This document shows, piece after piece, positions 1 to 64,000 of a stretch of 64,000 nucleotides of DNA. The notes beneath the pieces were generated by a model that saw nothing but the letters and a program-made list of their open reading frames with translations, searched no databases and had not been told where the DNA came from. Each line of letters opens with the position of its first letter. The stretch's first letter is position 1. Source of the DNA: Pseudodesulfovibrio sp. JC047 (GTDB lineage: Bacteria; Desulfobacterota; Desulfovibrionia; Desulfovibrionales; Desulfovibrionaceae); NCBI RefSeq assembly GCF_010468615.1, contig NZ_WUEH01000009.1, positions 62,001 through 126,000 of the forward strand. Direction: 5' to 3'. The position numbers were made by a program, and so were the translations under genes.

Positions 1-2
1 GG

Positions 3-1046
3 CGTGAAATCCATTTTCATCATGGGGCACGGGAAGTGTTGGCCCGAGTTTATTTATTGGATCGAGAGGATCTGAAACCGGGCGAGACCTGTGTGTGCCA
101 GGTCCGGTTTTCCGAACCGCTGGCCGCAGTGTATGGCGACCGTATTGTTTTGCGCGCATTTTCTCCGCTCCGCGCGTTTGCGGGCGGGCGGGTGATAGGA
201 CCCGTCGGACACAAGGTCAAACGGTTCTCAGGCAAAGTGGGCCGTATGCAGCAGCTTGCTGCGGACACGCCCGAAGCCGTGGTGACCGCTCAGTTGGAAC
301 TGGTTGGTCCCGCTGGTCTGACATTTGCTGAACTGCTGACCATGACCAACCTTGAAACCAAGGGGCTTGAAAAAACGCTGGGCGTGCTCGGCGGACAGCA
401 GAAAGCCATTTTGTTCGACAAGGAGACCCGTCGGTATGCCGGAGGCGAATTGGCGAAAAATCTTGGCGAGAGCCTGCATGATTTCCTGACAGATTTTCAT
501 GCCAGGGAGTCCATGAAACCCGGGGTTCAGCGGGGTGAATTGGCGTCGTCGTGGGGCACGGATTTACCACCTAAGCTCTTTCATTTCGTGGTGGAACGAG
601 CCATCAAGGCCGGGACCATCGTTGCCGAGCAGGAATTGTTGAAACTCAAAGGCCATACGGTCTCGCTTGCGTCGGATCAGAAAAAGGTTCGAGAAGTGAT
701 TTTGGACGCGTATACCAAGGGTGGAAGCACGCCGCCGAATCTCAAGGATGTTCTTGAACCGCTTGGCATGGATTTCAAGCAGGCCGCGTCTGTCTTGAAG
801 GTGTTGCAGGAGCAGGGCGAATTGATTCGTCTCAAAGGCGATATGTATTATCACAGGACCGCCCTGGATGACCTTCAACGGCGGATATGTGATTTTTTTG
901 CCGACAATCAGGAAATGTCTGCGCCAGACTGCAAGGAGATCACCGGGCTGTCCCGGAAGTATCTCATTCCCATATTGGAATATTTTGATAAAGAGAAATT
1001 GACCGTTCGGGTGGGAGACGTCCGTCATCTCCGGAAACGTTCTTGA
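3..1046 (+). CDS. selB: Selenocysteine-specific elongation factor SelB, C-terminal part (cut by window edge)
   Basis: SelB is the GTPase that delivers Sec-tRNA(Sec) to UGA codons by binding both the tRNA and the SECIS hairpin in the mRNA. The frame is open from the first bases of the window, so the GTPase domain lies outside. The visible 347 residues begin with the beta-barrel signature (R-I/E-I-H-F-H-H-G-A then ARVYLLD, GD-R-I-V-L-R and AGGRVIGP), which is characteristic of SelB domains 3-4. After it comes a long helical/winged-helix region ending in SRKYLIPILEYFD and VRHLRK, as in the SelB C-terminal winged-helix repeats that bind SECIS RNA. A GTG at 36 is an internal codon, not the start. 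The gene shows that this organism decodes UGA as selenocysteine, which matters for the UGA-containing gene at 45728..45889. Confidence 0.93.
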   Translation, partial: REIHFHHGAREVLARVYLLDREDLKPGETCVCQVRFSEPLAAVYGDRIVLRAFSPLRAFAGGRVIGPVGHKVKRFSGKVGRMQQLAADTPEAVVTAQLELVGPAGLTFAELLTMTNLETKGLEKTLGVLGGQQKAILFDKETRRYAGGELAKNLGESLHDFLTDFHARESMKPGVQRGELASSWGTDLPPKLFHFVVERAIKAGTIVAEQELLKLKGHTVSLASDQKKVREVILDAYTKGGSTPPNLKDVLEPLGMDFKQAASVLKVLQEQGELIRLKGDMYYHRTALDDLQRRICDFFADNQEMSAPDCKEITGLSRKYLIPILEYFDKEKLTVRVGDVRHLRKRS

Positions 1047-1077
1047 CACAGGGGAACACTCCCTTTAGGGCATTCTC

Positions 1078-1872
1078 ATGGATAAACGGCATTGGTGTGT
1101 TGTGACATTGATCGCGGTACTTGGACTGATGGCTGGCTGCGCCGGGAAAACCACCCGGGGCGCGGTCAATGATTTGGCCGTGGCCAATGCCATGGTAGAC
1201 GCTGCTGCGGATGTACTTGAAACAACCATTGCCAATGATACGGACGGCACGGTTCGGGCCTTGCTCGGCAAGGCCAAAGGCGTGTTGATCATTCCGGCTG
1301 TGGACGAAGCGAGCCTGTTGGTCTCCGTGGGCGGTGGCAACGCCGTGCTTATGGCCTTGACCGATCAAGGCTGGACCGGGCCGGTCTTCATGACCAAGGG
1401 CACGGTTGGCGTTGGTTTTCAGGCCGGGGTGTCCAGACAATCCGGCATACTGCTTTTCATGCATCAGGACGATGTCCGCTATATGTTGCGGACCGGGGCC
1501 ATTGTGCAGGCCCACGCCAGACTGATCGTTCTGAATGTGGCGTATGAAATTCACGAAACAGATGCCTTTTACGAATCTGGTGATGTGTATTTCGTGGGCG
1601 ATCGAAAAGGTGTGTACGCCGGTCTGGCCGTCAACAGTGGCGGATTCACGGATCGAACGGTTTTGAATGAAGTGTACACTGGCGTACCGGGCGGTGGTCC
1701 GCGTGCGATTTTACTGGAGCGGAAACTCCAACCCGAAGGCGCACAGCGTTTGCGTGATCTGTTGTCTCAAACAGGCAATGGAATGAAGGACAGTGCTGAA
1801 CAGCAACTGTTTTGGCAAAAGAAAAGGACGGAATCGAAATTCCGTCCTGAACTGTCTCTTTGGGGTGAGTGA
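1078..1872 (+). CDS. SYLF/Ysc84-domain lipoprotein
   Basis: The 264-residue protein has an N-terminal hydrophobic segment ending in a lipobox (L-M-A-G-C, Cys21), so it should be an acylated periplasmic or outer-membrane lipoprotein. The body matches the SYLF (Ysc84, PF04366) lipid-binding family: AKGVLIIPAV, then G-G-N-A-V-L-M, and a Gly-rich middle (GTVGVGFQAGV). Bacterial members are exported proteins of unclear function; the eukaryotic domain binds phosphoinositides. It starts 31 bases after selB. The last roughly 17 codons are unusual: they lie antisense to the tRNA-His terminator, and the stop codon at 1870-1872 is inside the tRNA-His gene. The C-terminal tail after about residue 245 is therefore probably recruited from non-coding sequence. 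Confidence 0.85.
   Translation: MDKRHWCVVTLIAVLGLMAGCAGKTTRGAVNDLAVANAMVDAAADVLETTIANDTDGTVRALLGKAKGVLIIPAVDEASLLVSVGGGNAVLMALTDQGWTGPVFMTKGTVGVGFQAGVSRQSGILLFMHQDDVRYMLRTGAIVQAHARLIVLNVAYEIHETDAFYESGDVYFVGDRKGVYAGLAVNSGGFTDRTVLNEVYTGVPGGGPRAILLERKLQPEGAQRLRDLLSQTGNGMKDSAEQQLFWQKKRTESKFRPELSLWGE
1817..1848 (-). terminator. Intrinsic terminator of tRNA-His, inside the lipoprotein gene
   Basis: A perfect 9-bp stem (AGGACGGAA at 1825-1833 with TTCCGTCCT at 1840-1848) and a 6-base loop. On the minus strand it is followed by a T-rich run (TTTTCTTTT). It sits 12 bases beyond the tRNA-His 3' end and within the coding region of the convergent lipoprotein. Confidence 0.8.
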
Positions 1873-1937
1873 TGGGACTTGAACCCACGGCCACCTGGGC
1901 CACAACCAGGTGCTCTACCAACTGAGCTACACCCACC
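1861..1937 (-). tRNA. tRNA-His (GTG)
   Basis: Read on the minus strand, the cloverleaf has a 7-bp acceptor stem (GTGGGTG with CACTCAC, one G-T pair), D-arm TAGCTCAGTTGGTAGAGC and an anticodon loop with GTG. It also has a T-arm with TTCAAGT and an encoded CCA. An extra G (-1) opposite discriminator C, the hallmark of tRNA-His, is present at 1937. The 3' 12 bases overlap the end of the plus-strand lipoprotein gene. Confidence 0.97.
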
Positions 1938-1950
1938 GTGTGAGGAGAGG

Positions 1951-1979
1951 TTTCTAGCTAACGATTCTCTCGCGGTCAA
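1951..1979 (-). promoter_or_regulatory. Promoter of tRNA-His
   Basis: On the minus strand TTGACC (1974-1979) and TAGAAA (1951-1956) are separated by exactly 17 bases. The inferred start site lies a few bases before the mature tRNA 5' end at 1937. Confidence 0.7.
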
Positions 1980-2005
1980 GCAAAAAGAATAAAAAAAGGT
2001 ACCAG

Positions 2006-3262
2006 ATGGATAAATTAATTATTGAAGGCGGCGTTCCACTTCAGGGAAGTATTCAGGTCAGCGGAGCTAAAAACGCAGCGCTCCCAATACTTATGGCGTG
2101 TCTTTTGGCTGATGGACCGGTCACGTTGAGCAACGTTCCCAAGTTGGCGGACATTAGAACTTCTTTGAAGCTGCTGAATATTCTCGGATGCGAAACATCT
2201 TTTGAAAAGAACGTGGCCACCAGCCATTGTGTCGGATTGAAACCGGAAGCGCCGTATGATCTGGTCAAGACCATGCGGGCATCTGTTTTGTGTCTGGGAC
2301 CGCTTTTGGCCCGACTTGGAGAAGCCAAGGTCGCGCTTCCCGGCGGGTGTGCCATTGGTGCGCGGCCCGTGGATCTGCATCTGCGAGGATTCGAGCGCAT
2401 GGGCGCGGAATTCGAGATCACTGAAGGCTACATCAAGGGTCGGTGCAAGGGTGGTCTCAAGGGTGCCAAGATTGCCTTGGATTTTCCCACGGTCGGCGGG
2501 ACCGAGAATCTTTTGATGGCGGCGTGTCTGGCCGAGGGCGAAAGCATCATCGAGAATGCCGCTCGTGAGCCGGAAGTCGAGGACCTTGCCAATTTCCTCA
2601 ATGCCTGTGGCGCACAGATCAGCGGGCAGGGAACGAGTGTCATTACGGTTCAGGGTGTTTCGTCCTTGTCCGGGTGCGAATATCGGGTCATGCCGGATCG
2701 CATCGAGGCCGGAACCTACATGGTGGCAGCCGCGATCACGGGCGGAGAACTGGAAGTGCTTGATTGTCCATATACTGCACTGGACGCGGTCGGATACAAA
2801 TTGCGGGAAATGGGTGTCTGGTTGCAGGAGGAGGACGGCTATGTGCTGGTCCGCCGAGCCAATGGATTATTGAAGAATGTGGATGTGACCACATTACCCC
2901 ATCCCGGTTTCCCGACCGACATGCAGGCGCAGCTCATGGCCTTAATGTGCCTGGGGCAGGGGACAGGGACCATCGAGGAAAAAATCTTTGAAAATAGATT
3001 CATGCATGTGCTGGAGTTGGTCCGACTCGGGGCGGATATTCGCCTGAAGGGCCGCACAGCCATGGTCCATGGCGTGGGAGAACTTCGGGGCGCGCCGGTC
3101 ATGGCGTCCGACCTTCGGGCCAGTGCGTCATTGGTTTTGGCCGGATTGGCGGCTGAAGGCACGACCACGATCGAGCGTATCTATCACTTGGACCGGGGCT
3201 ATGAAAATATTGAAGCCAAGCTGTCCGGGGTTGGTGCGCGGATCAAGCGCGTCAGTGGCTAG
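2006..3262 (+). CDS. murA: UDP-N-acetylglucosamine 1-carboxyvinyltransferase
   Basis: MurA transfers enolpyruvate from PEP to UDP-GlcNAc, the first committed cytoplasmic step of peptidoglycan synthesis. The 418 residues match the family length. The N-terminal [13 protein letters not shown] motif is present, and the catalytic cysteine is Cys115 in the loop [13 protein letters not shown], so the enzyme should be of the fosfomycin-sensitive Cys type. The motif PDRIEAGT and the C-terminal [13 protein letters not shown] segment are also typical. An AAAGGT ribosome binding site precedes the ATG. The gene follows the tRNA-His promoter on the opposite strand and ends with its own terminator, so it is probably transcribed alone. 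Confidence 0.97.
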
Positions 3263-3290
3263 CGAACCAGACAAAGAATACGTTTCTTTT

Positions 3291-3323
3291 CGACCGGTGC
3301 CTTTGGGTGCCGGTCGTTTTTTT
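3291..3323 (+). terminator. Intrinsic terminator after murA
   Basis: CGACCGG (3291-3297) pairs with CCGGTCG (3310-3316), followed by seven T residues. Confidence 0.9.
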
Positions 3324-3463
3324 ATGGGAAAGAGCGGGCGCATGGCATCTCTTTTTTTTGATAAGTAGAATAATGCGTAAAGGATGCTGGATTCCCTGCC
3401 GTGTTCCTGCTAATTTGACGGATGTTGACGAAATCATGGGAATTCTGGGTGGGATGAACGATC

Positions 3464-5869
3464 ATGGAAAAAACGTGTTGGACATCGAAATTACTGGTTC
3501 ATGGGGTGCTGCCGTGGCAGACCTATGGACTGGCCTTTGTCCTTGGCGTGATGGCGTTTAAATATCCTGTTTCATGTGCGGCCGCGTTGGTTGTCGTGTA
3601 TCTGGTCGATTCCCTGCTTCGCGAAAGAGCGTGCCGGTTGCCGTTGTTGGCGTTTTTGTGTTGTGCGGCCTTTGGTTTTGGGTATGCCTCGCAGCGTACA
3701 CCGAAATTGCCTTCCTCCCTCCCCGAATGGACAGAAAGTCGGAAGCCGGTGGGGGTGCAGGCTGTGGCAGAACGGGTTGAACCTCGTTTCGGCAATCGGC
3801 TGCGGGTGGTGCTCGGAAATATTCGCTGCACGGTTGATGGTCATGAAACAACTTTGCCCGGAAAAATGGCCCTGTCCATTAGGCATCCCCATTTTATTCC
3901 AGTTCCCGGACAATCTCTGAAGGCTGTGGTGCGTGTTGTCCCGGTGCGGGCGTTTGGCAACCCAGGTGGATGGGATTATGGTTGGTACTGGCAGCGTCAG
4001 GGCGTGTTTTGGCGGGCGTGGCCGGTCAGCAGAAAATTGCTTTCCTGGGGTGATATCCCGTCTGACAGCCTGTGGCAGGTGAAAAAAACTGTACGGAGTC
4101 AGGTTGCTGCGCGTGTTCCGGAAACGCAGGGCGGAGCCATGGTCCTCGCCCTGACCACGGGTGATCGTTCCCGGCTGTCAAGCGAGACCATGGAGGCCAC
4201 GCGGAGAGCCGGTTTGGCGCACACATTGGCGTTGTCCGGATTGCATGTGGGATTTGTCGCGGCCATGGGGCTGTGGTTGGCGTTCTGCCTTGGTCGTCTC
4301 TATCCCCCGGTGCTCTTGTTGATCCCCCGACCCAAGTTGGCTGTGCTGCTGGCCGCTCCGCTGGTGCTTGGATATGCGTGGCTGGGGCAGCCCTCCGCAT
4401 CCTTGATTCGGGCGGCCACCATGTTTGGCTTTTGGGGGCTTCTGTTGCTGCAGGGGCGAGGGCGTATCCTGCTTGATGGGCTTTTTTTCGCATTGCTGAC
4501 ACTCGTTTTCATTGCTCCCATGTCCGCTTTTGATCTTAGCCTGCAAATGTCCGTGGTTGCCGTGGCCGGCATCGGTCTCATGTATCCACATTTTCGTGTT
4601 TTTTTCCTGTCTGGCGGTTCCTGGTTTCGTCGAACCGTGCGGTGGGTTGCTGGGGTCTTGTGCTTGAGCCTGAGTGCCAACCTTGCGCTTTTGCCGCTCG
4701 TGTCGTGGTATTTTGGAACATGGTGCCCGAATATCCTGCTCAATGTGATTTGGCTCCCGGTGCTGGGAGGTGTGGTCATGCCGTTGGGGCTGGTTGGTTT
4801 GCTGTTGACATGTGTGCCGTGGACGAGTGGGGCGGGTGGCGTGTTGCTTGGGTGGGCGGCCTGGGTGACGGATGGTCTGTTGGCCGTGCTGACATCTGCC
4901 GGAGACGCGGGGTGGACCCCGGTTTTTTCCGTGTTGCGACCGCTTTGGCCGGAAATGCTCGGGTGCGCCATCCTGTTGGTCGTGGTGGTCTCGGTTGTGC
5001 GCAGTTCGCGGAGAATACCCTTTGAATTGGCCGCGCTCGGATTCTTTTTATTGGTCGCTCCACATGTTTGGGTGATGGCCTTGGATACGCGGGACGAAGC
5101 GCGATTGACCATGGTGGATGTTGGTCTTGGACAAGCCCTGGTCGTGTCGCTGCCCGGCGGGCACCGTTGGTTGGTGGATGGCGGGGGCGGGTCCAGTACA
5201 TTTGATATGGGCGAGGCGGTCGTTGCTCCCTGGTTGGCCTATGGTCGGCCTCCTCGATTGGACGGGGTGTTCTTGACACACCCGGATGTGGACCATAGCC
5301 ACGGCTTGCCGTTCATTCTTGATCGGTTTCAGGTGAAGCATTTTTATTTCAACGGGATGATGCCTGGAGGACTGACTGGAGATCGACTGCGCGCTGTCAT
5401 GACCCGACAGACAATGTCGCCGATGCGTCTGGAAGCCGGAGAAAAAGTGCGGCTGACTGATGGTGCCGTGTTCGAAGTGGTCCACCCCGGGGCCGGTTTT
5501 ATTTCAGCCAAATCCAATGAACATTCCTTGGTCATGCGATTGGTCTGGAGGGGAAAAAATCTGGCCCTGCTGCCAGGGGATGTGGAGAAGGGTGGGATTG
5601 AAACTTTTCTGGATGCCGGTCACGCGCTTCAGGCCGAGGTGGTCGTGTTGCCGCATCATGGCAGTCGGAATAGTCTGGTCCCTCGGTTGTATGATGTGGT
5701 GGGGGCGCGAGTGGTTCTGTGTTCGAATGGGTATCTCAATCGGTATGGATTCCCGGCTTCGGAGGTAGTGCACGCTGTGGGGGGCGAGGTTTTGTCCACA
5801 TCACGGCATGGACAGGTTGTTTGTCGGTGGGGCGAGAGAGGATTGCGCGTGGGATCCTTTTATCCATAG
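3464..5869 (+). CDS. comEC: ComEC/Rec2-family DNA uptake channel protein
   Basis: ComEC forms the inner-membrane channel that takes up single-stranded DNA during natural transformation. The 801-residue protein has the full three-part layout. An N-terminal membrane and OB-like (DUF4131) region is followed by the Competence domain, with its hallmark LALSGLHVGF around residue 253 and many membrane segments up to about residue 550. A C-terminal metallo-beta-lactamase-like domain follows, with MVDVGLGQALVV and the metal motif HPDVDHSHGL near residue 605, then LPHHGSRNS. All key motifs are intact and no frameshift is seen, so it is likely functional. No other competence genes (comEA, comF) are visible nearby. 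The start was taken at the ATG preceded by GGTGGGATG; earlier in-frame starts are possible. Confidence 0.93.
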   Translation: MEKTCWTSKLLVHGVLPWQTYGLAFVLGVMAFKYPVSCAAALVVVYLVDSLLRERACRLPLLAFLCCAAFGFGYASQRTPKLPSSLPEWTESRKPVGVQAVAERVEPRFGNRLRVVLGNIRCTVDGHETTLPGKMALSIRHPHFIPVPGQSLKAVVRVVPVRAFGNPGGWDYGWYWQRQGVFWRAWPVSRKLLSWGDIPSDSLWQVKKTVRSQVAARVPETQGGAMVLALTTGDRSRLSSETMEATRRAGLAHTLALSGLHVGFVAAMGLWLAFCLGRLYPPVLLLIPRPKLAVLLAAPLVLGYAWLGQPSASLIRAATMFGFWGLLLLQGRGRILLDGLFFALLTLVFIAPMSAFDLSLQMSVVAVAGIGLMYPHFRVFFLSGGSWFRRTVRWVAGVLCLSLSANLALLPLVSWYFGTWCPNILLNVIWLPVLGGVVMPLGLVGLLLTCVPWTSGAGGVLLGWAAWVTDGLLAVLTSAGDAGWTPVFSVLRPLWPEMLGCAILLVVVVSVVRSSRRIPFELAALGFFLLVAPHVWVMALDTRDEARLTMVDVGLGQALVVSLPGGHRWLVDGGGGSSTFDMGEAVVAPWLAYGRPPRLDGVFLTHPDVDHSHGLPFILDRFQVKHFYFNGMMPGGLTGDRLRAVMTRQTMSPMRLEAGEKVRLTDGAVFEVVHPGAGFISAKSNEHSLVMRLVWRGKNLALLPGDVEKGGIETFLDAGHALQAEVVVLPHHGSRNSLVPRLYDVVGARVVLCSNGYLNRYGFPASEVVHAVGGEVLSTSRHGQVVCRWGERGLRVGSFYP

Positions 5870-5963
5870 ATGATCCTTGCCACTATTTTTCTCCTGCGGT
5901 ATCGTCCGTGTGTGCAAGTTGAGTCCTTTGGGGCGTCGTCCTGCCCGTCTGTGAACGCGAAGA

Positions 5964-6842
5964 ATGAATGAAGAAGATGGAGCTATGCCTGAATTTGAAA
6001 GAGCCGTGGCCGTTGCCGTTGAAAAGATGCCCGTGTTTCCCGAGAGCGTGACCCGGGTCTTGACGGTGACTGCGGATATCAATTGTTCGCAGCGGGATCT
6101 TGTTGAAGAGATAAAACGTGACCCTGTGCTGACGTTGAAAATTTTGCGGTTGGTCAATTCTGTCTTTTTCGGGTTGTCGCGGGATATTTCTTCCATCGAT
6201 CAGGCCAGCGTGTATCTTGGATTGAATACGTTGAAAAACGTCTCGCTGGGACTGGCCGTTGTCGGTGCCATTCCGAAAACCGCTGAAAATTGTTTGGATA
6301 TGGGTGGTTTTTGGCTCCATTCGTTGGCTGTGGGGACCGCCGCGAGGATGCTTGGATTGAAACTCGGCATTTCTCGTGAAGATGGCGCAGAGTATTTTGC
6401 GGCCGGATTGCTTCATGATATTGGCAAGGTTGTTTTTTCATTGTATATGCCTGAAGACTTCGAAAAAGTTTTGATGCAGGCGGCCAGGCCCGGAACGACC
6501 CTTTATCAATGCGAGAAGGACGTTTTTGGGATGACGCACGTCGATGTCGGTGCCATGTTGGCCCGAAAATGGTCGCTTCCGGTGGATTTGCGGGATGCTA
6601 TTGCTCGACACCATATAGTCGGTTCTGGCAACTTCTCGCAGTTGCTGGAGTGCGTCTTTGCCGCCAATCAGATCGCAAAGAGGCTGTCGTTTGGGGCGGC
6701 TGGGGACTTTGAGGTCGAGCGTTTACCGACGTCGGTGAAGGAACGGTTTTCCATGAGCATGGATGAATTGATTCGGGAGTTGCCTGATTTGGACGAAAAG
6801 GTGGAGCATGCTCGGATTTTTATCAAACTTGGCGAGGCCTGA
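5964..6842 (+). CDS. HDOD-domain signalling protein
   Basis: The 292-residue protein is an HDOD domain almost throughout. It has the typical N-terminal pattern (MPVFPESVTRVL, then L.EEIKRDPVLTLKILRLVNS and SIDQASVYLGLNTLKN) and an HD motif, AAGLLHDIGKV, near residue 148. HDOD proteins are non-enzymatic or degenerate HD hydrolases used as output or scaffold domains in bacterial signalling. Retention of the H-D pair is noteworthy, as many HDOD domains have lost it. A second ATG at 5985 is possible, but its GGAG sits too close. The neighbour downstream is a single-domain receiver, a plausible partner, although the 150-base gap argues for separate transcription. Confidence 0.85.
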   Translation: MNEEDGAMPEFERAVAVAVEKMPVFPESVTRVLTVTADINCSQRDLVEEIKRDPVLTLKILRLVNSVFFGLSRDISSIDQASVYLGLNTLKNVSLGLAVVGAIPKTAENCLDMGGFWLHSLAVGTAARMLGLKLGISREDGAEYFAAGLLHDIGKVVFSLYMPEDFEKVLMQAARPGTTLYQCEKDVFGMTHVDVGAMLARKWSLPVDLRDAIARHHIVGSGNFSQLLECVFAANQIAKRLSFGAAGDFEVERLPTSVKERFSMSMDELIRELPDLDEKVEHARIFIKLGEA

Positions 6843-6992
6843 TTCGGTGGTGAATTCGGTCAGGTTTCGGGTGCGCGAAATCCCCTTGCCAACAGGGGAG
6901 ATCGCAGAGAGACGGGGAGTTGCATTTTTCTGGTTAAAGTGACATTAATTTTCAGGTTGCTGTAAGCCAAGAGCTTGCTCAGGAGGGTGTGC

Positions 6993-7388
6993 ATGAAAGC
7001 GCTTATCGTGGATGACGATTTTTACAGCCGTAACATGATTCATGAAATTTTACGGCAGGTTGCCCAATGCGACATCGCCGTGAACGGCGAGGAAGCCATC
7101 GAGGCCTTTGGCCGAGGTCTGGTCGGCAAAGATCCGTATACTTTGATTTGTCTTGATTTGCTCATGCCGGAAATGGATGGGCAGCAGGCTCTTCGGGAGA
7201 TTCGGGCATTGGAAAAGGAACATGGCGTTGCACCGCAGGATGAGTGCAAGGTCATTGTCACCACCATGCTTGAGGATGAAAAGGAAACACATGACGCCTT
7301 TTTCCTCGGTGGAGCGACATCCTATTTGGTCAAACCCATTGATGAAGCAAAACTCCTCAATGAGATAAAAAGTCTGGGGCTGCTCTAA
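6993..7388 (+). CDS. Single-domain response regulator (CheY-like)
   Basis: A 131-residue stand-alone receiver domain. The acidic pocket is Asp7-Asp9, the phospho-acceptor is Asp55 in LICLDLLMPEMDG, the conserved Thr is in VIVTTML (residues 88-92), and Lys114 lies in YLVKPID. There is no DNA-binding or enzymatic output domain, so it acts by protein contact or as a phosphorelay intermediate. The start was set at the ATG preceded by a perfect AGGAGG six bases away; an upstream TTG would add six unsupported residues. It is followed by a strong terminator, so it is the last gene of its transcript. Confidence 0.92.
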   Translation: MKALIVDDDFYSRNMIHEILRQVAQCDIAVNGEEAIEAFGRGLVGKDPYTLICLDLLMPEMDGQQALREIRALEKEHGVAPQDECKVIVTTMLEDEKETHDAFFLGGATSYLVKPIDEAKLLNEIKSLGLL

Positions 7389-7413
7389 GACCTCTTTTTC
7401 CCAAGAAAAACAT

Positions 7414-7453
7414 CGGGTGTCGTGTGTATGAAACGACACCCGTTTCCCTTTTG
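7414..7453 (+). terminator. Intrinsic terminator after the receiver gene
   Basis: A perfect 10-bp stem (CGGGTGTCGT at 7414-7423, ACGACACCCG at 7433-7442) followed by the T-rich TTTCCCTTTT. Confidence 0.85.
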
Positions 7454-7556
7454 ACGGCATGATTTGAAGTCGGAGCCGTTTTCTAATATATTGACGCTCT
7501 TTGCTTGATCTTTTCGTCCCCGATGACGCGGGGTGCATATATACAGGATAAAAATA

Positions 7557-8717
7557 ATGAGCCAAATACTTGGTGTTAAATTTAATGATTACGGGCAGGT
7601 GTATTATTTTACATCCGGTCCGTTCGTTGTCCGGGAAGGGCAGCATGTCATTGTCAAAACCGATCAGGGCATGGGACTGGGGAAAGTTATTCTCATTCGT
7701 CAGGCCCCGCAGGAAGAGGATGACAATGAAGGGCATAAGCCCATTTATCGTCTTGCCAATGACAAGGATATGGATTCCGTGGCGGAAAATGACGCGGTTT
7801 CCAAGAACGCATTCGCCTTTTGTCGCAAGTGTATTACTTCGCACAAATTGGGCATGAAGCTGGTGGATGTCGAAGTCTTTTTCGATCGATCGAAGATGGT
7901 GTTCTATTTTACGGCCCCCGGTCGAATCGATTTTCGGGAACTTATCAAGGATTTGGTTCGGGAATATCGGACTCGGATCGAATTACGGCAGATCGGTGTC
8001 CGTCATGAAACGCAAATGCTCGGCGCGATCGGCAATTGTGGACAGATTTGTTGTTGCCGTCGTTTCATGCGCAAATTTGTTCCCGTGACCATCAAGATGG
8101 CCAAGGAACAAAATCTGTTTCTCAATCCAACCAAAATATCAGGTATTTGTGGCCGTTTATTGTGCTGCCTCAGCTTTGAACAGGAGGGGTACGAGGAGTT
8201 CCATCGCCTGTGTCCGCGTGTCGGGAAAAAGTATTCGACATCGTTGGGACAGGTGAAGGTGTTGCGGTCCAATTTCTTCAAGAAAACCCTTTCGCTGCTC
8301 ACCGAGAAGTTCGAGGAGCGGGAAGTTTCCATTGACGAATGGAATGAAATAGTTAACAAGCCGCCCAGTGAAGAGGCCCTGGCAGAAGCCAAGCCTCGGA
8401 ACCAGCGAGCGAGACGTGGTGGCCGTCCGTCAAAGCAGGCTGCCTCCCGTCGCGATTCACGGCGGAGCAAGGAGACATCTGCGGAAAACGATGGTGACCA
8501 GGCTGCTCGGAACAAGCCTCGTCGAAACACCAAGAACGGAAGAGACAAAGGGGAACGGAAACGCGGCCCTCGTCAGGAACCTTCCGAAAAGAAAGCGCGT
8601 GAAGGCACGCCGGAGCGTTCTGTGCCCGAGGGGCAGAACGAATCTCATTCCGGCGATGAAAAATCGAAAAAAGGGCGCAGGCCCAGAAGGCGCAGGCGCA
8701 GGCCTTCCAAAAAATAG
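7557..8717 (+). CDS. PSP1-domain protein, RicT/YaaT-like, with basic tail
   Basis: The 386-residue protein begins with the PSP1 fold (SQILGVKFNDYGQVYYF). It carries the conserved cysteine clusters of RicT: FCRKC near residue 87, GNCGQICCCRRF near 160 and GICGRLLCC near 200. In Bacillus RicT these belong to the RicAFT complex, which binds iron-sulfur clusters and helps control RNA maturation by RNase Y. Residues from about 280 on are a low-complexity Arg/Lys-rich tail, absent from the Bacillus protein, which may bind RNA. The ATG at 7557 has an AGGA eight bases upstream; a GTG at 7533 is less likely. metG starts 45 bases downstream, an arrangement common in this lineage. Confidence 0.85.
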   Translation: MSQILGVKFNDYGQVYYFTSGPFVVREGQHVIVKTDQGMGLGKVILIRQAPQEEDDNEGHKPIYRLANDKDMDSVAENDAVSKNAFAFCRKCITSHKLGMKLVDVEVFFDRSKMVFYFTAPGRIDFRELIKDLVREYRTRIELRQIGVRHETQMLGAIGNCGQICCCRRFMRKFVPVTIKMAKEQNLFLNPTKISGICGRLLCCLSFEQEGYEEFHRLCPRVGKKYSTSLGQVKVLRSNFFKKTLSLLTEKFEEREVSIDEWNEIVNKPPSEEALAEAKPRNQRARRGGRPSKQAASRRDSRRSKETSAENDGDQAARNKPRRNTKNGRDKGERKRGPRQEPSEKKAREGTPERSVPEGQNESHSGDEKSKKGRRPRRRRRRPSKK

Positions 8718-8762
8718 TTGCGCGGCAGACGGACTGTGTCCGTCACGACAAGGAGAATTGCA

Positions 8763-10706
8763 TTGCGACGTTTTTATATCACCACGCCCATTTACTATGT
8801 AAACGCCAAACCCCATTTGGGACATGCGTATACCACCACTGTGGCCGATTCCCTGAATCGTTTTCACAGACTTATGGGCGAGGAGACCTATTTCCTGACC
8901 GGAACTGATGAGCACGGGGACAAGATTGTTCAAGCCGCGGAAGCGAACGACCAGACACCCAAGGAGTATGTTGATACCATCAGCAAGCTTTTTGAAGACC
9001 TCTGGCCGGATATGAATATCTCCAACAACGATTTCATTCGGACCACGCAGCCTCGTCACATCAAGGTCGTGCAGGAAATCCTGCAAAAAGTGTACGATGC
9101 AGGCGATATCTATTTCGGTGAATACGGCGGGCATTACTGCTTTGGCTGCGAGCGTTTCTATACGGAAAAAGAATTGGTTGACGGCAAATGCCCTGACCAT
9201 TTGACTGTGCCAGAATATATTTCTGAGAAGAACTATTTCTTCAAAATGTCCAAGTATAAAGACTGGTTGATCGAGCACATCAACTCGCATCCCGATTTCA
9301 TCCGTCCTGAACGGTATCGGAACGAGGTTTTGAGCCTGCTGGAGTCGGGCGAACTGGAGGACTTGTGTATCTCCCGTCCGAAATCCCGTCTGACTTGGGG
9401 AATCGAGCTGCCTTTCGACGATCAGTACGTCACCTATGTTTGGTTTGATGCACTTATCAACTATTTGGCTGCCCTTGGGTATCCTGATGGAGATAAATTT
9501 GCCAAGTTCTGGCCTGCGGCCAATCACTTGGTGGCTAAAGATATTCTCAAGCCCCATGCCGTGTTTTGGCCGACTATGCTCAAAGCCGCCGGTATCGAGC
9601 CGTTTCAGCACCTCAATGTTCATGGATACTGGCTGGTGGAAGACACCAAGATGTCCAAATCCATTGGCAACGTGGTGGAACCGTTGGCCATGAAAGATGC
9701 GTATGGATTGGACGCCTTCCGGTATTTTTTGCTCCGGGAAATGTCGTTTGGTCAGGATTCCAGTTTTTCCGAAAAAGCATTGGTTGGCCGTTTGAATGCG
9801 GACCTCGCCAATGATTTGGGCAACCTGTTTAGTCGAACGCTTTCCATGACGCACAAGTATTTTGGTGGAGCCATTCCTCGACCCGATGTGGAAGACATCG
9901 TCGATGCGGAGATCAAGAAGGTCGGCCAGCAAGCCATGGAATCCTTCCAGAGTTTCTACTCCGACTTCAAGTTTTCCCGTGCCCTTGAAGGGTTGTGGGA
10001 ATTGGTCCGTGGGTTGAACAAATATATTGACGCGACCGCTCCTTGGACTTTGTACAAGGAAAAGAACATGGAGCGCCTTTCCACGGTCATTTATGTCCTG
10101 TTGGAAAATATGCGGAAGATCGCGGTGCATCTGTGGCCGGTCATGCCGGAATCGTCTGAAAAAATGTTGGATCAATTGGGAATGACGTTTGACCCAGAAA
10201 AGGTCAATTTGCCTAAGGAACTCGATGTGTGGGGACTCTTGGAATCCGGTAAGACGGTTGCCAAGACATCCAACCTGTTCCCTCGTGTCGAATTGACTGA
10301 TCCTACGGACGAGAAGCCTGCCAAGAAGGCGAAAAAAGGCAAGAAATCCAAGAAACAGGACTCGGTGGATGAAGGCGTTTCAACGATCGAATTCGAAGAT
10401 TTCCAGAAGCTTGATTTGCGCGTTGGCACGGTCAAGGAAGTGGAAAAACATCCGGATGCCGACCGACTGTTGCTGGTCCGCGTGGATACCGGCGATACGG
10501 AACTCCGTCAGGTTGTGGCGGGTCTCGCTGACTTCTTTGCTCCGGATGATCTGGTGGGCAAACAGGTTGTCGTGGTTGCCAACCTCAAACCTCGCAAGCT
10601 GCGGAAACAGATGTCTCAGGGCATGATCCTGGCTGTGAAGACCGAGGATGGTATGCAGTTGTTGACGCCTTCGGGCGAGGTTCCGGAAGGCAGCAAAGTC
10701 AGCTAG
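8763..10706 (+). CDS. metG: Methionyl-tRNA synthetase with C-terminal tRNA-binding domain
   Basis: It charges tRNA-Met with methionine in the cytoplasm. The 647 residues contain the class-I HIGH motif as HLGH (residues 18-21), a zinc-knuckle insert (CFGC...CPDH near 126-150, the C-x2-C/C-x2-H form), and KMSKS near residue 296 followed by IGN. After the anticodon-binding domain come a Lys-rich linker and a C-terminal EMAP/Trbp111-type domain (LDLRVGTVKEVEKHPDADRL) that dimerises and binds tRNA. The start is most likely TTG at 8763, because AGGAG lies 7 bases upstream and the protein then begins directly with RRFYITTPIYY; longer upstream frames add residues without family similarity. Confidence 0.96.
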   Translation: MRRFYITTPIYYVNAKPHLGHAYTTTVADSLNRFHRLMGEETYFLTGTDEHGDKIVQAAEANDQTPKEYVDTISKLFEDLWPDMNISNNDFIRTTQPRHIKVVQEILQKVYDAGDIYFGEYGGHYCFGCERFYTEKELVDGKCPDHLTVPEYISEKNYFFKMSKYKDWLIEHINSHPDFIRPERYRNEVLSLLESGELEDLCISRPKSRLTWGIELPFDDQYVTYVWFDALINYLAALGYPDGDKFAKFWPAANHLVAKDILKPHAVFWPTMLKAAGIEPFQHLNVHGYWLVEDTKMSKSIGNVVEPLAMKDAYGLDAFRYFLLREMSFGQDSSFSEKALVGRLNADLANDLGNLFSRTLSMTHKYFGGAIPRPDVEDIVDAEIKKVGQQAMESFQSFYSDFKFSRALEGLWELVRGLNKYIDATAPWTLYKEKNMERLSTVIYVLLENMRKIAVHLWPVMPESSEKMLDQLGMTFDPEKVNLPKELDVWGLLESGKTVAKTSNLFPRVELTDPTDEKPAKKAKKGKKSKKQDSVDEGVSTIEFEDFQKLDLRVGTVKEVEKHPDADRLLLVRVDTGDTELRQVVAGLADFFAPDDLVGKQVVVVANLKPRKLRKQMSQGMILAVKTEDGMQLLTPSGEVPEGSKVS

Positions 10707-10731
10707 CCCGAGAGACTCCCAGTGTTTTGAC

Positions 10732-10765
10732 AGGCCTTGGAAGCAACAGCTTTCAAGGCCTTTTT
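10732..10765 (+). terminator. Intrinsic terminator after metG
   Basis: A stem of about 13 bp (AGGCCTTG extended through GAAGC, loop AACA) closes at 10761 and is followed by TTTTT. Confidence 0.9.
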
Positions 10766-10875
10766 CGTGCTTTTCCCCCTGAGTTCCCCATGCTGTTTTG
10801 AGGTTTGGCAAATTCTTTGCATCGTGTTGGGGCGAGTGGCTGAACTGTCAAAAAAACGGCGGGAAGGGGGGGGCC

Positions 10876-11670
10876 ATGCGGATCGAGCAACGGAAGAGCA
10901 GACGGAACAGTCGTCGCGAAAATGTGGAGACTTTTTCACGGTATGTGGTGCGTTTTGACGGATGCTGGAATGTCGATGTCCTGGAACAGCGTGTGCGGGA
11001 TTCAGGTCTTGCAACTGTGGCATTTATCGACCCCGCCATGTTTCGGGATCACGCAAAGGTGACCGCAATGTGTCACGATTTTCGAGTCAGGGGGTTGCGA
11101 GTGCTGTGGAGTGCCACTCTTGATACAGTGCCAACCGGCGGATTGCTCAAGGCCATGCGATTGGCAGGGTGCCAACGGGTGGAGATGACACTTGATCCCG
11201 ATGAAGCTGTGGAAGGACTGTTCTGGGCGCGTCATTATGGTTTTGATATCCAGATTCGCAATGTGGACGGGGCGTCGTATCTGACGGAAAAGATTTCATA
11301 TACTGTGGCGGAGCGCGAGGCCATTGCCGATCGGCTTGCCGGGTTGCACGCCGCGCAGTTCGATTTGGCCGTGGCTTATTTGGGGGCGCGACGCTATGCG
11401 GATGTCATGCTGCCGCTTGGCAAGGCCATGACCCTTGGTTTTCCTCTGAATTCCTTATGTCTGAATCTCTTGGCGTGCCTGTCGGCGGCCAAGCAGTATC
11501 CGGACCAGGTCGCGGGGCTGTTGGCTCAAGCTGGCAACGGGTGTCCGCATCCAGTGATTTTCAGGAATCGGGCCTTGTTGAAATCCTGGCTTGAGAGTGG
11601 CGGAGACCTTCAGGGGGTGTGCCTTGAATTGGAATTGGCTGAAAGCGCATCTGTTTTTTACACAAGGTAG
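10876..11670 (+). CDS. Unknown protein resembling a radical-SAM barrel without cluster cysteines, plus helical tail
   Basis: I do not recognise a named family. The 264-residue protein starts with a basic stretch after a GGGAAGGGGG ribosome binding site. Residues of about 50-120 read like the middle strands of a radical-SAM TIM barrel: RGLRVLWSATLDTV, then GGLLKAMRLAGCQRVEM and FDIQIRNVDG. This resembles the 'ellkamk-aGc-rv' helix/strand pattern of B12-type radical-SAM enzymes. No CxxxCxxC motif is present, so the protein cannot bind the usual cluster. The C-terminal half (from about residue 150) is Leu/Ala-rich and helical, like tetratricopeptide repeats. It stands alone between the metG terminator and a convergent gene, overlapping the latter by 13 bases. 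The resemblance is my inference. Confidence 0.7.
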   Translation: MRIEQRKSRRNSRRENVETFSRYVVRFDGCWNVDVLEQRVRDSGLATVAFIDPAMFRDHAKVTAMCHDFRVRGLRVLWSATLDTVPTGGLLKAMRLAGCQRVEMTLDPDEAVEGLFWARHYGFDIQIRNVDGASYLTEKISYTVAEREAIADRLAGLHAAQFDLAVAYLGARRYADVMLPLGKAMTLGFPLNSLCLNLLACLSAAKQYPDQVAGLLAQAGNGCPHPVIFRNRALLKSWLESGGDLQGVCLELELAESASVFYTR

Positions 11671-12608
11671 AGCAGTTGCAGTTCGGTTGGAGACGGGTTG
11701 AGATAATACTGCTGTGTGAGATACGGCTTTTGATATTTCCGTGCGTAATGGTTCAGGATGGTTACAGGTGTCAAAAGTGAAATCGTGCCGTTTTTGTATT
11801 CGGTTATCAACCGGATCAGCTCCTGTTTGTCTCCGGTATCCAACTGGTTTTTGAAGAATCCCATGGCATGAAACAGGACATCGCTGTTTTTCTTGGGAGT
11901 TGCTTGGAGTCTCATGGATTTGAAAAGTCGTGTGGCGTATTCTGTGAAAATCCCCTCGGTGTTTGACTGCGTCGCCTGTCCGAGCAGATGTCCCAATTCT
12001 CGATATCCACGCAGATCGTGTGCTCTGATTAACATCTTGTGTCGTGTGTGAAAATCAACGAGATTCCCGATATTTTCGCCTTTGGCGAGCATGGTGTGCC
12101 ATCGGTGCGAAACGAAAACTCGTCGAATGAAATTTCTGCGAATGGCGGGAAGCCGAAGTCGGTCTGCTGTTTCCATGGGAAGTAGCGGGATGTGCTTCTT
12201 GAGGAGACGGACAAAGAATCCTTGTCCGGCGCGTGATGATGTGTGGTCTGGAGAATACGTTGGGATGCCTCGGAGTCCGCATGAAGGCGACTGTGCCCGG
12301 AGGATGAATCCATCAAGCGGGGCATTGACGAGATGAGGCATGATTCGGTCAGCCCAAGCGTTCATTGCCGTTGTCCAGTCTGTGCCGGATTGTCGGCCAA
12401 TGAGATGAGTGCCTCCTGCCGAATTGACCTGGCGAAGTTGTTCTCTTGGAACATCCATCCCAGAACCAACCTCCGGACAAACCGGGAATAATTCGATGTG
12501 GTTTGCAAGAATATCAGATGGATAACATTCTCGTTTGTGTGATCCGTCCCAAAAAACTTTTTCGCCGAGAAGGCAGGCGCTGACGCCGATATTGGCTGTT
12601 TCGGACAT
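11658..12608 (-). CDS. DUF523 + DUF1722 (YbgA-like) protein
   Basis: The 316-residue protein joins two conserved domains. The N-terminal DUF523 module (residues of about 5-155) has the signatures GVSACLLG, FPVCPEVGSGMDVPRE, and FILRAQSPSCG with its paired cysteines. The C-terminal DUF1722/YbgA module (residues of about 190-310) has HTRHKMLIRAHD, YRELGHLL and HAMGFFKNQL. Fusions of these two domains are common; the molecular function is unknown, although DUF523 is often linked to sulfur or redox chemistry. The 3' end overlaps the preceding plus-strand gene. The ribosome binding site GGAGG is the 3' arm of an 8-bp hairpin directly upstream of the start (see 12614..12635). Confidence 0.9.
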   Translation of the reverse strand: MSETANIGVSACLLGEKVFWDGSHKRECYPSDILANHIELFPVCPEVGSGMDVPREQLRQVNSAGGTHLIGRQSGTDWTTAMNAWADRIMPHLVNAPLDGFILRAQSPSCGLRGIPTYSPDHTSSRAGQGFFVRLLKKHIPLLPMETADRLRLPAIRRNFIRRVFVSHRWHTMLAKGENIGNLVDFHTRHKMLIRAHDLRGYRELGHLLGQATQSNTEGIFTEYATRLFKSMRLQATPKKNSDVLFHAMGFFKNQLDTGDKQELIRLITEYKNGTISLLTPVTILNHYARKYQKPYLTQQYYLNPSPTELQLLYLV

Positions 12609-12613
12609 GGTGG

Positions 12614-12635
12614 CCTCCAGAGGGTTATCTGGAGG
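12614..12635 (-). promoter_or_regulatory. Hairpin sequestering the Shine-Dalgarno of the DUF523 gene
   Basis: On the minus strand CCTCCAGA, a TAACCC loop and TCTGGAGG form a perfect 8-bp stem. The GGAGG of its 3' arm is the ribosome binding site, 5 bases before the ATG at 12608. Folding would mask it, so translation should depend on opening the stem by heat, protein or ligand. Confidence 0.6.
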
Positions 12636-12689
12636 GTATCACCAGTAACTTGTCCGAAACAAGGAGAATCGAAAAAAAGGCATCACATG

Positions 12690-12714
12690 AAAAAAGTCGC
12701 CTTGAGGCGACTTT
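12690..12714 (-). terminator. Intrinsic terminator after the FeoA-like gene
   Basis: Read on the minus strand, AAAGTCGCC, a TCAA loop and GGCGACTTT, followed by further T residues. It lies 23 bases beyond the stop codon. Confidence 0.88.
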
Positions 12715-12737
12715 GAAGTGAAATTTTTTGTGGTGGA

Positions 12738-13019
12738 TTATGAGACCCGCATCCGTGTCCCCGGGCAACAACTGCACCGTGGGCCTTCATCCGATTCATT
12801 ATCAACGGCGAGTATCTTTGCGGCTAAACCACAGCAGAGAACTATTTCCGAACCGCGCACACGAACTCGGCATCCGGTCGGGCCGCCTGTGAGAATTTCA
12901 ACAGGACACCCGGGTGTCATGCCCATCGCGAGCATACGGGCGCGGGCTTGTCGTCCACCGTCGATCCCCGTGATTCGGACAACGGCTCCAGTCGGATATT
13001 GTGTCAAAGGCTTTTGCAT
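12738..13019 (-). CDS. FeoA-domain protein with cysteine-rich C-terminal tail
   Basis: The 93-residue protein is an SH3-like FeoA domain (GAVVRITGIDGG, ARMLAMGMTPGCPVEIL, VRVRGSEIVL, LAAKILV-like end), the small cytoplasmic partner or regulator of the FeoB ferrous-iron channel. After the domain come about 17 extra residues with the motif R-C-S-C-C-P-G, plus a CC in the core (VLCCG). These could bind a metal or cluster; such a tail is not part of the standard FeoA domain. No feoB lies next to it, so it is a solitary copy. AGAGGA precedes the ATG. Its promoter overlaps an inverted repeat (13044..13081). Confidence 0.85.
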   Translation of the reverse strand: MQKPLTQYPTGAVVRITGIDGGRQARARMLAMGMTPGCPVEILTGGPTGCRVRVRGSEIVLCCGLAAKILAVDNESDEGPRCSCCPGTRMRVS

Positions 13020-13043
13020 TTCAATATGTCCTCTTAATAAAGC

Positions 13044-13081
13044 TTGAGAGTGAAATTAAGTCTCAACTAGCCTCCTGTCAA
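13044..13081 (-). promoter_or_regulatory. Promoter and putative operator of the FeoA-like gene
   Basis: On the minus strand TTGACA (13076-13081) and TAATTT (13053-13058) are spaced by exactly 17 bases. An inverted repeat, TTGAGA (13044-13049) and TCTCAA (13061-13066), brackets the -10 box, a good place for a repressor. An iron regulator is likely from context, but the repeat does not match the 7-1-7 Fur box. Confidence 0.6.
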
Positions 13082-13082
13082 T

Positions 13083-13430
13083 GGGAGAATTCCGTTTTTT
13101 GCTCCCGGGATTAAAGAAGAAATTAATCATACAAATTTAGGATGTTTTTAAGGGGTTTGTCGTTTTTCGATATCCTTTTCCCTATCGTGGTGTCATGGTG
13201 AAAAAAGATGGAGCCGTCTGTACCGTCGGCCCTTTTGAGGTGGTGGAACAAGGGCTTCCATGGGGTGTATTCCCTACGGGTGAGGGGGCACAAAACCATT
13301 GCTATTCGGGGGGTAAGCCTGTAATAAAGTGTGCTTGTCCGGCGGGTGGCGACGTTGCCTGATCGGACGGGGAGGCTCTCTGCGTTCCCGGCTTATAAAA
13401 AATGTCGTAACTTCAACTCTTTGGACGAGA
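13083..13430. other. 350-base spacer and leader upstream of carB
   Basis: No gene can be supported here. There is an AT-rich stretch (13083-13170), then about 240 G-rich bases leading to carB. Within it, an ATG at 13195 opens 58 codons ending in TGA at 13371, but it has no ribosome binding site and no recognisable protein pattern. GTCCG near 13338 can pair with CGGAC near 13373 around an inner GGC/GCC stem. A long leader before a pyrimidine gene suggests attenuation-type control, but no terminator with a T-run is visible. Confidence 0.4.
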
Positions 13431-16400
13431 ATGCCCAGACGTACAGATATCAAGAAGATTATGTTGATCGGGTCCGGCCCGATTGTGATCGGCCAGGCGT
13501 GTGAATTCGATTATTCCGGAACCCAGGCGCTCAAGGCGCTCAAGGAAGAAGGATACGAAGTCGTTTTGGTCAACTCCAATCCCGCTTCGATCATGACGGA
13601 CCCCGAGTTGGCCGATGCCACGTATATCGAGCCGATTGAGCCTGAGACTGTTGCCCGAATCATCGAAAAAGAGCGTCCCGACGCTCTTTTGCCGACTTTG
13701 GGGGGACAAACAGGGCTGAACACCGCTTTGGCCGTGGCTGAAATGGGTGTGCTGGACAAATATAATGTCGAGCTGATCGGTGCCGATATTCCGGTTATCA
13801 ACAAGGCTGAGTCCCGTGAAGAATTTCGTGCGGCCATGGAAAAGATTGGTCTCGGTATGCCCGAAAGTGGCATTTGCCGGACGATGGCCGATGTGCGGGA
13901 ATGGGGTGAAAAGATTCCATTTCCCATCATTGTCCGCCCTGCCTACACCTTGGGGGGTGCCGGTGGTGGCGTCGCATACAACATGGAAGAGCTTGAGGAA
14001 ATTTGTTCTAATGGACTTGCCCTGTCCATGAAAAGCGAGATCATGCTTGAACGATCCATCCTTGGCTGGAAAGAGTATGAACTTGAGGTCATGCGGGATT
14101 CGAAAGATAATTGCGTGATTATTTGTTCCATCGAAAATTTGGATCCCATGGGCGTTCATACGGGCGACTCGGTGACCGTGGCCCCGGCCCAGACATTGAC
14201 AGACGACGAATATCAAAAATTGCGGAACGCCTCTTTGGCAGTCATGCGGGAGATCGGTGTCGAGACTGGTGGGTCGAACGTCCAGTTTGCCATTAATCCC
14301 GAGGACGGAGAAATCATCATCATCGAGATGAACCCTCGAGTCTCGCGGTCATCTGCGCTCGCATCCAAGGCGACCGGATTCCCCATTGCCAAGATCGCGG
14401 CCAAGTTGGCCGTTGGCTATACACTTGACGAAATTCCCAATGATATCACTCGCGAAACAATGGCGTCTTTTGAGCCGGCCATTGACTACTGCGTTATCAA
14501 GATTCCCAGATTCACCTTTGAAAAATTCCCGGGCACCGAGGATTATCTGACCACGGCCATGAAGTCCGTTGGTGAGACCATGGCCATTGGCCGGACGTTC
14601 AAGGAAGCCCTGCAAAAAGGGTTGCGGTCGCTGGAGACCGGGCACATCGGGTTGGGAAAACAATTCGAGACCTGTGATATCGACAGAAATGAAATTTTAC
14701 GGTTGTTGAGACGGCCGAATTCCCAGCGGTTGTTCGCCGTGCGTAATGCCTTGCGGTGTGGAATGACCGAGGACGAAATATTTGAAGCCACACAGATTGA
14801 TCCGTGGTTCCTGCGCCAGTTCGTGGACTTGTTCGAAATGGAGAACAGCTTGATCGAATATGGCAAGCGTGAGGGCGTGTCCAAGGATGCCGAGGGCATG
14901 GAGGCCATACTCCGCAGGGCCAAGGAATGTGGATATTCTGACCCGCAACTGGCTGCCATGTGGCGCACCAGTGAAGACGCCATTCGTGTGTTGCGTAAGG
15001 ATTTGGGTGTGATTCCGACCTATTATCTGGTCGATACTTGTGCCGCCGAGTTTGAGGCGTATACCCCGTATTATTATTCCACCTATGAAACCGGCCAGGA
15101 AAATGTCCGTGATGATCGAAAGAAGGTCGTCATTCTGGGTGGCGGTCCCAACCGGATCGGACAGGGAATCGAATTTGACTATTGCTGCTGTCATTCTTCC
15201 TTCACGTTGAAGGAATTGGGCGTGCAGTCCATCATGGTCAACTCCAATCCGGAAACCGTGTCAACCGACTACGATACCTCGGACAAACTTTATTTCGAGC
15301 CGTTGACTTTCGAGGATGTCATGAACATCATTGAATTCGAAAAGCCTGACGGAGTGATTGTCCAGTTTGGTGGGCAGACGCCGTTGAATTTGGCTTTGCG
15401 GCTCATGGATGCTGGTGTTCCCTTGATCGGAACCAGTCCGGACGCCATTGACCGCGCCGAAGATCGTGAACGGTTCAAGCAGTTTCTGAATATGCTGCAT
15501 CTGAAGCAACCATCGAACGGAACGGCCATGTCCATGGTTGAAGCTCATGAGATTGCGGAAAGTCTAGAGTTCCCCTTGGTGCTGCGGCCGTCCTATGTTT
15601 TGGGTGGCCGAGGTATGGATATTGTCTACACCATGGACGAATTTGATCATTATTTTCGGCATTCGGCCCGTATTTCTCCCGAACATCCGACGCTCATCGA
15701 TAAATTCCTTGAATACGCCATTGAAGTGGATGTTGACGCACTGGCCGACGGTGAGGACGTCTACATCGGCGGCGTCATGGAGCACATCGAGGAAGCGGGG
15801 ATTCATTCCGGTGACTCGGCTTCGGTGTTGCCGCCGTATTCATTGAGCGGAGAACTTATTCGCGAGATCGAACGGCAGACCATTGCCATGGCCAAAGAGC
15901 TTGGCGTTGTCGGTCTGATGAATGTTCAGTTCGCCATTAAGGATAACGAAGTCTATATCATCGAGGTCAATCCTCGTGCTTCCCGGACCGTGCCTTTTGT
16001 GTCCAAGTCCACCGGCGTTCCTTTGGCCAAACTCGCTACACGCGTCATGCTTGGTGAGAAGTTGAAGGATTTGAAGCCCAAGGAGATGCGCAAACGGGGG
16101 CATGTGTCTGTCAAGGAATCCGTGTTCCCGTTCAGTCGTTTCCCCAATGTTGACGTGCTGCTTGGACCAGAGATGCGTTCTACCGGCGAAGTCATGGGTA
16201 TTGATCCGAGTTTCGGACTGGCGTACATGAAAGCGCAGTTGGCAGCGGGACAGAAGCTTCCATTGGAAGGCAAAGTGTTCATGTCCGTGAATGATTGGGA
16301 CAAGTCCAAAATCGTTCTGGTCGCTCGTGATTTTGAAGCCATGGGATTCAAGGTCTGCGCCACGGGCGGGACCGCCGATTTCCTGGCGAGTAAGGGCGTC

Positions 16401-16664
16401 AATGTTGAAAAGGTCCACAAGGTCCATGAAGGTCAGCGACCACACGTTGTCGATCATATCAAAAATGGTGAAATCGATCTGGTTATCAATACCCCGTCTG
16501 GCAAGAAGACGGTGGGTGACGCCAAGATGATTCGTCAGAACACGCTGTTGTACGATATTCCGTATACCACCACTGTTTCCGGTGCCAAAGCCATTGCTCA
16601 GGCCATTCTTGAAGTAAAAGAAACCGGGCTGAAAGTTCAAAGCCTGCAAAAATATTACGGTTAA
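13431..16664 (+). CDS. carB: Carbamoyl-phosphate synthase large subunit
   Basis: CarB makes carbamoyl phosphate from glutamine-derived ammonia, bicarbonate and two ATP, feeding pyrimidine and arginine synthesis. The 1077 residues match the usual length and show the duplicated ATP-grasp halves. The first starts [21 protein letters not shown] and the second [21 protein letters not shown]. Both contain HTGDS/HSGDS plus NVQFAI and EVNPR-type metal sites. The C-terminal MGS-like allosteric domain ([22 protein letters not shown]) binds UMP or ornithine in relatives. The ATG at 13431 begins exactly at the family start ([13 protein letters not shown]). It heads a run of closely spaced genes down to phzF. 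Confidence 0.97.
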
Positions 16665-16691
16665 TCACCGGATAGGACAGAGAGTTTTTCC

Positions 16692-18104
16692 ATGAAAAAA
16701 GAGTATTGCGGTCTTTTCGGAATATACGGCAACAAAGAAGCCGCCAGAATGACCTACTTCGGTCTGTATGCCCTCCAACACAGAGGGCAGGAGTCCGCAG
16801 GTATTGTCACTTGGGATGGTGAAAAGATCCGCGAACAGAAGGGAATGGGCCTTGTCGCCGACGTTTTTAACGAACGGCACCTCAGCAAAGAATTGAAGGG
16901 TTCCATCGGCATGGGGCATATCCGGTATTCCACCACAGGCGCATCACTCATTCGGAATGCGCAGCCGTTTCGGGTCCGTCATGGTGATCTGCAATTGGCC
17001 GTGGCCCACAATGGGAACTTGGTGAATACCTTTGAATTGCGTGCTGAACTTGAAGCCAACGGGTCGATTTTTCAGACCACCATGGACACCGAAGTCTTTG
17101 CACATCTGATCATCAAATATCTGCACGAATCCAAGTCCATTGAGGAAGCGATCGGCAAGGCCTGTGGCAGGGTGCGCGGTGCGTATTCCATGCTGATCCT
17201 CGCCAATGACAAATTGATCGCGATCAAGGACCCCAACAGTTTCCGCCCCTTGGCCTTGGGCCGTGTCGGGGAGTCGTATGTGTTCGCATCCGAGACCTGC
17301 GCATTTGATTTGATCGAGGCCGAATACCTGCGTCCGTTGGAAGCGGGGGAGATGGTGACTGTTCACAAGGGAAAGCTCACCTCGTATCGGTTTGCCGAGA
17401 AGCGGAAGACAAGCAAATGTATCTTTGAATTGATTTATTTTGCCCGTCCCGACTCCTATGTGTTCGGGGATGTGGTGTATGAACGCCGCAAGGCCATGGG
17501 TGTCATGCTCGCCAAAGAGGCCCCGGTGGATGCTGACATGGTGATGCCGTTCCCCGATTCCGGGAACTACGCGGCTGTCGGATATTCTCAGGAATCCGGT
17601 TTGCCGTTGGAATTGGCCATGATCCGGAACCATTATGTGGGGCGGACATTCATTCAGCCATCACAGGACATGCGTGATTTTTCCGTGCGGGTGAAGCTCA
17701 ATCCCGTGAAATCAATGATTAAGGGAAAGCGTATTGTCATTGTTGAAGACTCCATTGTTCGCGGAACGACCATTCGTGCTCGTGTCAAGAAGTTGCGTGA
17801 ATTGGGCGCGCGCGAAATTCATTTGCGTGTCAGTTGTCCCCCCATTAAGAACCCCTGTTTCTACGGGATCGATTTTTCCAGCAAGGGAGAACTGATCGCG
17901 GCCAACCATTCGCCTGAGGATATTGCCCGTTTCATGGATATTGATTCGTTGCATTATCTGACAATTCCCGGCCTGTTGAATTCCGTCTCCAAGAATGATT
18001 GGTGCCTGGCTTGTTTCAACGGCAAGTATCCTATCCCGTTGGGGAACAAAATGGGGAAAGATTGCCTTGAAGCTGAGTCCGACGACGATCAAGAATTGTA
18101 CTAA
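16692..18104 (+). CDS. purF: Amidophosphoribosyltransferase
   Basis: PurF converts PRPP and glutamine to phosphoribosylamine, the first step of purine synthesis. The Ntn-hydrolase glutaminase nucleophile is Cys6 (MKKEYCGLFG), exposed after removal of a five-residue propeptide. The PRTase signature is IVIVEDSIVRGTTIR. Cysteines at KCIFE, VSCPP and DWCLAC match the [4Fe-4S] ligands of the Bacillus-type, oxygen-sensitive enzyme, fitting an anaerobe. It has 470 residues, normal length. It starts 27 bases after carB, so carbamoyl phosphate and purine precursor synthesis are probably co-transcribed. Confidence 0.97.
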   Translation: MKKEYCGLFGIYGNKEAARMTYFGLYALQHRGQESAGIVTWDGEKIREQKGMGLVADVFNERHLSKELKGSIGMGHIRYSTTGASLIRNAQPFRVRHGDLQLAVAHNGNLVNTFELRAELEANGSIFQTTMDTEVFAHLIIKYLHESKSIEEAIGKACGRVRGAYSMLILANDKLIAIKDPNSFRPLALGRVGESYVFASETCAFDLIEAEYLRPLEAGEMVTVHKGKLTSYRFAEKRKTSKCIFELIYFARPDSYVFGDVVYERRKAMGVMLAKEAPVDADMVMPFPDSGNYAAVGYSQESGLPLELAMIRNHYVGRTFIQPSQDMRDFSVRVKLNPVKSMIKGKRIVIVEDSIVRGTTIRARVKKLRELGAREIHLRVSCPPIKNPCFYGIDFSSKGELIAANHSPEDIARFMDIDSLHYLTIPGLLNSVSKNDWCLACFNGKYPIPLGNKMGKDCLEAESDDDQELY

Positions 18105-18119
18105 CGGAGCGTGTGAATT

Positions 18120-19133
18120 ATGACATGCACGACCGGAAGAACGGATTGGTTGAATTTGGCCTGTGAAGTCCTGGATATCGAAATCCAGGGCTTGTCAGCG
18201 GTCAAGGGACAGTTGGGTGAATCTTTTGTTCAGGCCCTGACGGCTATGGCAGAGTGCTCGGGGCGAGTGGTTATCACCGGAGTCGGCAAGTCCGGTCTGG
18301 TGGGGCGCAAGATTGCGGCCACGTTGTCCAGCACCGGCACCCCCGCTTTTTTCTTGCACCCGGTTGAAGGTGCGCATGGCGATATGGGGATGATCCGCAA
18401 GGAGGATGTGGTGATCGCCATGTCCAATTCGGGCGGAACGGATGAGGTGAATACCATTATCCCGGTGTTGCAATCGCTTGGAGCCACGGTCATTGCCATG
18501 ACATCCAATACAGCGTCCGCCATGGCTCAGCTCTCAGATATTACAATTCAGGTCAGGGTACCGCGTGAAGCGTGTGCTCTTGGTCTGGCTCCGACTGCGT
18601 CTACCACCGCGCAACTGGCGGTGGGTGATGCGTTGGCCGTCTGCCTTATGGAGTGGAAATCCTTTGGCAAGGATGATTTCAAGAAATTTCATCCCGGCGG
18701 CACGTTGGGACAAAGGCTGGCCATTTGTGTGGATCAGCTCATGCATACGGACAATCTGCCTTCGGTTCGAGAACACGTTTCGTTGACCACAGCCCTTGAA
18801 GTGCTCAATGAAGGGGGGCTTGGCTTGGTGACTATCGTGGATGCAGCCCGGATTCTCAAAGGGGTGTTTTCCGATGGTGATGTCCGTCGTTTAGTCTGTG
18901 ACAATGCGCTGGATGGTGATCAGACCATCAGCGAAGTCATGACAACTTCGCCACGGCGTGCGGTTGCCGGAGATAGCTCCGCGCATGTGTTGGATGTTAT
19001 GGAGCGGAATGAAATCACGGTGTTGCCGGTAGTCGGTGATGACGGAACTTTGGCCGGAATGATTCATTTGCATGACTTGCTTGGCAAGGGCGAATTGCGG
19101 TTTTCCAATGGACGAGACAGGGAAGCCGGATAG
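18120..19133 (+). CDS. kdsD: Arabinose-5-phosphate isomerase (KpsF/KdsD family)
   Basis: It interconverts ribulose 5-phosphate and arabinose 5-phosphate, the precursor of KDO in lipopolysaccharide. The 337-residue protein has an SIS sugar-isomerase domain (VVITGVGKSGLVGRKIAATLSSTGTPAFFLHPVEGAHGD is its core, with SNSGGTDE). The conserved EACALGLAPTASTTA and FHPGGTLG motifs follow, and then two CBS domains (DQLMHTDNLP... and ISEVMTTSPRR...). This is the full KdsD layout. GGAG precedes the ATG and the gap from purF is only 15 bases. It supports a Gram-negative envelope with KDO-containing LPS. Confidence 0.95.
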   Translation: MTCTTGRTDWLNLACEVLDIEIQGLSAVKGQLGESFVQALTAMAECSGRVVITGVGKSGLVGRKIAATLSSTGTPAFFLHPVEGAHGDMGMIRKEDVVIAMSNSGGTDEVNTIIPVLQSLGATVIAMTSNTASAMAQLSDITIQVRVPREACALGLAPTASTTAQLAVGDALAVCLMEWKSFGKDDFKKFHPGGTLGQRLAICVDQLMHTDNLPSVREHVSLTTALEVLNEGGLGLVTIVDAARILKGVFSDGDVRRLVCDNALDGDQTISEVMTTSPRRAVAGDSSAHVLDVMERNEITVLPVVGDDGTLAGMIHLHDLLGKGELRFSNGRDREAG

Positions 19134-19144
19134 CCGGTAGGTAG

Positions 19145-19714
19145 GTGACCGTGTCTCAAAATCGGAATGACGATGCTGATGTTTGTCGACGGTGCTCGCT
19201 TCAAGGAGCGACCTGTTGTCAGATAACGGCGGGTCAGGAAGAATTCTGTTTCCCTCTTTCCCCGGTTGAAAAGGAACGCATTCAAGAGCATGTTCCATGG
19301 ACTGGCGGCTTTGCGCTTTCGACCAATTCAACGGCATTTATCGAATTTGCCTGCCGGTTGTTTCCTGGTGAGGAAGACGCTGTGCGCGTGGTTTTTCCTC
19401 ATGGAAAAGAACATGTTCGCCTGGCGGTTGATGCGTCGGGAGTCTGTCGGTTTCTTGGCCCGAAAGGGTGTACGATCCCTCGGGAAGCGCGGCCATACTA
19501 TTGTCGTTTGTTTCCCATTTGGATGGTGGGGCGTGACGTGATATTTTTTGATTCTCCAACCTGTCTGGCCCGACAGGAAGGCAGAACACTTGTCCGAATG
19601 CTCGATCGGCTTGAAATGAGCAGGGCTTCGGTCAAAGATCTGTATGGGCGATTGCGGCTCGTATGGGGACTTCCGCCACAGAAAGGCGCATGTCGGGTCA
19701 CTCAAAAATTTTGA
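19145..19714 (+). CDS. YkgJ-type zinc/iron-chelating CxxCxxxxCC protein
   Basis: The 189-residue protein has the N-terminal CRRCSLQGATCC cluster typical of the YkgJ (CxxCxxCC, PF03692) family. Later cysteines at ACRLF, VCRFLGPKGCTIPREARPYYCRLFP and TCLAR complete the putative metal site. The GxxGC-x-RP-x2-C-x2-FP arrangement is the family signature. Its function is unproven; members are thought to bind Zn or Fe-S. Two GTG codons, at 19145 and 19151, are possible starts; AGGTAG-like sequence lies upstream. It is embedded in the carB-phzF run, 11 bases after kdsD. Confidence 0.85.
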   Translation: MTVSQNRNDDADVCRRCSLQGATCCQITAGQEEFCFPLSPVEKERIQEHVPWTGGFALSTNSTAFIEFACRLFPGEEDAVRVVFPHGKEHVRLAVDASGVCRFLGPKGCTIPREARPYYCRLFPIWMVGRDVIFFDSPTCLARQEGRTLVRMLDRLEMSRASVKDLYGRLRLVWGLPPQKGACRVTQKF

Positions 19715-19725
19715 CGGATAGGTTT

Positions 19726-22077
19726 ATGAAAGTACTGAAGATACTGCTTGTTATATGCCTTGTATGTACGTTGGCCGGAGTGGGTGGTGCTGTCTGGATT
19801 TACAATTGGGCTGCCAAGGATTTGCCCGGGTTCAAAAATATCACGGATTATAATCCGCCGCTGGTAACGACAGTTTACGCCAAGGATAACGAAGTTCTTG
19901 GATATTTTTATAAGGAAAAGCGTTTCTTGGTGACATTGGACCAAATGAGTCCGTGGTTGCCCAAGGCGTTTCTCGCATCAGAAGATGCCAGTTTTTACGA
20001 ACATGACGGCGTGGATATGACTGCCATTGCCCGTGCATTCATTGCGAATCTCAAGGCTGGCCGGACCCGTCAGGGCGGATCCACCATCACACAGCAGATC
20101 ATCAAACGACTGTTGTTGACCTCGGAGCGGAGCTATCAGCGGAAGCTCAAGGAAGCGATTCTCGCTTTCCGGTTGGAGAATTATCTGACCAAGGAAGAGA
20201 TTCTGACCATCTATCTCAATCATATTTTTCTTGGCGCTCATTCCTATGGTGTGGAGGCTGCATCTCGGACATATTTTGCAAAACACGCCAATGAGTTGAC
20301 CATTGCCCAAGCCGCCATGCTGGCCGGATTGCCACAGGCTCCTACCAGATACAATCCCTATCGGAACATGCATTTTGCCCGACAACGTCAGGAATACGTG
20401 CTTGGACAGATGCGGTCACTTGGGTGGATTACCGAGGCGCAGTATCAGGAAGCCATGGATGAGGAAATCGAACTCGAATCCATGCCTGATCCTTCATGGA
20501 AGGTCGGTGCCTACTATCTTGAAGAAGTACGGCGTTGGCTGGTGGCTGAATACGGTGAAGATGCGACCTATAATGGTGGTCTGACCGTGACTACTCCGTG
20601 TGATTTGAAACATCAGCGTGCTGCGGAAAAAGCGGTCAAGCGTGGTTTGCTTGATTCTGCCAAGCGGCGTGGATGGACCGGACCGCTTGAGAATGTTTCG
20701 TCTGCCGATATGGAGGCTGTGCTTGAACAGGGACCGCAGGATACCGAATCCATCATGGACACGACTCGGCTGATGAAGGCCTATGTTACCAAGGTTCAGA
20801 GGGATACGGTGTCGGTCAACTTCGGGGTATTCAAGGGAATTATTCCGATCAAATCCATGTGGTGGGTCCGTGAGCCGGATATCAGAAAATCGCATGAAGA
20901 CGTTCCCAACCCCAAAGACGCTCGCAAAATCCTTGAGAAAGGGGATGTGGTGTGGGTGACCGTTGCCAAGGCTCCCAAGGAGGAAAATGGCATCTGGACA
21001 CTTGATCTCGAACGGGAACCCAAGGTTCAGGGGGCCATGGTTTCCATTACGCCGGATACTGGCGAGGTGGTTGCGTTGGTTGGTGGGTATGACTTTGAGA
21101 AAAGTCAGTTCAACCGAGCCTCACAGGCCAAGCGTCAGCCCGGGTCGGCCTTCAAGCCCATCGTGTATTCGACCGCGCTCGACAATGGCTTCACGCCGTC
21201 CACGCTGGTTTTGGATGCACCGATCGTGTATGCGAACGATGCGGAAGGAAAATTGTGGCGACCGCAGAATTTTGAAGGAACGTTTGATGGGCCTATTTTG
21301 TTACGGACGGCATTGGTCAAGTCAAAGAACCTCTGCACCATCCGTGTGGCGCAAAAGATTGGTATCCGTAAGATTATCGAACGGGCCAAGGCCATGGGAC
21401 TTGATACGGAATTCCCGCACGACTTGTCCGTGTCCCTCGGGTCCGCCAGTGTGTCGTTGATGAACTTGTGCGAGGCATATACCGCTTTTCCCCGAGGCGG
21501 CTCTTATGTGAAGCCGCGCACGGTTTTGTCCGTGAAGTCCGCTTGGGGCGAGGATTTGTATACCTCGGCTCCCGAAGTATCCGACGCCATCAGTCCCCAG
21601 ACCGCGTTTATTTTGTCCACCCTCATGAAACAGGTGGTTTCGAACGGGACCGGGTGGCGCGCCCGAGTCTTGAAACGCCCTGTGGCAGGCAAGACCGGCA
21701 CGTCGAATAATGAGCATGATGCCTGGTATATGGGTTTTTCTCCTTATCTGTTGACCGGCGTCTATGTTGGATTTGACGAATTGACGCCCATGGGCAAGTG
21801 GGAAACCGGTTCTCGTGCTGCCAGTCCCTTGTGGGTCAAGTATCGTCAGGCCGTGGAAAAAGACTATCCGTATGAAGATTTCACCGAACCGCCGGGAATT
21901 GTTATGGTCCGGGTGGATGCCAAGACCGGCAAGCTCGCATCACCTTCATCGGCTAAGGAATTTTTCTTGCCCTTCAAGGTTGGATCGGAGCCGACGGAAA
22001 TGGCCCCTTCCAGATCAGGCGGCGGGAGTGGAGACGGACCTGTTTCTGATGATGATTTGTTCAAGCAGACCTTCTAG
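19726..22077 (+). CDS. mrcA: Penicillin-binding protein 1A (bifunctional transglycosylase/transpeptidase)
   Basis: It polymerises and cross-links peptidoglycan in the periplasm. The 783 residues start with a short cytoplasmic end and a membrane anchor (LKILLVICLVCTLAGV). The GT51 domain follows with catalytic Glu86 in EDASFYEHDGVD, then GGSTITQQ, KEAILAFRLE and GLPQAPTRYNP. An OB-like insert lies between the domains. The transpeptidase has Ser473 in PGSAFKP, SKN around residue 535 and KTGTSN with Lys656. The end is a short Ser/Gly-rich tail. The ATG at 19726 follows GGATAGG; an ATG at 19690 would overlap the previous gene further. The gap from the previous gene is 11 bases. Confidence 0.96.
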   Translation: MKVLKILLVICLVCTLAGVGGAVWIYNWAAKDLPGFKNITDYNPPLVTTVYAKDNEVLGYFYKEKRFLVTLDQMSPWLPKAFLASEDASFYEHDGVDMTAIARAFIANLKAGRTRQGGSTITQQIIKRLLLTSERSYQRKLKEAILAFRLENYLTKEEILTIYLNHIFLGAHSYGVEAASRTYFAKHANELTIAQAAMLAGLPQAPTRYNPYRNMHFARQRQEYVLGQMRSLGWITEAQYQEAMDEEIELESMPDPSWKVGAYYLEEVRRWLVAEYGEDATYNGGLTVTTPCDLKHQRAAEKAVKRGLLDSAKRRGWTGPLENVSSADMEAVLEQGPQDTESIMDTTRLMKAYVTKVQRDTVSVNFGVFKGIIPIKSMWWVREPDIRKSHEDVPNPKDARKILEKGDVVWVTVAKAPKEENGIWTLDLEREPKVQGAMVSITPDTGEVVALVGGYDFEKSQFNRASQAKRQPGSAFKPIVYSTALDNGFTPSTLVLDAPIVYANDAEGKLWRPQNFEGTFDGPILLRTALVKSKNLCTIRVAQKIGIRKIIERAKAMGLDTEFPHDLSVSLGSASVSLMNLCEAYTAFPRGGSYVKPRTVLSVKSAWGEDLYTSAPEVSDAISPQTAFILSTLMKQVVSNGTGWRARVLKRPVAGKTGTSNNEHDAWYMGFSPYLLTGVYVGFDELTPMGKWETGSRAASPLWVKYRQAVEKDYPYEDFTEPPGIVMVRVDAKTGKLASPSSAKEFFLPFKVGSEPTEMAPSRSGGGSGDGPVSDDDLFKQTF

Positions 22078-22090
22078 CAGGGGGTGACCC

Positions 22091-22873
22091 ATGGAACTCG
22101 ATCTGTATCACGTTGACGCATTTGCGGACACGATCTTCAGTGGCAATCCTGCTGCGGTTATTCCGCTGCCCGAGTGGTTGCCTGATGAACTGATGCAGAA
22201 CATTGCTCGGGAAAACAACCTGTCTGAAACCGCGTTTTTTGTGCGTAATGGTGCGTATTTTGATCTGCGATGGTTTACGACAGAGGGTGAAGTGGACCTG
22301 TGCGGTCATGCTACCATGGCGAGTGCGCACGTCCTGTATGAACACCTTGAATATACCGATTCCGTGGTGATTTTTGAAACTCAAAGCGGACGGTTGCTTG
22401 TTGAACGCGAGAACACGTTCTATTCCATGGATTTTCCGGCCTGGCCCGTGCAGGAAATACAGGTGACGGAACGCGTGGCCGCTGCTCTTGGAGCACGGCC
22501 TGAGCGATTGTACATGGGGCATCGCGATATGATGGCCGTGTTCGAGACGGAAATGCAGGTTCGAAATTTGGCCCCGAATTTCCATTTGCTCGCCAAGGTT
22601 GACGGGCTGTGCATCGTGTGTACGGCACCCGGAATCAACCATGATTTCGTGTCTCGATTTTTTACGCCGGATGTGGGACTTCCTGAAGATCCGGTAACCG
22701 GGTCGGCTCATTGCATGTTGGTCCCATATTGGGCGGACCGGCTTGGACGGTCGGTCCTGACTGCCTATCAGGCCTCTGCCCGTGGTGGTGTCCTGTCTTG
22801 CGAGGCTTTGAGCGATCGCGTTAAGCTCTCCGGTCAGGCCGTGACGTTCATGAAAGGTGTCATTGCTTTATAA
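22091..22873 (+). CDS. PhzF-family isomerase/epimerase
   Basis: The 260-residue protein has the duplicated PhzF/DapF-like fold: HVDAFADTIFSGNPAAVIPL at the start, catalytic Glu46 in NNLSETAF, the RWFTTEGEVDLCGHAT box, and DPVTGSAHC near residue 205 before RGG. PhzF in phenazine makers isomerises a dihydrohydroxyanthranilate; most homologues, including those in anaerobes without phenazine genes, have unknown substrates. No phenazine genes are visible here. It is the last gene of the run starting at carB, 13 bases after the PBP1A gene, and ends at a strong terminator. Confidence 0.92.
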   Translation: MELDLYHVDAFADTIFSGNPAAVIPLPEWLPDELMQNIARENNLSETAFFVRNGAYFDLRWFTTEGEVDLCGHATMASAHVLYEHLEYTDSVVIFETQSGRLLVERENTFYSMDFPAWPVQEIQVTERVAAALGARPERLYMGHRDMMAVFETEMQVRNLAPNFHLLAKVDGLCIVCTAPGINHDFVSRFFTPDVGLPEDPVTGSAHCMLVPYWADRLGRSVLTAYQASARGGVLSCEALSDRVKLSGQAVTFMKGVIAL

Positions 22874-22893
22874 CGGAATGAATGTCTGAAATG

Positions 22894-22931
22894 AAAAGCC
22901 TCCGAATCGTGTGATTCGGAGGCTTTTTTTT
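22894..22931. terminator. Bidirectional terminator between phzF-like gene and U32 peptidase
   Basis: A 15-bp perfect stem (AAAAGCCTCCGAATC, loop GTGT, mirrored arm ending CTTTT). T-runs lie on the plus side and A-runs on the other, so it can serve both convergent genes. Confidence 0.92.
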
Positions 22932-22946
22932 GTCATTTTTTGCTGA

Positions 22947-24935
22947 TTACAGCAATTGAAGTTTCCAGTTGAAATCACTGGTCCGTTGCGGGCGGGGCAC
23001 GGCTTTGGGCCATTCTTCCTTGAGCGTGATGAATGTTTTGAATCCGAGTCGTTCCAATTTACGGACTTCTTTGCTCAGATCGAGTTCCCAGCCTGGATAA
23101 ATCCAGTTGTTTTGGCCGTGTTGGCGAACAAAGGAGACTTCATGCATGGGGCTTTTGATGGTCTCATTGAAGATGACCGATTCCGATTGGAATCGGGCAA
23201 TGCCGAAGGGCCAGAGTCCCTTGATGACATAGCCCAGTGACATGGGCGGATGCTGCGACAAGGCTTCAATATCTTCGAACGGCAGTTCAGGACTGATGAT
23301 GGCCGAAGAGAATCCCAAGTCCTTGAGGACGCCGAGGGCGAGCCGGTTGGCGATATTGCAAAATGGTCCCGCGATCAGCGTGGCGTTCTTGCGATCTTCA
23401 AAGTACGCAGCCTGCCAGGGAGCGTTCAGGACAAATTCCCGTGCGCCTTTTTTGACGGCTTCTTTGATGAGAGAGCGATATTTTTTATCCTCATCCGGCC
23501 AGATGACGGGCGGAAGCCACCATTGAGAACGAACAACCGATGCCTGTGGCACCTTGCTGACTGTGAATTTTTCCAGCCAGAAAGCGGTCTTGTTGTATAT
23601 GCGACCACGGGGCGGCTGACGAAAAACATTGATTAATTCGGATTGTGTCCGTTTTTTGTTTCGGGACGCTGCCTTGGGCCATGTCGGTGTGAAATGGGAC
23701 TCCTTGGCTTCAGGAGCCGGGAAGAATTCCAATTCCTTGTCTAGGGCATTGACGAGTTTGGTTAATTCCGGTTCTCGTCGATCAACCAGAAAAACCTTGG
23801 TTCCGGTCGGCAGAGCCGGACCGCGTTGTTGTTTTGAAAACGGAATGTCCATCCGACCGCGTTTGGGGACGCGACGGCGGATGGGAATGGTTCGGTGTCC
23901 GGGCTGATCTTCATAACCGATTCGGATGAGATCGCCGGGATGCAGCGGTTCCCGAGGTTGGAAAAATGGTTTTTTTTGGTCTCGTTTGATTTCTCCGATA
24001 AACCGTCCCGAGCTGGTTTCCTGATTGGGTTGAACCGGCTGGAATGGGCGTTGCGGCAGAAAGATGGAGTGGCTTGTGGGACGGCCAAGGGCTTGATCCA
24101 GCAATTCCTGTGCTGCTTTTTTGAGCTTGGCATCATTGGGGTTGTCCCGAAGCATCTGATACGCCTTGACCGTGTAGAAGACGTAATGCGGTCCTTTTTT
24201 GCGGCCTTCAATTTTCCAGGCAGCCACTTGCGGCATGGACAGCAGTGGTTTGGTCAAGAGGTCCAGTGAAAGGTCGGAGCAGGAGAAGAGGCGTTCAGGA
24301 TCTTTTTTATTTTGAGTGTACAGGCGACGACACGGCTGGACACACCGACCGCGCAATCCTGATTTTCCTCCAAGATAACTTGACCAGTAACATCGTCCCG
24401 AGACACAATGACAGAGCGCGCCATGGACGAAAATTTCCAGGTCCAGATTCTTGGGGCACGATTCGGCCATGAGCTTGACTTCATCCAGATTCAGTTCACG
24501 AGGAAGCACCACGCGTGATGCGCCGAGCTTCTTGGCTGTGGCAAGTCCGGATGGATGGCTGATATTGGCCAGGGTGGAGAGATGCAACTCGCCGCTGAAC
24601 CCGACTTGTTTTGCCAGTTCGAGCATGGCCAGATCCTGCACGATGAGTGCATAGGGCTTGACGGTTCGCTGTAAACGGTCGATAAGCCGCCCTGCGGATT
24701 CCTGATCGCCGGGTTTGACCAGCGTATTCATGGCCACGTAGGTTTTGGTCCCTCTGTCCCTGCCAAGGCTTGCCAGTTGCGCAAGCTCACTGATAGAGAA
24801 GTTCTTGGCCTGCATCCGGGCCGAAAAATGTTTCAGGCCGACGTAAATGGCGTCCGCTCCGGCGGCCACGCCGGCGAGGTAGGAGTGTTTGTCCCCTGCG
24901 GGGGCCATAATTTCAGGTATATGTTTTTTACTCAT
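22947..24935 (-). CDS. Peptidase U32-family protein
   Basis: The 662-residue protein begins with the U32 TIM-barrel signature (IPEIMAPAGDKHSYLAGVAAGADAIYVG) and has the conserved box ELNLDEV, then FVHGALCHCVSGRCYWSSYLGG and GRCVQPCRRLY. These cysteines bind an iron-sulfur cluster in RlhA/TrhP-type members, which hydroxylate cytidine or uridine in rRNA or tRNA. The second half is an extended region of the long U32 class. Despite the family name, RNA modification is a more likely role than proteolysis. Its ATG lies only 11 bases from the pyrK start on the other strand, so each promoter must sit inside the neighbouring gene. Confidence 0.88.
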   Translation of the reverse strand: MSKKHIPEIMAPAGDKHSYLAGVAAGADAIYVGLKHFSARMQAKNFSISELAQLASLGRDRGTKTYVAMNTLVKPGDQESAGRLIDRLQRTVKPYALIVQDLAMLELAKQVGFSGELHLSTLANISHPSGLATAKKLGASRVVLPRELNLDEVKLMAESCPKNLDLEIFVHGALCHCVSGRCYWSSYLGGKSGLRGRCVQPCRRLYTQNKKDPERLFSCSDLSLDLLTKPLLSMPQVAAWKIEGRKKGPHYVFYTVKAYQMLRDNPNDAKLKKAAQELLDQALGRPTSHSIFLPQRPFQPVQPNQETSSGRFIGEIKRDQKKPFFQPREPLHPGDLIRIGYEDQPGHRTIPIRRRVPKRGRMDIPFSKQQRGPALPTGTKVFLVDRREPELTKLVNALDKELEFFPAPEAKESHFTPTWPKAASRNKKRTQSELINVFRQPPRGRIYNKTAFWLEKFTVSKVPQASVVRSQWWLPPVIWPDEDKKYRSLIKEAVKKGAREFVLNAPWQAAYFEDRKNATLIAGPFCNIANRLALGVLKDLGFSSAIISPELPFEDIEALSQHPPMSLGYVIKGLWPFGIARFQSESVIFNETIKSPMHEVSFVRQHGQNNWIYPGWELDLSKEVRKLERLGFKTFITLKEEWPKAVPRPQRTSDFNWKLQLL

Positions 24936-24946
24936 AAGGTGTCTCT

Positions 24947-25732
24947 ATGTCCTTGAGGAATTGCCGCAATGTAAAGGTATTGGAAGTTTCCCCGGTCGGT
25001 CAATCAAAAGCTGCGGGTGAATTCTTCGAGTTGAAGCTTGAATATCCGGATTGGGACGGGTGGAAGCCCGGCCAGTTTGTCATGATCCGTCCGGTTGATT
25101 GGGAGCTGGACCTGATGTGGGGCAGACCGTTTTCCATCTGTTCCGCAGACGGGAAGTCACTCACTTTGTTTATTCAAAATGTGGGGCGCGGCACCAGTCG
25201 CATCGCCCAACTTCAGCCCGGCGATACGGTCGCCATGTGGGGACCGCTCGGCAATTCGTTTGCAATGGAGCCGGAAACGCCGACCCTGCTGCTCGCCGGG
25301 GGAATCGGCATCGCACCTTTTCGCGGTTATGTCGAGTCTCATCCGCATCCGGAAAATTTGCAACTTTTTTTGGCACACCGGCTTCCCTTGGAGTGTTACC
25401 CCTTTGAAACCTTGTCAAAAAAGGTGGAAGGGCAATGTATTATTGAAGAAAAACCGGAAGACCTTCAACGAATTATCGCTGCCATGAAGGATTTGATCCG
25501 CGAGTACGCTGAAAAAGACGGGCTGATTTTATCGTGTGGCCCGACTCCTTTCATGAAAACCGTACAACGTTTTGCCAACGAATTCGGTGCACGCGCTCAG
25601 GTTTCGTTGGAAAATCGCATGGCGTGCGGTGTGGGGGCCTGTCTTGGATGTGTGACAAAAGACGGTGACGGCCATCATGTGCAGGTCTGTAGCAAAGGGC
25701 CTGTCTTTTGGACTGATAAAGTGGAACTCTAG
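24947..25732 (+). CDS. pyrK: Dihydroorotate dehydrogenase electron-transfer subunit
   Basis: PyrK passes electrons from dihydroorotate oxidation through FAD and a [2Fe-2S] cluster to NAD, pairing with class-1B PyrD. The 261 residues show the FAD domain (WKPGQFVMIRPVD, R-P-F-S-I-C), the NAD domain (LLAGGIGIAPFRGYV, LSCGPTPFMK) and the C-terminal cluster site MACGVGACLGCVTK with a last Cys in VQVCSKGPVF. Twelve bases separate it from pyrD, so the two subunits are translated together. Confidence 0.95.
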   Translation: MSLRNCRNVKVLEVSPVGQSKAAGEFFELKLEYPDWDGWKPGQFVMIRPVDWELDLMWGRPFSICSADGKSLTLFIQNVGRGTSRIAQLQPGDTVAMWGPLGNSFAMEPETPTLLLAGGIGIAPFRGYVESHPHPENLQLFLAHRLPLECYPFETLSKKVEGQCIIEEKPEDLQRIIAAMKDLIREYAEKDGLILSCGPTPFMKTVQRFANEFGARAQVSLENRMACGVGACLGCVTKDGDGHHVQVCSKGPVFWTDKVEL

Positions 25733-25744
25733 GGAGTTTGTTTT

Positions 25745-26662
25745 ATGGATATGCATGTTTCTTTCGGCGGACTTGACTTGAAAAATCCGGTCATGACCGC
25801 CTCCGGAACCTTCGGTTTTGGGCTGGAATTCGCTCCCTACGGCAATCTGGAGCAGCTTGGTGGGTTCGTGGCCAAGGGCGTGTCTCTCAAGCCGCGTGAG
25901 GGCAATCCCATGCCGCGTATCGCGGAGACACCGTGCGGGATGCTCAATGCAATCGGCATCCAGAATCCCGGGGTCGAGGCGTTTGTCACCAAGGCCCTGC
26001 CAGCTTTGGCCGGAAAAGACGTGGCTGTTGTGGCCAACCTTTATGCCTGTGATGCCGAAGAGTTCGGCGAATTGGCGGGCGTCCTGGCCGGAGAAGATGG
26101 TGTGGCGGCGTTGGAAGTCAATGTTTCCTGCCCCAACGTCAAGGAGGGCGGTATCGCTTTTGGTCAGGATCCGGCTCAGATCGGCAAAGTGACCGAGGCG
26201 GTGAAGAAAAAGGCGGGTGGCAAGCATGTGATGGTCAAGCTGTCGCCTAATGTGACTGATATTACGGTCTGCGCCCGGGCTGCGGCTGAAGGTGGCGCGG
26301 ATTCTGTGTCTCTCATCAACACCTTGTCCGGCATGGCTGTGGATATCAGAAATCGGCGGCCTCGAATTGCCAATGTCATTGCAGGGCTGTCCGGTCCGGC
26401 AATCAAGCCGGTGGCTTTGCGGTGCGTCCATCAAGTGGTGCAGGCCGTGGATATCCCTGTGGTAGGAATCGGGGGCATTGCTTCCGCCGAGGATGCGCTT
26501 GAATTCATTCTGGTTGGAGCCCATGCCGTGCAGGTTGGCACTGCGAATTTTCTGCGTCCTGATTTGGCTTTTTCGCTGGCAGACGAGATGGCAATGATGC
26601 TCAAAGAGCTGGGGGCGGAAAGTCTGGAATCCTTTAGAGGAAGCCTTCAATGTATTTTTTAA
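25745..26662 (+). CDS. pyrD: Dihydroorotate dehydrogenase, class 1B catalytic subunit
   Basis: It oxidises dihydroorotate to orotate in pyrimidine synthesis. The 305-residue TIM barrel has [25 protein letters not shown], the active-site Cys in [13 protein letters not shown] (class 1 uses Cys rather than Ser), [11 protein letters not shown] and [20 protein letters not shown]. The adjacent PyrK places it in class 1B, using NAD instead of quinone or fumarate. The start was taken at the ATG after GGAG (11 bases upstream). Confidence 0.96.
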
Positions 26663-26681
26663 AGAAAAAGCATTTTTTTAC

Positions 26682-26710
26682 TTGCCAAGGTCCATCATAT
26701 TGGATAGTTA
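26682..26710 (+). promoter_or_regulatory. Promoter of tRNA-Ser
   Basis: TTGCCA (26682-26687) and TAGTTA (26705-26710) are separated by 17 bases; the tRNA starts 14 bases further on. Confidence 0.7.
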
Positions 26711-26724
26711 CTTCCTCTCAGCGC

Positions 26725-26816
26725 GGAGAGGTGTCCGAGTCCGGCTTAAGGAGCACGCCTGGAAAGCGTGTAACGGGGTAACTCGTTCGGAGGTTCGAAT
26801 CCTCTCCTCTCCGCCA
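26725..26816 (+). tRNA. tRNA-Ser (GGA)
   Basis: Acceptor stem GGAGAGG/CCTCTCC, anticodon loop CTGGAAA (anticodon GGA), a long variable arm typical of serine tRNAs, T-loop TTCGAAT and an encoded CCA. Confidence 0.97.
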
Positions 26817-26826
26817 CGCAAGCAGC

Positions 26827-26862
26827 AAGCCCCATCGATATATCGATGGGGCTTTTTGTTTT
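26827..26862 (+). terminator. Intrinsic terminator after tRNA-Ser
   Basis: A perfect 28-base palindrome (arm AAGCCCCATCGATA) followed by TTTTTGTTTT. Confidence 0.92.
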
Positions 26863-27013
26863 GACGCGTATGGCCTGATGACGTAACTTCAGTATACAGT
26901 TCACAAAAGTATTTGTGCCGAGGGACAGAATATAATCGTCTGAAATGTGGGGCTGTCATAGAGTGCTGTTTGATCTATACTGACGGGAGTGGATTCCGGC
27001 GAGCTGGAATAGT

Positions 27014-30000
27014 GTGAGTGATACGGCAAGAGAGGGACTGGTGAAGTTTTTATCCCGGCCACGACAGCGAGGAAACAGATCGCTTGTACAACATTTGACG
27101 GTCAGTCTGGTGTGTGTGCTCGCCGCGACTGCTTTGGCCATTTCTTCCGTCATTTTTCTTGTCTTATATGAAAAATCGCAAACGCAGTTTGAACAACGAT
27201 CAAACGAAGCGTTGACGCATTTGTCCAACAGCCTCGAGTCCTATCTGTGGCACATGGAAGAAGAATCTGTCGTTAGCCTGTGCGAGGCCTTTTCCAAAAT
27301 TGATATTGTCGTTTTCATCAATGTTGTCGATCACCGTGGCAACGAGGTCTATTCCTTTGGGACGATCGAAGAGGGAGAGACGATCGTCAAGGAAAAGAGC
27401 ATCCAATATGAGAATGTCGAAGTCGGATACATCCGGCTCGGTCTGACTCCGAGTGTTTTTGAGGAAAAGGTCTTTGCGACGACTTGGATCAGCCTCTTGT
27501 CTTTATTGTTCGTGGCCATTGTGCTCGGGGTGTTTACCAAATTGGTGCTCGACAAGAATTTGCGATTGCCGTTGGGCCAATTGATTAAGCGGATCGACAG
27601 TATTTCTGCGGGAGAATATGACCAGCACGAGGAAGTGGACAACCTGTTGGAGATGAGTACGATTCTTTCGAAGTTCAATGAAATGGCCGGAAAGGTCCGC
27701 TTTCGCGAAGACCAGTTGCGATTGAGCGAAGAAAAATATCGGCGATTGTTTGAAACCACGACCGAAGGGATCATTGTCATCGACAAGAACAGGCGGTTGA
27801 CCATGGTCAACAGTGTGCTGGCAACCATGCTTGGATGTACTGAGATGGAATTGTACGGCAAGCCCATCAGGGAATTGTTGCATCCTGATGACCTGGACCA
27901 TCATGATCTTGAAATGGAAAAACGGGTTCAGGGCTATTCGGCGCAGTATGAGCGGCGTTTTGTTCACAAGGACGGGCATATTGTCTGGACGATCGTTTCA
28001 TCAAGTCCCATGCTCGGTATGGATGGGGCCTTTGAAGGATCGTTCGGGATGATTACCAATATTTCCGATTTGCGGAAGGCGCAGGCTGAATTGAAGATCG
28101 CCTATGATGAGATGGAACAGCGCGTCATTCATCGGACAGAGGAATTGAACAAGACAAACCGGTTGTTGACGTCGGAAATCCATATTCGCAAGCAGACCGA
28201 AAAAGCCATTATTGATGCCAAGGAAGCGGCAGAAGAGGCGACCAAAGCCAAGAGCGAATTCCTCGCCAATATGAGTCATGAGATTCGCACGCCCATGAAT
28301 GCGATTATCGGCATGACACATCTGACGAAGATGACCGACTTGTCCGCCACGCAGAAGGATTATCTCAACAAGATCGATATTTCCGCCAAATCATTGCTTG
28401 GTATCATCAACGACGTGTTGGATATGTCCAAGATCGAAGCGGGGATGCTTCGAGTTGAATCTGTCGGGTTTTCCATCAATCAGGTCCTGGAGCAATTGAC
28501 CACCATTATTTCACCACGTGCGAGTGAAAAGAAGCTCGAATTCCTTATTAATGTGGACACGGATGTGCCAAATATGGTTGTGGGTGACTCCATGCGGTTG
28601 GCGCAGATCCTGATTAATCTTTGCAACAATGCGGTCAAATTCACTGAGAACGGTGCGGTTGTCCTTTCCATTCTCCCCCTTGAACTGGATGCAACGCAGG
28701 CCTCGTTACGGTTCATGGTCAAAGATGATGGAATAGGAATTCAGGAAGATCAGATCGAAGAACTTTTTCAGCCATTTACCCAGGCGGATGCCTCCACCAC
28801 CCGGAAATATGGCGGGACTGGATTGGGACTCAACCTGTGCAATCAGTTGGTCAGTCTGATGGGTGGGAAGATCGGTGTGGAAAGTGAACCGGGCAAGGGA
28901 AGTCTTTTCTGGTTTGAAATAACAGTCCCCATTGCCACCTCGCAAGAGGAGCAGGTTTTGCTCCCGAGTGAGTTGCAGGGAAAACGGGTTCTGGTGGTGG
29001 ACGACAACGCGACGTCTCAGGTTATTTTGAAAGGCATGTTGGAGCATATGGGACTTCAGGTCTCCCTCGCTGATTCGGGTGAGGAAGCCATTGATCTGCT
29101 TCGACTGTCCGCTGAAGACGGAAAGTATGATCTTTTGGTGATTGATTGGCGAATGCCGGGGATGGACGGGGTAGAAACTGCGCGGGCCATTGCAGCCGAT
29201 GCGGCCATCGTGTCCAAACCACCCATGTTCATGGTTTCGGCTTACGGGAATGCCTCCTTGGTGAAAAAAACCAATGAAATGGGGTTCAAGGGATTGTTGT
29301 TCAAGCCTATCAACCAATCGTTCCTGTTCAATCTTGTGGTGGAAACATTGGGCAAGGATATGGTCACAAGCGGCGATACCACGGTGTGCGAAGTCGTGAC
29401 AGATTCTTTGGGTGGAACCCGAATTTTGCTGGTGGAAGATAATGAGATCAATCGTCAGGTGGCCATGGAGATATTGTCCTCCGCGAATATTCAGGTCTTT
29501 GAAGCCACTAATGGGCAAGATGCACTGGACTTTCTTGAAAAGACCGAGGTTGATCTGGTTTTGATGGATGTTCAGATGCCTGTCATGGATGGGTATGAAG
29601 CGACCCGCCGTCTTCGGAAGCAGGAGCGGTTCCGGGAGTTGCCCATTATTGCCATGACGGCGCACGCTTTGGTCGAAGATATTGAAAAGAGTCGGTCTGC
29701 CGGTATGAATGGGCATGTTGCCAAGCCGTTTGATCCAGAAGATTTGTTTCAGGTCCTGTCACAGTGGATCGGACAAGGAAGGGATACGGAAGCACTGTCT
29801 TCGTTTGGCGCGGAGGATGCCGTTGCCTGTTCAACGCTGCCCGCATCCCTGGCCGGTATTGATCTTCAGCTTGGATTGAGACGCGCTCGTGGCAATCAGG
29901 AATTGTATAAGAATCTTCTGTTGTTGCTTGATGAAAAGTACGCAGATGCCGGGGAAAAAATTGAAAAGGCGTGGTCGGTGGAAGAGTTCGAGAAGGCGGT

Positions 30001-30439
30001 CGCTCTTGCCCATTCGGTCAAGGGCACATCCGGGATGCTCGGGGCCATGGAATTATTTGAATCTGCCGGGGAGTTGGAACAGGCACTGACCGATCACGCG
30101 GAGAATGTGCCAGAAAAGGTGCGTCAATTTACCGAATATTTATCCACGGTCATACAGAGTATTGCCGTTATCAAGCGAGTGGAGTGCACCAAGACCGTCT
30201 TGAAACAGGCTGGTGACGAAGCCGACTCTGAAACCTTGCTGGCATCGCTTGATGCGTTGAAAGGGCCTTTGTCCGAAGGAGCACCAGTGGAATGCCGTAA
30301 ACAGGCAAAGGCGGTGCAGGCGCTTGTCTGGCCCGGTGAATTTCACGATGATATCGCTCGAATCTTGAAACTCGTGGCAGAGTATGACTTCAAGAAAGCC
30401 CTTGGTCTTGTGGAGGACCTGGAACACCGTCTTATATAA
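27014..30439 (+). CDS. Membrane hybrid histidine kinase with two receivers and an Hpt domain
   Basis: The 1141-residue protein carries a complete phosphorelay. A first membrane helix lies near residues 30-50 and a periplasmic sensor of about 110 residues follows. A second helix (WISLLSLLFVAIVLGVF) and a HAMP domain come next, then a PAS domain (RLFETTTEGIIVIDKN) and a coiled coil. The kinase core has the phospho-acceptor His422 in MSHEIRTPMN, with N and G boxes in NLCNNAVKFTENG and GGTGLGL. Two receivers have phospho-acceptors Asp711 and Asp852, and a C-terminal Hpt domain has His1000 in LAHSVKGTSG. No DNA-binding regulator is adjacent, so its final target is elsewhere. The start is a GTG. 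Confidence 0.93.
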   Translation: MSDTAREGLVKFLSRPRQRGNRSLVQHLTVSLVCVLAATALAISSVIFLVLYEKSQTQFEQRSNEALTHLSNSLESYLWHMEEESVVSLCEAFSKIDIVVFINVVDHRGNEVYSFGTIEEGETIVKEKSIQYENVEVGYIRLGLTPSVFEEKVFATTWISLLSLLFVAIVLGVFTKLVLDKNLRLPLGQLIKRIDSISAGEYDQHEEVDNLLEMSTILSKFNEMAGKVRFREDQLRLSEEKYRRLFETTTEGIIVIDKNRRLTMVNSVLATMLGCTEMELYGKPIRELLHPDDLDHHDLEMEKRVQGYSAQYERRFVHKDGHIVWTIVSSSPMLGMDGAFEGSFGMITNISDLRKAQAELKIAYDEMEQRVIHRTEELNKTNRLLTSEIHIRKQTEKAIIDAKEAAEEATKAKSEFLANMSHEIRTPMNAIIGMTHLTKMTDLSATQKDYLNKIDISAKSLLGIINDVLDMSKIEAGMLRVESVGFSINQVLEQLTTIISPRASEKKLEFLINVDTDVPNMVVGDSMRLAQILINLCNNAVKFTENGAVVLSILPLELDATQASLRFMVKDDGIGIQEDQIEELFQPFTQADASTTRKYGGTGLGLNLCNQLVSLMGGKIGVESEPGKGSLFWFEITVPIATSQEEQVLLPSELQGKRVLVVDDNATSQVILKGMLEHMGLQVSLADSGEEAIDLLRLSAEDGKYDLLVIDWRMPGMDGVETARAIAADAAIVSKPPMFMVSAYGNASLVKKTNEMGFKGLLFKPINQSFLFNLVVETLGKDMVTSGDTTVCEVVTDSLGGTRILLVEDNEINRQVAMEILSSANIQVFEATNGQDALDFLEKTEVDLVLMDVQMPVMDGYEATRRLRKQERFRELPIIAMTAHALVEDIEKSRSAGMNGHVAKPFDPEDLFQVLSQWIGQGRDTEALSSFGAEDAVACSTLPASLAGIDLQLGLRRARGNQELYKNLLLLLDEKYADAGEKIEKAWSVEEFEKAVALAHSVKGTSGMLGAMELFESAGELEQALTDHAENVPEKVRQFTEYLSTVIQSIAVIKRVECTKTVLKQAGDEADSETLLASLDALKGPLSEGAPVECRKQAKAVQALVWPGEFHDDIARILKLVAEYDFKKALGLVEDLEHRLI

Positions 30440-30460
30440 AGTGCCGCATCATAGCCCATG

Positions 30461-30493
30461 AAAAAAGGCGCGTTCAAATTTGAACGCGCCTTT
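30461..30493 (-). terminator. Terminator of SRP RNA
   Basis: The palindrome with arm AAAGGCGCGTTCAAA (30464-30493) is followed on the minus strand by a run of T residues. It may also stop the kinase transcript on the plus strand, though there the T-run is short. Confidence 0.85.
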
Positions 30494-30497
30494 GAGT

Positions 30498-30593
30498 GGA
30501 AACCGGATACCCGGTAACAACCAATACCGCTGCTTCCTTTCGGACCTGACGGAGTTCTCAGCGCAACCGCCACCCGGCTTCCCTCATTCGGGA
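30498..30593 (-). ncRNA. ffs: Signal recognition particle RNA, small bacterial type
   Basis: On the minus strand the SRP domain IV hallmark is present: GTCAGGTCCG, then AAAGGAAGCAGC. The flanking strands pair: GGAAGCCGG (complement of 30574-30582) with CCGGTTTCC (complement of 30498-30506), giving a rod of about 85 bases as in the 4.5S-type RNA. It binds Ffh to target membrane proteins. A good promoter and a terminator frame it. The 5' end is inferred from the promoter; the paired rod itself starts near 30583. Confidence 0.93.
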
Positions 30594-30599
30594 AGAGGT

Positions 30600-30628
30600 T
30601 AACTACAGCGTTTTTGGAGCTTCGTCAA
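30600..30628 (-). promoter_or_regulatory. Promoter of SRP RNA
   Basis: On the minus strand TTGACG (30623-30628), 17 bases, and TAGTTA (30600-30605), the same -10 as at tRNA-Ser. Confidence 0.7.
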
Positions 30629-30724
30629 CTCTTCACAGCCCCCTTTGCTTCATATATTCACTTTTGTTGACAGATTGAACGTGTGGATTTCCTTTTCCTA
30701 CGATTTTTACGGGTATGGTGTCAG

Positions 30725-31654
30725 ATGAAGTGTGGGTTTATTGCGGAGTATATTGAACGGTATTTTATTGTCATTACTGTTGTGTTGTCCGGGGTCGCTT
30801 TGACCTATCCTCCATCGTTTACGTGGATCAAACCTCATATTCCCCTTGGATTGGGCATTATCATGTTTGGGATGGGGTTGACGCTTGAATTCGAGGATTT
30901 TCGAGATATAATGCGCAAGTGGCCTCTTGTTGGCCTTGGGGTGATCTTACAATATACGCTTATGCCCTTGCTTGCGGTGGGGATAGCTTTTGTCTTGAAT
31001 ATCCCCCCGGAAGCGGCCATTGGCCTGATTATCGTCGGAGCGTGTCCGGGGGGAACCGCGTCTAATGTGATTGTCTATTTGGCCAAGGGCAATGTACCGC
31101 TGTCTGTGACCTTGACGTTGGCATCAACCTGTCTGGCACCGCTTTTGACGCCGATCATCGTGTATCTGTTGGTGCAAAAACAGATTCAGCTCGATTTTTG
31201 GGGAATGGTCCAGTCGGTTTTCTGGATTGTTGTTTTTCCCATGCTTGACGGACTGGTTCTGCGCCGACTTTTTCGTAAAAGGCTGGAGCCAATTCTGCGT
31301 TTTTTCCCTTCCCTCTCCATTTTGGTCATCGCTGGACTCATTGCCTGTATTATTGGATTGAATCAGAAAACTTTGCTCGCCATGCCGGTTTTGGTCTGTC
31401 TGGCCGTCATTATTCATAATGGGTGCGGGCTTGTCGCAGGGTACGGGTTGGCTCGGTTGGCCCGGTGCTCCAAGCGGGATGCGCGGACCATTGCTATCGA
31501 AGTGGGGATGCAGAATTCCGGCCTTGGCGTGGCGTTGGCCGTGAAATATTTTGGTGCGCTCAGTGCGTTGCCCGGGGCGTTATTCAGTTTGTGGCACAAT
31601 CTGTCGGGGGTCGCTTTGGCTCGGCGGTGGAAACAGGAGGCAGACGAACGATAA
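30725..31654 (+). CDS. Bile acid:sodium symporter (BASS)-family transporter
   Basis: The 309-residue inner-membrane protein has about nine to ten hydrophobic segments. It shows BASS signatures: LGIIMFGMGLTLEFEDF, then IVGACPGGTASNVIVYLAKGNVPLSVTLT, and near the end EVGMQNSGLGVALA before LPGALFSLWHN. Bacterial members move organic acids, pantoate, pyruvate-like substrates or metals with sodium; the substrate here cannot be told. An alternative GTG start at 30683 would add 14 residues. It stands alone between the SRP RNA and the DUF4198 gene. Confidence 0.88.
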   Translation: MKCGFIAEYIERYFIVITVVLSGVALTYPPSFTWIKPHIPLGLGIIMFGMGLTLEFEDFRDIMRKWPLVGLGVILQYTLMPLLAVGIAFVLNIPPEAAIGLIIVGACPGGTASNVIVYLAKGNVPLSVTLTLASTCLAPLLTPIIVYLLVQKQIQLDFWGMVQSVFWIVVFPMLDGLVLRRLFRKRLEPILRFFPSLSILVIAGLIACIIGLNQKTLLAMPVLVCLAVIIHNGCGLVAGYGLARLARCSKRDARTIAIEVGMQNSGLGVALAVKYFGALSALPGALFSLWHNLSGVALARRWKQEADER

Positions 31655-31690
31655 TTCGGTGCCGTGATTATAAATTTTGTCGTATGATTC

Positions 31691-31724
31691 TTGACAGGTG
31701 TTACAAATACTGTATTAGTAACAT
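31691..31724 (+). promoter_or_regulatory. Promoter overlapped by a NikR-type operator
   Basis: TTGACA (31691-31696) and TATTAG (31713-31718, spacer 16) form the promoter. Over it lies GTGTTAC (31698-31704), 13 bases, and GTAACAT (31718-31724). The consensus proposed for NikR in Desulfovibrio-type bacteria, GTGTTAC-N13/14-GTAACAC, is matched at 13 of 14 positions. A bound nickel repressor would cover the -10 box. Confidence 0.72.
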
Positions 31725-31776
31725 CGATCGATCACGAAAATGGAACTTGTACTCATCAAACAGGAGAAGAGTGACG

Positions 31777-32520
31777 ATGAATGGATTGAGAATCGTACTG
31801 GCAATGGTCTGTGTATTGTGGGCGACAACAGCGTCTGCTCATTTTGGTATGTTGATTCCTGATACGGATGAAACCACGCAGCAGAAACGGACTGTCGAAT
31901 TGACATTGTCCTTTTCTCATCCATTTGAATTGCAGGGCATGGAATTGGAAAAGCCTGCCAAATTTTTCGTGGTTGTCGATGCCGAGAAATCACAGGATTT
32001 GCTGGCGACCCTGACGCAAACCCAGATCATGGGCCAGACCGGCTGGAAAACTTCGTACACACCAAAAACACCTGGAATGTATACTTTTGTTTTTGATCCG
32101 GTCCCATATAAGGAAGACGCGGAAAATAACTACATTCGTCACATCACCAAGGTTGTTGTAGACGGCTTTGGCGAAGGAGAAGGGTGGAATACTCCATTGG
32201 GTCTTGAGACGGAAATCGTGCCGCTCACACGGCCCTTTGGCAATTATGCCGGGAATGTCTTTCAGGGCATTGTTCTGTATCAGGGAGAACCCGCTCCGTT
32301 TACCCGGGTTGAAGTCGAGTATTACAACAAGGATGGCAAGCGGACCGCGCCCAATGAGCGGATGGTCACGCAGGAAGTTCTTGCCGATGCCAATGGTGTT
32401 TTCACTTTTGTCTGCCCGTGGAAAGGGTGGTGGGGATTTGCCGGTTTGACCACGGCAGAGGAACCGTACAAAGGCCGTGAATTGGAACTTGGCGCGGTTA
32501 TCTGGGTCGAAATGCAATAA
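31777..32520 (+). CDS. Periplasmic DUF4198 (nickel-transport-associated) protein
   Basis: The 247-residue protein starts with a signal peptide of about 21 residues (cleavage after ATTASA, leaving an N-terminal His-Phe). The rest matches DUF4198 (PF10670): SAHFGMLIPD, TLSFSHPFE, a transthyretin-like middle, and C-terminal GFAGLTTAEEPYKGRELELGAVIW. This family accompanies ECF-type nickel/cobalt transporters (NikK-like) and probably delivers metal in the periplasm. An N-terminal His after processing would suit metal binding. The NikR-type operator 53 bases upstream strongly supports a nickel role. The start ATG follows AGGAG; a GTG six bases earlier is also possible. Confidence 0.85.
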   Translation: MNGLRIVLAMVCVLWATTASAHFGMLIPDTDETTQQKRTVELTLSFSHPFELQGMELEKPAKFFVVVDAEKSQDLLATLTQTQIMGQTGWKTSYTPKTPGMYTFVFDPVPYKEDAENNYIRHITKVVVDGFGEGEGWNTPLGLETEIVPLTRPFGNYAGNVFQGIVLYQGEPAPFTRVEVEYYNKDGKRTAPNERMVTQEVLADANGVFTFVCPWKGWWGFAGLTTAEEPYKGRELELGAVIWVEMQ

Positions 32521-32538
32521 AAATATGGGCGGTGAATA

Positions 32539-32997
32539 TTAATGCCGCTCTTCTGCGGGCGTGTGTCGGTGCTTTTCAGCGCGTATCCTGAGGAGGATGG
32601 GTGTGATGAATTCATCGGGAAAGGCACCACACACGGCTCCGCAATAGGCTCCGACAATGGAGCCTATGACCAGGTTGGCTCCGTCTGAACTGGATGCCAC
32701 CTGAAGGATCGTTCCCACCACAGCACCGAGAAAAGCCCCCATGGTCCACCCGTCGTGATGGACGCCTCGGTATGGTTTGGCGCCACGCCATGTCCTGAAA
32801 AGATCTTTGAGAAAAAATCCCGTAAATCCACCAAGAAAAGCACCAATAAGCGTTAAGACAACCCCCGGGAAAACCGTGTGCAGGGTGAGTTCTCCCGCTC
32901 GAATGGATCCTTCGACAATGCCCGCCAATCCCCCGGCGGCCAGGGTTCCGTGGAAGCTCTTTTCCTTGATATCTAATGTAGGCATGAAATGGCGCAT
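32539..32997 (-). CDS. Small glycine-zipper membrane protein of unknown function
   Basis: The 152-residue protein has two pairs of Gly-rich hydrophobic segments (GTLAAGGLAGIVEG, VVLTLIGAFLGGFTGFFL, TMGAFLGAVVGTILQVA, VIGSIVGAYCGAVCGAF), a pattern of glycine-zipper membrane proteins. The end is basic/His-rich (RAEKHRHTPAEERH). GGAG lies five bases before the ATG, supporting it as a real gene. I do not recognise a named family. It lies convergent to the DUF4198 gene, separated by 18 bases, and divergent from the FadL-type gene. The His tail and neighbours might suggest metal, but this is speculation. Confidence 0.7.
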   Translation of the reverse strand: MRHFMPTLDIKEKSFHGTLAAGGLAGIVEGSIRAGELTLHTVFPGVVLTLIGAFLGGFTGFFLKDLFRTWRGAKPYRGVHHDGWTMGAFLGAVVGTILQVASSSDGANLVIGSIVGAYCGAVCGAFPDEFITPILLRIRAEKHRHTPAEERH

Positions 32998-33096
32998 GGT
33001 GTCTCCGTGGGCATTTTTTTCCCGGATAGTTCCTCTTCATGTCATGTTGCCAGAATCATGCCGTCCTCTTTTTGCCGTCAAAAGACGAGAAGAATG

Positions 33097-33112
33097 TCAA
33101 ACAAGTGTTTGA
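33097..33112. promoter_or_regulatory. Inverted repeat, putative operator upstream of fadL-type gene
   Basis: TCAAACA-AG-TGTTTGA, a perfect 7-2-7 palindrome about 170 bases before the FadL-type start and about 100 bases before the start of the divergent gene. The half site TGTTTGA recurs at 33188. Confidence 0.5.
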
Positions 33113-33187
33113 AATAGCATAAATGTTTTACATTTTTTTTTGTGTCGGGTACGAGGTGTGAGTTTGTGCAAAATATCATTTTTAATG

Positions 33188-33198
33188 TGTTTGAAACA
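33188..33198. promoter_or_regulatory. Second related palindrome upstream of fadL-type gene
   Basis: TGTTT-G-AAACA is a perfect palindrome sharing the TGTTTGA half site with 33106-33112. The two sites are about 82 bases apart (centre to centre about 88), near eight helical turns. Confidence 0.4.
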
Positions 33199-33283
33199 GG
33201 ATTTCACTCCTGATCTGGGAAGATGTCGAACTCATTGAATAAGACCGCTGTCGCAGGGATGTGGCAGCACTGAAGGGGGAAGG

Positions 33284-34499
33284 ATGAAACGAACATCCGC
33301 CGTTTTTTACTGTAGTTTAGTACTCTGCCTTTTGGCCTCCGCCGCGACGGTTCATGCTGGCGGATTTGCTTTGTATGAGTGGGGTAACAGGGCGCTTGGC
33401 ATGGGAACTGCCAACTACGCCACAGGCAATGACGCTTCTGTCATCGCGTATAACCCGGCTCAGATGACCAAATTGGAAGGGACGAATTTGTACGGCGGTG
33501 TCGCTGTCATTACTCCCATGTCTGATGTGTACATCGATGGGAACAAAAATACGACCAAGAGTGTGTCCCATGCCATTCCGCATGTGTACGCCACGCACCA
33601 GCTCAATGATAAATGGGTCATCGGTATCGGTGAATTCACTCGTTTTGGCCTGGGCACCAAATATGATAAGAATTGGGATGGCAAGACACTGCTCAACGAG
33701 GCCTTGCTGGAATCCTATTCGTTCAACCCGAGCGTGGGCTACCGTGTGAATGATTCCCTGTCTGTGGGCGGTGGTGTCGAGGTCATCAAAGGCTCATTCT
33801 TGCTCAAGAAGGATGTTAACGCCCTTGTTCCCGTCCTTGGCGGGAGTCACACCAAGATTGATGTTGCCGGTACGTCCACTGGTTTCAATCTCGGTATGTT
33901 GTATGATGTCACTGACGCGGTTTCCTTGGCCTTGACGTACCGGTCCTCGGTGCATTTCGTTGGGCATGGCGATGTGCACAGAAGGTCCGGTGAATACCTC
34001 TGGAAACGCGACCCTGACCGCTGATTTTCCGGCGAGTTATACGGCTGGTCTCGGATTCACTCCCATGGAAAATTTGTCCATCGAATTTGACGTGATTTTC
34101 ACGCAGTGGGAACAGTTCGATCGTATTGAATTCGATTTTAGCGGCTCACCGCTTCCCGATACGGTTGAGGATTTCAACTACAAGAACACCTGGCGGTTCC
34201 AGCTTGGTGCGGAATACCTGGTTACCGATGCCTTTGCTCTGCGTGCCGGGTATGTGTATGACCAGTCGCCGATTCGGCATGAGTATACCTCACCCCTGCT
34301 TCCGGCCAATGACCGGAATCTGTTCACGTTGGGTGCTGGATACAAATACGATAACTGGACCTTTGATCTGTCCGGCATGTACATCGTGACCAAAGAGCGT
34401 CACGGCATGAGCATGACTGACGGTGTCGCCACGTATGATGTTGATTTCAAGGGTGGAACCACGTGGGGCGCAGGCCTTTCCGTCGGCTGCTCCTTCTAG
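33284..34499 (+). pseudogene. FadL/OmpP1-type outer-membrane transport protein, split by a frameshift
   Basis: Two overlapping frames together give a protein of about 405 residues of the FadL/TodX (OMPP1) family, which carries hydrophobic molecules across the outer membrane. The first frame (33284-34024) has a signal peptide ending VHA, then GGFALYEWGNRALGMGTANYA and DASVIAYNPAQMTKLEG, the classic N-terminal hatch signature. It ends in nonsense after GHGDVH. The second frame (from about 33960) continues with TEGPVNTSGNATLTADFPASYT and ends in the outer-membrane terminal Phe (VGCSF). The switch, skipping one base, lies near 33979. One extra base by sequencing error or a recent mutation would explain it. 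Both halves keep family patterns, so any mutation is young. Confidence 0.85.
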
Positions 34500-34521
34500 A
34501 TCTTCATGCTATGACGTTTTC

Positions 34522-34551
34522 AAGGCCCCTGCTTCGGCAGGGGCCTTTTAT
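34522..34551 (+). terminator. Terminator after fadL-type gene
   Basis: Stem AAGGCCCCTGC, loop TTCG, arm GCAGGGGCCTT, then TTATT. A TTGACA at 34556 may start the next promoter. Confidence 0.88.
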
Positions 34552-34601
34552 TATATTGACACCCCAACGTCTCTGGTTGAATCTGCTGGAAGAGGAATAC
34601 C

Positions 34602-35342
34602 ATGATTATACTGAATACCCTTTCTTTTACATATCCTTCTGGCGGCGATGTCCTGACTGATATCTCTTTGCATATCCCCCGTGGGGAGCTGGTGGGATTG
34701 GTCGGGGCCAACGGAAGTGGCAAGTCCACATTGTTGTCGTTGATAGCCGGTCTCTATGTTCCCACCGGCGGGGCGATGACTGTTGCCGATAGAGTGTGTC
34801 CGGGAAGCGAAAAATCCATCCGAGCCGTGTGCCGTTTGGTCATGCAGGATGCAGATTTGCAGATTCTTGGCGGGACTGTCGAAGAAGATATGCTTATGGG
34901 GAGAAAGCGCGACGAGGGCTCGGTGGCCAGGGCCAAGGCCATGGCAGGTCGATTCAACCTTTTGTCGGCATGGGAACGCCCTGTTCAGACGTTGTCGTGG
35001 GGAATGAAACGGAAGTTGTGTCTGGCAACGGCGCTTTTGGACAACCCGACAATTTTGTTGCTGGACGAGCCGTTGAGTGGATTGGACTATTCGGGTGTGC
35101 GGGAGATGCGCGCCATAATTCAAGAAAATCATCAGGCCGGATTGACACAGATTGTGTCGTCACATGATCTGGAAAGTTTCATTGATCTGGTCGATTCGCT
35201 GGCAGTCCTTGATGCCGGGCGGCTGGTTGATTTCGGTCCCCCGGAATCGGTGCTTGATCGAGTTCGGGACCATGGGGTCAGACCGCCTCGTTCATGGAGC
35301 GTTGATCGATGCATTGGCTCCTGGGATGTGGTGGCTGACTAA
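34602..35342 (+). CDS. Energy-coupling factor transporter ATPase (CbiO/EcfA-like)
   Basis: The 246-residue ABC ATPase has Walker A GANGSGKST near residue 36-44, a Q-loop (VMQDADLQ, with the D-x-Q-x-x typical of ECF ATPases), Walker B TILLLDEP and H-loop SSHDL. The signature motif is LSWGMKRK instead of LSGGQ, a degenerate form. It powers uptake of a metal or vitamin together with the permease downstream, whose start overlaps its stop (TAATG). No substrate-binding (CbiM/NikM or other S) component lies beside it. DUF4198 and its nickel operator 2 kb upstream hint at nickel or cobalt, but group-II ECF sharing of S components is also possible. Confidence 0.9.
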   Translation: MIILNTLSFTYPSGGDVLTDISLHIPRGELVGLVGANGSGKSTLLSLIAGLYVPTGGAMTVADRVCPGSEKSIRAVCRLVMQDADLQILGGTVEEDMLMGRKRDEGSVARAKAMAGRFNLLSAWERPVQTLSWGMKRKLCLATALLDNPTILLLDEPLSGLDYSGVREMRAIIQENHQAGLTQIVSSHDLESFIDLVDSLAVLDAGRLVDFGPPESVLDRVRDHGVRPPRSWSVDRCIGSWDVVAD

Positions 35343-36052
35343 TGTCCTCTGTTGCCACATATATTCGAGATCTTGATCCGCGTTTGAAATTGGGTGTTGC
35401 CCTGATACTTGGTCCGGTCCTTTGGAAAGTGGATTTTTCTGCCGTGATCGTGAGCCTTGTCGGTTTGCTTTTTCTTGTCTGGCCACTGGCGGTGGAACAG
35501 CCTGTGGGCGCAAAAATGGTTCGGAGTCTGATGGTTTTTGTCGTGTTTTGGGTGGCGATCAAGATGGTGCTGGATGCTGTTTCGGGCGTACCTGTGGAAT
35601 TTATCGTGATGGATGGAGCCCAACTGGGGGCCAGGCTGGTTGCATTGGTCCTGTTGGGATTGTGTCTCGCGTTGTCCTCATCGTCCCGGGCCATTGGGTT
35701 GGCAATTTCTTGGGTACTCCGTCCCTTCATTGGTCGGGAACGGGCCTGGCGGGCCGCATTGTCACTTGCCTTGATGGTCCATTTTCTTCCGCTGTGTTTG
35801 GAAGCTCTCGCCAGAATCAGGGAAGTGGCTTCTCGGCGATGCCTCGGCAGTGGATTCAGGGTGCGCTTCTTGGTTGTCCCGGCGGCTCTAATGCGGAATT
35901 TGAGTCAGAAAACATGGAATCAGACCATGGCCATTGCCTGCCGTGGGTTGGATACTGCGGAAGCGTGGGAAGCGGATTTTACGTGGACACTTCGTGAGAC
36001 CATTACCTTACTGGTATCGGTGTGTCTGATCAGTGGATTGTTTTTTCTTTGA
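35342..36052 (+). CDS. ECF transporter transmembrane protein (CbiQ/EcfT-like)
   Basis: The 236-residue inner-membrane protein begins with DPRLKLGVALILG, the typical CbiQ/EcfT start. It has about five hydrophobic segments and the coupling-helix motifs LARIREVASRRCLG and AIACRGLDTAE (the A-R-G boxes that contact the ATPases). It links the ATPase to an S component. Its ATG overlaps the ATPase stop by one base, so the two are translationally coupled. Substrate is unknown; see the ATPase entry for the missing partner. Confidence 0.88.
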   Translation: MSSVATYIRDLDPRLKLGVALILGPVLWKVDFSAVIVSLVGLLFLVWPLAVEQPVGAKMVRSLMVFVVFWVAIKMVLDAVSGVPVEFIVMDGAQLGARLVALVLLGLCLALSSSSRAIGLAISWVLRPFIGRERAWRAALSLALMVHFLPLCLEALARIREVASRRCLGSGFRVRFLVVPAALMRNLSQKTWNQTMAIACRGLDTAEAWEADFTWTLRETITLLVSVCLISGLFFL

Positions 36053-36134
36053 TTGATTGGGGCCGGAATGCTGTGCGTTTTATGCCGGAGCAGTGTATAT
36101 TGAAAAAAAAGCTGCGATCTGACGGAGGAAAATC

Positions 36135-36959
36135 ATGGCAGGGATACTCATGCTGTCCACGGAGCAGGCCCGGTCATACATGGCTACTCATCAGCCTGAT
36201 TCCTATACATTACTGGATGTTCGCCAACGCTGGGAATACGAGGAAGAACACCTGCCGGGAGCCACGCATGTCCCTTTGCCCGAGTTGGTTGATCGGTTGA
36301 ATCTCATCGAAAAAGGCAAACCAATTTTGGCCTACTGTCGATTTGGAGGTCGGAGCAAGGCCGCTTTGGACCTGCTTGATGGATTCGGATTTCATAATCT
36401 TCATAATGTGGTCGGCGGCATCGCTGAGTGGACCGGGAGAACCGCTTTTGGTCCCATTGATTTGGGATTGATTGCGTTTTCTGGAGTGGACACCGCTGAA
36501 CACGTTCTTCGCAAGGCATACGCCATGGAAGATGCCGTGTCTGATTTTTATCAGGAACGGGCGGAGTTGGCTGAAACGAGTGAAGAGATGGAACTTTTTC
36601 GCGAATTGGCCGGATTTGAAGACCGCCACAAGGCCGTGATAGTGAGACTGCATGATCGGATTGTGGGGCGAACCATGGCTATGAATCTGGACAATACCCC
36701 GGAATCGGGTGAAGCGATTGTGGAAGGCGGTGTGCCCGTTACGGAGTTTATACGACAATTCCCTGCAGCGTTTGACGATATCGATGGCGTTTTGGAACTG
36801 GCTATGATGATCGAGGCACAGGCGTTGGACTATTATCTCCGGTGTGCTCGACAGGCCGAATCTTCGACGGTTCGGGATGTGCTGCATACTTTAGCCCGGG
36901 AAGAAAACGCGCACCTGAAGGTGTTGGGCCGATTTATGGAAAAGCGGATGACGGGGTGA
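36135..36959 (+). CDS. Rhodanese-ferritin-like fusion protein
   Basis: Residues 1-105 are a rhodanese domain (LLDVRQRWEYEEEHLPGATHVPLPEL) with active-site Cys68 in the loop YCRFGGRS, which carries persulfide sulfur. Residues of about 120-274 are a ferritin-like/rubrerythrin-type four-helix bundle with carboxylate pairs (AYAMEDAVSDFYQERAE, FEDRHK, AMMIEAQALDYYL, AREENAHLKVL) able to hold a di-iron site. The pairing suggests peroxide or sulfur detoxification in an anaerobe; the exact reaction is unknown. GGAGGA precedes the ATG. It is convergent with the EamA gene, eight bases apart. Confidence 0.88.
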   Translation: MAGILMLSTEQARSYMATHQPDSYTLLDVRQRWEYEEEHLPGATHVPLPELVDRLNLIEKGKPILAYCRFGGRSKAALDLLDGFGFHNLHNVVGGIAEWTGRTAFGPIDLGLIAFSGVDTAEHVLRKAYAMEDAVSDFYQERAELAETSEEMELFRELAGFEDRHKAVIVRLHDRIVGRTMAMNLDNTPESGEAIVEGGVPVTEFIRQFPAAFDDIDGVLELAMMIEAQALDYYLRCARQAESSTVRDVLHTLAREENAHLKVLGRFMEKRMTG

Positions 36960-36967
36960 ACTCGCGT

Positions 36968-37885
36968 CTATTCAGTGTTTTCGGATTCGTCAGAGGTGGC
37001 TGACGTGAGTGAAGGCATTTCGACGGTGTGTTTGAATCGAAGATTCGGTACAACAATTCCGAAAAGAATCAGGCTCATTCCGATAATTTGCAGAAGGACG
37101 ATTTGTTCGTCGAGCAGCAGGGCCGCTCCGGCCAGAGTCATGACCGGTTCGACGGATGAAAAAATACTGGCATAGGCGCAGCCGATCTTGTCAATAGCGG
37201 CATACAGCAGCGATATTGCCACGAGGCCCGGGATGAGTCCTAGAGCCAGTCCAATCAGGTGTTGTTCCGTCGTTGAGTGCATCCAGGCTGTAATATCCCC
37301 GGATACAGTGAAGGAGATGGCGGCAAAGAACAGGACATAGAGGGTCGCTGTCAAAGCTTTGAGATCTTTCAGGAGGACCTGCGTCAAGACGAGATAGGCG
37401 GAGAAGGTCGCGGTCGAGCCAAAGGCATACAGCAGTCCCATATGATCCACTTCGCGGAGAAAGGCGTCATAAAAGACGAGACAGCATCCCGAGACCACGA
37501 GAAGGAGCGAACAGACAACGAGTTTGTTGAGTCGCATTCCCAGGAAAATCACGGAAGCAATGGTCACGATGACTGGATAGCCATAGAGGATCAACGAGGC
37601 TGTTGATGCCGGAATCGTGGCCAGAGATTTGACGAAAAAAGTCGTCTGTACCCAGTAGACGATGACTCCCAAAAGTGCACATTTGACGAAACCCTGTCGG
37701 GAAATTCGGAAAAGTGATCGATCTTTCAGCAGGATGACCAAAAGGACGAAGAACGCGGCATAGGAGAAGCGGTATTGCATCATGACCGCACCATCCATGC
37801 CCGCAGCATAGCCAAGTTTGACGAGAAGCGGCAAAGCCGCGAACGCTGTCGCAGAGATCAGCGAGAGCAAGAGACCGTACATCAT
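36968..37885 (-). CDS. EamA/DMT-family transporter
   Basis: The 305-residue protein has ten predicted membrane helices in two EamA repeats (repeat 1 from LLSLISATAFAALPLLVKLGY, repeat 2 from LYAFGSTATFSAYLVLTQ). The second ends in the signature YAAIDKIGCAYASIFSSVEPVMTLAGAALL. These carriers export amino acids or metabolites; the substrate cannot be inferred. The tail is hydrophilic and acidic. The ATG lies 4 bases beyond the tlyA stop on the minus strand, so it is the last gene of the thrC-tlyA-EamA run. Confidence 0.9.
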   Translation of the reverse strand: MMYGLLLSLISATAFAALPLLVKLGYAAGMDGAVMMQYRFSYAAFFVLLVILLKDRSLFRISRQGFVKCALLGVIVYWVQTTFFVKSLATIPASTASLILYGYPVIVTIASVIFLGMRLNKLVVCSLLLVVSGCCLVFYDAFLREVDHMGLLYAFGSTATFSAYLVLTQVLLKDLKALTATLYVLFFAAISFTVSGDITAWMHSTTEQHLIGLALGLIPGLVAISLLYAAIDKIGCAYASIFSSVEPVMTLAGAALLLDEQIVLLQIIGMSLILFGIVVPNLRFKHTVEMPSLTSATSDESENTE

Positions 37886-37889
37886 TGCA

Positions 37890-38636
37890 TTACGCTTTGG
37901 CCATATATGCCATGTATTCCTGGTTGCCTTTTGGGCCGAGGATTTTGGATGGGACGACGCCTTTGAGCGTCAGTTCCAGTTCGGTTTGACAAAATTCAGT
38001 GACCATGGTCACGGCTTCCTGTCGCAAGGTTTCATCTCGAACCACGCCTTTATCGGTCTGGCCCGGTCCGACTTCGAATTGCGGCTTGATAAGTACGACC
38101 AGTTCTCCGCCTTGTTTGAGGAATTGGCAGCAGGCCGGAAGGATTTTGGTCAATGAGATAAATGAGACATCCGCGACAATGACATCCACGGGTTCCGGGA
38201 TAAGATCCGGCTCGGCATGGCGGACATTGGTCCGTTCCATGTTGATAACCCGTTCATCCTGTCGCAATTTTTCATGCAACTGCCCGTAGCCCACGTCGAT
38301 GGCGTAGACGCGCGTAGCACCGTGTTGGAGGAGACAATCGGTGAAACCGCCGGTTGACGCTCCGGCATCCAGAGCAATTACATCTGTGAAATCAAGGGAG
38401 AATTCTTCGATGGCCGTGAGGATCTTGTGGGCTCCACGCGAAACAAAACGTGAGTCCTCCGGGACAACGAATTCCGTTTCAGGAAAGAATTGTTGCCCCG
38501 GTTTGTTGACCGGAGTTTTTTGACCCCGGTCCATGTAGTGCACCTTGCCGGCCATGATGAGTCGTTTGGCTTTTTCCCTGCTTTCCACCACGCCAGAGGA
38601 GGCAAGCAGTTGGTCCGCCCGTTGTTTCTTCGCCAT
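37890..38636 (-). CDS. tlyA: TlyA-family rRNA methyltransferase
   Basis: The 248 residues combine an N-terminal S4 RNA-binding domain (RADQLLASSGVVESREKAKRLIMAGKV is its core) and an FtsJ-like methyltransferase (SRGAHKILTA, ALDAGASTGGFTDCLLQHGA, VIVADVSFISLTKILP, LIKPQFEVG). TlyA 2'-O-methylates ribose in 16S and/or 23S rRNA, which confers capreomycin sensitivity in mycobacteria; some homologues are called haemolysins. It sits 12 bases after thrC in the same direction. Confidence 0.93.
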   Translation of the reverse strand: MAKKQRADQLLASSGVVESREKAKRLIMAGKVHYMDRGQKTPVNKPGQQFFPETEFVVPEDSRFVSRGAHKILTAIEEFSLDFTDVIALDAGASTGGFTDCLLQHGATRVYAIDVGYGQLHEKLRQDERVINMERTNVRHAEPDLIPEPVDVIVADVSFISLTKILPACCQFLKQGGELVVLIKPQFEVGPGQTDKGVVRDETLRQEAVTMVTEFCQTELELTLKGVVPSKILGPKGNQEYMAYMAKA

Positions 38637-38648
38637 GTCTGTCTCCGA

Positions 38649-40097
38649 TTATTTCTTTTCGAGACCGAGTTTTGCCACGACTTTTTCAGCGGTGTTCCGG
38701 GTGTATTCTTCCGGGGACAACGCCTTTTTTTCTTCGGGCGAAATGACCAGTTCCGGGGTGTTGGCCAAGGTCATGTCCGGAGTAATTTCGAATTCGGCAG
38801 GGAAGCTGTTGTCAAAGTACATGTTCTGGAAATCCACGAATTTGAGCTGATGGGCAGTGGAATCGAGAATGCAGAGTTCTTCGGGGGAGACCAGGCCGAG
38901 TTCCAACGCGCGTTTGGCGCCAGCAAAGGATTCGCCGCCCTGAGTGCAAGCGATATGGCCGTTTCGGTTGGCCTGGATCATGGAATCCATGATTTGTTGT
39001 TCCGTGACTTGGAGCACCTGGAAAGCGTCGGAACCACCAATCGCTTCGAATTTTTCGGCAAAATATTGGACGCGAGGGAACGAAACCGGGTTGCCGATCA
39101 TGGCTGCCTGCGCCACAGAGGCGGACACGGTTACTGGTTCGTACTGGCGTTCCTTGGGATCGTCTACAGCATAGTAGCGATAAACCGGATCGGCGTGATG
39201 GGATTGGACCCCGAAAATTCGTGGCAGGTCGGAGATGATATCCAATGCATGGAGTTTGAGGAAACCGGCCATGATGGCGGTGATGTTGCCGGCATTGCCG
39301 ATGGGCACGAAAATGCATTTGCCTTTCATGTCCCAGTCAAACCACTGGGCGCATTCAAACGCATAGGATTCCTGTCCGAGGATGCGCCAGGCGTTCTTGG
39401 AGTTGAGCAGGGCCACTCGATAATTGTCGGCCAGATGTTCGACGACCTTCATGCAATCGTCGAAGACCCCGGGGACTTCGAGCACGACTGCGCCGGACCC
39501 AAGCGGTTGGGCGAGCTGTGCCGGAGTGACTTTGCCGTGCGGCAGGATGACAACGGATTTGATGGCACCGCCCACGTAGGACGCATACAGGGCCGCTGCT
39601 GCGGAGGTATCACCGGTGGAGGCGCAGACCGTCAGGATTTGATCCCAGTCATTTTGACGGATCAGTGAACGAAGGTAGGAAAACCCGCAGGCCATGCCAC
39701 GATCCTTGAATGAAGCGGATGGGTTTTGACCGTCGTTTTTGTAGGCGGTGGTCAGCCCGGATTCGCTATTTAGAGTCGGGCTGGATTCGATAACAGGGGT
39801 ATTCCCTTCACCAAGATAGACGATGTCTTCTTCTTCCAACACTGGGGCCATGAGTTCGTAAAAGCGGAAAATGCCGCGTAGTGCGGTTTTCTTGGATGCG
39901 GCACGGGTGTCGAAAAGAGTTCGCCATTGAGCACCGGATGTCTTTTTCAGCTCGTCGAAGCGGAGGTTGTCGAGCAGGAAAACACCACCGCAGTTCGGGC
40001 AGGTGTAATGCAGTTCATCAGTGGGGAATCGTTTGCCACAACCGAGGCAGAAGTATTCCATATGTCCACGATATGAGGGAAAAGAATCGGCAGTCAT
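38649..40097 (-). CDS. thrC: Threonine synthase
   Basis: ThrC converts O-phosphohomoserine to threonine with PLP. The 482-residue protein has the PLP lysine Lys131 in NPSASFKDRG, the phosphate loop VPIGNAGNITA, and an N-terminal zinc ribbon (Cys17-x2-Cys20 and Cys33-x2-Cys36), a feature of one bacterial ThrC subtype. The length and the C-terminal extension fit the long form. The start has GGATGG upstream; an ATG at 40061 is an alternative that would still keep the zinc ribbon. It diverges from the patatin gene. Confidence 0.93.
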   Translation of the reverse strand: MTADSFPSYRGHMEYFCLGCGKRFPTDELHYTCPNCGGVFLLDNLRFDELKKTSGAQWRTLFDTRAASKKTALRGIFRFYELMAPVLEEEDIVYLGEGNTPVIESSPTLNSESGLTTAYKNDGQNPSASFKDRGMACGFSYLRSLIRQNDWDQILTVCASTGDTSAAAALYASYVGGAIKSVVILPHGKVTPAQLAQPLGSGAVVLEVPGVFDDCMKVVEHLADNYRVALLNSKNAWRILGQESYAFECAQWFDWDMKGKCIFVPIGNAGNITAIMAGFLKLHALDIISDLPRIFGVQSHHADPVYRYYAVDDPKERQYEPVTVSASVAQAAMIGNPVSFPRVQYFAEKFEAIGGSDAFQVLQVTEQQIMDSMIQANRNGHIACTQGGESFAGAKRALELGLVSPEELCILDSTAHQLKFVDFQNMYFDNSFPAEFEITPDMTLANTPELVISPEEKKALSPEEYTRNTAEKVVAKLGLEKK

Positions 40098-40283
40098 TGG
40101 TCCATCCGGTATACATTTTTAAGGTTCATTGATCCGTGCCATTTCAACGGACCACACGTTTACCTAAAAGTCCATGCTGTGCAAGTCAAATTGTCCATGA
40201 ATTGCTGTCCGGCATTGACCTTTTTGTCGGGGGACCTATAAAAAGAGCAGAATGGTCACAATGAAATGAGGAACAGATTCTCT

Positions 40284-41156
40284 ATGAAACAGCGAAAAAC
40301 AGTCTCACTCGTGCTCGGAAGTGGTGGAGCCAGAGGGCTTGCGCACATCGGTATCATCCATTGGCTTGAGGAAAACGGGTATGAGATCAAGTCTATCACC
40401 GGCTCGTCCATGGGCGCGTTGGTCGGTGGCATGCATGCCATCGGTCAGCTCGATGAGTTTGAGAAATGGGTCCGGGGCATTACCAAGACAAACATGCTTG
40501 CTCTGCTTGATTTTGCCATGGAAAGTAATGGGTTATTCAAGGGAAATCGTATTATTGACACCCTCAAGAATTTGGTCGGTGAAAAGCTGATTGAGGAAAT
40601 GGATATTTCCTTTACTGCCGTGGCAACGGATATCGAGTCGGCCAAGGAAGTGTGGATCGACGAGGGACCATTGTTCGAGGCGATTCGGGCGTCAATTTCA
40701 TTGCCGCTTTTTTTCACGCCGTACAATTATCACGGCGTTGACCTGATTGATGGCGGAATTCTCAATCCGGTGCCTATTGCGCCGACTTTTAGTGATCACA
40801 CGGATTTGACGATTGCGGTGAATTTGTGTGGTCGGCCTCGGGAAGGACTTGCCTTGCCGGGCGAAGAGGAGGAAGAAACGTCCATGGTGAGTCAGGCCAT
40901 TGCCGAATTTACCGGGAAAATCAAATCCTCATTGCCGCATGTCCGCAATGGCGTGAAGGCCCGGAATATCGTGTTGCAGTCGTTTGATGCCATGCAGGGA
41001 ACCATTGCCCGACAGAAGATCGCGGCGTATCCGCCGGATCATGTCCTTGATATTCCGAGGAACCTGTGCATGATTCTCGATTTTGACAAGGCCGTACCAT
41101 TGATTCAATTCGGCCATGATTTGGCTGCGGAAAAGCTGGCCGGGGTGCTTGAGTAA
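40284..41156 (+). CDS. Patatin-like phospholipase
   Basis: The 290-residue protein belongs to the bacterial RssA-type patatin family. It has the oxyanion loop GSGGARGLAHIG (residues 12-23), nucleophile Ser42 in the elbow G-S-S-M-G, and the catalytic Asp in LIDGGILNPVP. It should hydrolyse acyl esters of lipids in the cytoplasm or at the inner membrane. The start at 40284 has GAGGAA about 10 bases upstream. It is monocistronic with a good terminator downstream. Confidence 0.9.
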   Translation: MKQRKTVSLVLGSGGARGLAHIGIIHWLEENGYEIKSITGSSMGALVGGMHAIGQLDEFEKWVRGITKTNMLALLDFAMESNGLFKGNRIIDTLKNLVGEKLIEEMDISFTAVATDIESAKEVWIDEGPLFEAIRASISLPLFFTPYNYHGVDLIDGGILNPVPIAPTFSDHTDLTIAVNLCGRPREGLALPGEEEEETSMVSQAIAEFTGKIKSSLPHVRNGVKARNIVLQSFDAMQGTIARQKIAAYPPDHVLDIPRNLCMILDFDKAVPLIQFGHDLAAEKLAGVLE

Positions 41157-41200
41157 AGAGGCATGTCGGTTCACAGTTTTTGGGGACGATATACCCATGT

Positions 41201-41245
41201 AAAAAAAGGCTGCCCTGTGTTCAGGGCAGCCTTTTTGTTTTTTTT
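41201..41245. terminator. Bidirectional terminator between patatin and DUF456 genes
   Basis: AAAAA then GGCTGCCCTG, loop TGTT, CAGGGCAGCC, then a long T-run; A-run and T-run flank both sides. Confidence 0.92.
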
Positions 41246-41253
41246 TTGTGTGG

Positions 41254-41751
41254 TCAGGGCCAGATTTTGGGGATGGAGATCACCACGATGGTTGCGCCAA
41301 TGGCTGTTTTGACCGTGAATCCCAGGGCCTTGCCAACAAAGGCTCCCTTGGCGGCAAGCAGGGCTTCGGGTCGGGATCGACCAGGCATTTCAGCAATCAG
41401 GCAGCCGAGATACGCACCGCCAAGCGCACCGATGAGCGCGCCAAGACCAAGAAAGAAGGGAGCACCGAAAATGGCTCCGGCAATGGCCCCGATGATACCA
41501 CCGACCGTTCCTCGGGTGGATGCACCATATTTTCCGGCATATCGGGCCTGAAGAATGAATTCCAGGGCTTCAGCCACGGCCGCAATGATCGCAATAACAG
41601 CGACAAAAGTCCATGTCATGGAGTCTGGGTAAATATATTTCCACAGCGAAATCAGCGCGATGGCGATCCAGTTCGCAGGCAGGCTGAAAAGCTGCAATGC
41701 CTGCGTCACGATCAGGCTGAGGATGAGAAAGACGGCCCAGACATAGTCCAT
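41254..41751 (-). CDS. DUF456-family membrane protein
   Basis: The 165-residue membrane protein has several hydrophobic segments and the Gly-rich pattern GTVGGIIGAIAGAIFGAPFFLGLGALIGALGGAYLG typical of DUF456 (PF04306) over two stretches. A short N-terminal pair of helices (WAVFLILSLIVTQ, LPANWIAIAL) matches the family start. Function is unknown. It is the last gene of the rpsF-dnaB-paaK run, eight bases after paaK. Confidence 0.85.
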   Translation of the reverse strand: MDYVWAVFLILSLIVTQALQLFSLPANWIAIALISLWKYIYPDSMTWTFVAVIAIIAAVAEALEFILQARYAGKYGASTRGTVGGIIGAIAGAIFGAPFFLGLGALIGALGGAYLGCLIAEMPGRSRPEALLAAKGAFVGKALGFTVKTAIGATIVVISIPKIWP

Positions 41752-41759
41752 GAATGAGG

Positions 41760-43049
41760 CTACTCCGTGTCCCGGTTGTCGATAACCCGAACGGCTTTCC
41801 CGGCGGTTTTTGGAATGGAGTCATGCTGACACAATTCCACGCGCGGGGTGAGCAGGATTTCACTGCACAGTCGTTTGGCGATTTTCTTCTGCAATCCCTG
41901 CAAGACACGCATGTCTTCGACAAAGTATTCATCCTTGATTTCGACCTTAACCTTCATTTGGTCGGACACACCTTCGCGGACCAATTCGATGAGATAGTTC
42001 TGGCCGACTTCCGGCATGGACATGAGGCATTGCTCGATTTGCATGGGATAAATGTTCACCCCTTTCAGGATCATCATGTCGTCGGCGCGGCCAGTGATGC
42101 GGTCGATACGACGATGGGTACGGCCGCAAGGGCATTGACCGGGGATGAACCGGGTCAAATCCCGGGTTCGATAGCGGATGATCGGCATTCCTTCGCGTCG
42201 AATCGTGGTCATGACCAACTCGCCAATCTCGCCTTCCTCGACATGTTTGCCGGTTTTCGGGTCAATGATTTCAGCGATGTATGCGTCTTCCCAAAGGTGC
42301 ATTCCGGTTTGATGGACACATTCGAAAGCCACACCCGGTCCGTTCATTTCGGACAGACCATATGAGTTATAGGCCTTGATATGCATCATTTCTTCAATTT
42401 TGGCCCGGGCTTCTTCGGTGTGCGGTTCGGCACCGATAAGGGCAATGCGCCACGGCATGTCCTCGGTGTTGAAACCAGCGGCTTGCACCTGTTGCGCGAA
42501 GTACAGCGCGAAAGAGGGGATGATGTGCAGGACAGAGACATTGTGGTCACGAATGAGCTTGATTTGGCGTTTGGTATTCCCTGCGCCGGACGGAATAGTA
42601 ATCATGCCCAGTCGTTCAGACCCATAGTGAATGCCCAGTCCTCCAGTGAAGAGTCCATATCCAGACATGTTTTGCAAGGTATCGGATTTTCTGCATCCGC
42701 AAGCGTACATGGATCGGGCCATGAGTTCGGCCCAGGTGTCCAGGTCCTTTTGGGTATAAAAAATGGCGGTTGGTGTGCCGGTGGTGCCCGAAGAGGCGTG
42801 CATTCTGACATACTCTTCCAAAGGCAATGTCAGCAGACCGTGTGGATACTGGCTTCGAAGATCGTCCTTGGTGGTGAATGGAAGGGTGGTGATATCGTTG
42901 ACAGTTCGGATGTCGTCGCAATTGAATTCGGCCAGACGTTTCGCATAAAAAGGCGATTTTTTGGCGTTTTCAATGGTCTTTTTGAGGCGTTCGACCTGGA
43001 GTTGTTCCAGTTCGGCGCGGTCCATGGCCTCTACTGAATCGAAGTACAT
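41760..43049 (-). CDS. Phenylacetate-CoA ligase (PaaK-type)
   Basis: The 429 residues match the AMP-forming acyl-CoA ligase PaaK: MHASSGTTGTPTAIFYTQKDLD (ATP loop), AYNSYGLSEMNGPG, YRTRDLTRFIPGQCPCGRTHRRIDRITGRADDMMILKGVNIYP as consecutive core motifs, and a C-terminal Lys-containing domain. It activates phenylacetate or indoleacetate to the CoA ester. In Desulfovibrionales such genes often accompany indolepyruvate oxidoreductase, where they make ATP or CoA esters from aromatic amino acid breakdown. Here the partner is instead dnaB, 21 bases upstream, an odd functional neighbour. Confidence 0.93.
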   Translation of the reverse strand: MYFDSVEAMDRAELEQLQVERLKKTIENAKKSPFYAKRLAEFNCDDIRTVNDITTLPFTTKDDLRSQYPHGLLTLPLEEYVRMHASSGTTGTPTAIFYTQKDLDTWAELMARSMYACGCRKSDTLQNMSGYGLFTGGLGIHYGSERLGMITIPSGAGNTKRQIKLIRDHNVSVLHIIPSFALYFAQQVQAAGFNTEDMPWRIALIGAEPHTEEARAKIEEMMHIKAYNSYGLSEMNGPGVAFECVHQTGMHLWEDAYIAEIIDPKTGKHVEEGEIGELVMTTIRREGMPIIRYRTRDLTRFIPGQCPCGRTHRRIDRITGRADDMMILKGVNIYPMQIEQCLMSMPEVGQNYLIELVREGVSDQMKVKVEIKDEYFVEDMRVLQGLQKKIAKRLCSEILLTPRVELCQHDSIPKTAGKAVRVIDNRDTE

Positions 43050-43070
43050 GATATTCGCTTGTGCTTGAGG

Positions 43071-44525
43071 TTAGTTGTTTTCTTCGTGAAATCCTTCGGG
43101 AAGTTCTGATGGATACACCGTGGCGTCCATGTTCTCGAATGCAGTGAATTCTTTTTGAAAGAATAATTCGCATCGGCCTGTGGGGCCGTTACGCTGCTTG
43201 CCGATGATAATTTCAGCCTGGTTCTTGAGCGGGTTATCCTCGCTCTTGTTGTATGCGGCATCCCGGTAAAGAAAAATAATGATGTCAGCATCCTGTTCGA
43301 TAGCGCCTGATTCACGGAGGTCGGACATCATGGGATGTTTGTCTGTGCGTTCTTCAACTTTACGGTTGAGCTGTGACAAGGCGATGACCGGGATGTTCAA
43401 TTCTTTGGCCAGTGCTTTGAGGTGTCGGGAAATATCAGAAATTTCCTGCTCGCGAGAGTCCGGTCGGGCACTGGAGCGCATGAGCTGGAGGTAATCAACG
43501 ACCACCAATCCCAAATTGTGTTCGGCCTTGAGCCGACGGCAACGGGCCTGCAATTCCAAGGTAGACAGGGCGGGGGTATCGTCGATGAAAATTGGTGCAT
43601 TGGTGATGACGTCGGCCGCATCCTGCAAGTCCAACCAGTCCTGATCTTCAAGAAAACCGGTTCTCAAGTTGCTGAGGTGGACTTTGCTTTGCACAGCAAG
43701 CAGGCGGGTCATCAACTGTTCCATGCTCATTTCCAATGAAAAAACAGCGGTGGGACATTCGGAACGAGCCGCGGCTCGGAGGGCGACGTTCAGGGCAAAT
43801 GCCGTTTTACCCATGGAGGGACGACCAGCGATGATAATGAGGTCCGAGTTCTGCAACCCGGCGGTCATGTTGTCGAATTCCGTATAATGGGTCTGAATGC
43901 CTGTGACGGCTGATTTGTTATTGAATTTTGCTTGCAGCTCTTCAAAGACTTTGTTGATGAGCTGGTTGCTGGGCATCATGCCGCGCATTTCTTTGCTTTG
44001 CGCGATCTTGAAAATTTCTTTTTCTGATTCGTCCAGGACTTCGTTGACGTCACGGGATGAAAAACAGTTGGAAATGATGCCGCCGGAAATATCTATGAGC
44101 CGACGTAGGATACATTTATCACGAACAATTTGACCATGATACAGCGCATTACTGGCACTGATGACTGAATCGGACAGTTCCGCGAGGTACACTGGACCTC
44201 CGACAGAATCGAGCGTGCCATCCTGTTCGAGCTGGTTGGCAACCGTGACGACGTCAATCGGTTTGTGCGAGTCGTACAGTTCGGTGAAAGCTTTGAATAT
44301 ATCTCGATGGGCAGGTGAATAGAAATCGTCTGAATTTACAAGGTCCACCAGTTGATGAAACATGCTTTCGGATTGGAAAACACCACCGAGAACGGCTTGC
44401 TCCGCATCCAGAGAATGTGGGGGAACTTTACGGACGAGATCGGAGGAGACCCTATCGAGGGTCTCCTCCTGATGAGCGTCATATCGGCCTGATTTAGGCC
44501 TCTGTTGTTTCGGCGTTTTCGGCAT
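43071..44525 (-). CDS. dnaB: Replicative DNA helicase DnaB
   Basis: DnaB unwinds the fork ahead of replication as a hexamer. The 484 residues have the N-terminal scaffold domain (PPHSLDAEQAVLGGV), the linker, and the RecA-like motor with Walker A GRPSMGKT at 234-241, Walker B LVVVDYLQLM and SQLNRKVEER. No intein is inserted. The start overlaps the end of rplI by 32 bases, so translation is coupled. Confidence 0.96.
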   Translation of the reverse strand: MPKTPKQQRPKSGRYDAHQEETLDRVSSDLVRKVPPHSLDAEQAVLGGVFQSESMFHQLVDLVNSDDFYSPAHRDIFKAFTELYDSHKPIDVVTVANQLEQDGTLDSVGGPVYLAELSDSVISASNALYHGQIVRDKCILRRLIDISGGIISNCFSSRDVNEVLDESEKEIFKIAQSKEMRGMMPSNQLINKVFEELQAKFNNKSAVTGIQTHYTEFDNMTAGLQNSDLIIIAGRPSMGKTAFALNVALRAAARSECPTAVFSLEMSMEQLMTRLLAVQSKVHLSNLRTGFLEDQDWLDLQDAADVITNAPIFIDDTPALSTLELQARCRRLKAEHNLGLVVVDYLQLMRSSARPDSREQEISDISRHLKALAKELNIPVIALSQLNRKVEERTDKHPMMSDLRESGAIEQDADIIIFLYRDAAYNKSEDNPLKNQAEIIIGKQRNGPTGRCELFFQKEFTAFENMDATVYPSELPEGFHEENN

Positions 44526-45039
44526 TCTCTACGGATTCCTCAACGGCCTCAACCTTTTCTTCGGCGGGTTCTTCAATGTCTTCGACAACCGGACCACCGT
44601 GACGGAGGACGGAGAGCTTCAGCTCGCCGCGCACATCGGGGTGCAGCCGGATTTCGATATCATATTCGCCCAAGGCACGAATGGGATCGGGCAGCAGGAT
44701 TTTGCGGCGATCAATATCGATGCCAGCAGCTTCCATGGCGTCGCCAATGTTGGATGTGGTGACAGAGCCGTACAGCTTGTCGCCATCACCAACGCGCACT
44801 TCGATGGAAACCGGAGTGGCGGCGATTTTGTCTGCCAGGCCCTGAGCCCGGGTGCGAAGTGAATCAGCCTGTTCCTGCAGCTTGCGGCGTTCCAGCTCAA
44901 AAGCTTTCAGGTTGGCTTTGGTGGCAGGCTTGGCAAGTCCCTGAGGAATCAGGTAGTTGCGGCCGTAGCCGTCCTTAACGGTAACGATGTCTCCGAGGCG
45001 ACCCAGAGAATCGACATCGGCGCGTAAAATAAGTTTCAT
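44494..45039 (-). CDS. rplI: Ribosomal protein L9
   Basis: A 50S protein with the N-terminal motif MKLILRADVDSLGRLGDIVTVKDGYGRNYLIPQGLA spread over the first 40 residues. At 181 residues it is about 30 longer than usual because of an acidic tail (EEPAEEKVEAVEES and onward). Part of this tail is encoded in the overlap with dnaB. It follows rpsR by 12 bases, the common rpsF-rpsR-rplI order. Confidence 0.96.
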   Translation of the reverse strand: MKLILRADVDSLGRLGDIVTVKDGYGRNYLIPQGLAKPATKANLKAFELERRKLQEQADSLRTRAQGLADKIAATPVSIEVRVGDGDKLYGSVTTSNIGDAMEAAGIDIDRRKILLPDPIRALGEYDIEIRLHPDVRGELKLSVLRHGGPVVEDIEEPAEEKVEAVEESVENAENAETTEA

Positions 45040-45051
45040 ATGTCCTCCCCC

Positions 45052-45315
45052 CTACATGGAGCTACGCTTTTTCACATCAGTGCTGTGAACGGTGGTGTAG
45101 AACAGGAGAGCCATCTGACGGGCGCGCTTGATTTCGTTGGTCAATCGACGCTGATGCTTGGCACAGGTGCCAGTGATGCGACGGGCAATGATCTTGCCGC
45201 GTTCAGTGACGAAATCGCGAAGGATATCAGGGCGCTTGTAATCCAAAGGCAGCTCTTTGTCCGCGCAAAAGCGGCAGAACTTTTTCCTCGGGGTGAATTT
45301 TTTGCGAAATGCCAT
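45052..45315 (-). CDS. rpsR: Ribosomal protein S18
   Basis: The 87-residue protein starts at an ATG preceded by AGGAGG; the longer open frame upstream is not translated. The core [17 protein letters not shown]...HQRRL is typical. Cys14, Cys17, Cys51 and His54 form a putative zinc site (the C+ form of S18), which many bacteria lack. It binds S6 in the 30S platform. Confidence 0.96.
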
Positions 45316-45326
45316 AGTGAAACCTC

Positions 45327-45617
45327 CTAGGCAGCCAGTTTGACGGTCATGAATTTGAAGATGCCGTCGGTGATGCGGATGTTGCGTTCCAGTTCGGCAA
45401 CCAGTGCACCGGGAGCGGTGTACACGAGGCGTACATAGTATCCACGGGTCTGCTTTTGGACGGGGTAGGCCAGTTGGCGCATGCCCCAATCATCGGTCTC
45501 AACCATTTTGCCGCCTTCACGATCCACGATGGTGGTGAGGGTTTCCAGGAGTTCTTTCCTGTTTTCCTCAGCCAACTCCGGGGAGAGAAGCACGAGCGTC
45601 TCGTAGTTGTTAGCCAT
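45327..45617 (-). CDS. rpsF: Ribosomal protein S6
   Basis: A 96-residue 30S protein with the family pattern [16 protein letters not shown], then W-G-M-R-Q-L-A-Y-P and YYVRL. It is the first gene of the rpsF-rpsR-rplI-dnaB transcript, with a good ribosome binding site (AAGGAG) and a near-consensus promoter upstream (45684..45712). Confidence 0.96.
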
Positions 45618-45683
45618 TCTTTAATTCTCCTTTTGGTCATTGGCCCTGCTCCACAGTTTGGAGGAGGGCAAGGCAAGAGAAGA

Positions 45684-45712
45684 TAAATAGGTGTATTTAC
45701 CGTACCTGTCAA
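45684..45712 (-). promoter_or_regulatory. Promoter of rpsF operon
   Basis: On the minus strand a perfect -35 TTGACA (45707-45712), spacer of 17, and -10 TATTTA (45684-45689). It drives rpsF onward and separates that operon from the preceding hisD-purC group. Confidence 0.75.
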
Positions 45713-45727
45713 GTCGGAACGGGAAGC

Positions 45728-45889
45728 CTATTTCTTCTTTGAAGTCTCTGTTTCGTCTTCTTTGGGCGGCGTCCAGCCGCAGCGATCATTCGAAGGGCCT
45801 CAACCGCCTCCACCGAGTTTGCCTCGGACCATTCGTCCGATCACCAAGCCAAGGGCGACCAATCCGATGAGTTGTACCCATTCCGGCAT
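45728..45889 (-). CDS. Candidate small membrane selenoprotein (in-frame UGA at codon 30)
   Basis: This 53-codon gene is not a plain open frame. The ATG at 45889 has AGGAG six bases upstream and begins nine bases after the purC stop. Codons 1-29 give M-P-E-W-V-Q, a membrane helix (LIGLVALGLVIG), basic residues (R-M-V-R-G-K) and G-G-G-G. Then comes UGA (45802-45800), followed without interruption by G-P-S-N-D-R-C-G-W-T-P-P and a charged tail (KEDETETSKKK) to TAG. A hairpin of bacterial SECIS type lies at 45766..45780. The UGA would encode Sec30, with Cys37 seven residues on. The layout (one helix, Gly-rich, Sec in the soluble tail) is reminiscent of eukaryotic SelK/SelS, by analogy only. If UGA is a stop, the product is a 29-residue peptide. 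I know no named family. SelB at the window start shows Sec decoding is available. Confidence 0.55.
45766..45780 (-). promoter_or_regulatory. SECIS-like hairpin downstream of the UGA
   Basis: On the minus strand GCGGC, loop TGGAC, GCCGC: a 5-bp GC stem whose loop starts 24 bases after the UGA and has G as second loop base. Published bacterial SECIS rules (apical loop 16-37 bases after UGA, G in the first two loop positions, stem of at least 4 bp) are met. It is followed by CCAAAG rather than T residues, so it is not a terminator. Confidence 0.5.
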
Positions 45890-45898
45890 ATGCGTCTC

Positions 45899-46795
45899 CT
45901 ATACGTTGAGGTCTTCTCCTGTCAGCATTTTGTAGGCTTTCAGGTAGTTGGCTCTGGTTTGAGCGGCGATATCCTCGGGAATCCGGGGTGCTGGCGGTTG
46001 CTTGTTGAATCCGATTTCCTCCAACCAGTCACGGAAATACTGCTTGTCAAAACTGGGTTGTGGCTGGCCTGGTTCATATCCTGCTTCAGGCCAGAATCGG
46101 GAAGAATCCGGGGTCAGAGCTTCATCGATGAAGATGAGTTCATCATCCAGCAAGCCGAATTCAAATTTGGTATCGGCAATGAGGATGCCGCGTTCTTTGG
46201 CGTAATCACGGGCGCGGGTGTAGATATCCAGCGTCAGTTTTTCAACCTTGCGCAGCATTTCCTCCCCAAGCAGGTCCGCTGCCTGAGCGAGCGTGATGTT
46301 TTCATCGTGGTCGCCGATTTCCGCTTTGGTGGAGGGCGTGAAGAGGGCTGTCTCCAGCATTTCGGATTCTTTCAGATTGGCGGGCAGGTCGTGGCCGCAG
46401 ACCGTGCCGGTTTTCTGATAGTCTTTCCAGCCAGAACCGGTGATAAAGCCGCGGACGATACACTCGATGGGAAGCGGTTTGGCCTTTTTGGCCAAGACGC
46501 TCCGGTCTTGAAGCATCGCTTTGTATTTGTGCAACGGTTCGGGATAGTCATCCACATTTGTGGCGAGAATGTGGTTGGGAACCAGGTCTTCCATCATTTT
46601 CATCCAGAAGAGGGTGATCTGATTCAGAACTTTTCCCTTGTCTTTGATGGGGTCGGGCATGACTACGTCGAATGCGGAGAGCCGATCCGTTGTCACGAGG
46701 AGCAACGTGTCAGCGTCAATCTCGTAGATGTCGCGGACTTTTCCTTTGGAAATGAGTGGATATTCGGTGATATTGGTTTCCAGAACGCCTGCCAT
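45899..46795 (-). CDS. purC: Phosphoribosylaminoimidazole-succinocarboxamide synthase
   Basis: PurC joins CAIR and aspartate in purine synthesis. The 298 residues belong to the longer SAICAR synthetase type: GKVRDIYEIDADTLLLVTTDRLSAFDV (ATP site), ECIVRGFITGSGWKDY, FTPSTKAEIGDHDENI and LIFIDEALTPDSSRFW. It lies 37 bases after hisD and 9 bases before the UGA-containing small gene, with which it probably shares an mRNA. Confidence 0.96.
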   Translation of the reverse strand: MAGVLETNITEYPLISKGKVRDIYEIDADTLLLVTTDRLSAFDVVMPDPIKDKGKVLNQITLFWMKMMEDLVPNHILATNVDDYPEPLHKYKAMLQDRSVLAKKAKPLPIECIVRGFITGSGWKDYQKTGTVCGHDLPANLKESEMLETALFTPSTKAEIGDHDENITLAQAADLLGEEMLRKVEKLTLDIYTRARDYAKERGILIADTKFEFGLLDDELIFIDEALTPDSSRFWPEAGYEPGQPQPSFDKQYFRDWLEEIGFNKQPPAPRIPEDIAAQTRANYLKAYKMLTGEDLNV

Positions 46796-46832
46796 GAGTC
46801 TTCCCTCTCTCTATATTTATAGTAATGGACGG

Positions 46833-48137
46833 TTATTTGATGCGTTGTTCCACGCTTCGGGCGTGGGCTTCAAGGCCTTCCAGCCGAGCCAGCCGGGCGA
46901 TTTTGTCACCGTGTTCGGAAACATAGTTCGCACTGGTTGCGATCACACTGGATTTTTTGCAGAAATTCTGCACGGACAATGCGGATGAAAATCGGACTGT
47001 GCGCAGGGTCGGCAACACATGGTTCGGTCCGGCAAAGTAGTCTCCTACTGGTTCAGGCGCAGTGTGTCCCATGAAAATGGCTCCGGCATGGTGGATCGAG
47101 CCGAGCATGGACCACGGGTCAGCAATCGAAAGCTCCAGATGTTCGGGAGCGAGCAGGTTGATCAGGTTCGCGCCGGTTTTCAGGTCTGGAACCGTTATGA
47201 TAGCCCCCCAATTTGTGAGGGATTTCGAGGCGATATCCTTGCGAGGTAACCGGGCGCATTGTTCGACCAATTCCTTTTTGACGTTGGCAGCCAGTTCGGT
47301 GCTCGGTGTGACAAGGATGGCTGCGGCCAATGGATCGTGTTCAGCCTGGGAGAGCATGTCTGCCGCAACCCATTCCGGCGTGGCGGAATCGTCGGCTAAA
47401 ATGGCTATTTCACTGGGACCGGCAACCATGTCGATGCCGACGTGTCCAATCAATTGCGATTTGGCGGTGGCAACAAAGATATTGCCGGGACCAGCCAGCA
47501 TGTCGCATGGAGCAATCGTCTCCGTGCCGTATGCCAGCGCGGCAATGGCCCATGCCGATCCGGCCAGATAGATTTCGTCCAATCCGAGGAGGGCGGCGGT
47601 GGCGAGAATATGTGGGTTCAGCGTCCCGTCTTTTCGTGGGGGAGAGGTGACGGCAATGGAACCGACACCGGCCACCTGTGCCGGGACCGCATTCATGATG
47701 AGGCTGGAAATGAGTGGTGTTTCACCGCCTTGTCCGCCGGGGACATACAGACCAACGCGTTCGATAGGGCGAACCATTTGGCCGAGAATGGTGCCGTCAG
47801 CGTCCGTGGTCCACCAGGATTTTTCTTTTTGGTTGGTATGAAAGGTCCGAACGCGCTGGATGGATTCTTCAAGAATGGCCACATCGGTGTCCGGGATGGC
47901 GGCCAAAGCCGCTTTCAGAGCCTCTTTCGGAACACGAATGTCCGCTTTTTCCTGCGAATCGCAATCAAATTTGCGGGTATATTCCACCAGGGCGTCATCG
48001 CCACGTTCTTTGACGGTGTTCAGGATATCCCGGACCAGGGTGTCCACTTTGGTGTCCGGGTCTTTGCGTTGATCGAGCCATTCGCGGATGGCCTGCCAAT
48101 CGTTGCGAGTTGTATAGTTCAATGCTCTACACGGCAT
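46833..48137 (-). CDS. hisD: Histidinol dehydrogenase
   Basis: HisD oxidises L-histidinol to histidine with two NAD and a zinc ion. The 434 residues fit the family: PIERVGLYVPGGQGGETPLISSLIMN, AGPGNIFVATAK, GPSEIAILADDSATPEWVAADMLSQAEHDPLA and GPNHVLPT. The start is the ATG with GAGGT upstream; the frame extends farther but without similarity. It precedes purC, so histidine and purine synthesis, linked through AICAR, are paired here. Confidence 0.96.
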   Translation of the reverse strand: MPCRALNYTTRNDWQAIREWLDQRKDPDTKVDTLVRDILNTVKERGDDALVEYTRKFDCDSQEKADIRVPKEALKAALAAIPDTDVAILEESIQRVRTFHTNQKEKSWWTTDADGTILGQMVRPIERVGLYVPGGQGGETPLISSLIMNAVPAQVAGVGSIAVTSPPRKDGTLNPHILATAALLGLDEIYLAGSAWAIAALAYGTETIAPCDMLAGPGNIFVATAKSQLIGHVGIDMVAGPSEIAILADDSATPEWVAADMLSQAEHDPLAAAILVTPSTELAANVKKELVEQCARLPRKDIASKSLTNWGAIITVPDLKTGANLINLLAPEHLELSIADPWSMLGSIHHAGAIFMGHTAPEPVGDYFAGPNHVLPTLRTVRFSSALSVQNFCKKSSVIATSANYVSEHGDKIARLARLEGLEAHARSVEQRIK

Positions 48138-48282
48138 GGTGACCTCTATTCGAGTGAGAGTTGATGTCCAAGTGCTGGATAGTAGCGGAGGGTGTGTCAA
48201 AAGTCGAGTCTGACAGCGGAGATTCCCGAACGGGAAATGAGTCTTTTCATACTTTTTCGATGTAACGAGTGAATGTAGAAAA

Positions 48283-48319
48283 TAAAAAGAGGACCGGGGT
48301 TTGCACTCCCCGGCCCTCT
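48283..48319 (-). terminator. Terminator of porin 1
   Basis: Minus-strand stem AGAGGGCCGGGG against CCCCGGTCCTCT (one mismatch), loop AGTGCAAA, then TTTTTATTTT. Almost identical to the terminator of porin 2. Confidence 0.88.
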
Positions 48320-48366
48320 GGCGTTCCTTGGCGATTAAGCGTTAGCGCTTAATGTTCTAAGCGAAC

Positions 48367-49731
48367 TTAGAACTGGTAGACCATGCCGATCTGGAATTTC
48401 CAAGCGTCGCCGCCGTCTTTCTCAGCACCCCAAGCGTCTTCGTCGAGGTCGAGATTGACGTAACCGATGCCGTTGTACATGGTCAATTCGTCGTAGATTT
48501 TGTACATGGTGTTGAAGTCAACTTCCCACATAGCGTCGTCTTCGGTCAGAGTAGCACCGTAGACTTTGTTGGCCATTTTCTTGTCGTTGGTACCCTTGGC
48601 GTACACGATGTGAGCATCGTGAGTCAGGCCTTCAGCGAAGGACTGGATGCCAGTAGCGGACAAGGCAACGGTGTGGAAACCGATGTTGTCTTTGTCGCTG
48701 TCAAGGTCATCACCGGTGATCAAGCCACCGCCGAACCAGAAGGAGCCGATAGCCCAGTCGTTGATCTGGGAAGGCAGACGCTCGGAACCGTTGGTTGCGT
48801 CGTCGTCTTCACCAGTGGTGTAGGCGTAGGTCAGGGACAGGTTCATGAAATCGAAGCCAGTGTAATCAACTGCAACGTCGAACAACCAACCGGAACGGTC
48901 GTACTGTTCTTTGTCGCCGGACACGGAACCGTAGTTCAGGTCAGCGGAGACAACGAAGGGATCGAACATGGTCATAGCGAAGCTGGAACCAGCCCACCAT
49001 GCGTTTTCGATGCCGTCAACAGGAGTTGCACCAGCGGTCTGGTTGGTCATGCCGGCGATTGCGTTAGCAGTGCCACCAGCATTGACGCCCATGGGGGCAT
49101 ACATGAAGAACGGAGACACGGAAAAGCCTTCGAAGTTCATGGGCAGAGCAACGATCCAGTTATCAATAGCGGAATCGTCGGAAGCGGAAACAGCAGCATC
49201 GGTGTTGCCATCGGCAGCACGAGCGAAGCCACCAAGAACACTGATGTTCTCAGTGATCGGGGAGCTCACCAACACACCAGTGGTGCGGGCATTCAGGATC
49301 ATGCTGGCGCCACCAACAGCGGCGGGCAGGCCGATGGGCATGAGACCGGCTTTCACGTTGACGGAAGTGCCGGGCCAGTTGAAGTCCAGGTAAGCATCAC
49401 GCAGGTCAATGGTGTTGGCTGCGCCGGAACCGGACTCATCAGCCATCATGCCACCCTGACCCCAGTCGCCACGGACGGAGCGGAAGCCGATGACAGCTTT
49501 CAGGTTCTCGTTAGCGGTGACGGTGAAGTACAGGTCAGCACGCTGACGGATGTTCATTTCTTTTTCGGATTTGGCAACATTGTCGTTACCAGCAGCGAAG
49601 TCCCAGTTGTCACGCCATACAGCGTTGACCAGAACGTTACCGGAAATGGTAACTTCGGGAGCTGCGAAAGACGTTGCAGCCATGCCCAGGACCATGGTCA
49701 GGGCAACTGCAAGCAGAGTCAAACGTTTCAT
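48367..49731 (-). CDS. Major outer-membrane porin, copy 1
   Basis: The 454-residue protein has a 23-residue signal peptide (cleavage after ATSFA), then a beta-barrel with alternating pattern and a C-terminal outer-membrane signature ending in VYQF. It resembles the abundant porins of Desulfovibrio (OprD/Porin_4-like). Loops are acidic (GDDLDSDKDN, YTTGEDDDATNG). Copy 2 lies upstream on the same strand with identical signal peptide and most strands, differing mainly in loops (residues of about 95-105, 185-200 and 230-250) and near the C-terminus. Each copy has its own leader and terminator. Confidence 0.93.
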   Translation of the reverse strand: MKRLTLLAVALTMVLGMAATSFAAPEVTISGNVLVNAVWRDNWDFAAGNDNVAKSEKEMNIRQRADLYFTVTANENLKAVIGFRSVRGDWGQGGMMADESGSGAANTIDLRDAYLDFNWPGTSVNVKAGLMPIGLPAAVGGASMILNARTTGVLVSSPITENISVLGGFARAADGNTDAAVSASDDSAIDNWIVALPMNFEGFSVSPFFMYAPMGVNAGGTANAIAGMTNQTAGATPVDGIENAWWAGSSFAMTMFDPFVVSADLNYGSVSGDKEQYDRSGWLFDVAVDYTGFDFMNLSLTYAYTTGEDDDATNGSERLPSQINDWAIGSFWFGGGLITGDDLDSDKDNIGFHTVALSATGIQSFAEGLTHDAHIVYAKGTNDKKMANKVYGATLTEDDAMWEVDFNTMYKIYDELTMYNGIGYVNLDLDEDAWGAEKDGGDAWKFQIGMVYQF

Positions 49732-50483
49732 TATAAATCTTCCTTTTTTTGCAATTCAAAAACCAAGGGAACGCCTCAATCGAGCCTTTTCCTATCGCAT
49801 GAGTTTCCTTTTGGCAAGAAAATAGGCCGTGAAAGTCGAAAAAAGTATAAATTTTTTTACCGTATAAAAAATGAATTGTTTTATGCAAAAAATATTATAA
49901 TAATGAAACAAAATTGCTATTTACGCAATTTCATATCAGATTAGTATCTATTAATTGGTACGGGCTTTTATGTAAAATATTGTAAAACTGTTGCAAAAAA
50001 ACGACACTTCTGGAGTGGTAAAGTTCAAAATTTTTGTCTGTTGTTTTTTTGAGAGCTTTTGTTGTGCAATGCGACCCTGTTAGAAGTGGGAAAGAGTGAA
50101 GGAAATGGCGACCGCTACAGGCCTTTTGTCAAGGAGTGCTGTCTTGGTGAGCGTGTCGAGAAGTGGGGCCATTTAAATTCGTTGTGAGGAGAGGCTAGGC
50201 TGTGTGGTGTGTCGTGGAGGGTGGTTATTGAATCCATTAGGAGAATGACCAAGAAAGGCTTGGTTGAAGTCTTTATGGCTGTTGGTTTGGAGAGGGTGTC
50301 GTTTGATTGTTGAAATTTGTTTTTGTCCGCCACCTCGTTGCTGACTCTGGAAGGAGGGATATGGAATGAAGGGGGGGGCTTAGAGGAGAGGTGAGCAGGA
50401 CGTTCAAAAAGTGTCCATAGGGTATGGCTCATGTCAGAGAGTAGGTGTTTCCACTTCTCGGTATTTGATTCTTGAAGTGGGCA
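49732..50483. other. Spacer between the tandem porins
   Basis: Bases 49740-50000 are very AT-rich and contain the porin 1 leader and presumably its promoter (a poly-A/T tract near 49855-49910). Bases 50040-50480 are strikingly G/T-rich on the plus strand and C/A-rich on the other. A 130-codon frame on the minus strand (50115-50507) has no ribosome binding site, starts inside the porin 2 terminator and has no protein pattern, so I do not call it. No other gene is seen. Confidence 0.5.
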
Positions 50484-50520
50484 TAAAAAGAGGGCCGGGG
50501 TTTGCATTCCCCGGCCCTCT
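50484..50520 (-). terminator. Terminator of porin 2
   Basis: Perfect 12-bp stem AGAGGGCCGGGG / CCCCGGCCCTCT followed by TTTTT on the minus strand. Confidence 0.9.
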
Positions 50521-50570
50521 GACGTTCCTTGGTGATTTAAGCAGTTATGCTTAAGCGTGTTCTAATGAGA

Positions 50571-51968
50571 TTAGAACTGGTAGACCATACCAAGCTGGAA
50601 CTTCCAAGCGTCGCCACCGTCGCCATTGCTATCAGCACCAGTAGCCCAAGTGTCTTTGTCGTAGTCCAGATTGATGTAGCCAATACCATTATACAGAGTC
50701 AATTCGTCATAAATCTTGTACATGGTGTTGAAGTCAACTTCCCACATGGCGTCTTCTTCGGTCAGAGTCGCACCATAGACCTTTCCGGTCATCTTCTTGT
50801 CGTTGGTACCCTTAGCGTACACGATGTGTGCATCATGAGTCAGGCCTTCAGCGAAGGACTGGATGCCGGTCGCGGACAGAGCAACAGCGTGGAAACCAAT
50901 GTTGTCGGAATCGCTATCCAGATCATCACCGGTGATCAAGCCACCGCCGAACCAGAAGGAACCGATTGCCCAGTCATTAATCAGCACGGGCAGACGTTCG
51001 GAACCATTGGTCGCGTCGTCGTCTTCACCAGTGGTGTAGGCGTAGGTCAGGGACAGGTTCATGAAATCGAAACCAGTGTAGTCCAAAGCGATGTCGAACA
51101 ACCAACCGGAACGGTCATAGATTTCTTTTTCGCCATCAACTGTACCATAGTTCAGGTCAGCTTTCAGGACGAAAGGATCGAACATGGACATGGTGAAATC
51201 AGTACCGAGCCACCATGCACTCTTAATAGCATCAGCGTCATAAATGGAGGGAGTTTGTCCACTGTATGCGCGGTTGGTCAGGCCGACAACAGCTGCATCA
51301 GCAGCCAAGCCAGCATTGACACCCATGGGGGCATACATGAAGTACGGAGACATTGCGAAGCCTTCGAAATTCAAAGGCAGAGCAACGATCCAGTTATCAA
51401 TAACGGAATCGTCGGTTTTGCTTACAGAAGCGTCGTCATTTGCATCACCTGCACGGGCAAAGCCAGCGAGGATGCTGACGTTGTCAGTGATCGGGGAGCT
51501 GACCAACACACCAGTGGTGCGGGCATTGTGAACCATGCTGGCGCCACCAACAGCGGCGGGCAGGCCGATGGGCATGAGACCGGCTTTCACGTTCACGGAT
51601 GTACCAGGCCAGTTGAAGTCGATGTATGCATCACGCAGACCAATGGTGTTCTCGGAAGGAGTTCCACCGGAGGAGTCGGCGAGCATGCCTGCCTGACCCC
51701 AGTCGCCACGGACGGACCGGAAGCCAAGAACGGCTTTCAAATTTTCGTTTGCGGTGACGGTGAAATACAGGTCAGCACGTTCACGAATGTTCATTTCTTT
51801 ACTGGATTTCTCGACGCCATCGTTGCCGCTAGCGAAGTCCCAGTTGTCGCGCCATACAGCGTTCACCAGAACGTTACCGGAAATGGTAACTTCGGGAGCT
51901 GCGAATGACGTTGCAGCCATGCCCAAGACCATGGTCAGGGCGACTGCGAGCAGAGTCAAACGTTTCAT
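50571..51968 (-). CDS. Major outer-membrane porin, copy 2
   Basis: The 465-residue paralogue of copy 1 has the same 23-residue signal peptide and the same end (VYQF). The start is the ATG at 51968, aligned with copy 1 and preceded by AGGAAG; the upstream in-frame extension to 52052 would place the signal peptide internally and is rejected. The leader sequences just upstream of both copies are also similar (GCAATT, AAACCAA and GGAACGCCT elements), so the duplication included the 5' region and terminator. Confidence 0.93.
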   Translation of the reverse strand: MKRLTLLAVALTMVLGMAATSFAAPEVTISGNVLVNAVWRDNWDFASGNDGVEKSSKEMNIRERADLYFTVTANENLKAVLGFRSVRGDWGQAGMLADSSGGTPSENTIGLRDAYIDFNWPGTSVNVKAGLMPIGLPAAVGGASMVHNARTTGVLVSSPITDNVSILAGFARAGDANDDASVSKTDDSVIDNWIVALPLNFEGFAMSPYFMYAPMGVNAGLAADAAVVGLTNRAYSGQTPSIYDADAIKSAWWLGTDFTMSMFDPFVLKADLNYGTVDGEKEIYDRSGWLFDIALDYTGFDFMNLSLTYAYTTGEDDDATNGSERLPVLINDWAIGSFWFGGGLITGDDLDSDSDNIGFHAVALSATGIQSFAEGLTHDAHIVYAKGTNDKKMTGKVYGATLTEEDAMWEVDFNTMYKIYDELTLYNGIGYINLDYDKDTWATGADSNGDGGDAWKFQLGMVYQF

Positions 51969-52105
51969 AATAAATCTTCCTTTTTTTGCAATTTGAAACC
52001 AAAGGAACGCCTTAACTTGTTTCCGAATATCGTATTTCAGCTGTTTTGACAAGTATCACAATGAAAAAAAGAGGAAAAAGTATAATTTTTTTTACTCTAT
52101 CGACA

Positions 52106-52210
52106 ATGACGCTTCGTAAAGGCGAATTCTATTCGGATAATTCCATATTTCAAGGTGTTGTGAATATTTTATCGGAAGATGATTTGTTGATCAAAATGCC
52201 GTATACTTGA
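52106..52210 (+). CDS. Possible 34-residue small protein upstream of uvrC
   Basis: ATG at 52106 opens 34 codons (MTLRKGEFYSDNS, then IFQGVVNILSEDDLL, ending IKMPYT) to TGA at 52208. The residue mix is protein-like, but there is no clear ribosome binding site, and it could be chance. It ends five bases before the uvrC ribosome binding site, so if translated it could couple to uvrC. No family recognised. Confidence 0.25.
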   Translation: MTLRKGEFYSDNSIFQGVVNILSEDDLLIKMPYT

Positions 52211-52227
52211 TTTCAGGAGAAAGCTTG

Positions 52228-54063
52228 TTGAAAAAAAATATCCCCCACATAGAGCCGAAGTTCAAATTTTTGGCCGCTGATTTTCCGGATACGCCCGGGG
52301 TCTATCTGATGAAGAATGACGCAGGGCGTATTCTGTATGTTGGCAAGGCCAAGCGGTTGCGGAAGCGGCTGGCGTCCTATTTCCGGGCTCTTGACAAGCA
52401 TACGCCCAAGACCGCTGCGTTGGTCAGTCATATTCGATCCATTGATATCTTGTTGACCAGTACCGAAAAGGAGGCGTTGCTTCTTGAGTCAGGGCTGATC
52501 AAAAAGCATCGTCCCCGATATAACATCGTGCTCAAGGACGATAAACAATACGCCTTGTTCAAGCTGGATAAACAGGCGGAATTCCCGCGTCTTTCAATTA
52601 CCCGTAAAGTCGTGCGCGATGGATCGGTCTATTTCGGCCCGTTCACCTCCGCATCCGCAGCCCGAACCGTGTGGAAATTGTTGGGGAAGGTCTTTCCCCT
52701 CCGAAAGTGTACGGATACGACGTTCAAGAATCGGGTTCGGCCTTGTTTGTACTACGACATCCATCAATGCTGGGCGCCCTGTGTGAAAGACGTGGATCGC
52801 TCTTTATATAATGATATGGTTCAGCGAGTGGAAATGTTATTGTCCGGTCGCAGTTCGGAACTGGTGGATTCGTTGACCCGGCAGATGAAAGCTGCGTCAA
52901 AGATCATGGCGTTTGAAAAGGCTGCTGTTTTTCGCGATCAGATTCGGGCGGTGAAAAAGACCGTGGAAGGACAGGTGGCGGTCATTCATGACAATCGTGA
53001 TCGAGACGTGATCGGCTTGGCCCAAAGCGATCAGGGACTTGGGCTGGGGGTGCTGTTTGTGCGTCAGGGGCGGCTTCTTGATGAAAAGCAGTTTTTTTGG
53101 CCCGGCCTGACATTGGATGAAGGTCCCGAGGTTGTGGAAAGTTTCATTGCCCAGTTTTATGGGCCGGGGCGATTTATTCCTTCCATGATTCTTGCGCCCT
53201 ATGACTGCGAAGATTCACCGCTTTCCGAAGTCTTGGCCGAACGGGGTGTCGGGAGTGTGCGTATTGTCTTGCCGCAGACGACCAAGGAAAAACAGTTGAT
53301 CGGATTGGCGCGGAGTGTGGCGGCGCAGGCCCGTGAAAGGAAAGAGACCATCTCAACCCGGTTGCAGAAGGTTTTGCGCTTGTCCGAGGAGCCGGTGAGA
53401 ATCGAGTGCATTGACGCGTCTCATTTGTCGGGTTCGAATATGCGGGTCGGGCAGGTGGTTTTCGAGGATGGGCGACGAAATCCGGAAGCTTCACGGATAT
53501 ATGCCTTTCCCGAGTTGGATGGGACGGGCGATGATTATGCCGCTCTTGCGGCTTGGGCCAAACGTCGGATCGAATCCGGTCCGCCATGGCCGGATTTGGT
53601 GCTCCTTGATGGGGGACGGGGACAACTTTCCGCCGTTGAAGCGGCCTTGGCCAAATGTGTCGATGATGGCTGTTGGGAACTGGCTTCCATTGCCAAGGGG
53701 GAATCCCGTCGGGCCGGGGAATTGGGCGATTTCATTTTTCGACCGGGCCGCAAGAATCCCATGCCGCTCAAGCCTGGCAGTGCCGAGTTGCTTTTCTTGC
53801 AGAAAATGCGGGATGCCGCGCACCGCTTTGTGATCGGACGTCAGCGCAAATCGCGGAAAAAGGCGGTCCTGAGCAGTGAGTTGACGTCATTGCCCGGAAT
53901 TGGCCCGAAAACAGCTCGGATTCTGTGGGATCGCTTCGCTTCTCTTGATGATATGCTCGAAGCCGAGAGCGCAACGATTCGTGCGTTGCCCGGTATTGGC
54001 CGGAAACGCGCAGAGAGTATTCACACGGCCTTGCAGTCGCTTAAGGCATCGAGAAAAGGCTAG
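52228..54063 (+). CDS. uvrC: Excinuclease ABC subunit C
   Basis: UvrC makes both incisions in nucleotide excision repair. The 611 residues contain the GIY-YIG nuclease (PGVYLMKNDAGRILYVGKAK), a UVR motif region, the RNase-H-like second nuclease (ECIDASHLSG, LVLLDGGRGQLSA) and C-terminal helix-hairpin-helix repeats (LPGIGPKTARILW, LPGIGRKRAESI). The start is probably TTG at 52228, eight bases after AGGAG. The stop codon shares the CTAG with the convergent UPF0173 gene. Confidence 0.95.
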   Translation: MKKNIPHIEPKFKFLAADFPDTPGVYLMKNDAGRILYVGKAKRLRKRLASYFRALDKHTPKTAALVSHIRSIDILLTSTEKEALLLESGLIKKHRPRYNIVLKDDKQYALFKLDKQAEFPRLSITRKVVRDGSVYFGPFTSASAARTVWKLLGKVFPLRKCTDTTFKNRVRPCLYYDIHQCWAPCVKDVDRSLYNDMVQRVEMLLSGRSSELVDSLTRQMKAASKIMAFEKAAVFRDQIRAVKKTVEGQVAVIHDNRDRDVIGLAQSDQGLGLGVLFVRQGRLLDEKQFFWPGLTLDEGPEVVESFIAQFYGPGRFIPSMILAPYDCEDSPLSEVLAERGVGSVRIVLPQTTKEKQLIGLARSVAAQARERKETISTRLQKVLRLSEEPVRIECIDASHLSGSNMRVGQVVFEDGRRNPEASRIYAFPELDGTGDDYAALAAWAKRRIESGPPWPDLVLLDGGRGQLSAVEAALAKCVDDGCWELASIAKGESRRAGELGDFIFRPGRKNPMPLKPGSAELLFLQKMRDAAHRFVIGRQRKSRKKAVLSSELTSLPGIGPKTARILWDRFASLDDMLEAESATIRALPGIGRKRAESIHTALQSLKASRKG

Positions 54064-54737
54064 ATTTCGAAGGGCGTATCTATCGCCAACGTCAAAAGCT
54101 CAGTGTCTGGAGCAGTCAGGGCCAGTTGTTCGGCCATGGCTTGGGTGTTTTGATCCAGAATGGGCCATGTTCCCCAATGTTGCGGGATGATTTTTTTGCA
54201 GCCGAGCAATTTGCAGGCATAGGCGGCCTGTTTGGCGTCCATGGTGAATCGTCCGCCGATTGGCAGCATGGCGATATCGATATCATGAAATTTGCCGAAT
54301 AGTTCCATGTCACCAAACAATCCGGTGTCCCCTGAGTTGTAGATACAGAGTCCGTCTGAGTCGGTGATGATGAACCCGGCCGGAGAGCCCGTTGCAGCGG
54401 AATGCATGGCTTGGACCATTTTGATGTCCAGCCCGTGTCGGGTGACAGTCCCACCAATGTTCATGCCGACCCCGAGGTGTTCAGGGAGACCGAGGCCGAT
54501 GAGTTCCTGAATGACGTCAAAAATGGCTACGACTTCGGCATCGTGTTTGATGGCCAATTCCAGTGCCTGTCCGATGTGGTCCGTGTGGTCGTGTGTGACC
54601 AGAATGAGTGAACAGTCCTGAATGTCCTTGTATGATGTGGTCGCACTGGGGTTGCCGACGAAAAACGGATCAATGAACACCGTTGTGTCAGCGGTTTTGA
54701 GTCTGAAATTTGCGTGACCGAACCATGTGATCTCCAT
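54060..54737 (-). CDS. UPF0173-family metal-dependent hydrolase
   Basis: The 225-residue metallo-beta-lactamase-fold protein has the metal site THDHTDHIG near residue 52, plus VTRHGLDI and later GDTGLFGDME and a His in PQHWGTWP, the UPF0173 pattern. The substrate is unknown. It follows ubiX by one base on the minus strand and is convergent with uvrC, the stop codons overlapping in CTAG. Confidence 0.92.
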   Translation of the reverse strand: MEITWFGHANFRLKTADTTVFIDPFFVGNPSATTSYKDIQDCSLILVTHDHTDHIGQALELAIKHDAEVVAIFDVIQELIGLGLPEHLGVGMNIGGTVTRHGLDIKMVQAMHSAATGSPAGFIITDSDGLCIYNSGDTGLFGDMELFGKFHDIDIAMLPIGGRFTMDAKQAAYACKLLGCKKIIPQHWGTWPILDQNTQAMAEQLALTAPDTELLTLAIDTPFEI

Positions 54738-54738
54738 T

Positions 54739-55314
54739 CTATGACTCCTTTTCTCCCCACCGTGTGAACAGCTCGTGGGGGATGTCCAATTGATCGAGAA
54801 TTCGGCCGGCCAGATGATTGGCCATGTCCTCGATGGTTGCCGGACGATGGTAAAAGCCCGGACTTGCCGGTACTATCACAGCTCCGGCCTTGGCGACCGT
54901 GAGCATGTTTTCCAAATGGATAATGGAGTAGGGCGCTTCTCGCGGCACCAGAATGAGTTTTTTCCGTTCCTTGAGCGTCACATCGGCAGCCCGATGAATG
55001 AGTGTGTGACCGAAGCCAGTCGCCACAGCGGACAGGGTCGCCATGGAGCAAGGGCAGATAATCATGCCGCTGTGCCGCCATGAACCGCTGGCGGGTGGGG
55101 CCGCAATATCATCTGCGGCATGGACGGCAGAGGCTCCGTGAGTCAGCGCGTCCATGGAAAAGTCTGTTTCGAGAGTCAGGACTTTTTTGGCTGCATCAGA
55201 AATGATGACATGCAATTCAATGTCGTTTCGGTGACCAAGGGCGTTGACCAGTGAGGCTGCGTACAATGTGCCGCTTGCCCCGCTGACTGCGAGTATGATG
55301 CGTTTTTTTGTCAT
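54739..55314 (-). CDS. ubiX: Flavin prenyltransferase UbiX
   Basis: UbiX adds dimethylallyl to FMN to make the prenylated flavin cofactor needed by UbiD decarboxylases. The 191 residues begin KKRIILAVSGASGTLYAASLVNAL, with the conserved PCSMATLSAVATGFGHTLIHRAADV and LVPREAPYSIIHLENM. The start at 55314 has AGGAAA upstream; the longer frame lacks support. A UbiD-family gene lies at 58740, the likely user of the cofactor. Confidence 0.94.
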   Translation of the reverse strand: MTKKRIILAVSGASGTLYAASLVNALGHRNDIELHVIISDAAKKVLTLETDFSMDALTHGASAVHAADDIAAPPASGSWRHSGMIICPCSMATLSAVATGFGHTLIHRAADVTLKERKKLILVPREAPYSIIHLENMLTVAKAGAVIVPASPGFYHRPATIEDMANHLAGRILDQLDIPHELFTRWGEKES

Positions 55315-55436
55315 TGTTTTCCTACTGAAATGTCTTTTTGCCATATAGACTTTTTTTAGACTTTTTTGCAAGTGAAAAGAACAGATGGGTATTTCATCTT
55401 TTTTTCAATTCTTTTTTCCGAGAGACGGGTCGAGCC

Positions 55437-55465
55437 TTGACAAAGAAGTGTGTGGAGTATAGCTA
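55437..55465 (+). promoter_or_regulatory. Promoter of tRNA-Arg
   Basis: TTGACA (55437-55442) with TAGCTA at spacing 17 (or TATAGC at 15), ending 11 bases before the tRNA. Confidence 0.7.
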
Positions 55466-55476
55466 CACCTTCTCAC

Positions 55477-55553
55477 GGGCTATTAGCTCAGCTGGATAGA
55501 GTGCTTGCCTCCGGAGCAAGAAGTCACAAGTTCGAATCTTGTATAGCCCGCCA
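55477..55553 (+). tRNA. tRNA-Arg (CCG)
   Basis: Acceptor stem GGGCTAT/ATAGCCC, D-arm TAGCTCAGCTGGATAGAG, anticodon loop CTCCGGA (CCG), T-loop TTCGAAT and encoded CCA. Confidence 0.97.
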
Positions 55554-55564
55554 TAGAAATCATG

Positions 55565-55599
55565 GACTTACGTGCATATTGCGCGTGAGTCTTTTTCTT
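55565..55599 (+). terminator. Terminator after tRNA-Arg
   Basis: GACTTACGTGC pairs with GCGCGTGAGTC (11 bp including two G-T pairs), loop ATATT, then TTTTTCTTT. Confidence 0.88.
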
Positions 55600-55690
55600 T
55601 TTTTCCCCTCTTTCTCTTTTTCTCGCCGTTTCGTTGTTGTAAGTGTTTGAGTCTTCACGAGTTTTTACACTTTTTTGAAGGCGTGAGATA

Positions 55691-55722
55691 AAAGAAAAGA
55701 CCCCACCGGAATTGGCAGGGCC
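55691..55722 (-). terminator. Terminator after the histidine kinase gene
   Basis: On the minus strand GGCCCTGCC, loop AATTCC, GGTGGGGTC, followed by TTTTCTTTT; three G-T pairs. Confidence 0.75.
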
Positions 55723-55737
55723 TTTGAAAACATGATT

Positions 55738-57078
55738 TTATGCTGTTGGAAAGGGGAATCGGGCATTGATCGTACACCCTTTGCCTATGTCGCTTTCTAT
55801 GGAAACAGTCCCGCCTTCGGCCTCGACCCGTTCACGAATGTTGATAATTCCGTTTCCCAGTCGTGCCTTTTCAAGGATAAAACCCTGTCCATCATCCGAG
55901 ATTGAGATGTGAACGCCGTCGTCAAGGCATTGTATTGCAACGTCGATGCTCGTCGCGTTTCCATGCCGTTGGGCGTTATTACTTGCTTCCTGAACAATGC
56001 GGAAGATGGGAATGTAGAGCGTGTTCGGAATCGTTTCGTTTGTGCATTTCAGGGAAACGGTACTTTTCGGATGCAGGGAATGGTTAAAAAACCATCGCAA
56101 GGCATCTTTCAAGCCTCGTTCATCCAGAATCGCAGGATGCAGGTCCTTGACAATGGATTGGATCTCTTCGTGAGCCTGGCTGAGATGCTGGATGACGTTA
56201 GGCAACACCTCCGCCTTATTCGTCATGTCCTTTGACAACAGTTCCAGTTTGAGCCGGACCCCGATCAATGTCTGAGTGATCCCGTCGTGCAGTTCTCGTC
56301 CGATGCGTGCCTGTTCCTTTTCCGTTGCATTGAGCAACCGTTTACGGGAAACTGTCAATTGTTGAAGCCGATCAAGCATCGCATTGAATGAGATCAACAA
56401 CATATTGAGTTCATCGTGAGCCTCGGTTGTTTCAATGCGTTTTTTGATGTCACCTGTCGAAACGATCTTGGTCGCGAGGTATATTTTACGAAGTGGGATC
56501 ATGATGGCTTTCCAGAAAACAGTCAGCCATATCACAATGAAAAAGATACTCACTATTCCTATGGCAAAAAGATACACCATCCTTTGTGTCCGGATGTGTT
56601 CGATATACAGGTACGTGCTTTGGGCCATGATATTGGCCTTTGTCACGAGTGCATTGAGTATCAGCGCAAGTTGTGTGCGGTTGTAATATTGAACTGTATT
56701 GTATTCCTTTTCGGAAATGTCGGTGCCACCTGTGCGGTATGTGCGGATTGTCGTTTGAAAGGCATCATTAACCTTTTTGAGTTCTGTTTTCATCGACGAG
56801 ACATAGGACGCAACTCTTTTGGGTTGCATGTCGAGATCATGATGAATCTTTTCCATCACGATATCCCATTGCCTTTTGATGCGGATATGATTGTCCTTCG
56901 TCAATTCGGCAGAGATCCTATACAGCGTGGATGCGTCGCGTGTTAAATCATACGCCTGATGGCTATCTGCAATGGCTTCGCCAATCGAGCTGCTTGTCGT
57001 GACAAAGGTCACGGCAAACGCCGTCAACGCGAGAATGACAATCGCAAAGAGTATTGAAAGTTGTGCTTTGATTTTCAT
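55738..57078 (-). CDS. NarX/DegS-type membrane sensor histidine kinase
   Basis: The 446-residue protein has an N-terminal membrane helix (LSILFAIVILALTAFAVTF), a periplasmic all-helical region of about 130 residues and a second helix (VYLFAIGIVSIFFIVIWLTVF). A HAMP domain follows, then a HisKA_3 dimerisation domain with phospho-His in ARIGRELHDGITQTLIG and an ATPase domain ending GNGIINIRERVEAEGG. Such kinases pair with NarL-type regulators, none of which is in the window. It begins two bases after a periplasmic binding-protein gene, implying that the binding protein presents a ligand to this sensor. Confidence 0.9.
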   Translation of the reverse strand: MKIKAQLSILFAIVILALTAFAVTFVTTSSSIGEAIADSHQAYDLTRDASTLYRISAELTKDNHIRIKRQWDIVMEKIHHDLDMQPKRVASYVSSMKTELKKVNDAFQTTIRTYRTGGTDISEKEYNTVQYYNRTQLALILNALVTKANIMAQSTYLYIEHIRTQRMVYLFAIGIVSIFFIVIWLTVFWKAIMIPLRKIYLATKIVSTGDIKKRIETTEAHDELNMLLISFNAMLDRLQQLTVSRKRLLNATEKEQARIGRELHDGITQTLIGVRLKLELLSKDMTNKAEVLPNVIQHLSQAHEEIQSIVKDLHPAILDERGLKDALRWFFNHSLHPKSTVSLKCTNETIPNTLYIPIFRIVQEASNNAQRHGNATSIDVAIQCLDDGVHISISDDGQGFILEKARLGNGIINIRERVEAEGGTVSIESDIGKGCTINARFPFPTA

Positions 57079-57080
57079 GT

Positions 57081-58049
57081 CTAATGAATGAAAGTGACTG
57101 CATCAGGAGCCGCTTTTTTGAGTGGTTTTGGATCGACATAATCGAAGTAATTGCGTGAAGTTTCTCGCTCGACGAAATGCTTGTCAATGGCCCATGTTTC
57201 CATGGTTTCCATGGCCAGAAGCAGGGATTGACGCAACTTGAGGTCATAGGTGATTTCTTCGATGGCTTCCTGGGCTTTTGGCAGGGGATAGTTCTTTGAT
57301 TTCGAGACGATTTCAATGCATTCTTCAGGGTGTGTCTTCAAGAATTCCTGGGCTTTCAATATCCCTTTGAAAACTTTGTTGACCATATTGGGATGCTGTT
57401 TGATCATTTTTCGATTCATCATCAATACGAGAAGTTTCCGAGCCATGTTTTGACTTTGGAAAACTTTCCATTTCCCTTTGCCAAGGGCTTTTTTCGAACT
57501 TTCGATAGGTTTGCCATGTTGGAAGACCGCGTCAACCTGTCCGGCTGCAATGGCGATGGGCATCTGTTTTTTGCTCATGGTGACAACCGTGACCGCATCT
57601 TGCGGGATACCATTGAAGCTCAGTTGCTTGTAAAGAGCAAAGTGGTCGAATGCCCCTATGACCGCGACCTTTTTCCCTTTGATATCGGAAAATTGAGTGA
57701 TACCGGAAGCGTTTCTCGTGAGCAGTTTCAACTGATTGTCCGTGTAAGAAATCGTGCCGACAATGGCATGTTTTTTCGGGTCGAATTGGTCGGAAAAGAT
57801 GATGGTGTTGGGTGAGGTTGTTCCGATATCCACGGTCCCATCGAGGAAGGCGTTCAAGGCGTCAATGCCGTTTTTGTAGACAACCATTTGAGTGTCGGTA
57901 TCCTGAATGAAACCCTTGGCAATGGCGATGTCAACCGTGATGGACATGGCCCCTGCTCCAGATGAAAAAGAGAGAGGAGAGGTTGCCATTGCAGGGGAGC
58001 TTGCAGCGGTAAGAACTATAATGAACAGTGTAATAAGGGCTTTTTTCAC
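57081..58049 (-). CDS. Periplasmic substrate-binding protein (NMT1/SsuA-like)
   Basis: The 322-residue protein has a signal peptide ending in PAMA/T and the two-lobed pattern of NMT1/THI5/SsuA binding proteins: AIAKGFIQDTDTQMVVYKNG, DIGTTSPNTIIF, then DIKGKKVAVIGAFDHFALY and AAGQVDAVFQHGKP. No ABC permease or ATPase gene is adjacent, and the next gene is a histidine kinase, so it probably acts as a ligand receptor rather than in uptake. The start is GTG with AGGAT upstream. Its promoter carries a palindrome over the -35 box. Confidence 0.88.
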   Translation of the reverse strand: MKKALITLFIIVLTAASSPAMATSPLSFSSGAGAMSITVDIAIAKGFIQDTDTQMVVYKNGIDALNAFLDGTVDIGTTSPNTIIFSDQFDPKKHAIVGTISYTDNQLKLLTRNASGITQFSDIKGKKVAVIGAFDHFALYKQLSFNGIPQDAVTVVTMSKKQMPIAIAAGQVDAVFQHGKPIESSKKALGKGKWKVFQSQNMARKLLVLMMNRKMIKQHPNMVNKVFKGILKAQEFLKTHPEECIEIVSKSKNYPLPKAQEAIEEITYDLKLRQSLLLAMETMETWAIDKHFVERETSRNYFDYVDPKPLKKAAPDAVTFIH

Positions 58050-58079
58050 GGCGGATATCCTTTTTGATTATTTGGGATG

Positions 58080-58115
58080 CATATACTTTGTGTGAACTAT
58101 TTGCACAAGTGCAAA
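58080..58115 (-). promoter_or_regulatory. Promoter and operator of the binding-protein/kinase pair
   Basis: On the minus strand TTGTGC (58103-58108), spacer 17, TATATG (58080-58085). The perfect palindrome TTTGCAC-AA-GTGCAAA (58100-58115) covers the -35 box, a good repressor site. Confidence 0.6.
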
Positions 58116-58274
58116 ATGACCGGTACGCACGATCTTCTTTTTGTGAGAAGACGTGTTATACCAAGGTATTGATTTTTGGAGCCTTACGGTTGGTTAAGAG
58201 ATTCTCTGGTGTGTTGGGAAAGGATGAAAGGGGCTGACGATGGGGCAATTCGAGAAAGAAGTGTAACCGGTGTG

Positions 58275-58299
58275 TTTTTTGAAATTATAATTCAAAAAA
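58275..58299. repeat. AT-only inverted repeat upstream of Cys-rich gene
   Basis: TTTTTTGAA, 7 bases (ATTATAA), TTCAAAAAA: a perfect 9-bp inverted repeat 55 bases before the Cys-rich gene. It could be an operator or a promoter-proximal hairpin. Confidence 0.45.
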
Positions 58300-58353
58300 A
58301 AAGAATGGTATGGTGCAGTACACGCTGTGAGTTTTGATTATGGAGGGGCTTTG

Positions 58354-58626
58354 ATGCGGACAGTGAAACCTATTTCAAACAAATGTCACGAATGCGTTTT
58401 CTTCCATAAACGATGTGTTCTTGGACACAGGCGGCCTTGGAATTCTTTGACGTGTGATGATTTTAGGCCGTATTGTCTTATTTGTCCGTATCCGAAAGAA
58501 TTTTGTAACACCTGCCGTAATCGTGCATCTCGAAAAATGAAGCCGCTTGAAGGGGGAACCAAATCCTTTTTCAGGCAGCATGACACGCTCCAATTCGAGT
58601 GCGTTTGGCAGATGCCAAATCTTTAG
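58354..58626 (+). CDS. Small cysteine-rich protein of unknown function
   Basis: The 90-residue protein has nine cysteines, eight of them in the first 50 residues: K-C-H-E-C, R-C, T-C-D, Y-C-L-I-C-P and F-C-N-T-C, plus a later E-C. The three CxxC pairs suggest one or two zinc ribbons or an iron-sulfur cluster. Many Arg/Lys and aromatic residues suggest nucleic-acid or protein contact. GGAGGGG lies a few bases before the ATG, so it is surely translated; an upstream in-frame start is rejected. I do not recognise the family. It is flanked by an AT-only palindrome upstream. Confidence 0.75.
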   Translation: MRTVKPISNKCHECVFFHKRCVLGHRRPWNSLTCDDFRPYCLICPYPKEFCNTCRNRASRKMKPLEGGTKSFFRQHDTLQFECVWQMPNL

Positions 58627-58739
58627 TAACTCATGATATCATATCTGGAGGCCGGTTCTCGGCCATTGTGAATCTCCGCTTAACTTTTCTTTTTTTTCCG
58701 TCTAGATTAATGCGCCACATGTAACAAAACGGGAATCTC

Positions 58740-60584
58740 ATGGGATACAAGAATACTCGCGAGTGCCTTGACGCACTCGAAGCCAAAGGGGAATTGGTTC
58801 GCATTGATGCGTGCATGGACGCCACTATCGAAATAGGTGCGATTCAACGACGGGTTTTTCAGGCCGGAGGTCCGGCTCTGCTTTTCAACCATGTGAAAGG
58901 GTGTCGTTTCCCGATGGCTGCCAATATCTTTGGGACCATGGAACGGATGCGGTTCATTTTCAGTGACACCATTGATATGGTAGAACGGTTGATGAAGCTC
59001 AAATTGCATCCTTTGGAAGCCCTTAAACATCCCCTGAAGTATCTCGGCGCGCCTCTGACAGGATTTCATACCATCCCCCGACGGGTTTCTTCCGGTCCGG
59101 TCATGGATAATGAAACCGTTATTTCTTCTTTGCCGCACCTTGTTTCCTGGCCCATGGATGGTGGTGGGTATGTCACCTTGCCGCAAGTCTACACCGAAGA
59201 GCCTGATGCGCCTGGGTGTACCCGGTCAAACATGGGTATGTATCGCGTTCAGCTCACGGGCAATGAATATGTCCCGGATGAGGAAATCGGGCTGCATTAT
59301 CAAATCCATCGAGGCATCGGGCATCATCACGCCCAGGCTTTACGCTCGGGAAAACCGCTCAAGGTGAATATCTTTGTGGGCGGCGCTCCGGCCATGACTT
59401 TGGCCGCTGTCATGCCACTTCCCGAGGGTTTGCCTGAATTGTTTTTTGCCGGAGCCATGGCCGGGCACCGTATTCCCATGATTCAACGCAAGGGCGAGTT
59501 GCCGATTTCTTCTCAGGCCGATTTTTGTATTTGTGGAACAATGCTGGATGGGGTGGAAAAACCCGAAGGCCCGTTTGGCGATCATTTGGGCTATTACAGT
59601 CTTGCCCATGATTTTCCTGTCCTCAAAGTGGACAAGGTGTACCACCGTAACGATGCGATTTGGCCATTCACCACGGTTGGCCGTCCGCCGCAGGAAGATA
59701 CCATGTTTGGTCAGTTCATTCATGAATTGACCGCTGACCTTGTGCCGTCTGTTTTTGCCGGAGTTCACGAAGTTCATGCGGTGGACGCGGCCGGTGTCCA
59801 TCCCTTGCTTTTGGCCGTCGGCAGTGAACGATATGTCCCGTATGCCAAGGAGCGGCAGCCCCAGGAATTGTTGACGAATGCCTTGTCCTTATTAGGCAAC
59901 ACCCAGACATCGTTATCCAAATACGTTCTGATCGCCGCTCGAGAGGACATGGACAGCGGCGCGACGTGTCATGACATTCCCGGATTTTTCCGGCATATGT
60001 TGGAGCGCGTTGATTTGAAGCGTGATTTGCATTTCATTACCCGGACGACCATTGATACCCTGGATTATTCCGGTATCAGTTTGAATCAGGGGTCCAAGTT
60101 GATCTTTGCCGCAGCCGGAGCAGTCAAGCGAGAGCTTGGCACGGAATTGCCTTCCGGTATTGAATTGCCACGCGGTTTCCGTGATCCGCGGGTCTTTGCG
60201 CCCGGAATTTTGATTCTCAAAGGCCCAAAACATCGGCGTAAGCGCGATCAGCAAGACCCGGCGTTGGACCGTATTGGTGAACGGTTGAAGGCTGTTCGAG
60301 GTCTTGAGAAGTTCCCCATGATTGTTGTTGCTGACAACGCTGGATTCACGGCAAAGAATTGGGAAAATTTCTTATGGGTGACGTTTACTCGCTCTGACCC
60401 GGCGACTGACATATACGGGGTGGGTGGATTTACCCATGCCAAGCATTGGGGAGCTGACACGGCCATTTTAGTGGACGCTCGGCTCAAGACGTATCATGCA
60501 CCGCCGCTCGACCCAGACCCGGATGTGGAAAAACGGATTGATGCCCTTGGCGCAAAGGGCGGGCCTTTGTACGGAATCATATAG
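58740..60584 (+). CDS. UbiD-family decarboxylase
   Basis: The 614-residue protein shows UbiD (PF01977) architecture: N-terminal YKNTRECLDALEAKGELVRID, central NMGMYRVQLTGNEYV and HYQIHRGIGHHHAQA, GAMAGHRIPMIQRKGELP, and the prenyl-FMN region EGPFGDHLGYYSLAHDFPVLKV. The E-G-P-F-G-x-x-x-G motif and C-terminal DPATDIYGVGGFTHAKHWG support an active enzyme using prenylated flavin from UbiX. Family members decarboxylate aromatic or alpha,beta-unsaturated acids; in organisms without ubiquinone this may serve menaquinone synthesis by the futalosine route. At 614 residues it is longer than E. coli UbiD, as in the MqnL-like branch; assignment to that branch is inference. Confidence 0.9.
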   Translation: MGYKNTRECLDALEAKGELVRIDACMDATIEIGAIQRRVFQAGGPALLFNHVKGCRFPMAANIFGTMERMRFIFSDTIDMVERLMKLKLHPLEALKHPLKYLGAPLTGFHTIPRRVSSGPVMDNETVISSLPHLVSWPMDGGGYVTLPQVYTEEPDAPGCTRSNMGMYRVQLTGNEYVPDEEIGLHYQIHRGIGHHHAQALRSGKPLKVNIFVGGAPAMTLAAVMPLPEGLPELFFAGAMAGHRIPMIQRKGELPISSQADFCICGTMLDGVEKPEGPFGDHLGYYSLAHDFPVLKVDKVYHRNDAIWPFTTVGRPPQEDTMFGQFIHELTADLVPSVFAGVHEVHAVDAAGVHPLLLAVGSERYVPYAKERQPQELLTNALSLLGNTQTSLSKYVLIAAREDMDSGATCHDIPGFFRHMLERVDLKRDLHFITRTTIDTLDYSGISLNQGSKLIFAAAGAVKRELGTELPSGIELPRGFRDPRVFAPGILILKGPKHRRKRDQQDPALDRIGERLKAVRGLEKFPMIVVADNAGFTAKNWENFLWVTFTRSDPATDIYGVGGFTHAKHWGADTAILVDARLKTYHAPPLDPDPDVEKRIDALGAKGGPLYGII

Positions 60585-60598
60585 CTGTGGAGATAACA

Positions 60599-61108
60599 AT
60601 GGATGAGAAGGTCTTACAGGAGCTGAAACTCGCTTTCGCCTGTGATGTGTACGAAACGGTGAAGGCTGCCCGGAAGAATCACGATGAACATGTTTTTCGT
60701 CACACCATGGCTGAAGAAAGTGGTCAGTTGGTTTTTGCTGGAATGTTCCCCAAGCAGGACCTCCTGCAATTCCCTAATCTGACAGAAGAATTCATCGCAA
60801 AGTTGCACACTTTCAATCTGCTCGGCATCATTACTGACGGTAAAAGTGGATTGGACATGTTCTATCTTGGCGGGATGAACAAACCCTTTACTTCTTTGAC
60901 TGGTGGTCCCGAATTGGCCAAGATCTTGTCAGATGACCCACTCTTGGCCTTTCTGGAAATGTATTTTAAAATCAAGGGAATCATGATCGATTTCCGACTC
61001 ATGAATTACGAAGAATTTGTCCGTGCCATCGAAAGCGAAGTCTTTAAGAATACCTCCTTTTCACAGATGAGCGAAGCACAGGATTTACTCAACATGACCA
61101 AGAATTAA
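60599..61108 (+). CDS. Conserved-looking cytoplasmic protein of unknown function
   Basis: The 169-residue protein has no signal peptide or membrane segment. It is mixed alpha/beta with a polar, acidic surface (ELKLAFACDVYETVKAARKNHDEH at the start) and one Cys. I recognise no family. GGAG lies six bases before the ATG at 60599, and the gene begins 14 bases after the UbiD-family stop, so it is probably co-transcribed and may serve the same pathway. It is followed by the hairpin- and repeat-rich spacer. Confidence 0.7.
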   Translation: MDEKVLQELKLAFACDVYETVKAARKNHDEHVFRHTMAEESGQLVFAGMFPKQDLLQFPNLTEEFIAKLHTFNLLGIITDGKSGLDMFYLGGMNKPFTSLTGGPELAKILSDDPLLAFLEMYFKIKGIMIDFRLMNYEEFVRAIESEVFKNTSFSQMSEAQDLLNMTKN

Positions 61109-61124
61109 GTTTTACTTGGGGGGG

Positions 61125-61301
61125 GCCTCCCGGCGGGCGCCTTCAGCGGGACCAGGACGCTGTCCTGGACCTGCCAAAGACCCCTTTGAAAAGGGGTCTC
61201 TGGACTCCCCGAAACTTTTTGTCGCTCGCTTCGCTCGAAGCTGTCGGCAGCGAAAGTTCATGCGGTTTTGGGAGAACGTTGTAAAAAATTAAATTTTTTA
61301 C
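61125..61301. repeat. Hairpin-rich intergenic element
   Basis: Several perfect hairpins follow one another: CCAGGAC/GTCCTGG at 61152-61168, GACCCCTTT/AAAGGGGTC at 61179-61198, CTTCG/CGAAG near 61230, and GTAAAAAATT/AATTTTTTAC at 61281-61301. The layout (G-rich start, GGGGTCTCTGG, then CCGAAACTTTTT) resembles the dispersed intergenic repeats of Desulfovibrio genomes. No protein is supported. Confidence 0.6.
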
Positions 61302-61344
61302 AGACTTTGTGGCTGTGATGGCTTTTTTTTGATTTCTTTTTATT

Positions 61345-61474
61345 CCATTTCTTCAATCTCACTCAAACGATGTCGTAGAGCTTCGCCGAAGGCGCGATAA
61401 AAAGTTCTGGAGGGGGCATCCAAAGGGGGAACCTCTTCCAAGAGGTTCCCCCTTTGGCCGTCGGAGACATTCTT
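61345..61474. repeat. 130-base direct repeat, copy 1, with 38-base palindrome
   Basis: About 96% identical to copy 2 (five differences in 130). It contains the palindrome CCAAAGGGGGAACCTCTT-CC-AAGAGGTTCCCCCTTTGG-type arms (18 bp each) at 61420-61457. On the minus strand a 65-codon frame (61340-61537, peptide ending ALRHRLSEIEEME) spans it. Four of the five differences change amino acids, so coding constraint looks weak. Confidence 0.75.
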
Positions 61475-61556
61475 TAAGTCATTAATATTTTGCAAGAATG
61501 TTGCGCAAAGATTTTGAAACTCATTGTTTCTTGTCATTGTAATTTTTTTGATTTTC

Positions 61557-61686
61557 CCATTTCTTCAATCCTACTCAAACGATGTCGTAGAGCCTCGCCG
61601 AAGGCGCGATAAGAAGTTCTGGAGGGGGAATCCAAAGGGGGAACCTCTTCCAAGAGGTTCCCCCTTTGGCCGTCGGAGACATTCTT
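61557..61686. repeat. 130-base direct repeat, copy 2
   Basis: Same as copy 1, with its palindrome at 61632-61669. It starts 212 bases after copy 1 begins. The corresponding minus-strand frame has no start codon, and its stop TGA overlaps the ATG of the copy 1 frame. Confidence 0.75.
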
Positions 61687-61709
61687 AAAAAATAGGTGAC
61701 CCCACCTTT

Positions 61710-62111
61710 TTATTGCTCGGCGAGTGTCTTTTGTGTTGCGACGTCCAGCATGTGCTTGTGAAGTCGGATGGAGATGGTGTCGCTATTTTCGATATTCTCG
61801 ATGAGTTCACGGAGTTTATCGATGGATTCAAGCGATGCAGTGATGATAAGTTCGCTTGGTGTGAGTTGGCTTTTTCGAATCATTTCCAACACGTTTTCCA
61901 GTTTGTGCGCCAATTCTTCGATGGTGGAGAGTTCGAGCAGATTGGCGCCGGCTTTGACAGAGTGGGCGTCACGAAAGATTGAATTGATAGTTTCAGGATC
62001 GCAATCCAGGCCACATTCTTCCAAATGCAAAAGGCCCGACTCGATGGAGTCGAGCCGTTCGGCTGTTTCTTCTAAGAAGATTTCGAGGACTTCGTCACCG
62101 CGTTGAATCAA
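61710..62111 (-). CDS. Hpt-domain protein (CheA P1-like)
   Basis: The 133-residue protein is a histidine phosphotransfer domain with phospho-acceptor His50 in IFRDAHSVKAGANLLEL, close to the CheA P1 domain; there is no kinase core. It would shuttle phosphate between a kinase and receivers. It overlaps cheV by four bases (TTGA: TTG start and TGA stop), so it is translated with CheV, whose receiver is the likely partner. AGGTGG lies six bases before the TTG. Confidence 0.85.
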   Translation of the reverse strand: MIQRGDEVLEIFLEETAERLDSIESGLLHLEECGLDCDPETINSIFRDAHSVKAGANLLELSTIEELAHKLENVLEMIRKSQLTPSELIITASLESIDKLRELIENIENSDTISIRLHKHMLDVATQKTLAEQ

Positions 62112-63052
62112 TCTATGCCACCTTCGATGAGGTTGATTGCGATTTGGGGAATGGTGTGCAGATCTGGTTTGGATATCTGCCTGTCTGCACCGACCGAATC
62201 GCCTTTGTGCTTGAGTTCTTTCGTAATAATAGAAGAGTACAGTATTACGGGAAGGTCTTGCAAAAGTGGGTCGTCCTTGATGTTCTTGGTCAGACTGAAT
62301 CCATCCATAAGTGGCATTTCGATGTCCGAGATAACGATATCGACGTATTCGTTGATCGCTTTGCCTTCGGTTTTGGCCTTGTCGCGGAGTTCCCAGATGG
62401 TGCGCAGGGCCTCGTCTCCGTTGGTCGTCATAATCGGATTGAAGTTTGCTTCCGAGAGGTTTTGTTTGATCATGGCGCGGATCGTGGCGGAGTCGTCGGC
62501 TATGAGCACGTTGTAGCGGGTGTCCGAGACAGCGGCTTCTTCGCCACTTGCGGGTTCGAATTGTGTGAGAATGGTTTCCAGATCGAGAAGTTGGACGAAA
62601 TAGTCGCCCTTGTCGATCAGGCCGATAATGGCGTCGGTATTACTGGAAATGATGTTTGAGGGAGGAATGACTTCACCCCAGCCCACACGGTGAATTTCCG
62701 TGACACCAGAAACCAGGAAGCCGGTAACCGATTTGCTGAATTCCGTCACGATGACGATATCCCGTTCGGTTTTTGGCATGTCGAGTTCCAGCCAGACAGA
62801 CAAGTCAAGCACCGGAAGGATCAGATCACGCAAGGGAATGGTCCCCATGAAAGAAGGATGGGGGGCTGATTCCGGCGGATCGAGGTTTGGTGTCTCGATG
62901 ACTTGCATGACCTTGGCCACGTTTATTCCAAAGAAGTTGGGAACAGGTTCTTCGCCTTCTTTACGGATTTCATTAATATAGAACTCGAGGATTTCGAGTT
63001 CATTGGTTCCTGTTTCCAACAAGATTCCGGTATCTATTGCGCTTTTGCTCAT
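62108..63052 (-). CDS. cheV: Chemotaxis protein CheV
   Basis: CheV couples a CheW-like domain to a receiver. The 314 residues have a CheW domain (NFFGINVAKVMQVIETP, GTIPLRDLILPVLDLSVWL, ERDIVIVTEFSKSVTGFLV) and a receiver from about residue 180 (YNVLIADDSATIRAMIKQNL), with phospho-Asp in VDIVISDIEMPLMDG and Lys in QISKPD. It scaffolds chemoreceptor signalling and can act as a phosphate sink. The start is the ATG after GGGAG. It precedes the Hpt gene with overlap. Confidence 0.93.
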   Translation of the reverse strand: MSKSAIDTGILLETGTNELEILEFYINEIRKEGEEPVPNFFGINVAKVMQVIETPNLDPPESAPHPSFMGTIPLRDLILPVLDLSVWLELDMPKTERDIVIVTEFSKSVTGFLVSGVTEIHRVGWGEVIPPSNIISSNTDAIIGLIDKGDYFVQLLDLETILTQFEPASGEEAAVSDTRYNVLIADDSATIRAMIKQNLSEANFNPIMTTNGDEALRTIWELRDKAKTEGKAINEYVDIVISDIEMPLMDGFSLTKNIKDDPLLQDLPVILYSSIITKELKHKGDSVGADRQISKPDLHTIPQIAINLIEGGID

Positions 63053-63293
63053 GAAAGGTCTCCCAATCCGGTTCATATCGTCGCTTTCAGCTAAGTTCCA
63101 GTTATATACGCTGTCAAGAATTTTATGTCCACGCTGTTGGCGGGTCTTGTGTGAATTTATAATGTCTTCATGGTTAGTTGGGCGTGAAAAAAAAGATGTG
63201 AGTTTTTTTCTTACAACCCCTTGACGTATTGCTTGAGCCAATGCACAAGAATATTGATTAAAACTGTTCATAAAAATCTAATGGAGATGCAGA

Positions 63294-64000
63294 ATGAGCG
63301 AAAAAATCACCGTTGATCCGACAATTGTTCAGAAAAAGGTCATGGACAGACTTGAAGAGTCGGCTTCGGATGTTATCCCGTGGTTCTACGAGAATATGCC
63401 CGAATACTACTTCCTTACCCATGGCGAAGAAGAACAATTGGCACATGTCAGAGCACTGCTTTCAGGGATGGTCCGTAAGGAAAAACAGTCTTTGGCCTTG
63501 CGCAGTCCGTGTGGAACAAAGGTGACACATCTCACTCCGGGCGGAGATATGGACGCCCTGGCCGGGGTTCTCAAGGGATACCGTGATAAGGATATTCAGA
63601 TCGCTCGTATTTATGCGAGCCATGATGATTCATTGCGCCTTGATACGTTTGTTTTCGGGCCGCAACCTGCGTGTGATGCGGACGCGCAATCCGTCAAGGA
63701 CGTGATGGGACTGGTTCGCGAGGGCGTGGTAGACCTTGGTGGAGGCGATGGTGGTGAATTCAGCAACTTCATTGGTTCCGTGAGTGAAGATTATATCGAG
63801 AAATTTGAACCAGGTCGGGCATTGCGACATTTCAGCACCTGTGGGTGTGTGGAAAGCCAGGAACGGGTTCAGGTCCTGTTGGAAAAAGGGGTCCATTCCG
63901 GGTTTGACCGGATCAGTATCGCCATGGCCAACCCGCCGAGAACCGCATTGTTGTTACGTGTCGTCAATGTGTTTGCCCGCGAAAAGATCCCTGTTGACCG
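63294..64000 (+). CDS. Large NAD-dependent glutamate-dehydrogenase-like protein, N-terminal part (cut by window edge)
   Basis: An ATG with GGAG seven bases upstream opens a frame that runs off the window, giving 235 complete residues. The start (VMDRLEESASDVIPWFYENMPEYYFLTH) and the ACT-like regulatory segments resemble the N-terminal extension of the roughly 1000-residue GDHs seen in Desulfovibrio. The catalytic dehydrogenase domain would be downstream. This assignment rests on memory of family pattern, not on a catalytic motif, so it is tentative. It would link 2-oxoglutarate and glutamate. Confidence 0.55.
   Translation, partial: MSEKITVDPTIVQKKVMDRLEESASDVIPWFYENMPEYYFLTHGEEEQLAHVRALLSGMVRKEKQSLALRSPCGTKVTHLTPGGDMDALAGVLKGYRDKDIQIARIYASHDDSLRLDTFVFGPQPACDADAQSVKDVMGLVREGVVDLGGGDGGEFSNFIGSVSEDYIEKFEPGRALRHFSTCGCVESQERVQVLLEKGVHSGFDRISIAMANPPRTALLLRVVNVFAREKIPVD

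Follow-up and report, generated by a model that had tools for sequence, protein, structure and literature searches.

Comparative evidence for an overlooked family of small membrane selenoproteins in Desulfovibrionales and other bacteria

Within a 64,000-nucleotide stretch of the Pseudodesulfovibrio sp. JC047 genome (hereafter, the window), a short minus-strand frame is interrupted by a TGA triplet, raising the question of whether the gene ends there or continues as a selenoprotein and, if it continues, what such a protein might do. The frame opens with an ATG at 45889, reaches TGA at codon 30 (45802-45800), and closes with a TAG at 45730-45728, such that the feature as a whole (45728..45889) comprises 53 codons plus the TAG, and its product reads MPEWVQLIGLVALGLVIGRMVRGKLGGGG-U-GPSNDRCGWTPPKEDETETSKKK. 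It lies between two genes on the same strand, purC upstream (45899..46795) and rpsF downstream (45327..45617). Direct reading of the sequence agrees with the initial annotation, both on this frame and on its start signals: an AGGAG ribosome binding site (45896..45900, minus strand) overlaps the purC stop codon and sits six bases before the ATG, which follows purC by nine bases. The initial annotation also conceded that a single sequence is weak proof, a caution that is well founded, given that, in the loci examined, 73% of ordinary TGA ends are followed by an open tail of at least 14 codons. The signal beyond chance thus comes from conservation across homologues, not from the window sequence alone; together, the homologues and the conservation of their tails rule out a chance open frame.

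A protein search of 60 relatives returned matches in 50 at E ≤ 1, the strong ones containing TGA, and recovered the window's own gene at 98% identity to the query. Since the query carried Cys in place of the UGA, TGA was scored as a mismatch, and the search did not favor it. Across the order (297 genomes), a 21-member profile matched 122 at E ≤ 1e-4 and 140 at E ≤ 0.01; we use the former figure because 18 genomes have a best E value above 1e-4, and the one inspected (G244, locus L114, E = 0.004) was rejected as a family member. With a 71-member profile, matches at E ≤ 0.001 were found in 169 of 395 genomes of the phylum, representing 112 of 246 genera, and the gene is carried by genome G087. 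Among Planctomycetota, 24 of 246 genomes match, and reading each sequence resolved these into 20 UGA forms, three Cys forms, and one weak match (G803) that is not a family member.

We also scanned a genome collection with the DNA pattern N-(K/R)-x-x-L-P-(K/R)-x-G-(V/I)-x-T-TGN, leaving the third base of the final codon open. At least 120 stretches match, and all 120 of those listed have TGA at this codon and a hydrophobic stretch before the motif. Taxa represented in 80 of these (at least 120) matches include Geobacter, Trichlorobacter, Desulfuromonadales, Syntrophobacteraceae, Planctomycetota, Spirochaetes, Acidobacteria, Aminicenantes, KSB1, and Neomarinimicrobiota. Judged by such matches, the family is present in several bacterial phyla, a breadth beyond what could be known when the locus was initially annotated. 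Within the order, 16 genomes of genus g15 have no match and two more have only weak ones; 15 of the 16 keep selB, and the gene seems to have been lost in this lineage. Three loci (L034 in G023, L037 in G020, and L093 in G060) hold two tandem, diverged copies, both of which contain an in-frame TGA; in the second copy, U-M-T or U-M-P follows the helix.

Both UGA and Cys forms, which the initial annotation had proposed seeking among Desulfovibrionales, were found, and 153 distinct proteins (a set that partly overlaps the pattern loci) were extracted. Extraction read TGA as Cys and cut at TAA or TAG, such that Sec and Cys forms are treated alike and any TAA or TAG forms would be missed; start codons were picked by a simple ribosome-site score. 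The set leaves out L029 (on a truncated contig, with its start missing), L180, and L114; the duplicate loci L046-L068, L072, L116, L118, and L132; the selB and tRNA loci L044, L045, L115, and L146-L153; and two repeats of identical proteins. At the column of the window's UGA, the codon is TGA in 152 of the 153 proteins and TGC in one (G223), and the 152 continue beyond the TGA with tails of 14 to 36 residues (median, 20), as the initial annotation required of its reading. For the order and phylum profile matches, sequence-level confirmation of this column is limited to the loci retrieved; with stops read through, no match at E ≤ 1e-4 is interrupted by TAA or TAG alone.

Cys forms (TGC or TGT at this position) number five: those of G223, G866, G880, and G937 and a paralogue in G682, all of which read a similar tail without recoding. 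One Sec/Cys pair falls inside a single genus (g43), in which G226 has TGA and G223 has TGC. That all 120 listed pattern matches have TGA does not demonstrate an absence of Cys forms, because the pattern requires N-(K/R), L-P-(K/R), and T before the final codon, and each of the five Cys forms fails one of these elements.

Members of the family share a common layout: about 50 residues, with one N-terminal membrane helix, a Sec motif, a later Cys, and a charged tail. In the window's protein, the single helix predicted from hydropathy and charge spans approximately residues 5-21 (45827..45877, minus strand), the putative Sec30 is encoded at 45800..45802, and Cys37, the presumed redox partner seven residues further on, is encoded at 45779..45781. 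Most members have (F/L)-P-(K/R)-x-G-x-x-(T/G)-U after the helix, from which the motif in the window's genus, R-x-K-x-G-G-G-U, differs. A Cys follows the Sec position in 146 of 152 UGA homologues, at a distance of five to seven residues in 137. The partner Cys is absent from L026, the second copy of L093, L155, L158, L160, and L162 and distant in L156 and L159; as these members keep their UGA, the partner may be dispensable. Under the positive-inside rule, the positively charged flank of a membrane helix faces the cytosol, and since 96% of the 152 homologues carry a more positive net charge on the C-terminal side of the helix than on the N-terminal side, we infer that the Sec tail is cytosolic. 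Eukaryotic SelK and SelS likewise have one helix, a Gly-rich stretch, and a Sec near the C terminus, a likeness of layout for which no homology is claimed; the present protein is shorter, and its family has a bacterial-type hairpin inside the coding region.

What a protein of this design might do is inferred here from its neighbors, which vary within Desulfobacterota. The gene is linked to purC and rpsF in many Desulfovibrionales loci, and in some relatives of Geobacter a CcdA-like gene and a TlpA-like gene (both named by eye) lie on the opposite strand; in the window itself the neighbors are housekeeping genes, with no sulfur operon seen around the small gene. Neither purC nor rpsF is taken to be a functional partner, the linkage having been seen only among loci of the order; the phylum-wide loci gave no match in the same test.

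Outside Desulfobacterota, a sulfur or thioredoxin neighbor lies within 5 kb of the gene in 13 of 25 loci and is lacking from the other 12. This count used MBL-rhodanese, sulfide:quinone-reductase-like, TauE, YgaP-like, and thioredoxin genes as queries and covered 25 of 27 loci (L317 and L342 were left out), several of them close relatives; L314, L318, L320, L321, L339, and L348 supplied the queries, so their own matches are not independent. Gene orders run rhodanese/YgaP, MBL-rhodanese, UGA gene, TauE in L314; MBL-rhodanese, DUF6691/Sulf_transp protein, UGA gene in L348; YgaP-like helix protein, UGA gene, thioredoxin in L320 and L321; and TauE, MBL-rhodanese, Cys gene, and a gene related to type III sulfide:quinone reductase (its NF049943 score is 259 bits, against a cut-off of 525) in L339 and L340. 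The MBL-rhodanese, which we take to be of the persulfide dioxygenase type from its domain content and general knowledge, no curated model having exceeded its cut-off, occurs in 13 copies across 26 genomes. Six of these copies, including that of the query (itself chosen because it lies beside the small gene), are no more than 5 kb from a member of the family. Other neighbors are TauE/SafE, YgaP-like, thioredoxin, and sulfide:quinone-reductase-like genes. In G682, the Cys paralogue (L318) adjoins genes named by eye as an ArsR-like regulator and a sulfide:quinone-reductase-like protein. In a MAG of the Pirellulales (L322, the same place as L196), the tail runs in frame into a thioredoxin with a WCGPC motif, which may represent either a second start or a fusion joining the mini-selenoprotein to its reductant.

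On the strength of these neighbors in other phyla and of the charge pattern, we propose, tentatively and at somewhat less than an even chance, that the protein is a membrane-anchored, cytosol-facing relay for sulfane sulfur or redox equivalents, a function that is inferred. Sec and Cys would act at the membrane as a selenenylsulfide/selenol pair; this pair would accept sulfane sulfur, or reduce persulfides, arising from sulfide:quinone reductase and rhodanese-type proteins; the sulfur would be passed to persulfide dioxygenase or released as sulfide; and thioredoxin would regenerate the reduced form. That a real selenoprotein has some other job, be it as a recycling partner of a thiol peroxidase, in the repair of membrane oxidants, or as an adaptor of the SelK/SelS type, stands at close to an even chance. 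The lack of a sulfur operon around the window gene is compatible with such roles, as are the resemblance in layout to SelK/SelS and the context of L322, where the in-frame thioredoxin is preceded by open reading frames judged by eye to be peroxiredoxin-like and rubredoxin/rubrerythrin-like; weighing against them is the recurrence of MBL-rhodanese, TauE, sulfide:quinone-reductase-like, and YgaP-like neighbors around Sec and Cys forms alike, in several planctomycete and other loci.

Were the UGA instead a true stop, the product would be a 29-residue membrane peptide, and the conservation downstream would reflect an RNA hairpin or a regulatory leader. Short membrane peptides do exist, open tails after ordinary TGA ends are as common as given above, and, in the window's sequence taken alone, the region around the UGA is not more stable than its shuffles (z = +0.60, with 141 of 200 shuffles folding at least as well). 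However, the tail behaves as coding sequence. For 25 members belonging to the window's genus, dN/dS is 0.17 upstream of the UGA and 0.36 downstream; pN/pS of the tail is 0.51 in the read frame but 1.03 and 1.50 when the other two frames are used, and variation is greatest at third codon positions. As such, within this genus the coding signal persists past the UGA, where the initial annotation would have been refuted had it ended, and from these substitution patterns the tail is judged to be under purifying selection as a protein. The frame contrast is weak in two broader groups that are near divergence saturation (tail pN/pS of 0.76 in frame versus 0.92 and 1.03 in one, and 0.75 versus 0.79 and 1.22 in the other). 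A true stop is also hard to reconcile with the Cys after the UGA in nearly all homologues, with the Cys codons that occupy the UGA position ahead of similar tails in five genomes, with the lack of TAA or TAG as the only inner stop among the order and phylum profile matches at E ≤ 1e-4, and with the association between UGA and SelB in Planctomycetota described below; we consider it very improbable.

The RNA downstream of the UGA carries a signal of its own. In the window, a bSECIS-like hairpin, GCGGC-UGGAC-GCCGC (45766..45780, minus strand), has G at the second loop position, with its stem beginning 19 bases and its loop 24 bases past the UGA, exactly the 5-bp geometry initially described; a terminator is ruled out by the lack of a T-run after it and by its position inside a conserved frame. 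The rule given for bacterial SECIS elements in PMC13188914 calls for a G at the first or second loop position and a loop 16 to 37 bases from the UGA. This rule is met by 133 of 152 UGA homologues (hairpin score ≥9; the other 19 score below). Hairpins reach this score after only 17.5% of 868 ordinary TGA ends and in 17.2% of 2,982 coding windows from the same loci. Under synonymous resampling of tail codons, the mean score of the 152 homologues falls from 10.1 to 4.7, and their mean folding z against such resampling is −0.89. In the pattern set (118 of the 120 listed loci), 93 of 118 score ≥9 versus 15.8% on average under synonymous resampling, and the mean score is 10.3, as opposed to an average of 4.3 and a maximum of 5.1 in 100 resamplings. 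Planctomycete UGA forms follow suit, with 17 of 20 at ≥9 and three below. None of the five Cys forms reaches 9 (the best scores 8), and within g43 the UGA form of G226 has the hairpin, whereas the Cys form of G223 lacks it. Stem sequences vary widely among lineages yet stay paired, a description and not a test, since hairpins were picked for their pairing. Comparative evidence, without experiment, supports a role for the hairpin 3′ of the UGA in decoding.

The machinery to decode the UGA is present in the window's genome, which has selB, selD, and tRNA-Sec (C19:23026-23115, 76.2 bits); its selD (C23:26653-27582) has an in-frame TGA and so is of the Sec type. The placement of SelB within the window, as initially reported, holds in part: about 1,034 bases of selB, the 3′ part (1..1034, plus strand), lie inside, and the rest precedes the window, which begins at C9:62001 (the match spans C9:61145-63034; 398.9 bits). 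Curated cut-offs for selB are exceeded in 58 of 60 relatives, the remaining two being 82% complete. Among 22 genomes reached via pattern loci, selB was found in 16, including all six named isolates (Pelotalea chapellei, Thermodesulfatator autotrophicus, Pelovirga terrestris, Desulfacinum hydrothermale, Desulfuromusa kysingii, and Aquisphaera insulae); the six without it are labelled as MAGs. Eight genomes have a UGA gene without a selB over the cut-off, namely, G029 (82% complete), six MAGs (G678, G684, G685, G692, G697, and G698), and G707 (2.1 Mb).

In Planctomycetota, selB exceeds the cut-off in 19 of 20 genomes with UGA forms versus none of the three with only Cys forms (G866, G880, and G937; Fisher's P = 0.002). 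The last three are single-contig genomes, with G880 and G937 being close relatives by gene order, and the link rests mainly on them because selB is common in this phylum anyway (found in 8 of 13 no-match planctomycetes tested). The other two Cys forms occur in genomes with selB: G682, where the Cys paralogue accompanies a UGA form, and G223, which also possesses tRNA-Sec and a UGA-containing selD. Within the order, 17 of 19 no-match genomes tested (from 157 in all) have selB, the exceptions being G120, in which tRNA-Sec is over its cut-off, and G123. Genomes with SelB but without a detectable gene are therefore common, implying that the gene is dispensable. Under the initial annotation, homologues lacking the tail in the presence of SelB would have counted as refutation; the homologues keep the tail, although the SelB-positive genomes without the gene, and G223 with its Cys form, do not fit this test fully. 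In the reading that we prefer, SelB and tRNA-Sec would decode the UGA as selenocysteine, aided by the 3′ hairpin. That the UGA is instead read by near-cognate suppression (known in bacteria) or reassigned to Trp or another residue is scarcely credible, given that TGG occurs at this column in none of the 153 proteins or the 120 listed pattern matches (where TGG was allowed), that the natural substitutes seen are Cys codons, that selD of the same genome contains a UGA, and that a SECIS-like hairpin is present.

The family corresponds to no known one among those we compared. With sets of 21 and 35 members, no NCBIfam model (June 2026) was better than E = 0.02 and nothing in Pfam exceeded its curated cut-off (best E, 0.0055), and PDB sequences gave a best E of 0.33, leaving no relation to a solved structure. 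The FeoB-associated family PF12669 consists of tiny single-helix proteins with a Cys after the helix; four of the 21 members are weakly similar to it (best E, 0.0055), but it was rejected at 14.9 bits versus a gathering threshold of 27, and the 35 diverse members gave no match. YgaP-like_TM (PF11127) is likewise a small membrane protein found in rhodanese and sulfur-transfer gene groups and is encoded near the family gene in L320, L321, L341, and L350 and as a rhodanese fusion in L314 and L315; it is a separate family, which the present members do not match. With bacterial SECIS-directed selenoproteins, the family shares the in-frame UGA, the loop G and its spacing, SelB, tRNA-Sec, and the U...C motif, differing in that its Cys forms are rare (five found) and not common.

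As for the literature, no description of such a family was found in titles or the openings of abstracts (subscription papers and preprints were outside the scope) or in the available passages of PMC12013277, PMC9312934, PMC1914089, and PMC2398784. The part of PMC13188914 that was available tabulates 119 families of bacterial SECIS-directed selenoproteins, none of which is by name a 50-residue, single-helix protein. In the accessible passages of PMC2398784, the GOS_A family is credited with 155 Cys homologues. Those of PMC12013277, on deep-Sep, state that all known selenoproteins now seem to have Cys homologues and that proteins without them may be filtered out, and list, for Salidesulfovibrio onnuriiensis, 10 selenoproteins that were already known and none that was new.

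Overall, the initial interpretation of the locus as a small membrane selenoprotein is supported, with evidence beyond that on which it was based. On comparative grounds, without experiment, we are nearly certain that this is a genuine, overlooked bacterial selenoprotein gene. The best explanation of the observations as a whole, an apparently undescribed selenoprotein family decoded through SelB, tRNA-Sec, and the hairpin, with an inferred sulfur relay, we consider highly probable. More specifically, it is possible, if short of an even prospect, that an ancient mini-selenoprotein serves as a membrane selenol relay between sulfide:quinone reductase, rhodanese/persulfide dioxygenase, and thioredoxin, one that would have gone unnoticed because frames of 29 codons are discarded in gene calling and selenoprotein finders rely on the existence of Cys homologues. 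Catalogues of selenoproteins have the same dependence on expected Cys homologues, and with so few Cys forms here, together with matches in 169 of 395 genomes of the phylum, published selenoprotein counts for sulfate and metal reducers are probably underestimates. If this reading is true, the active site remains Sec almost wherever the gene and the Sec machinery co-occur, which would make the family a case in which selenium is chemically hard to replace. A protein of about 50 residues that places one Sec and, in most members, one Cys at the membrane also offers a simple system in which to ask why certain sites retain selenium.
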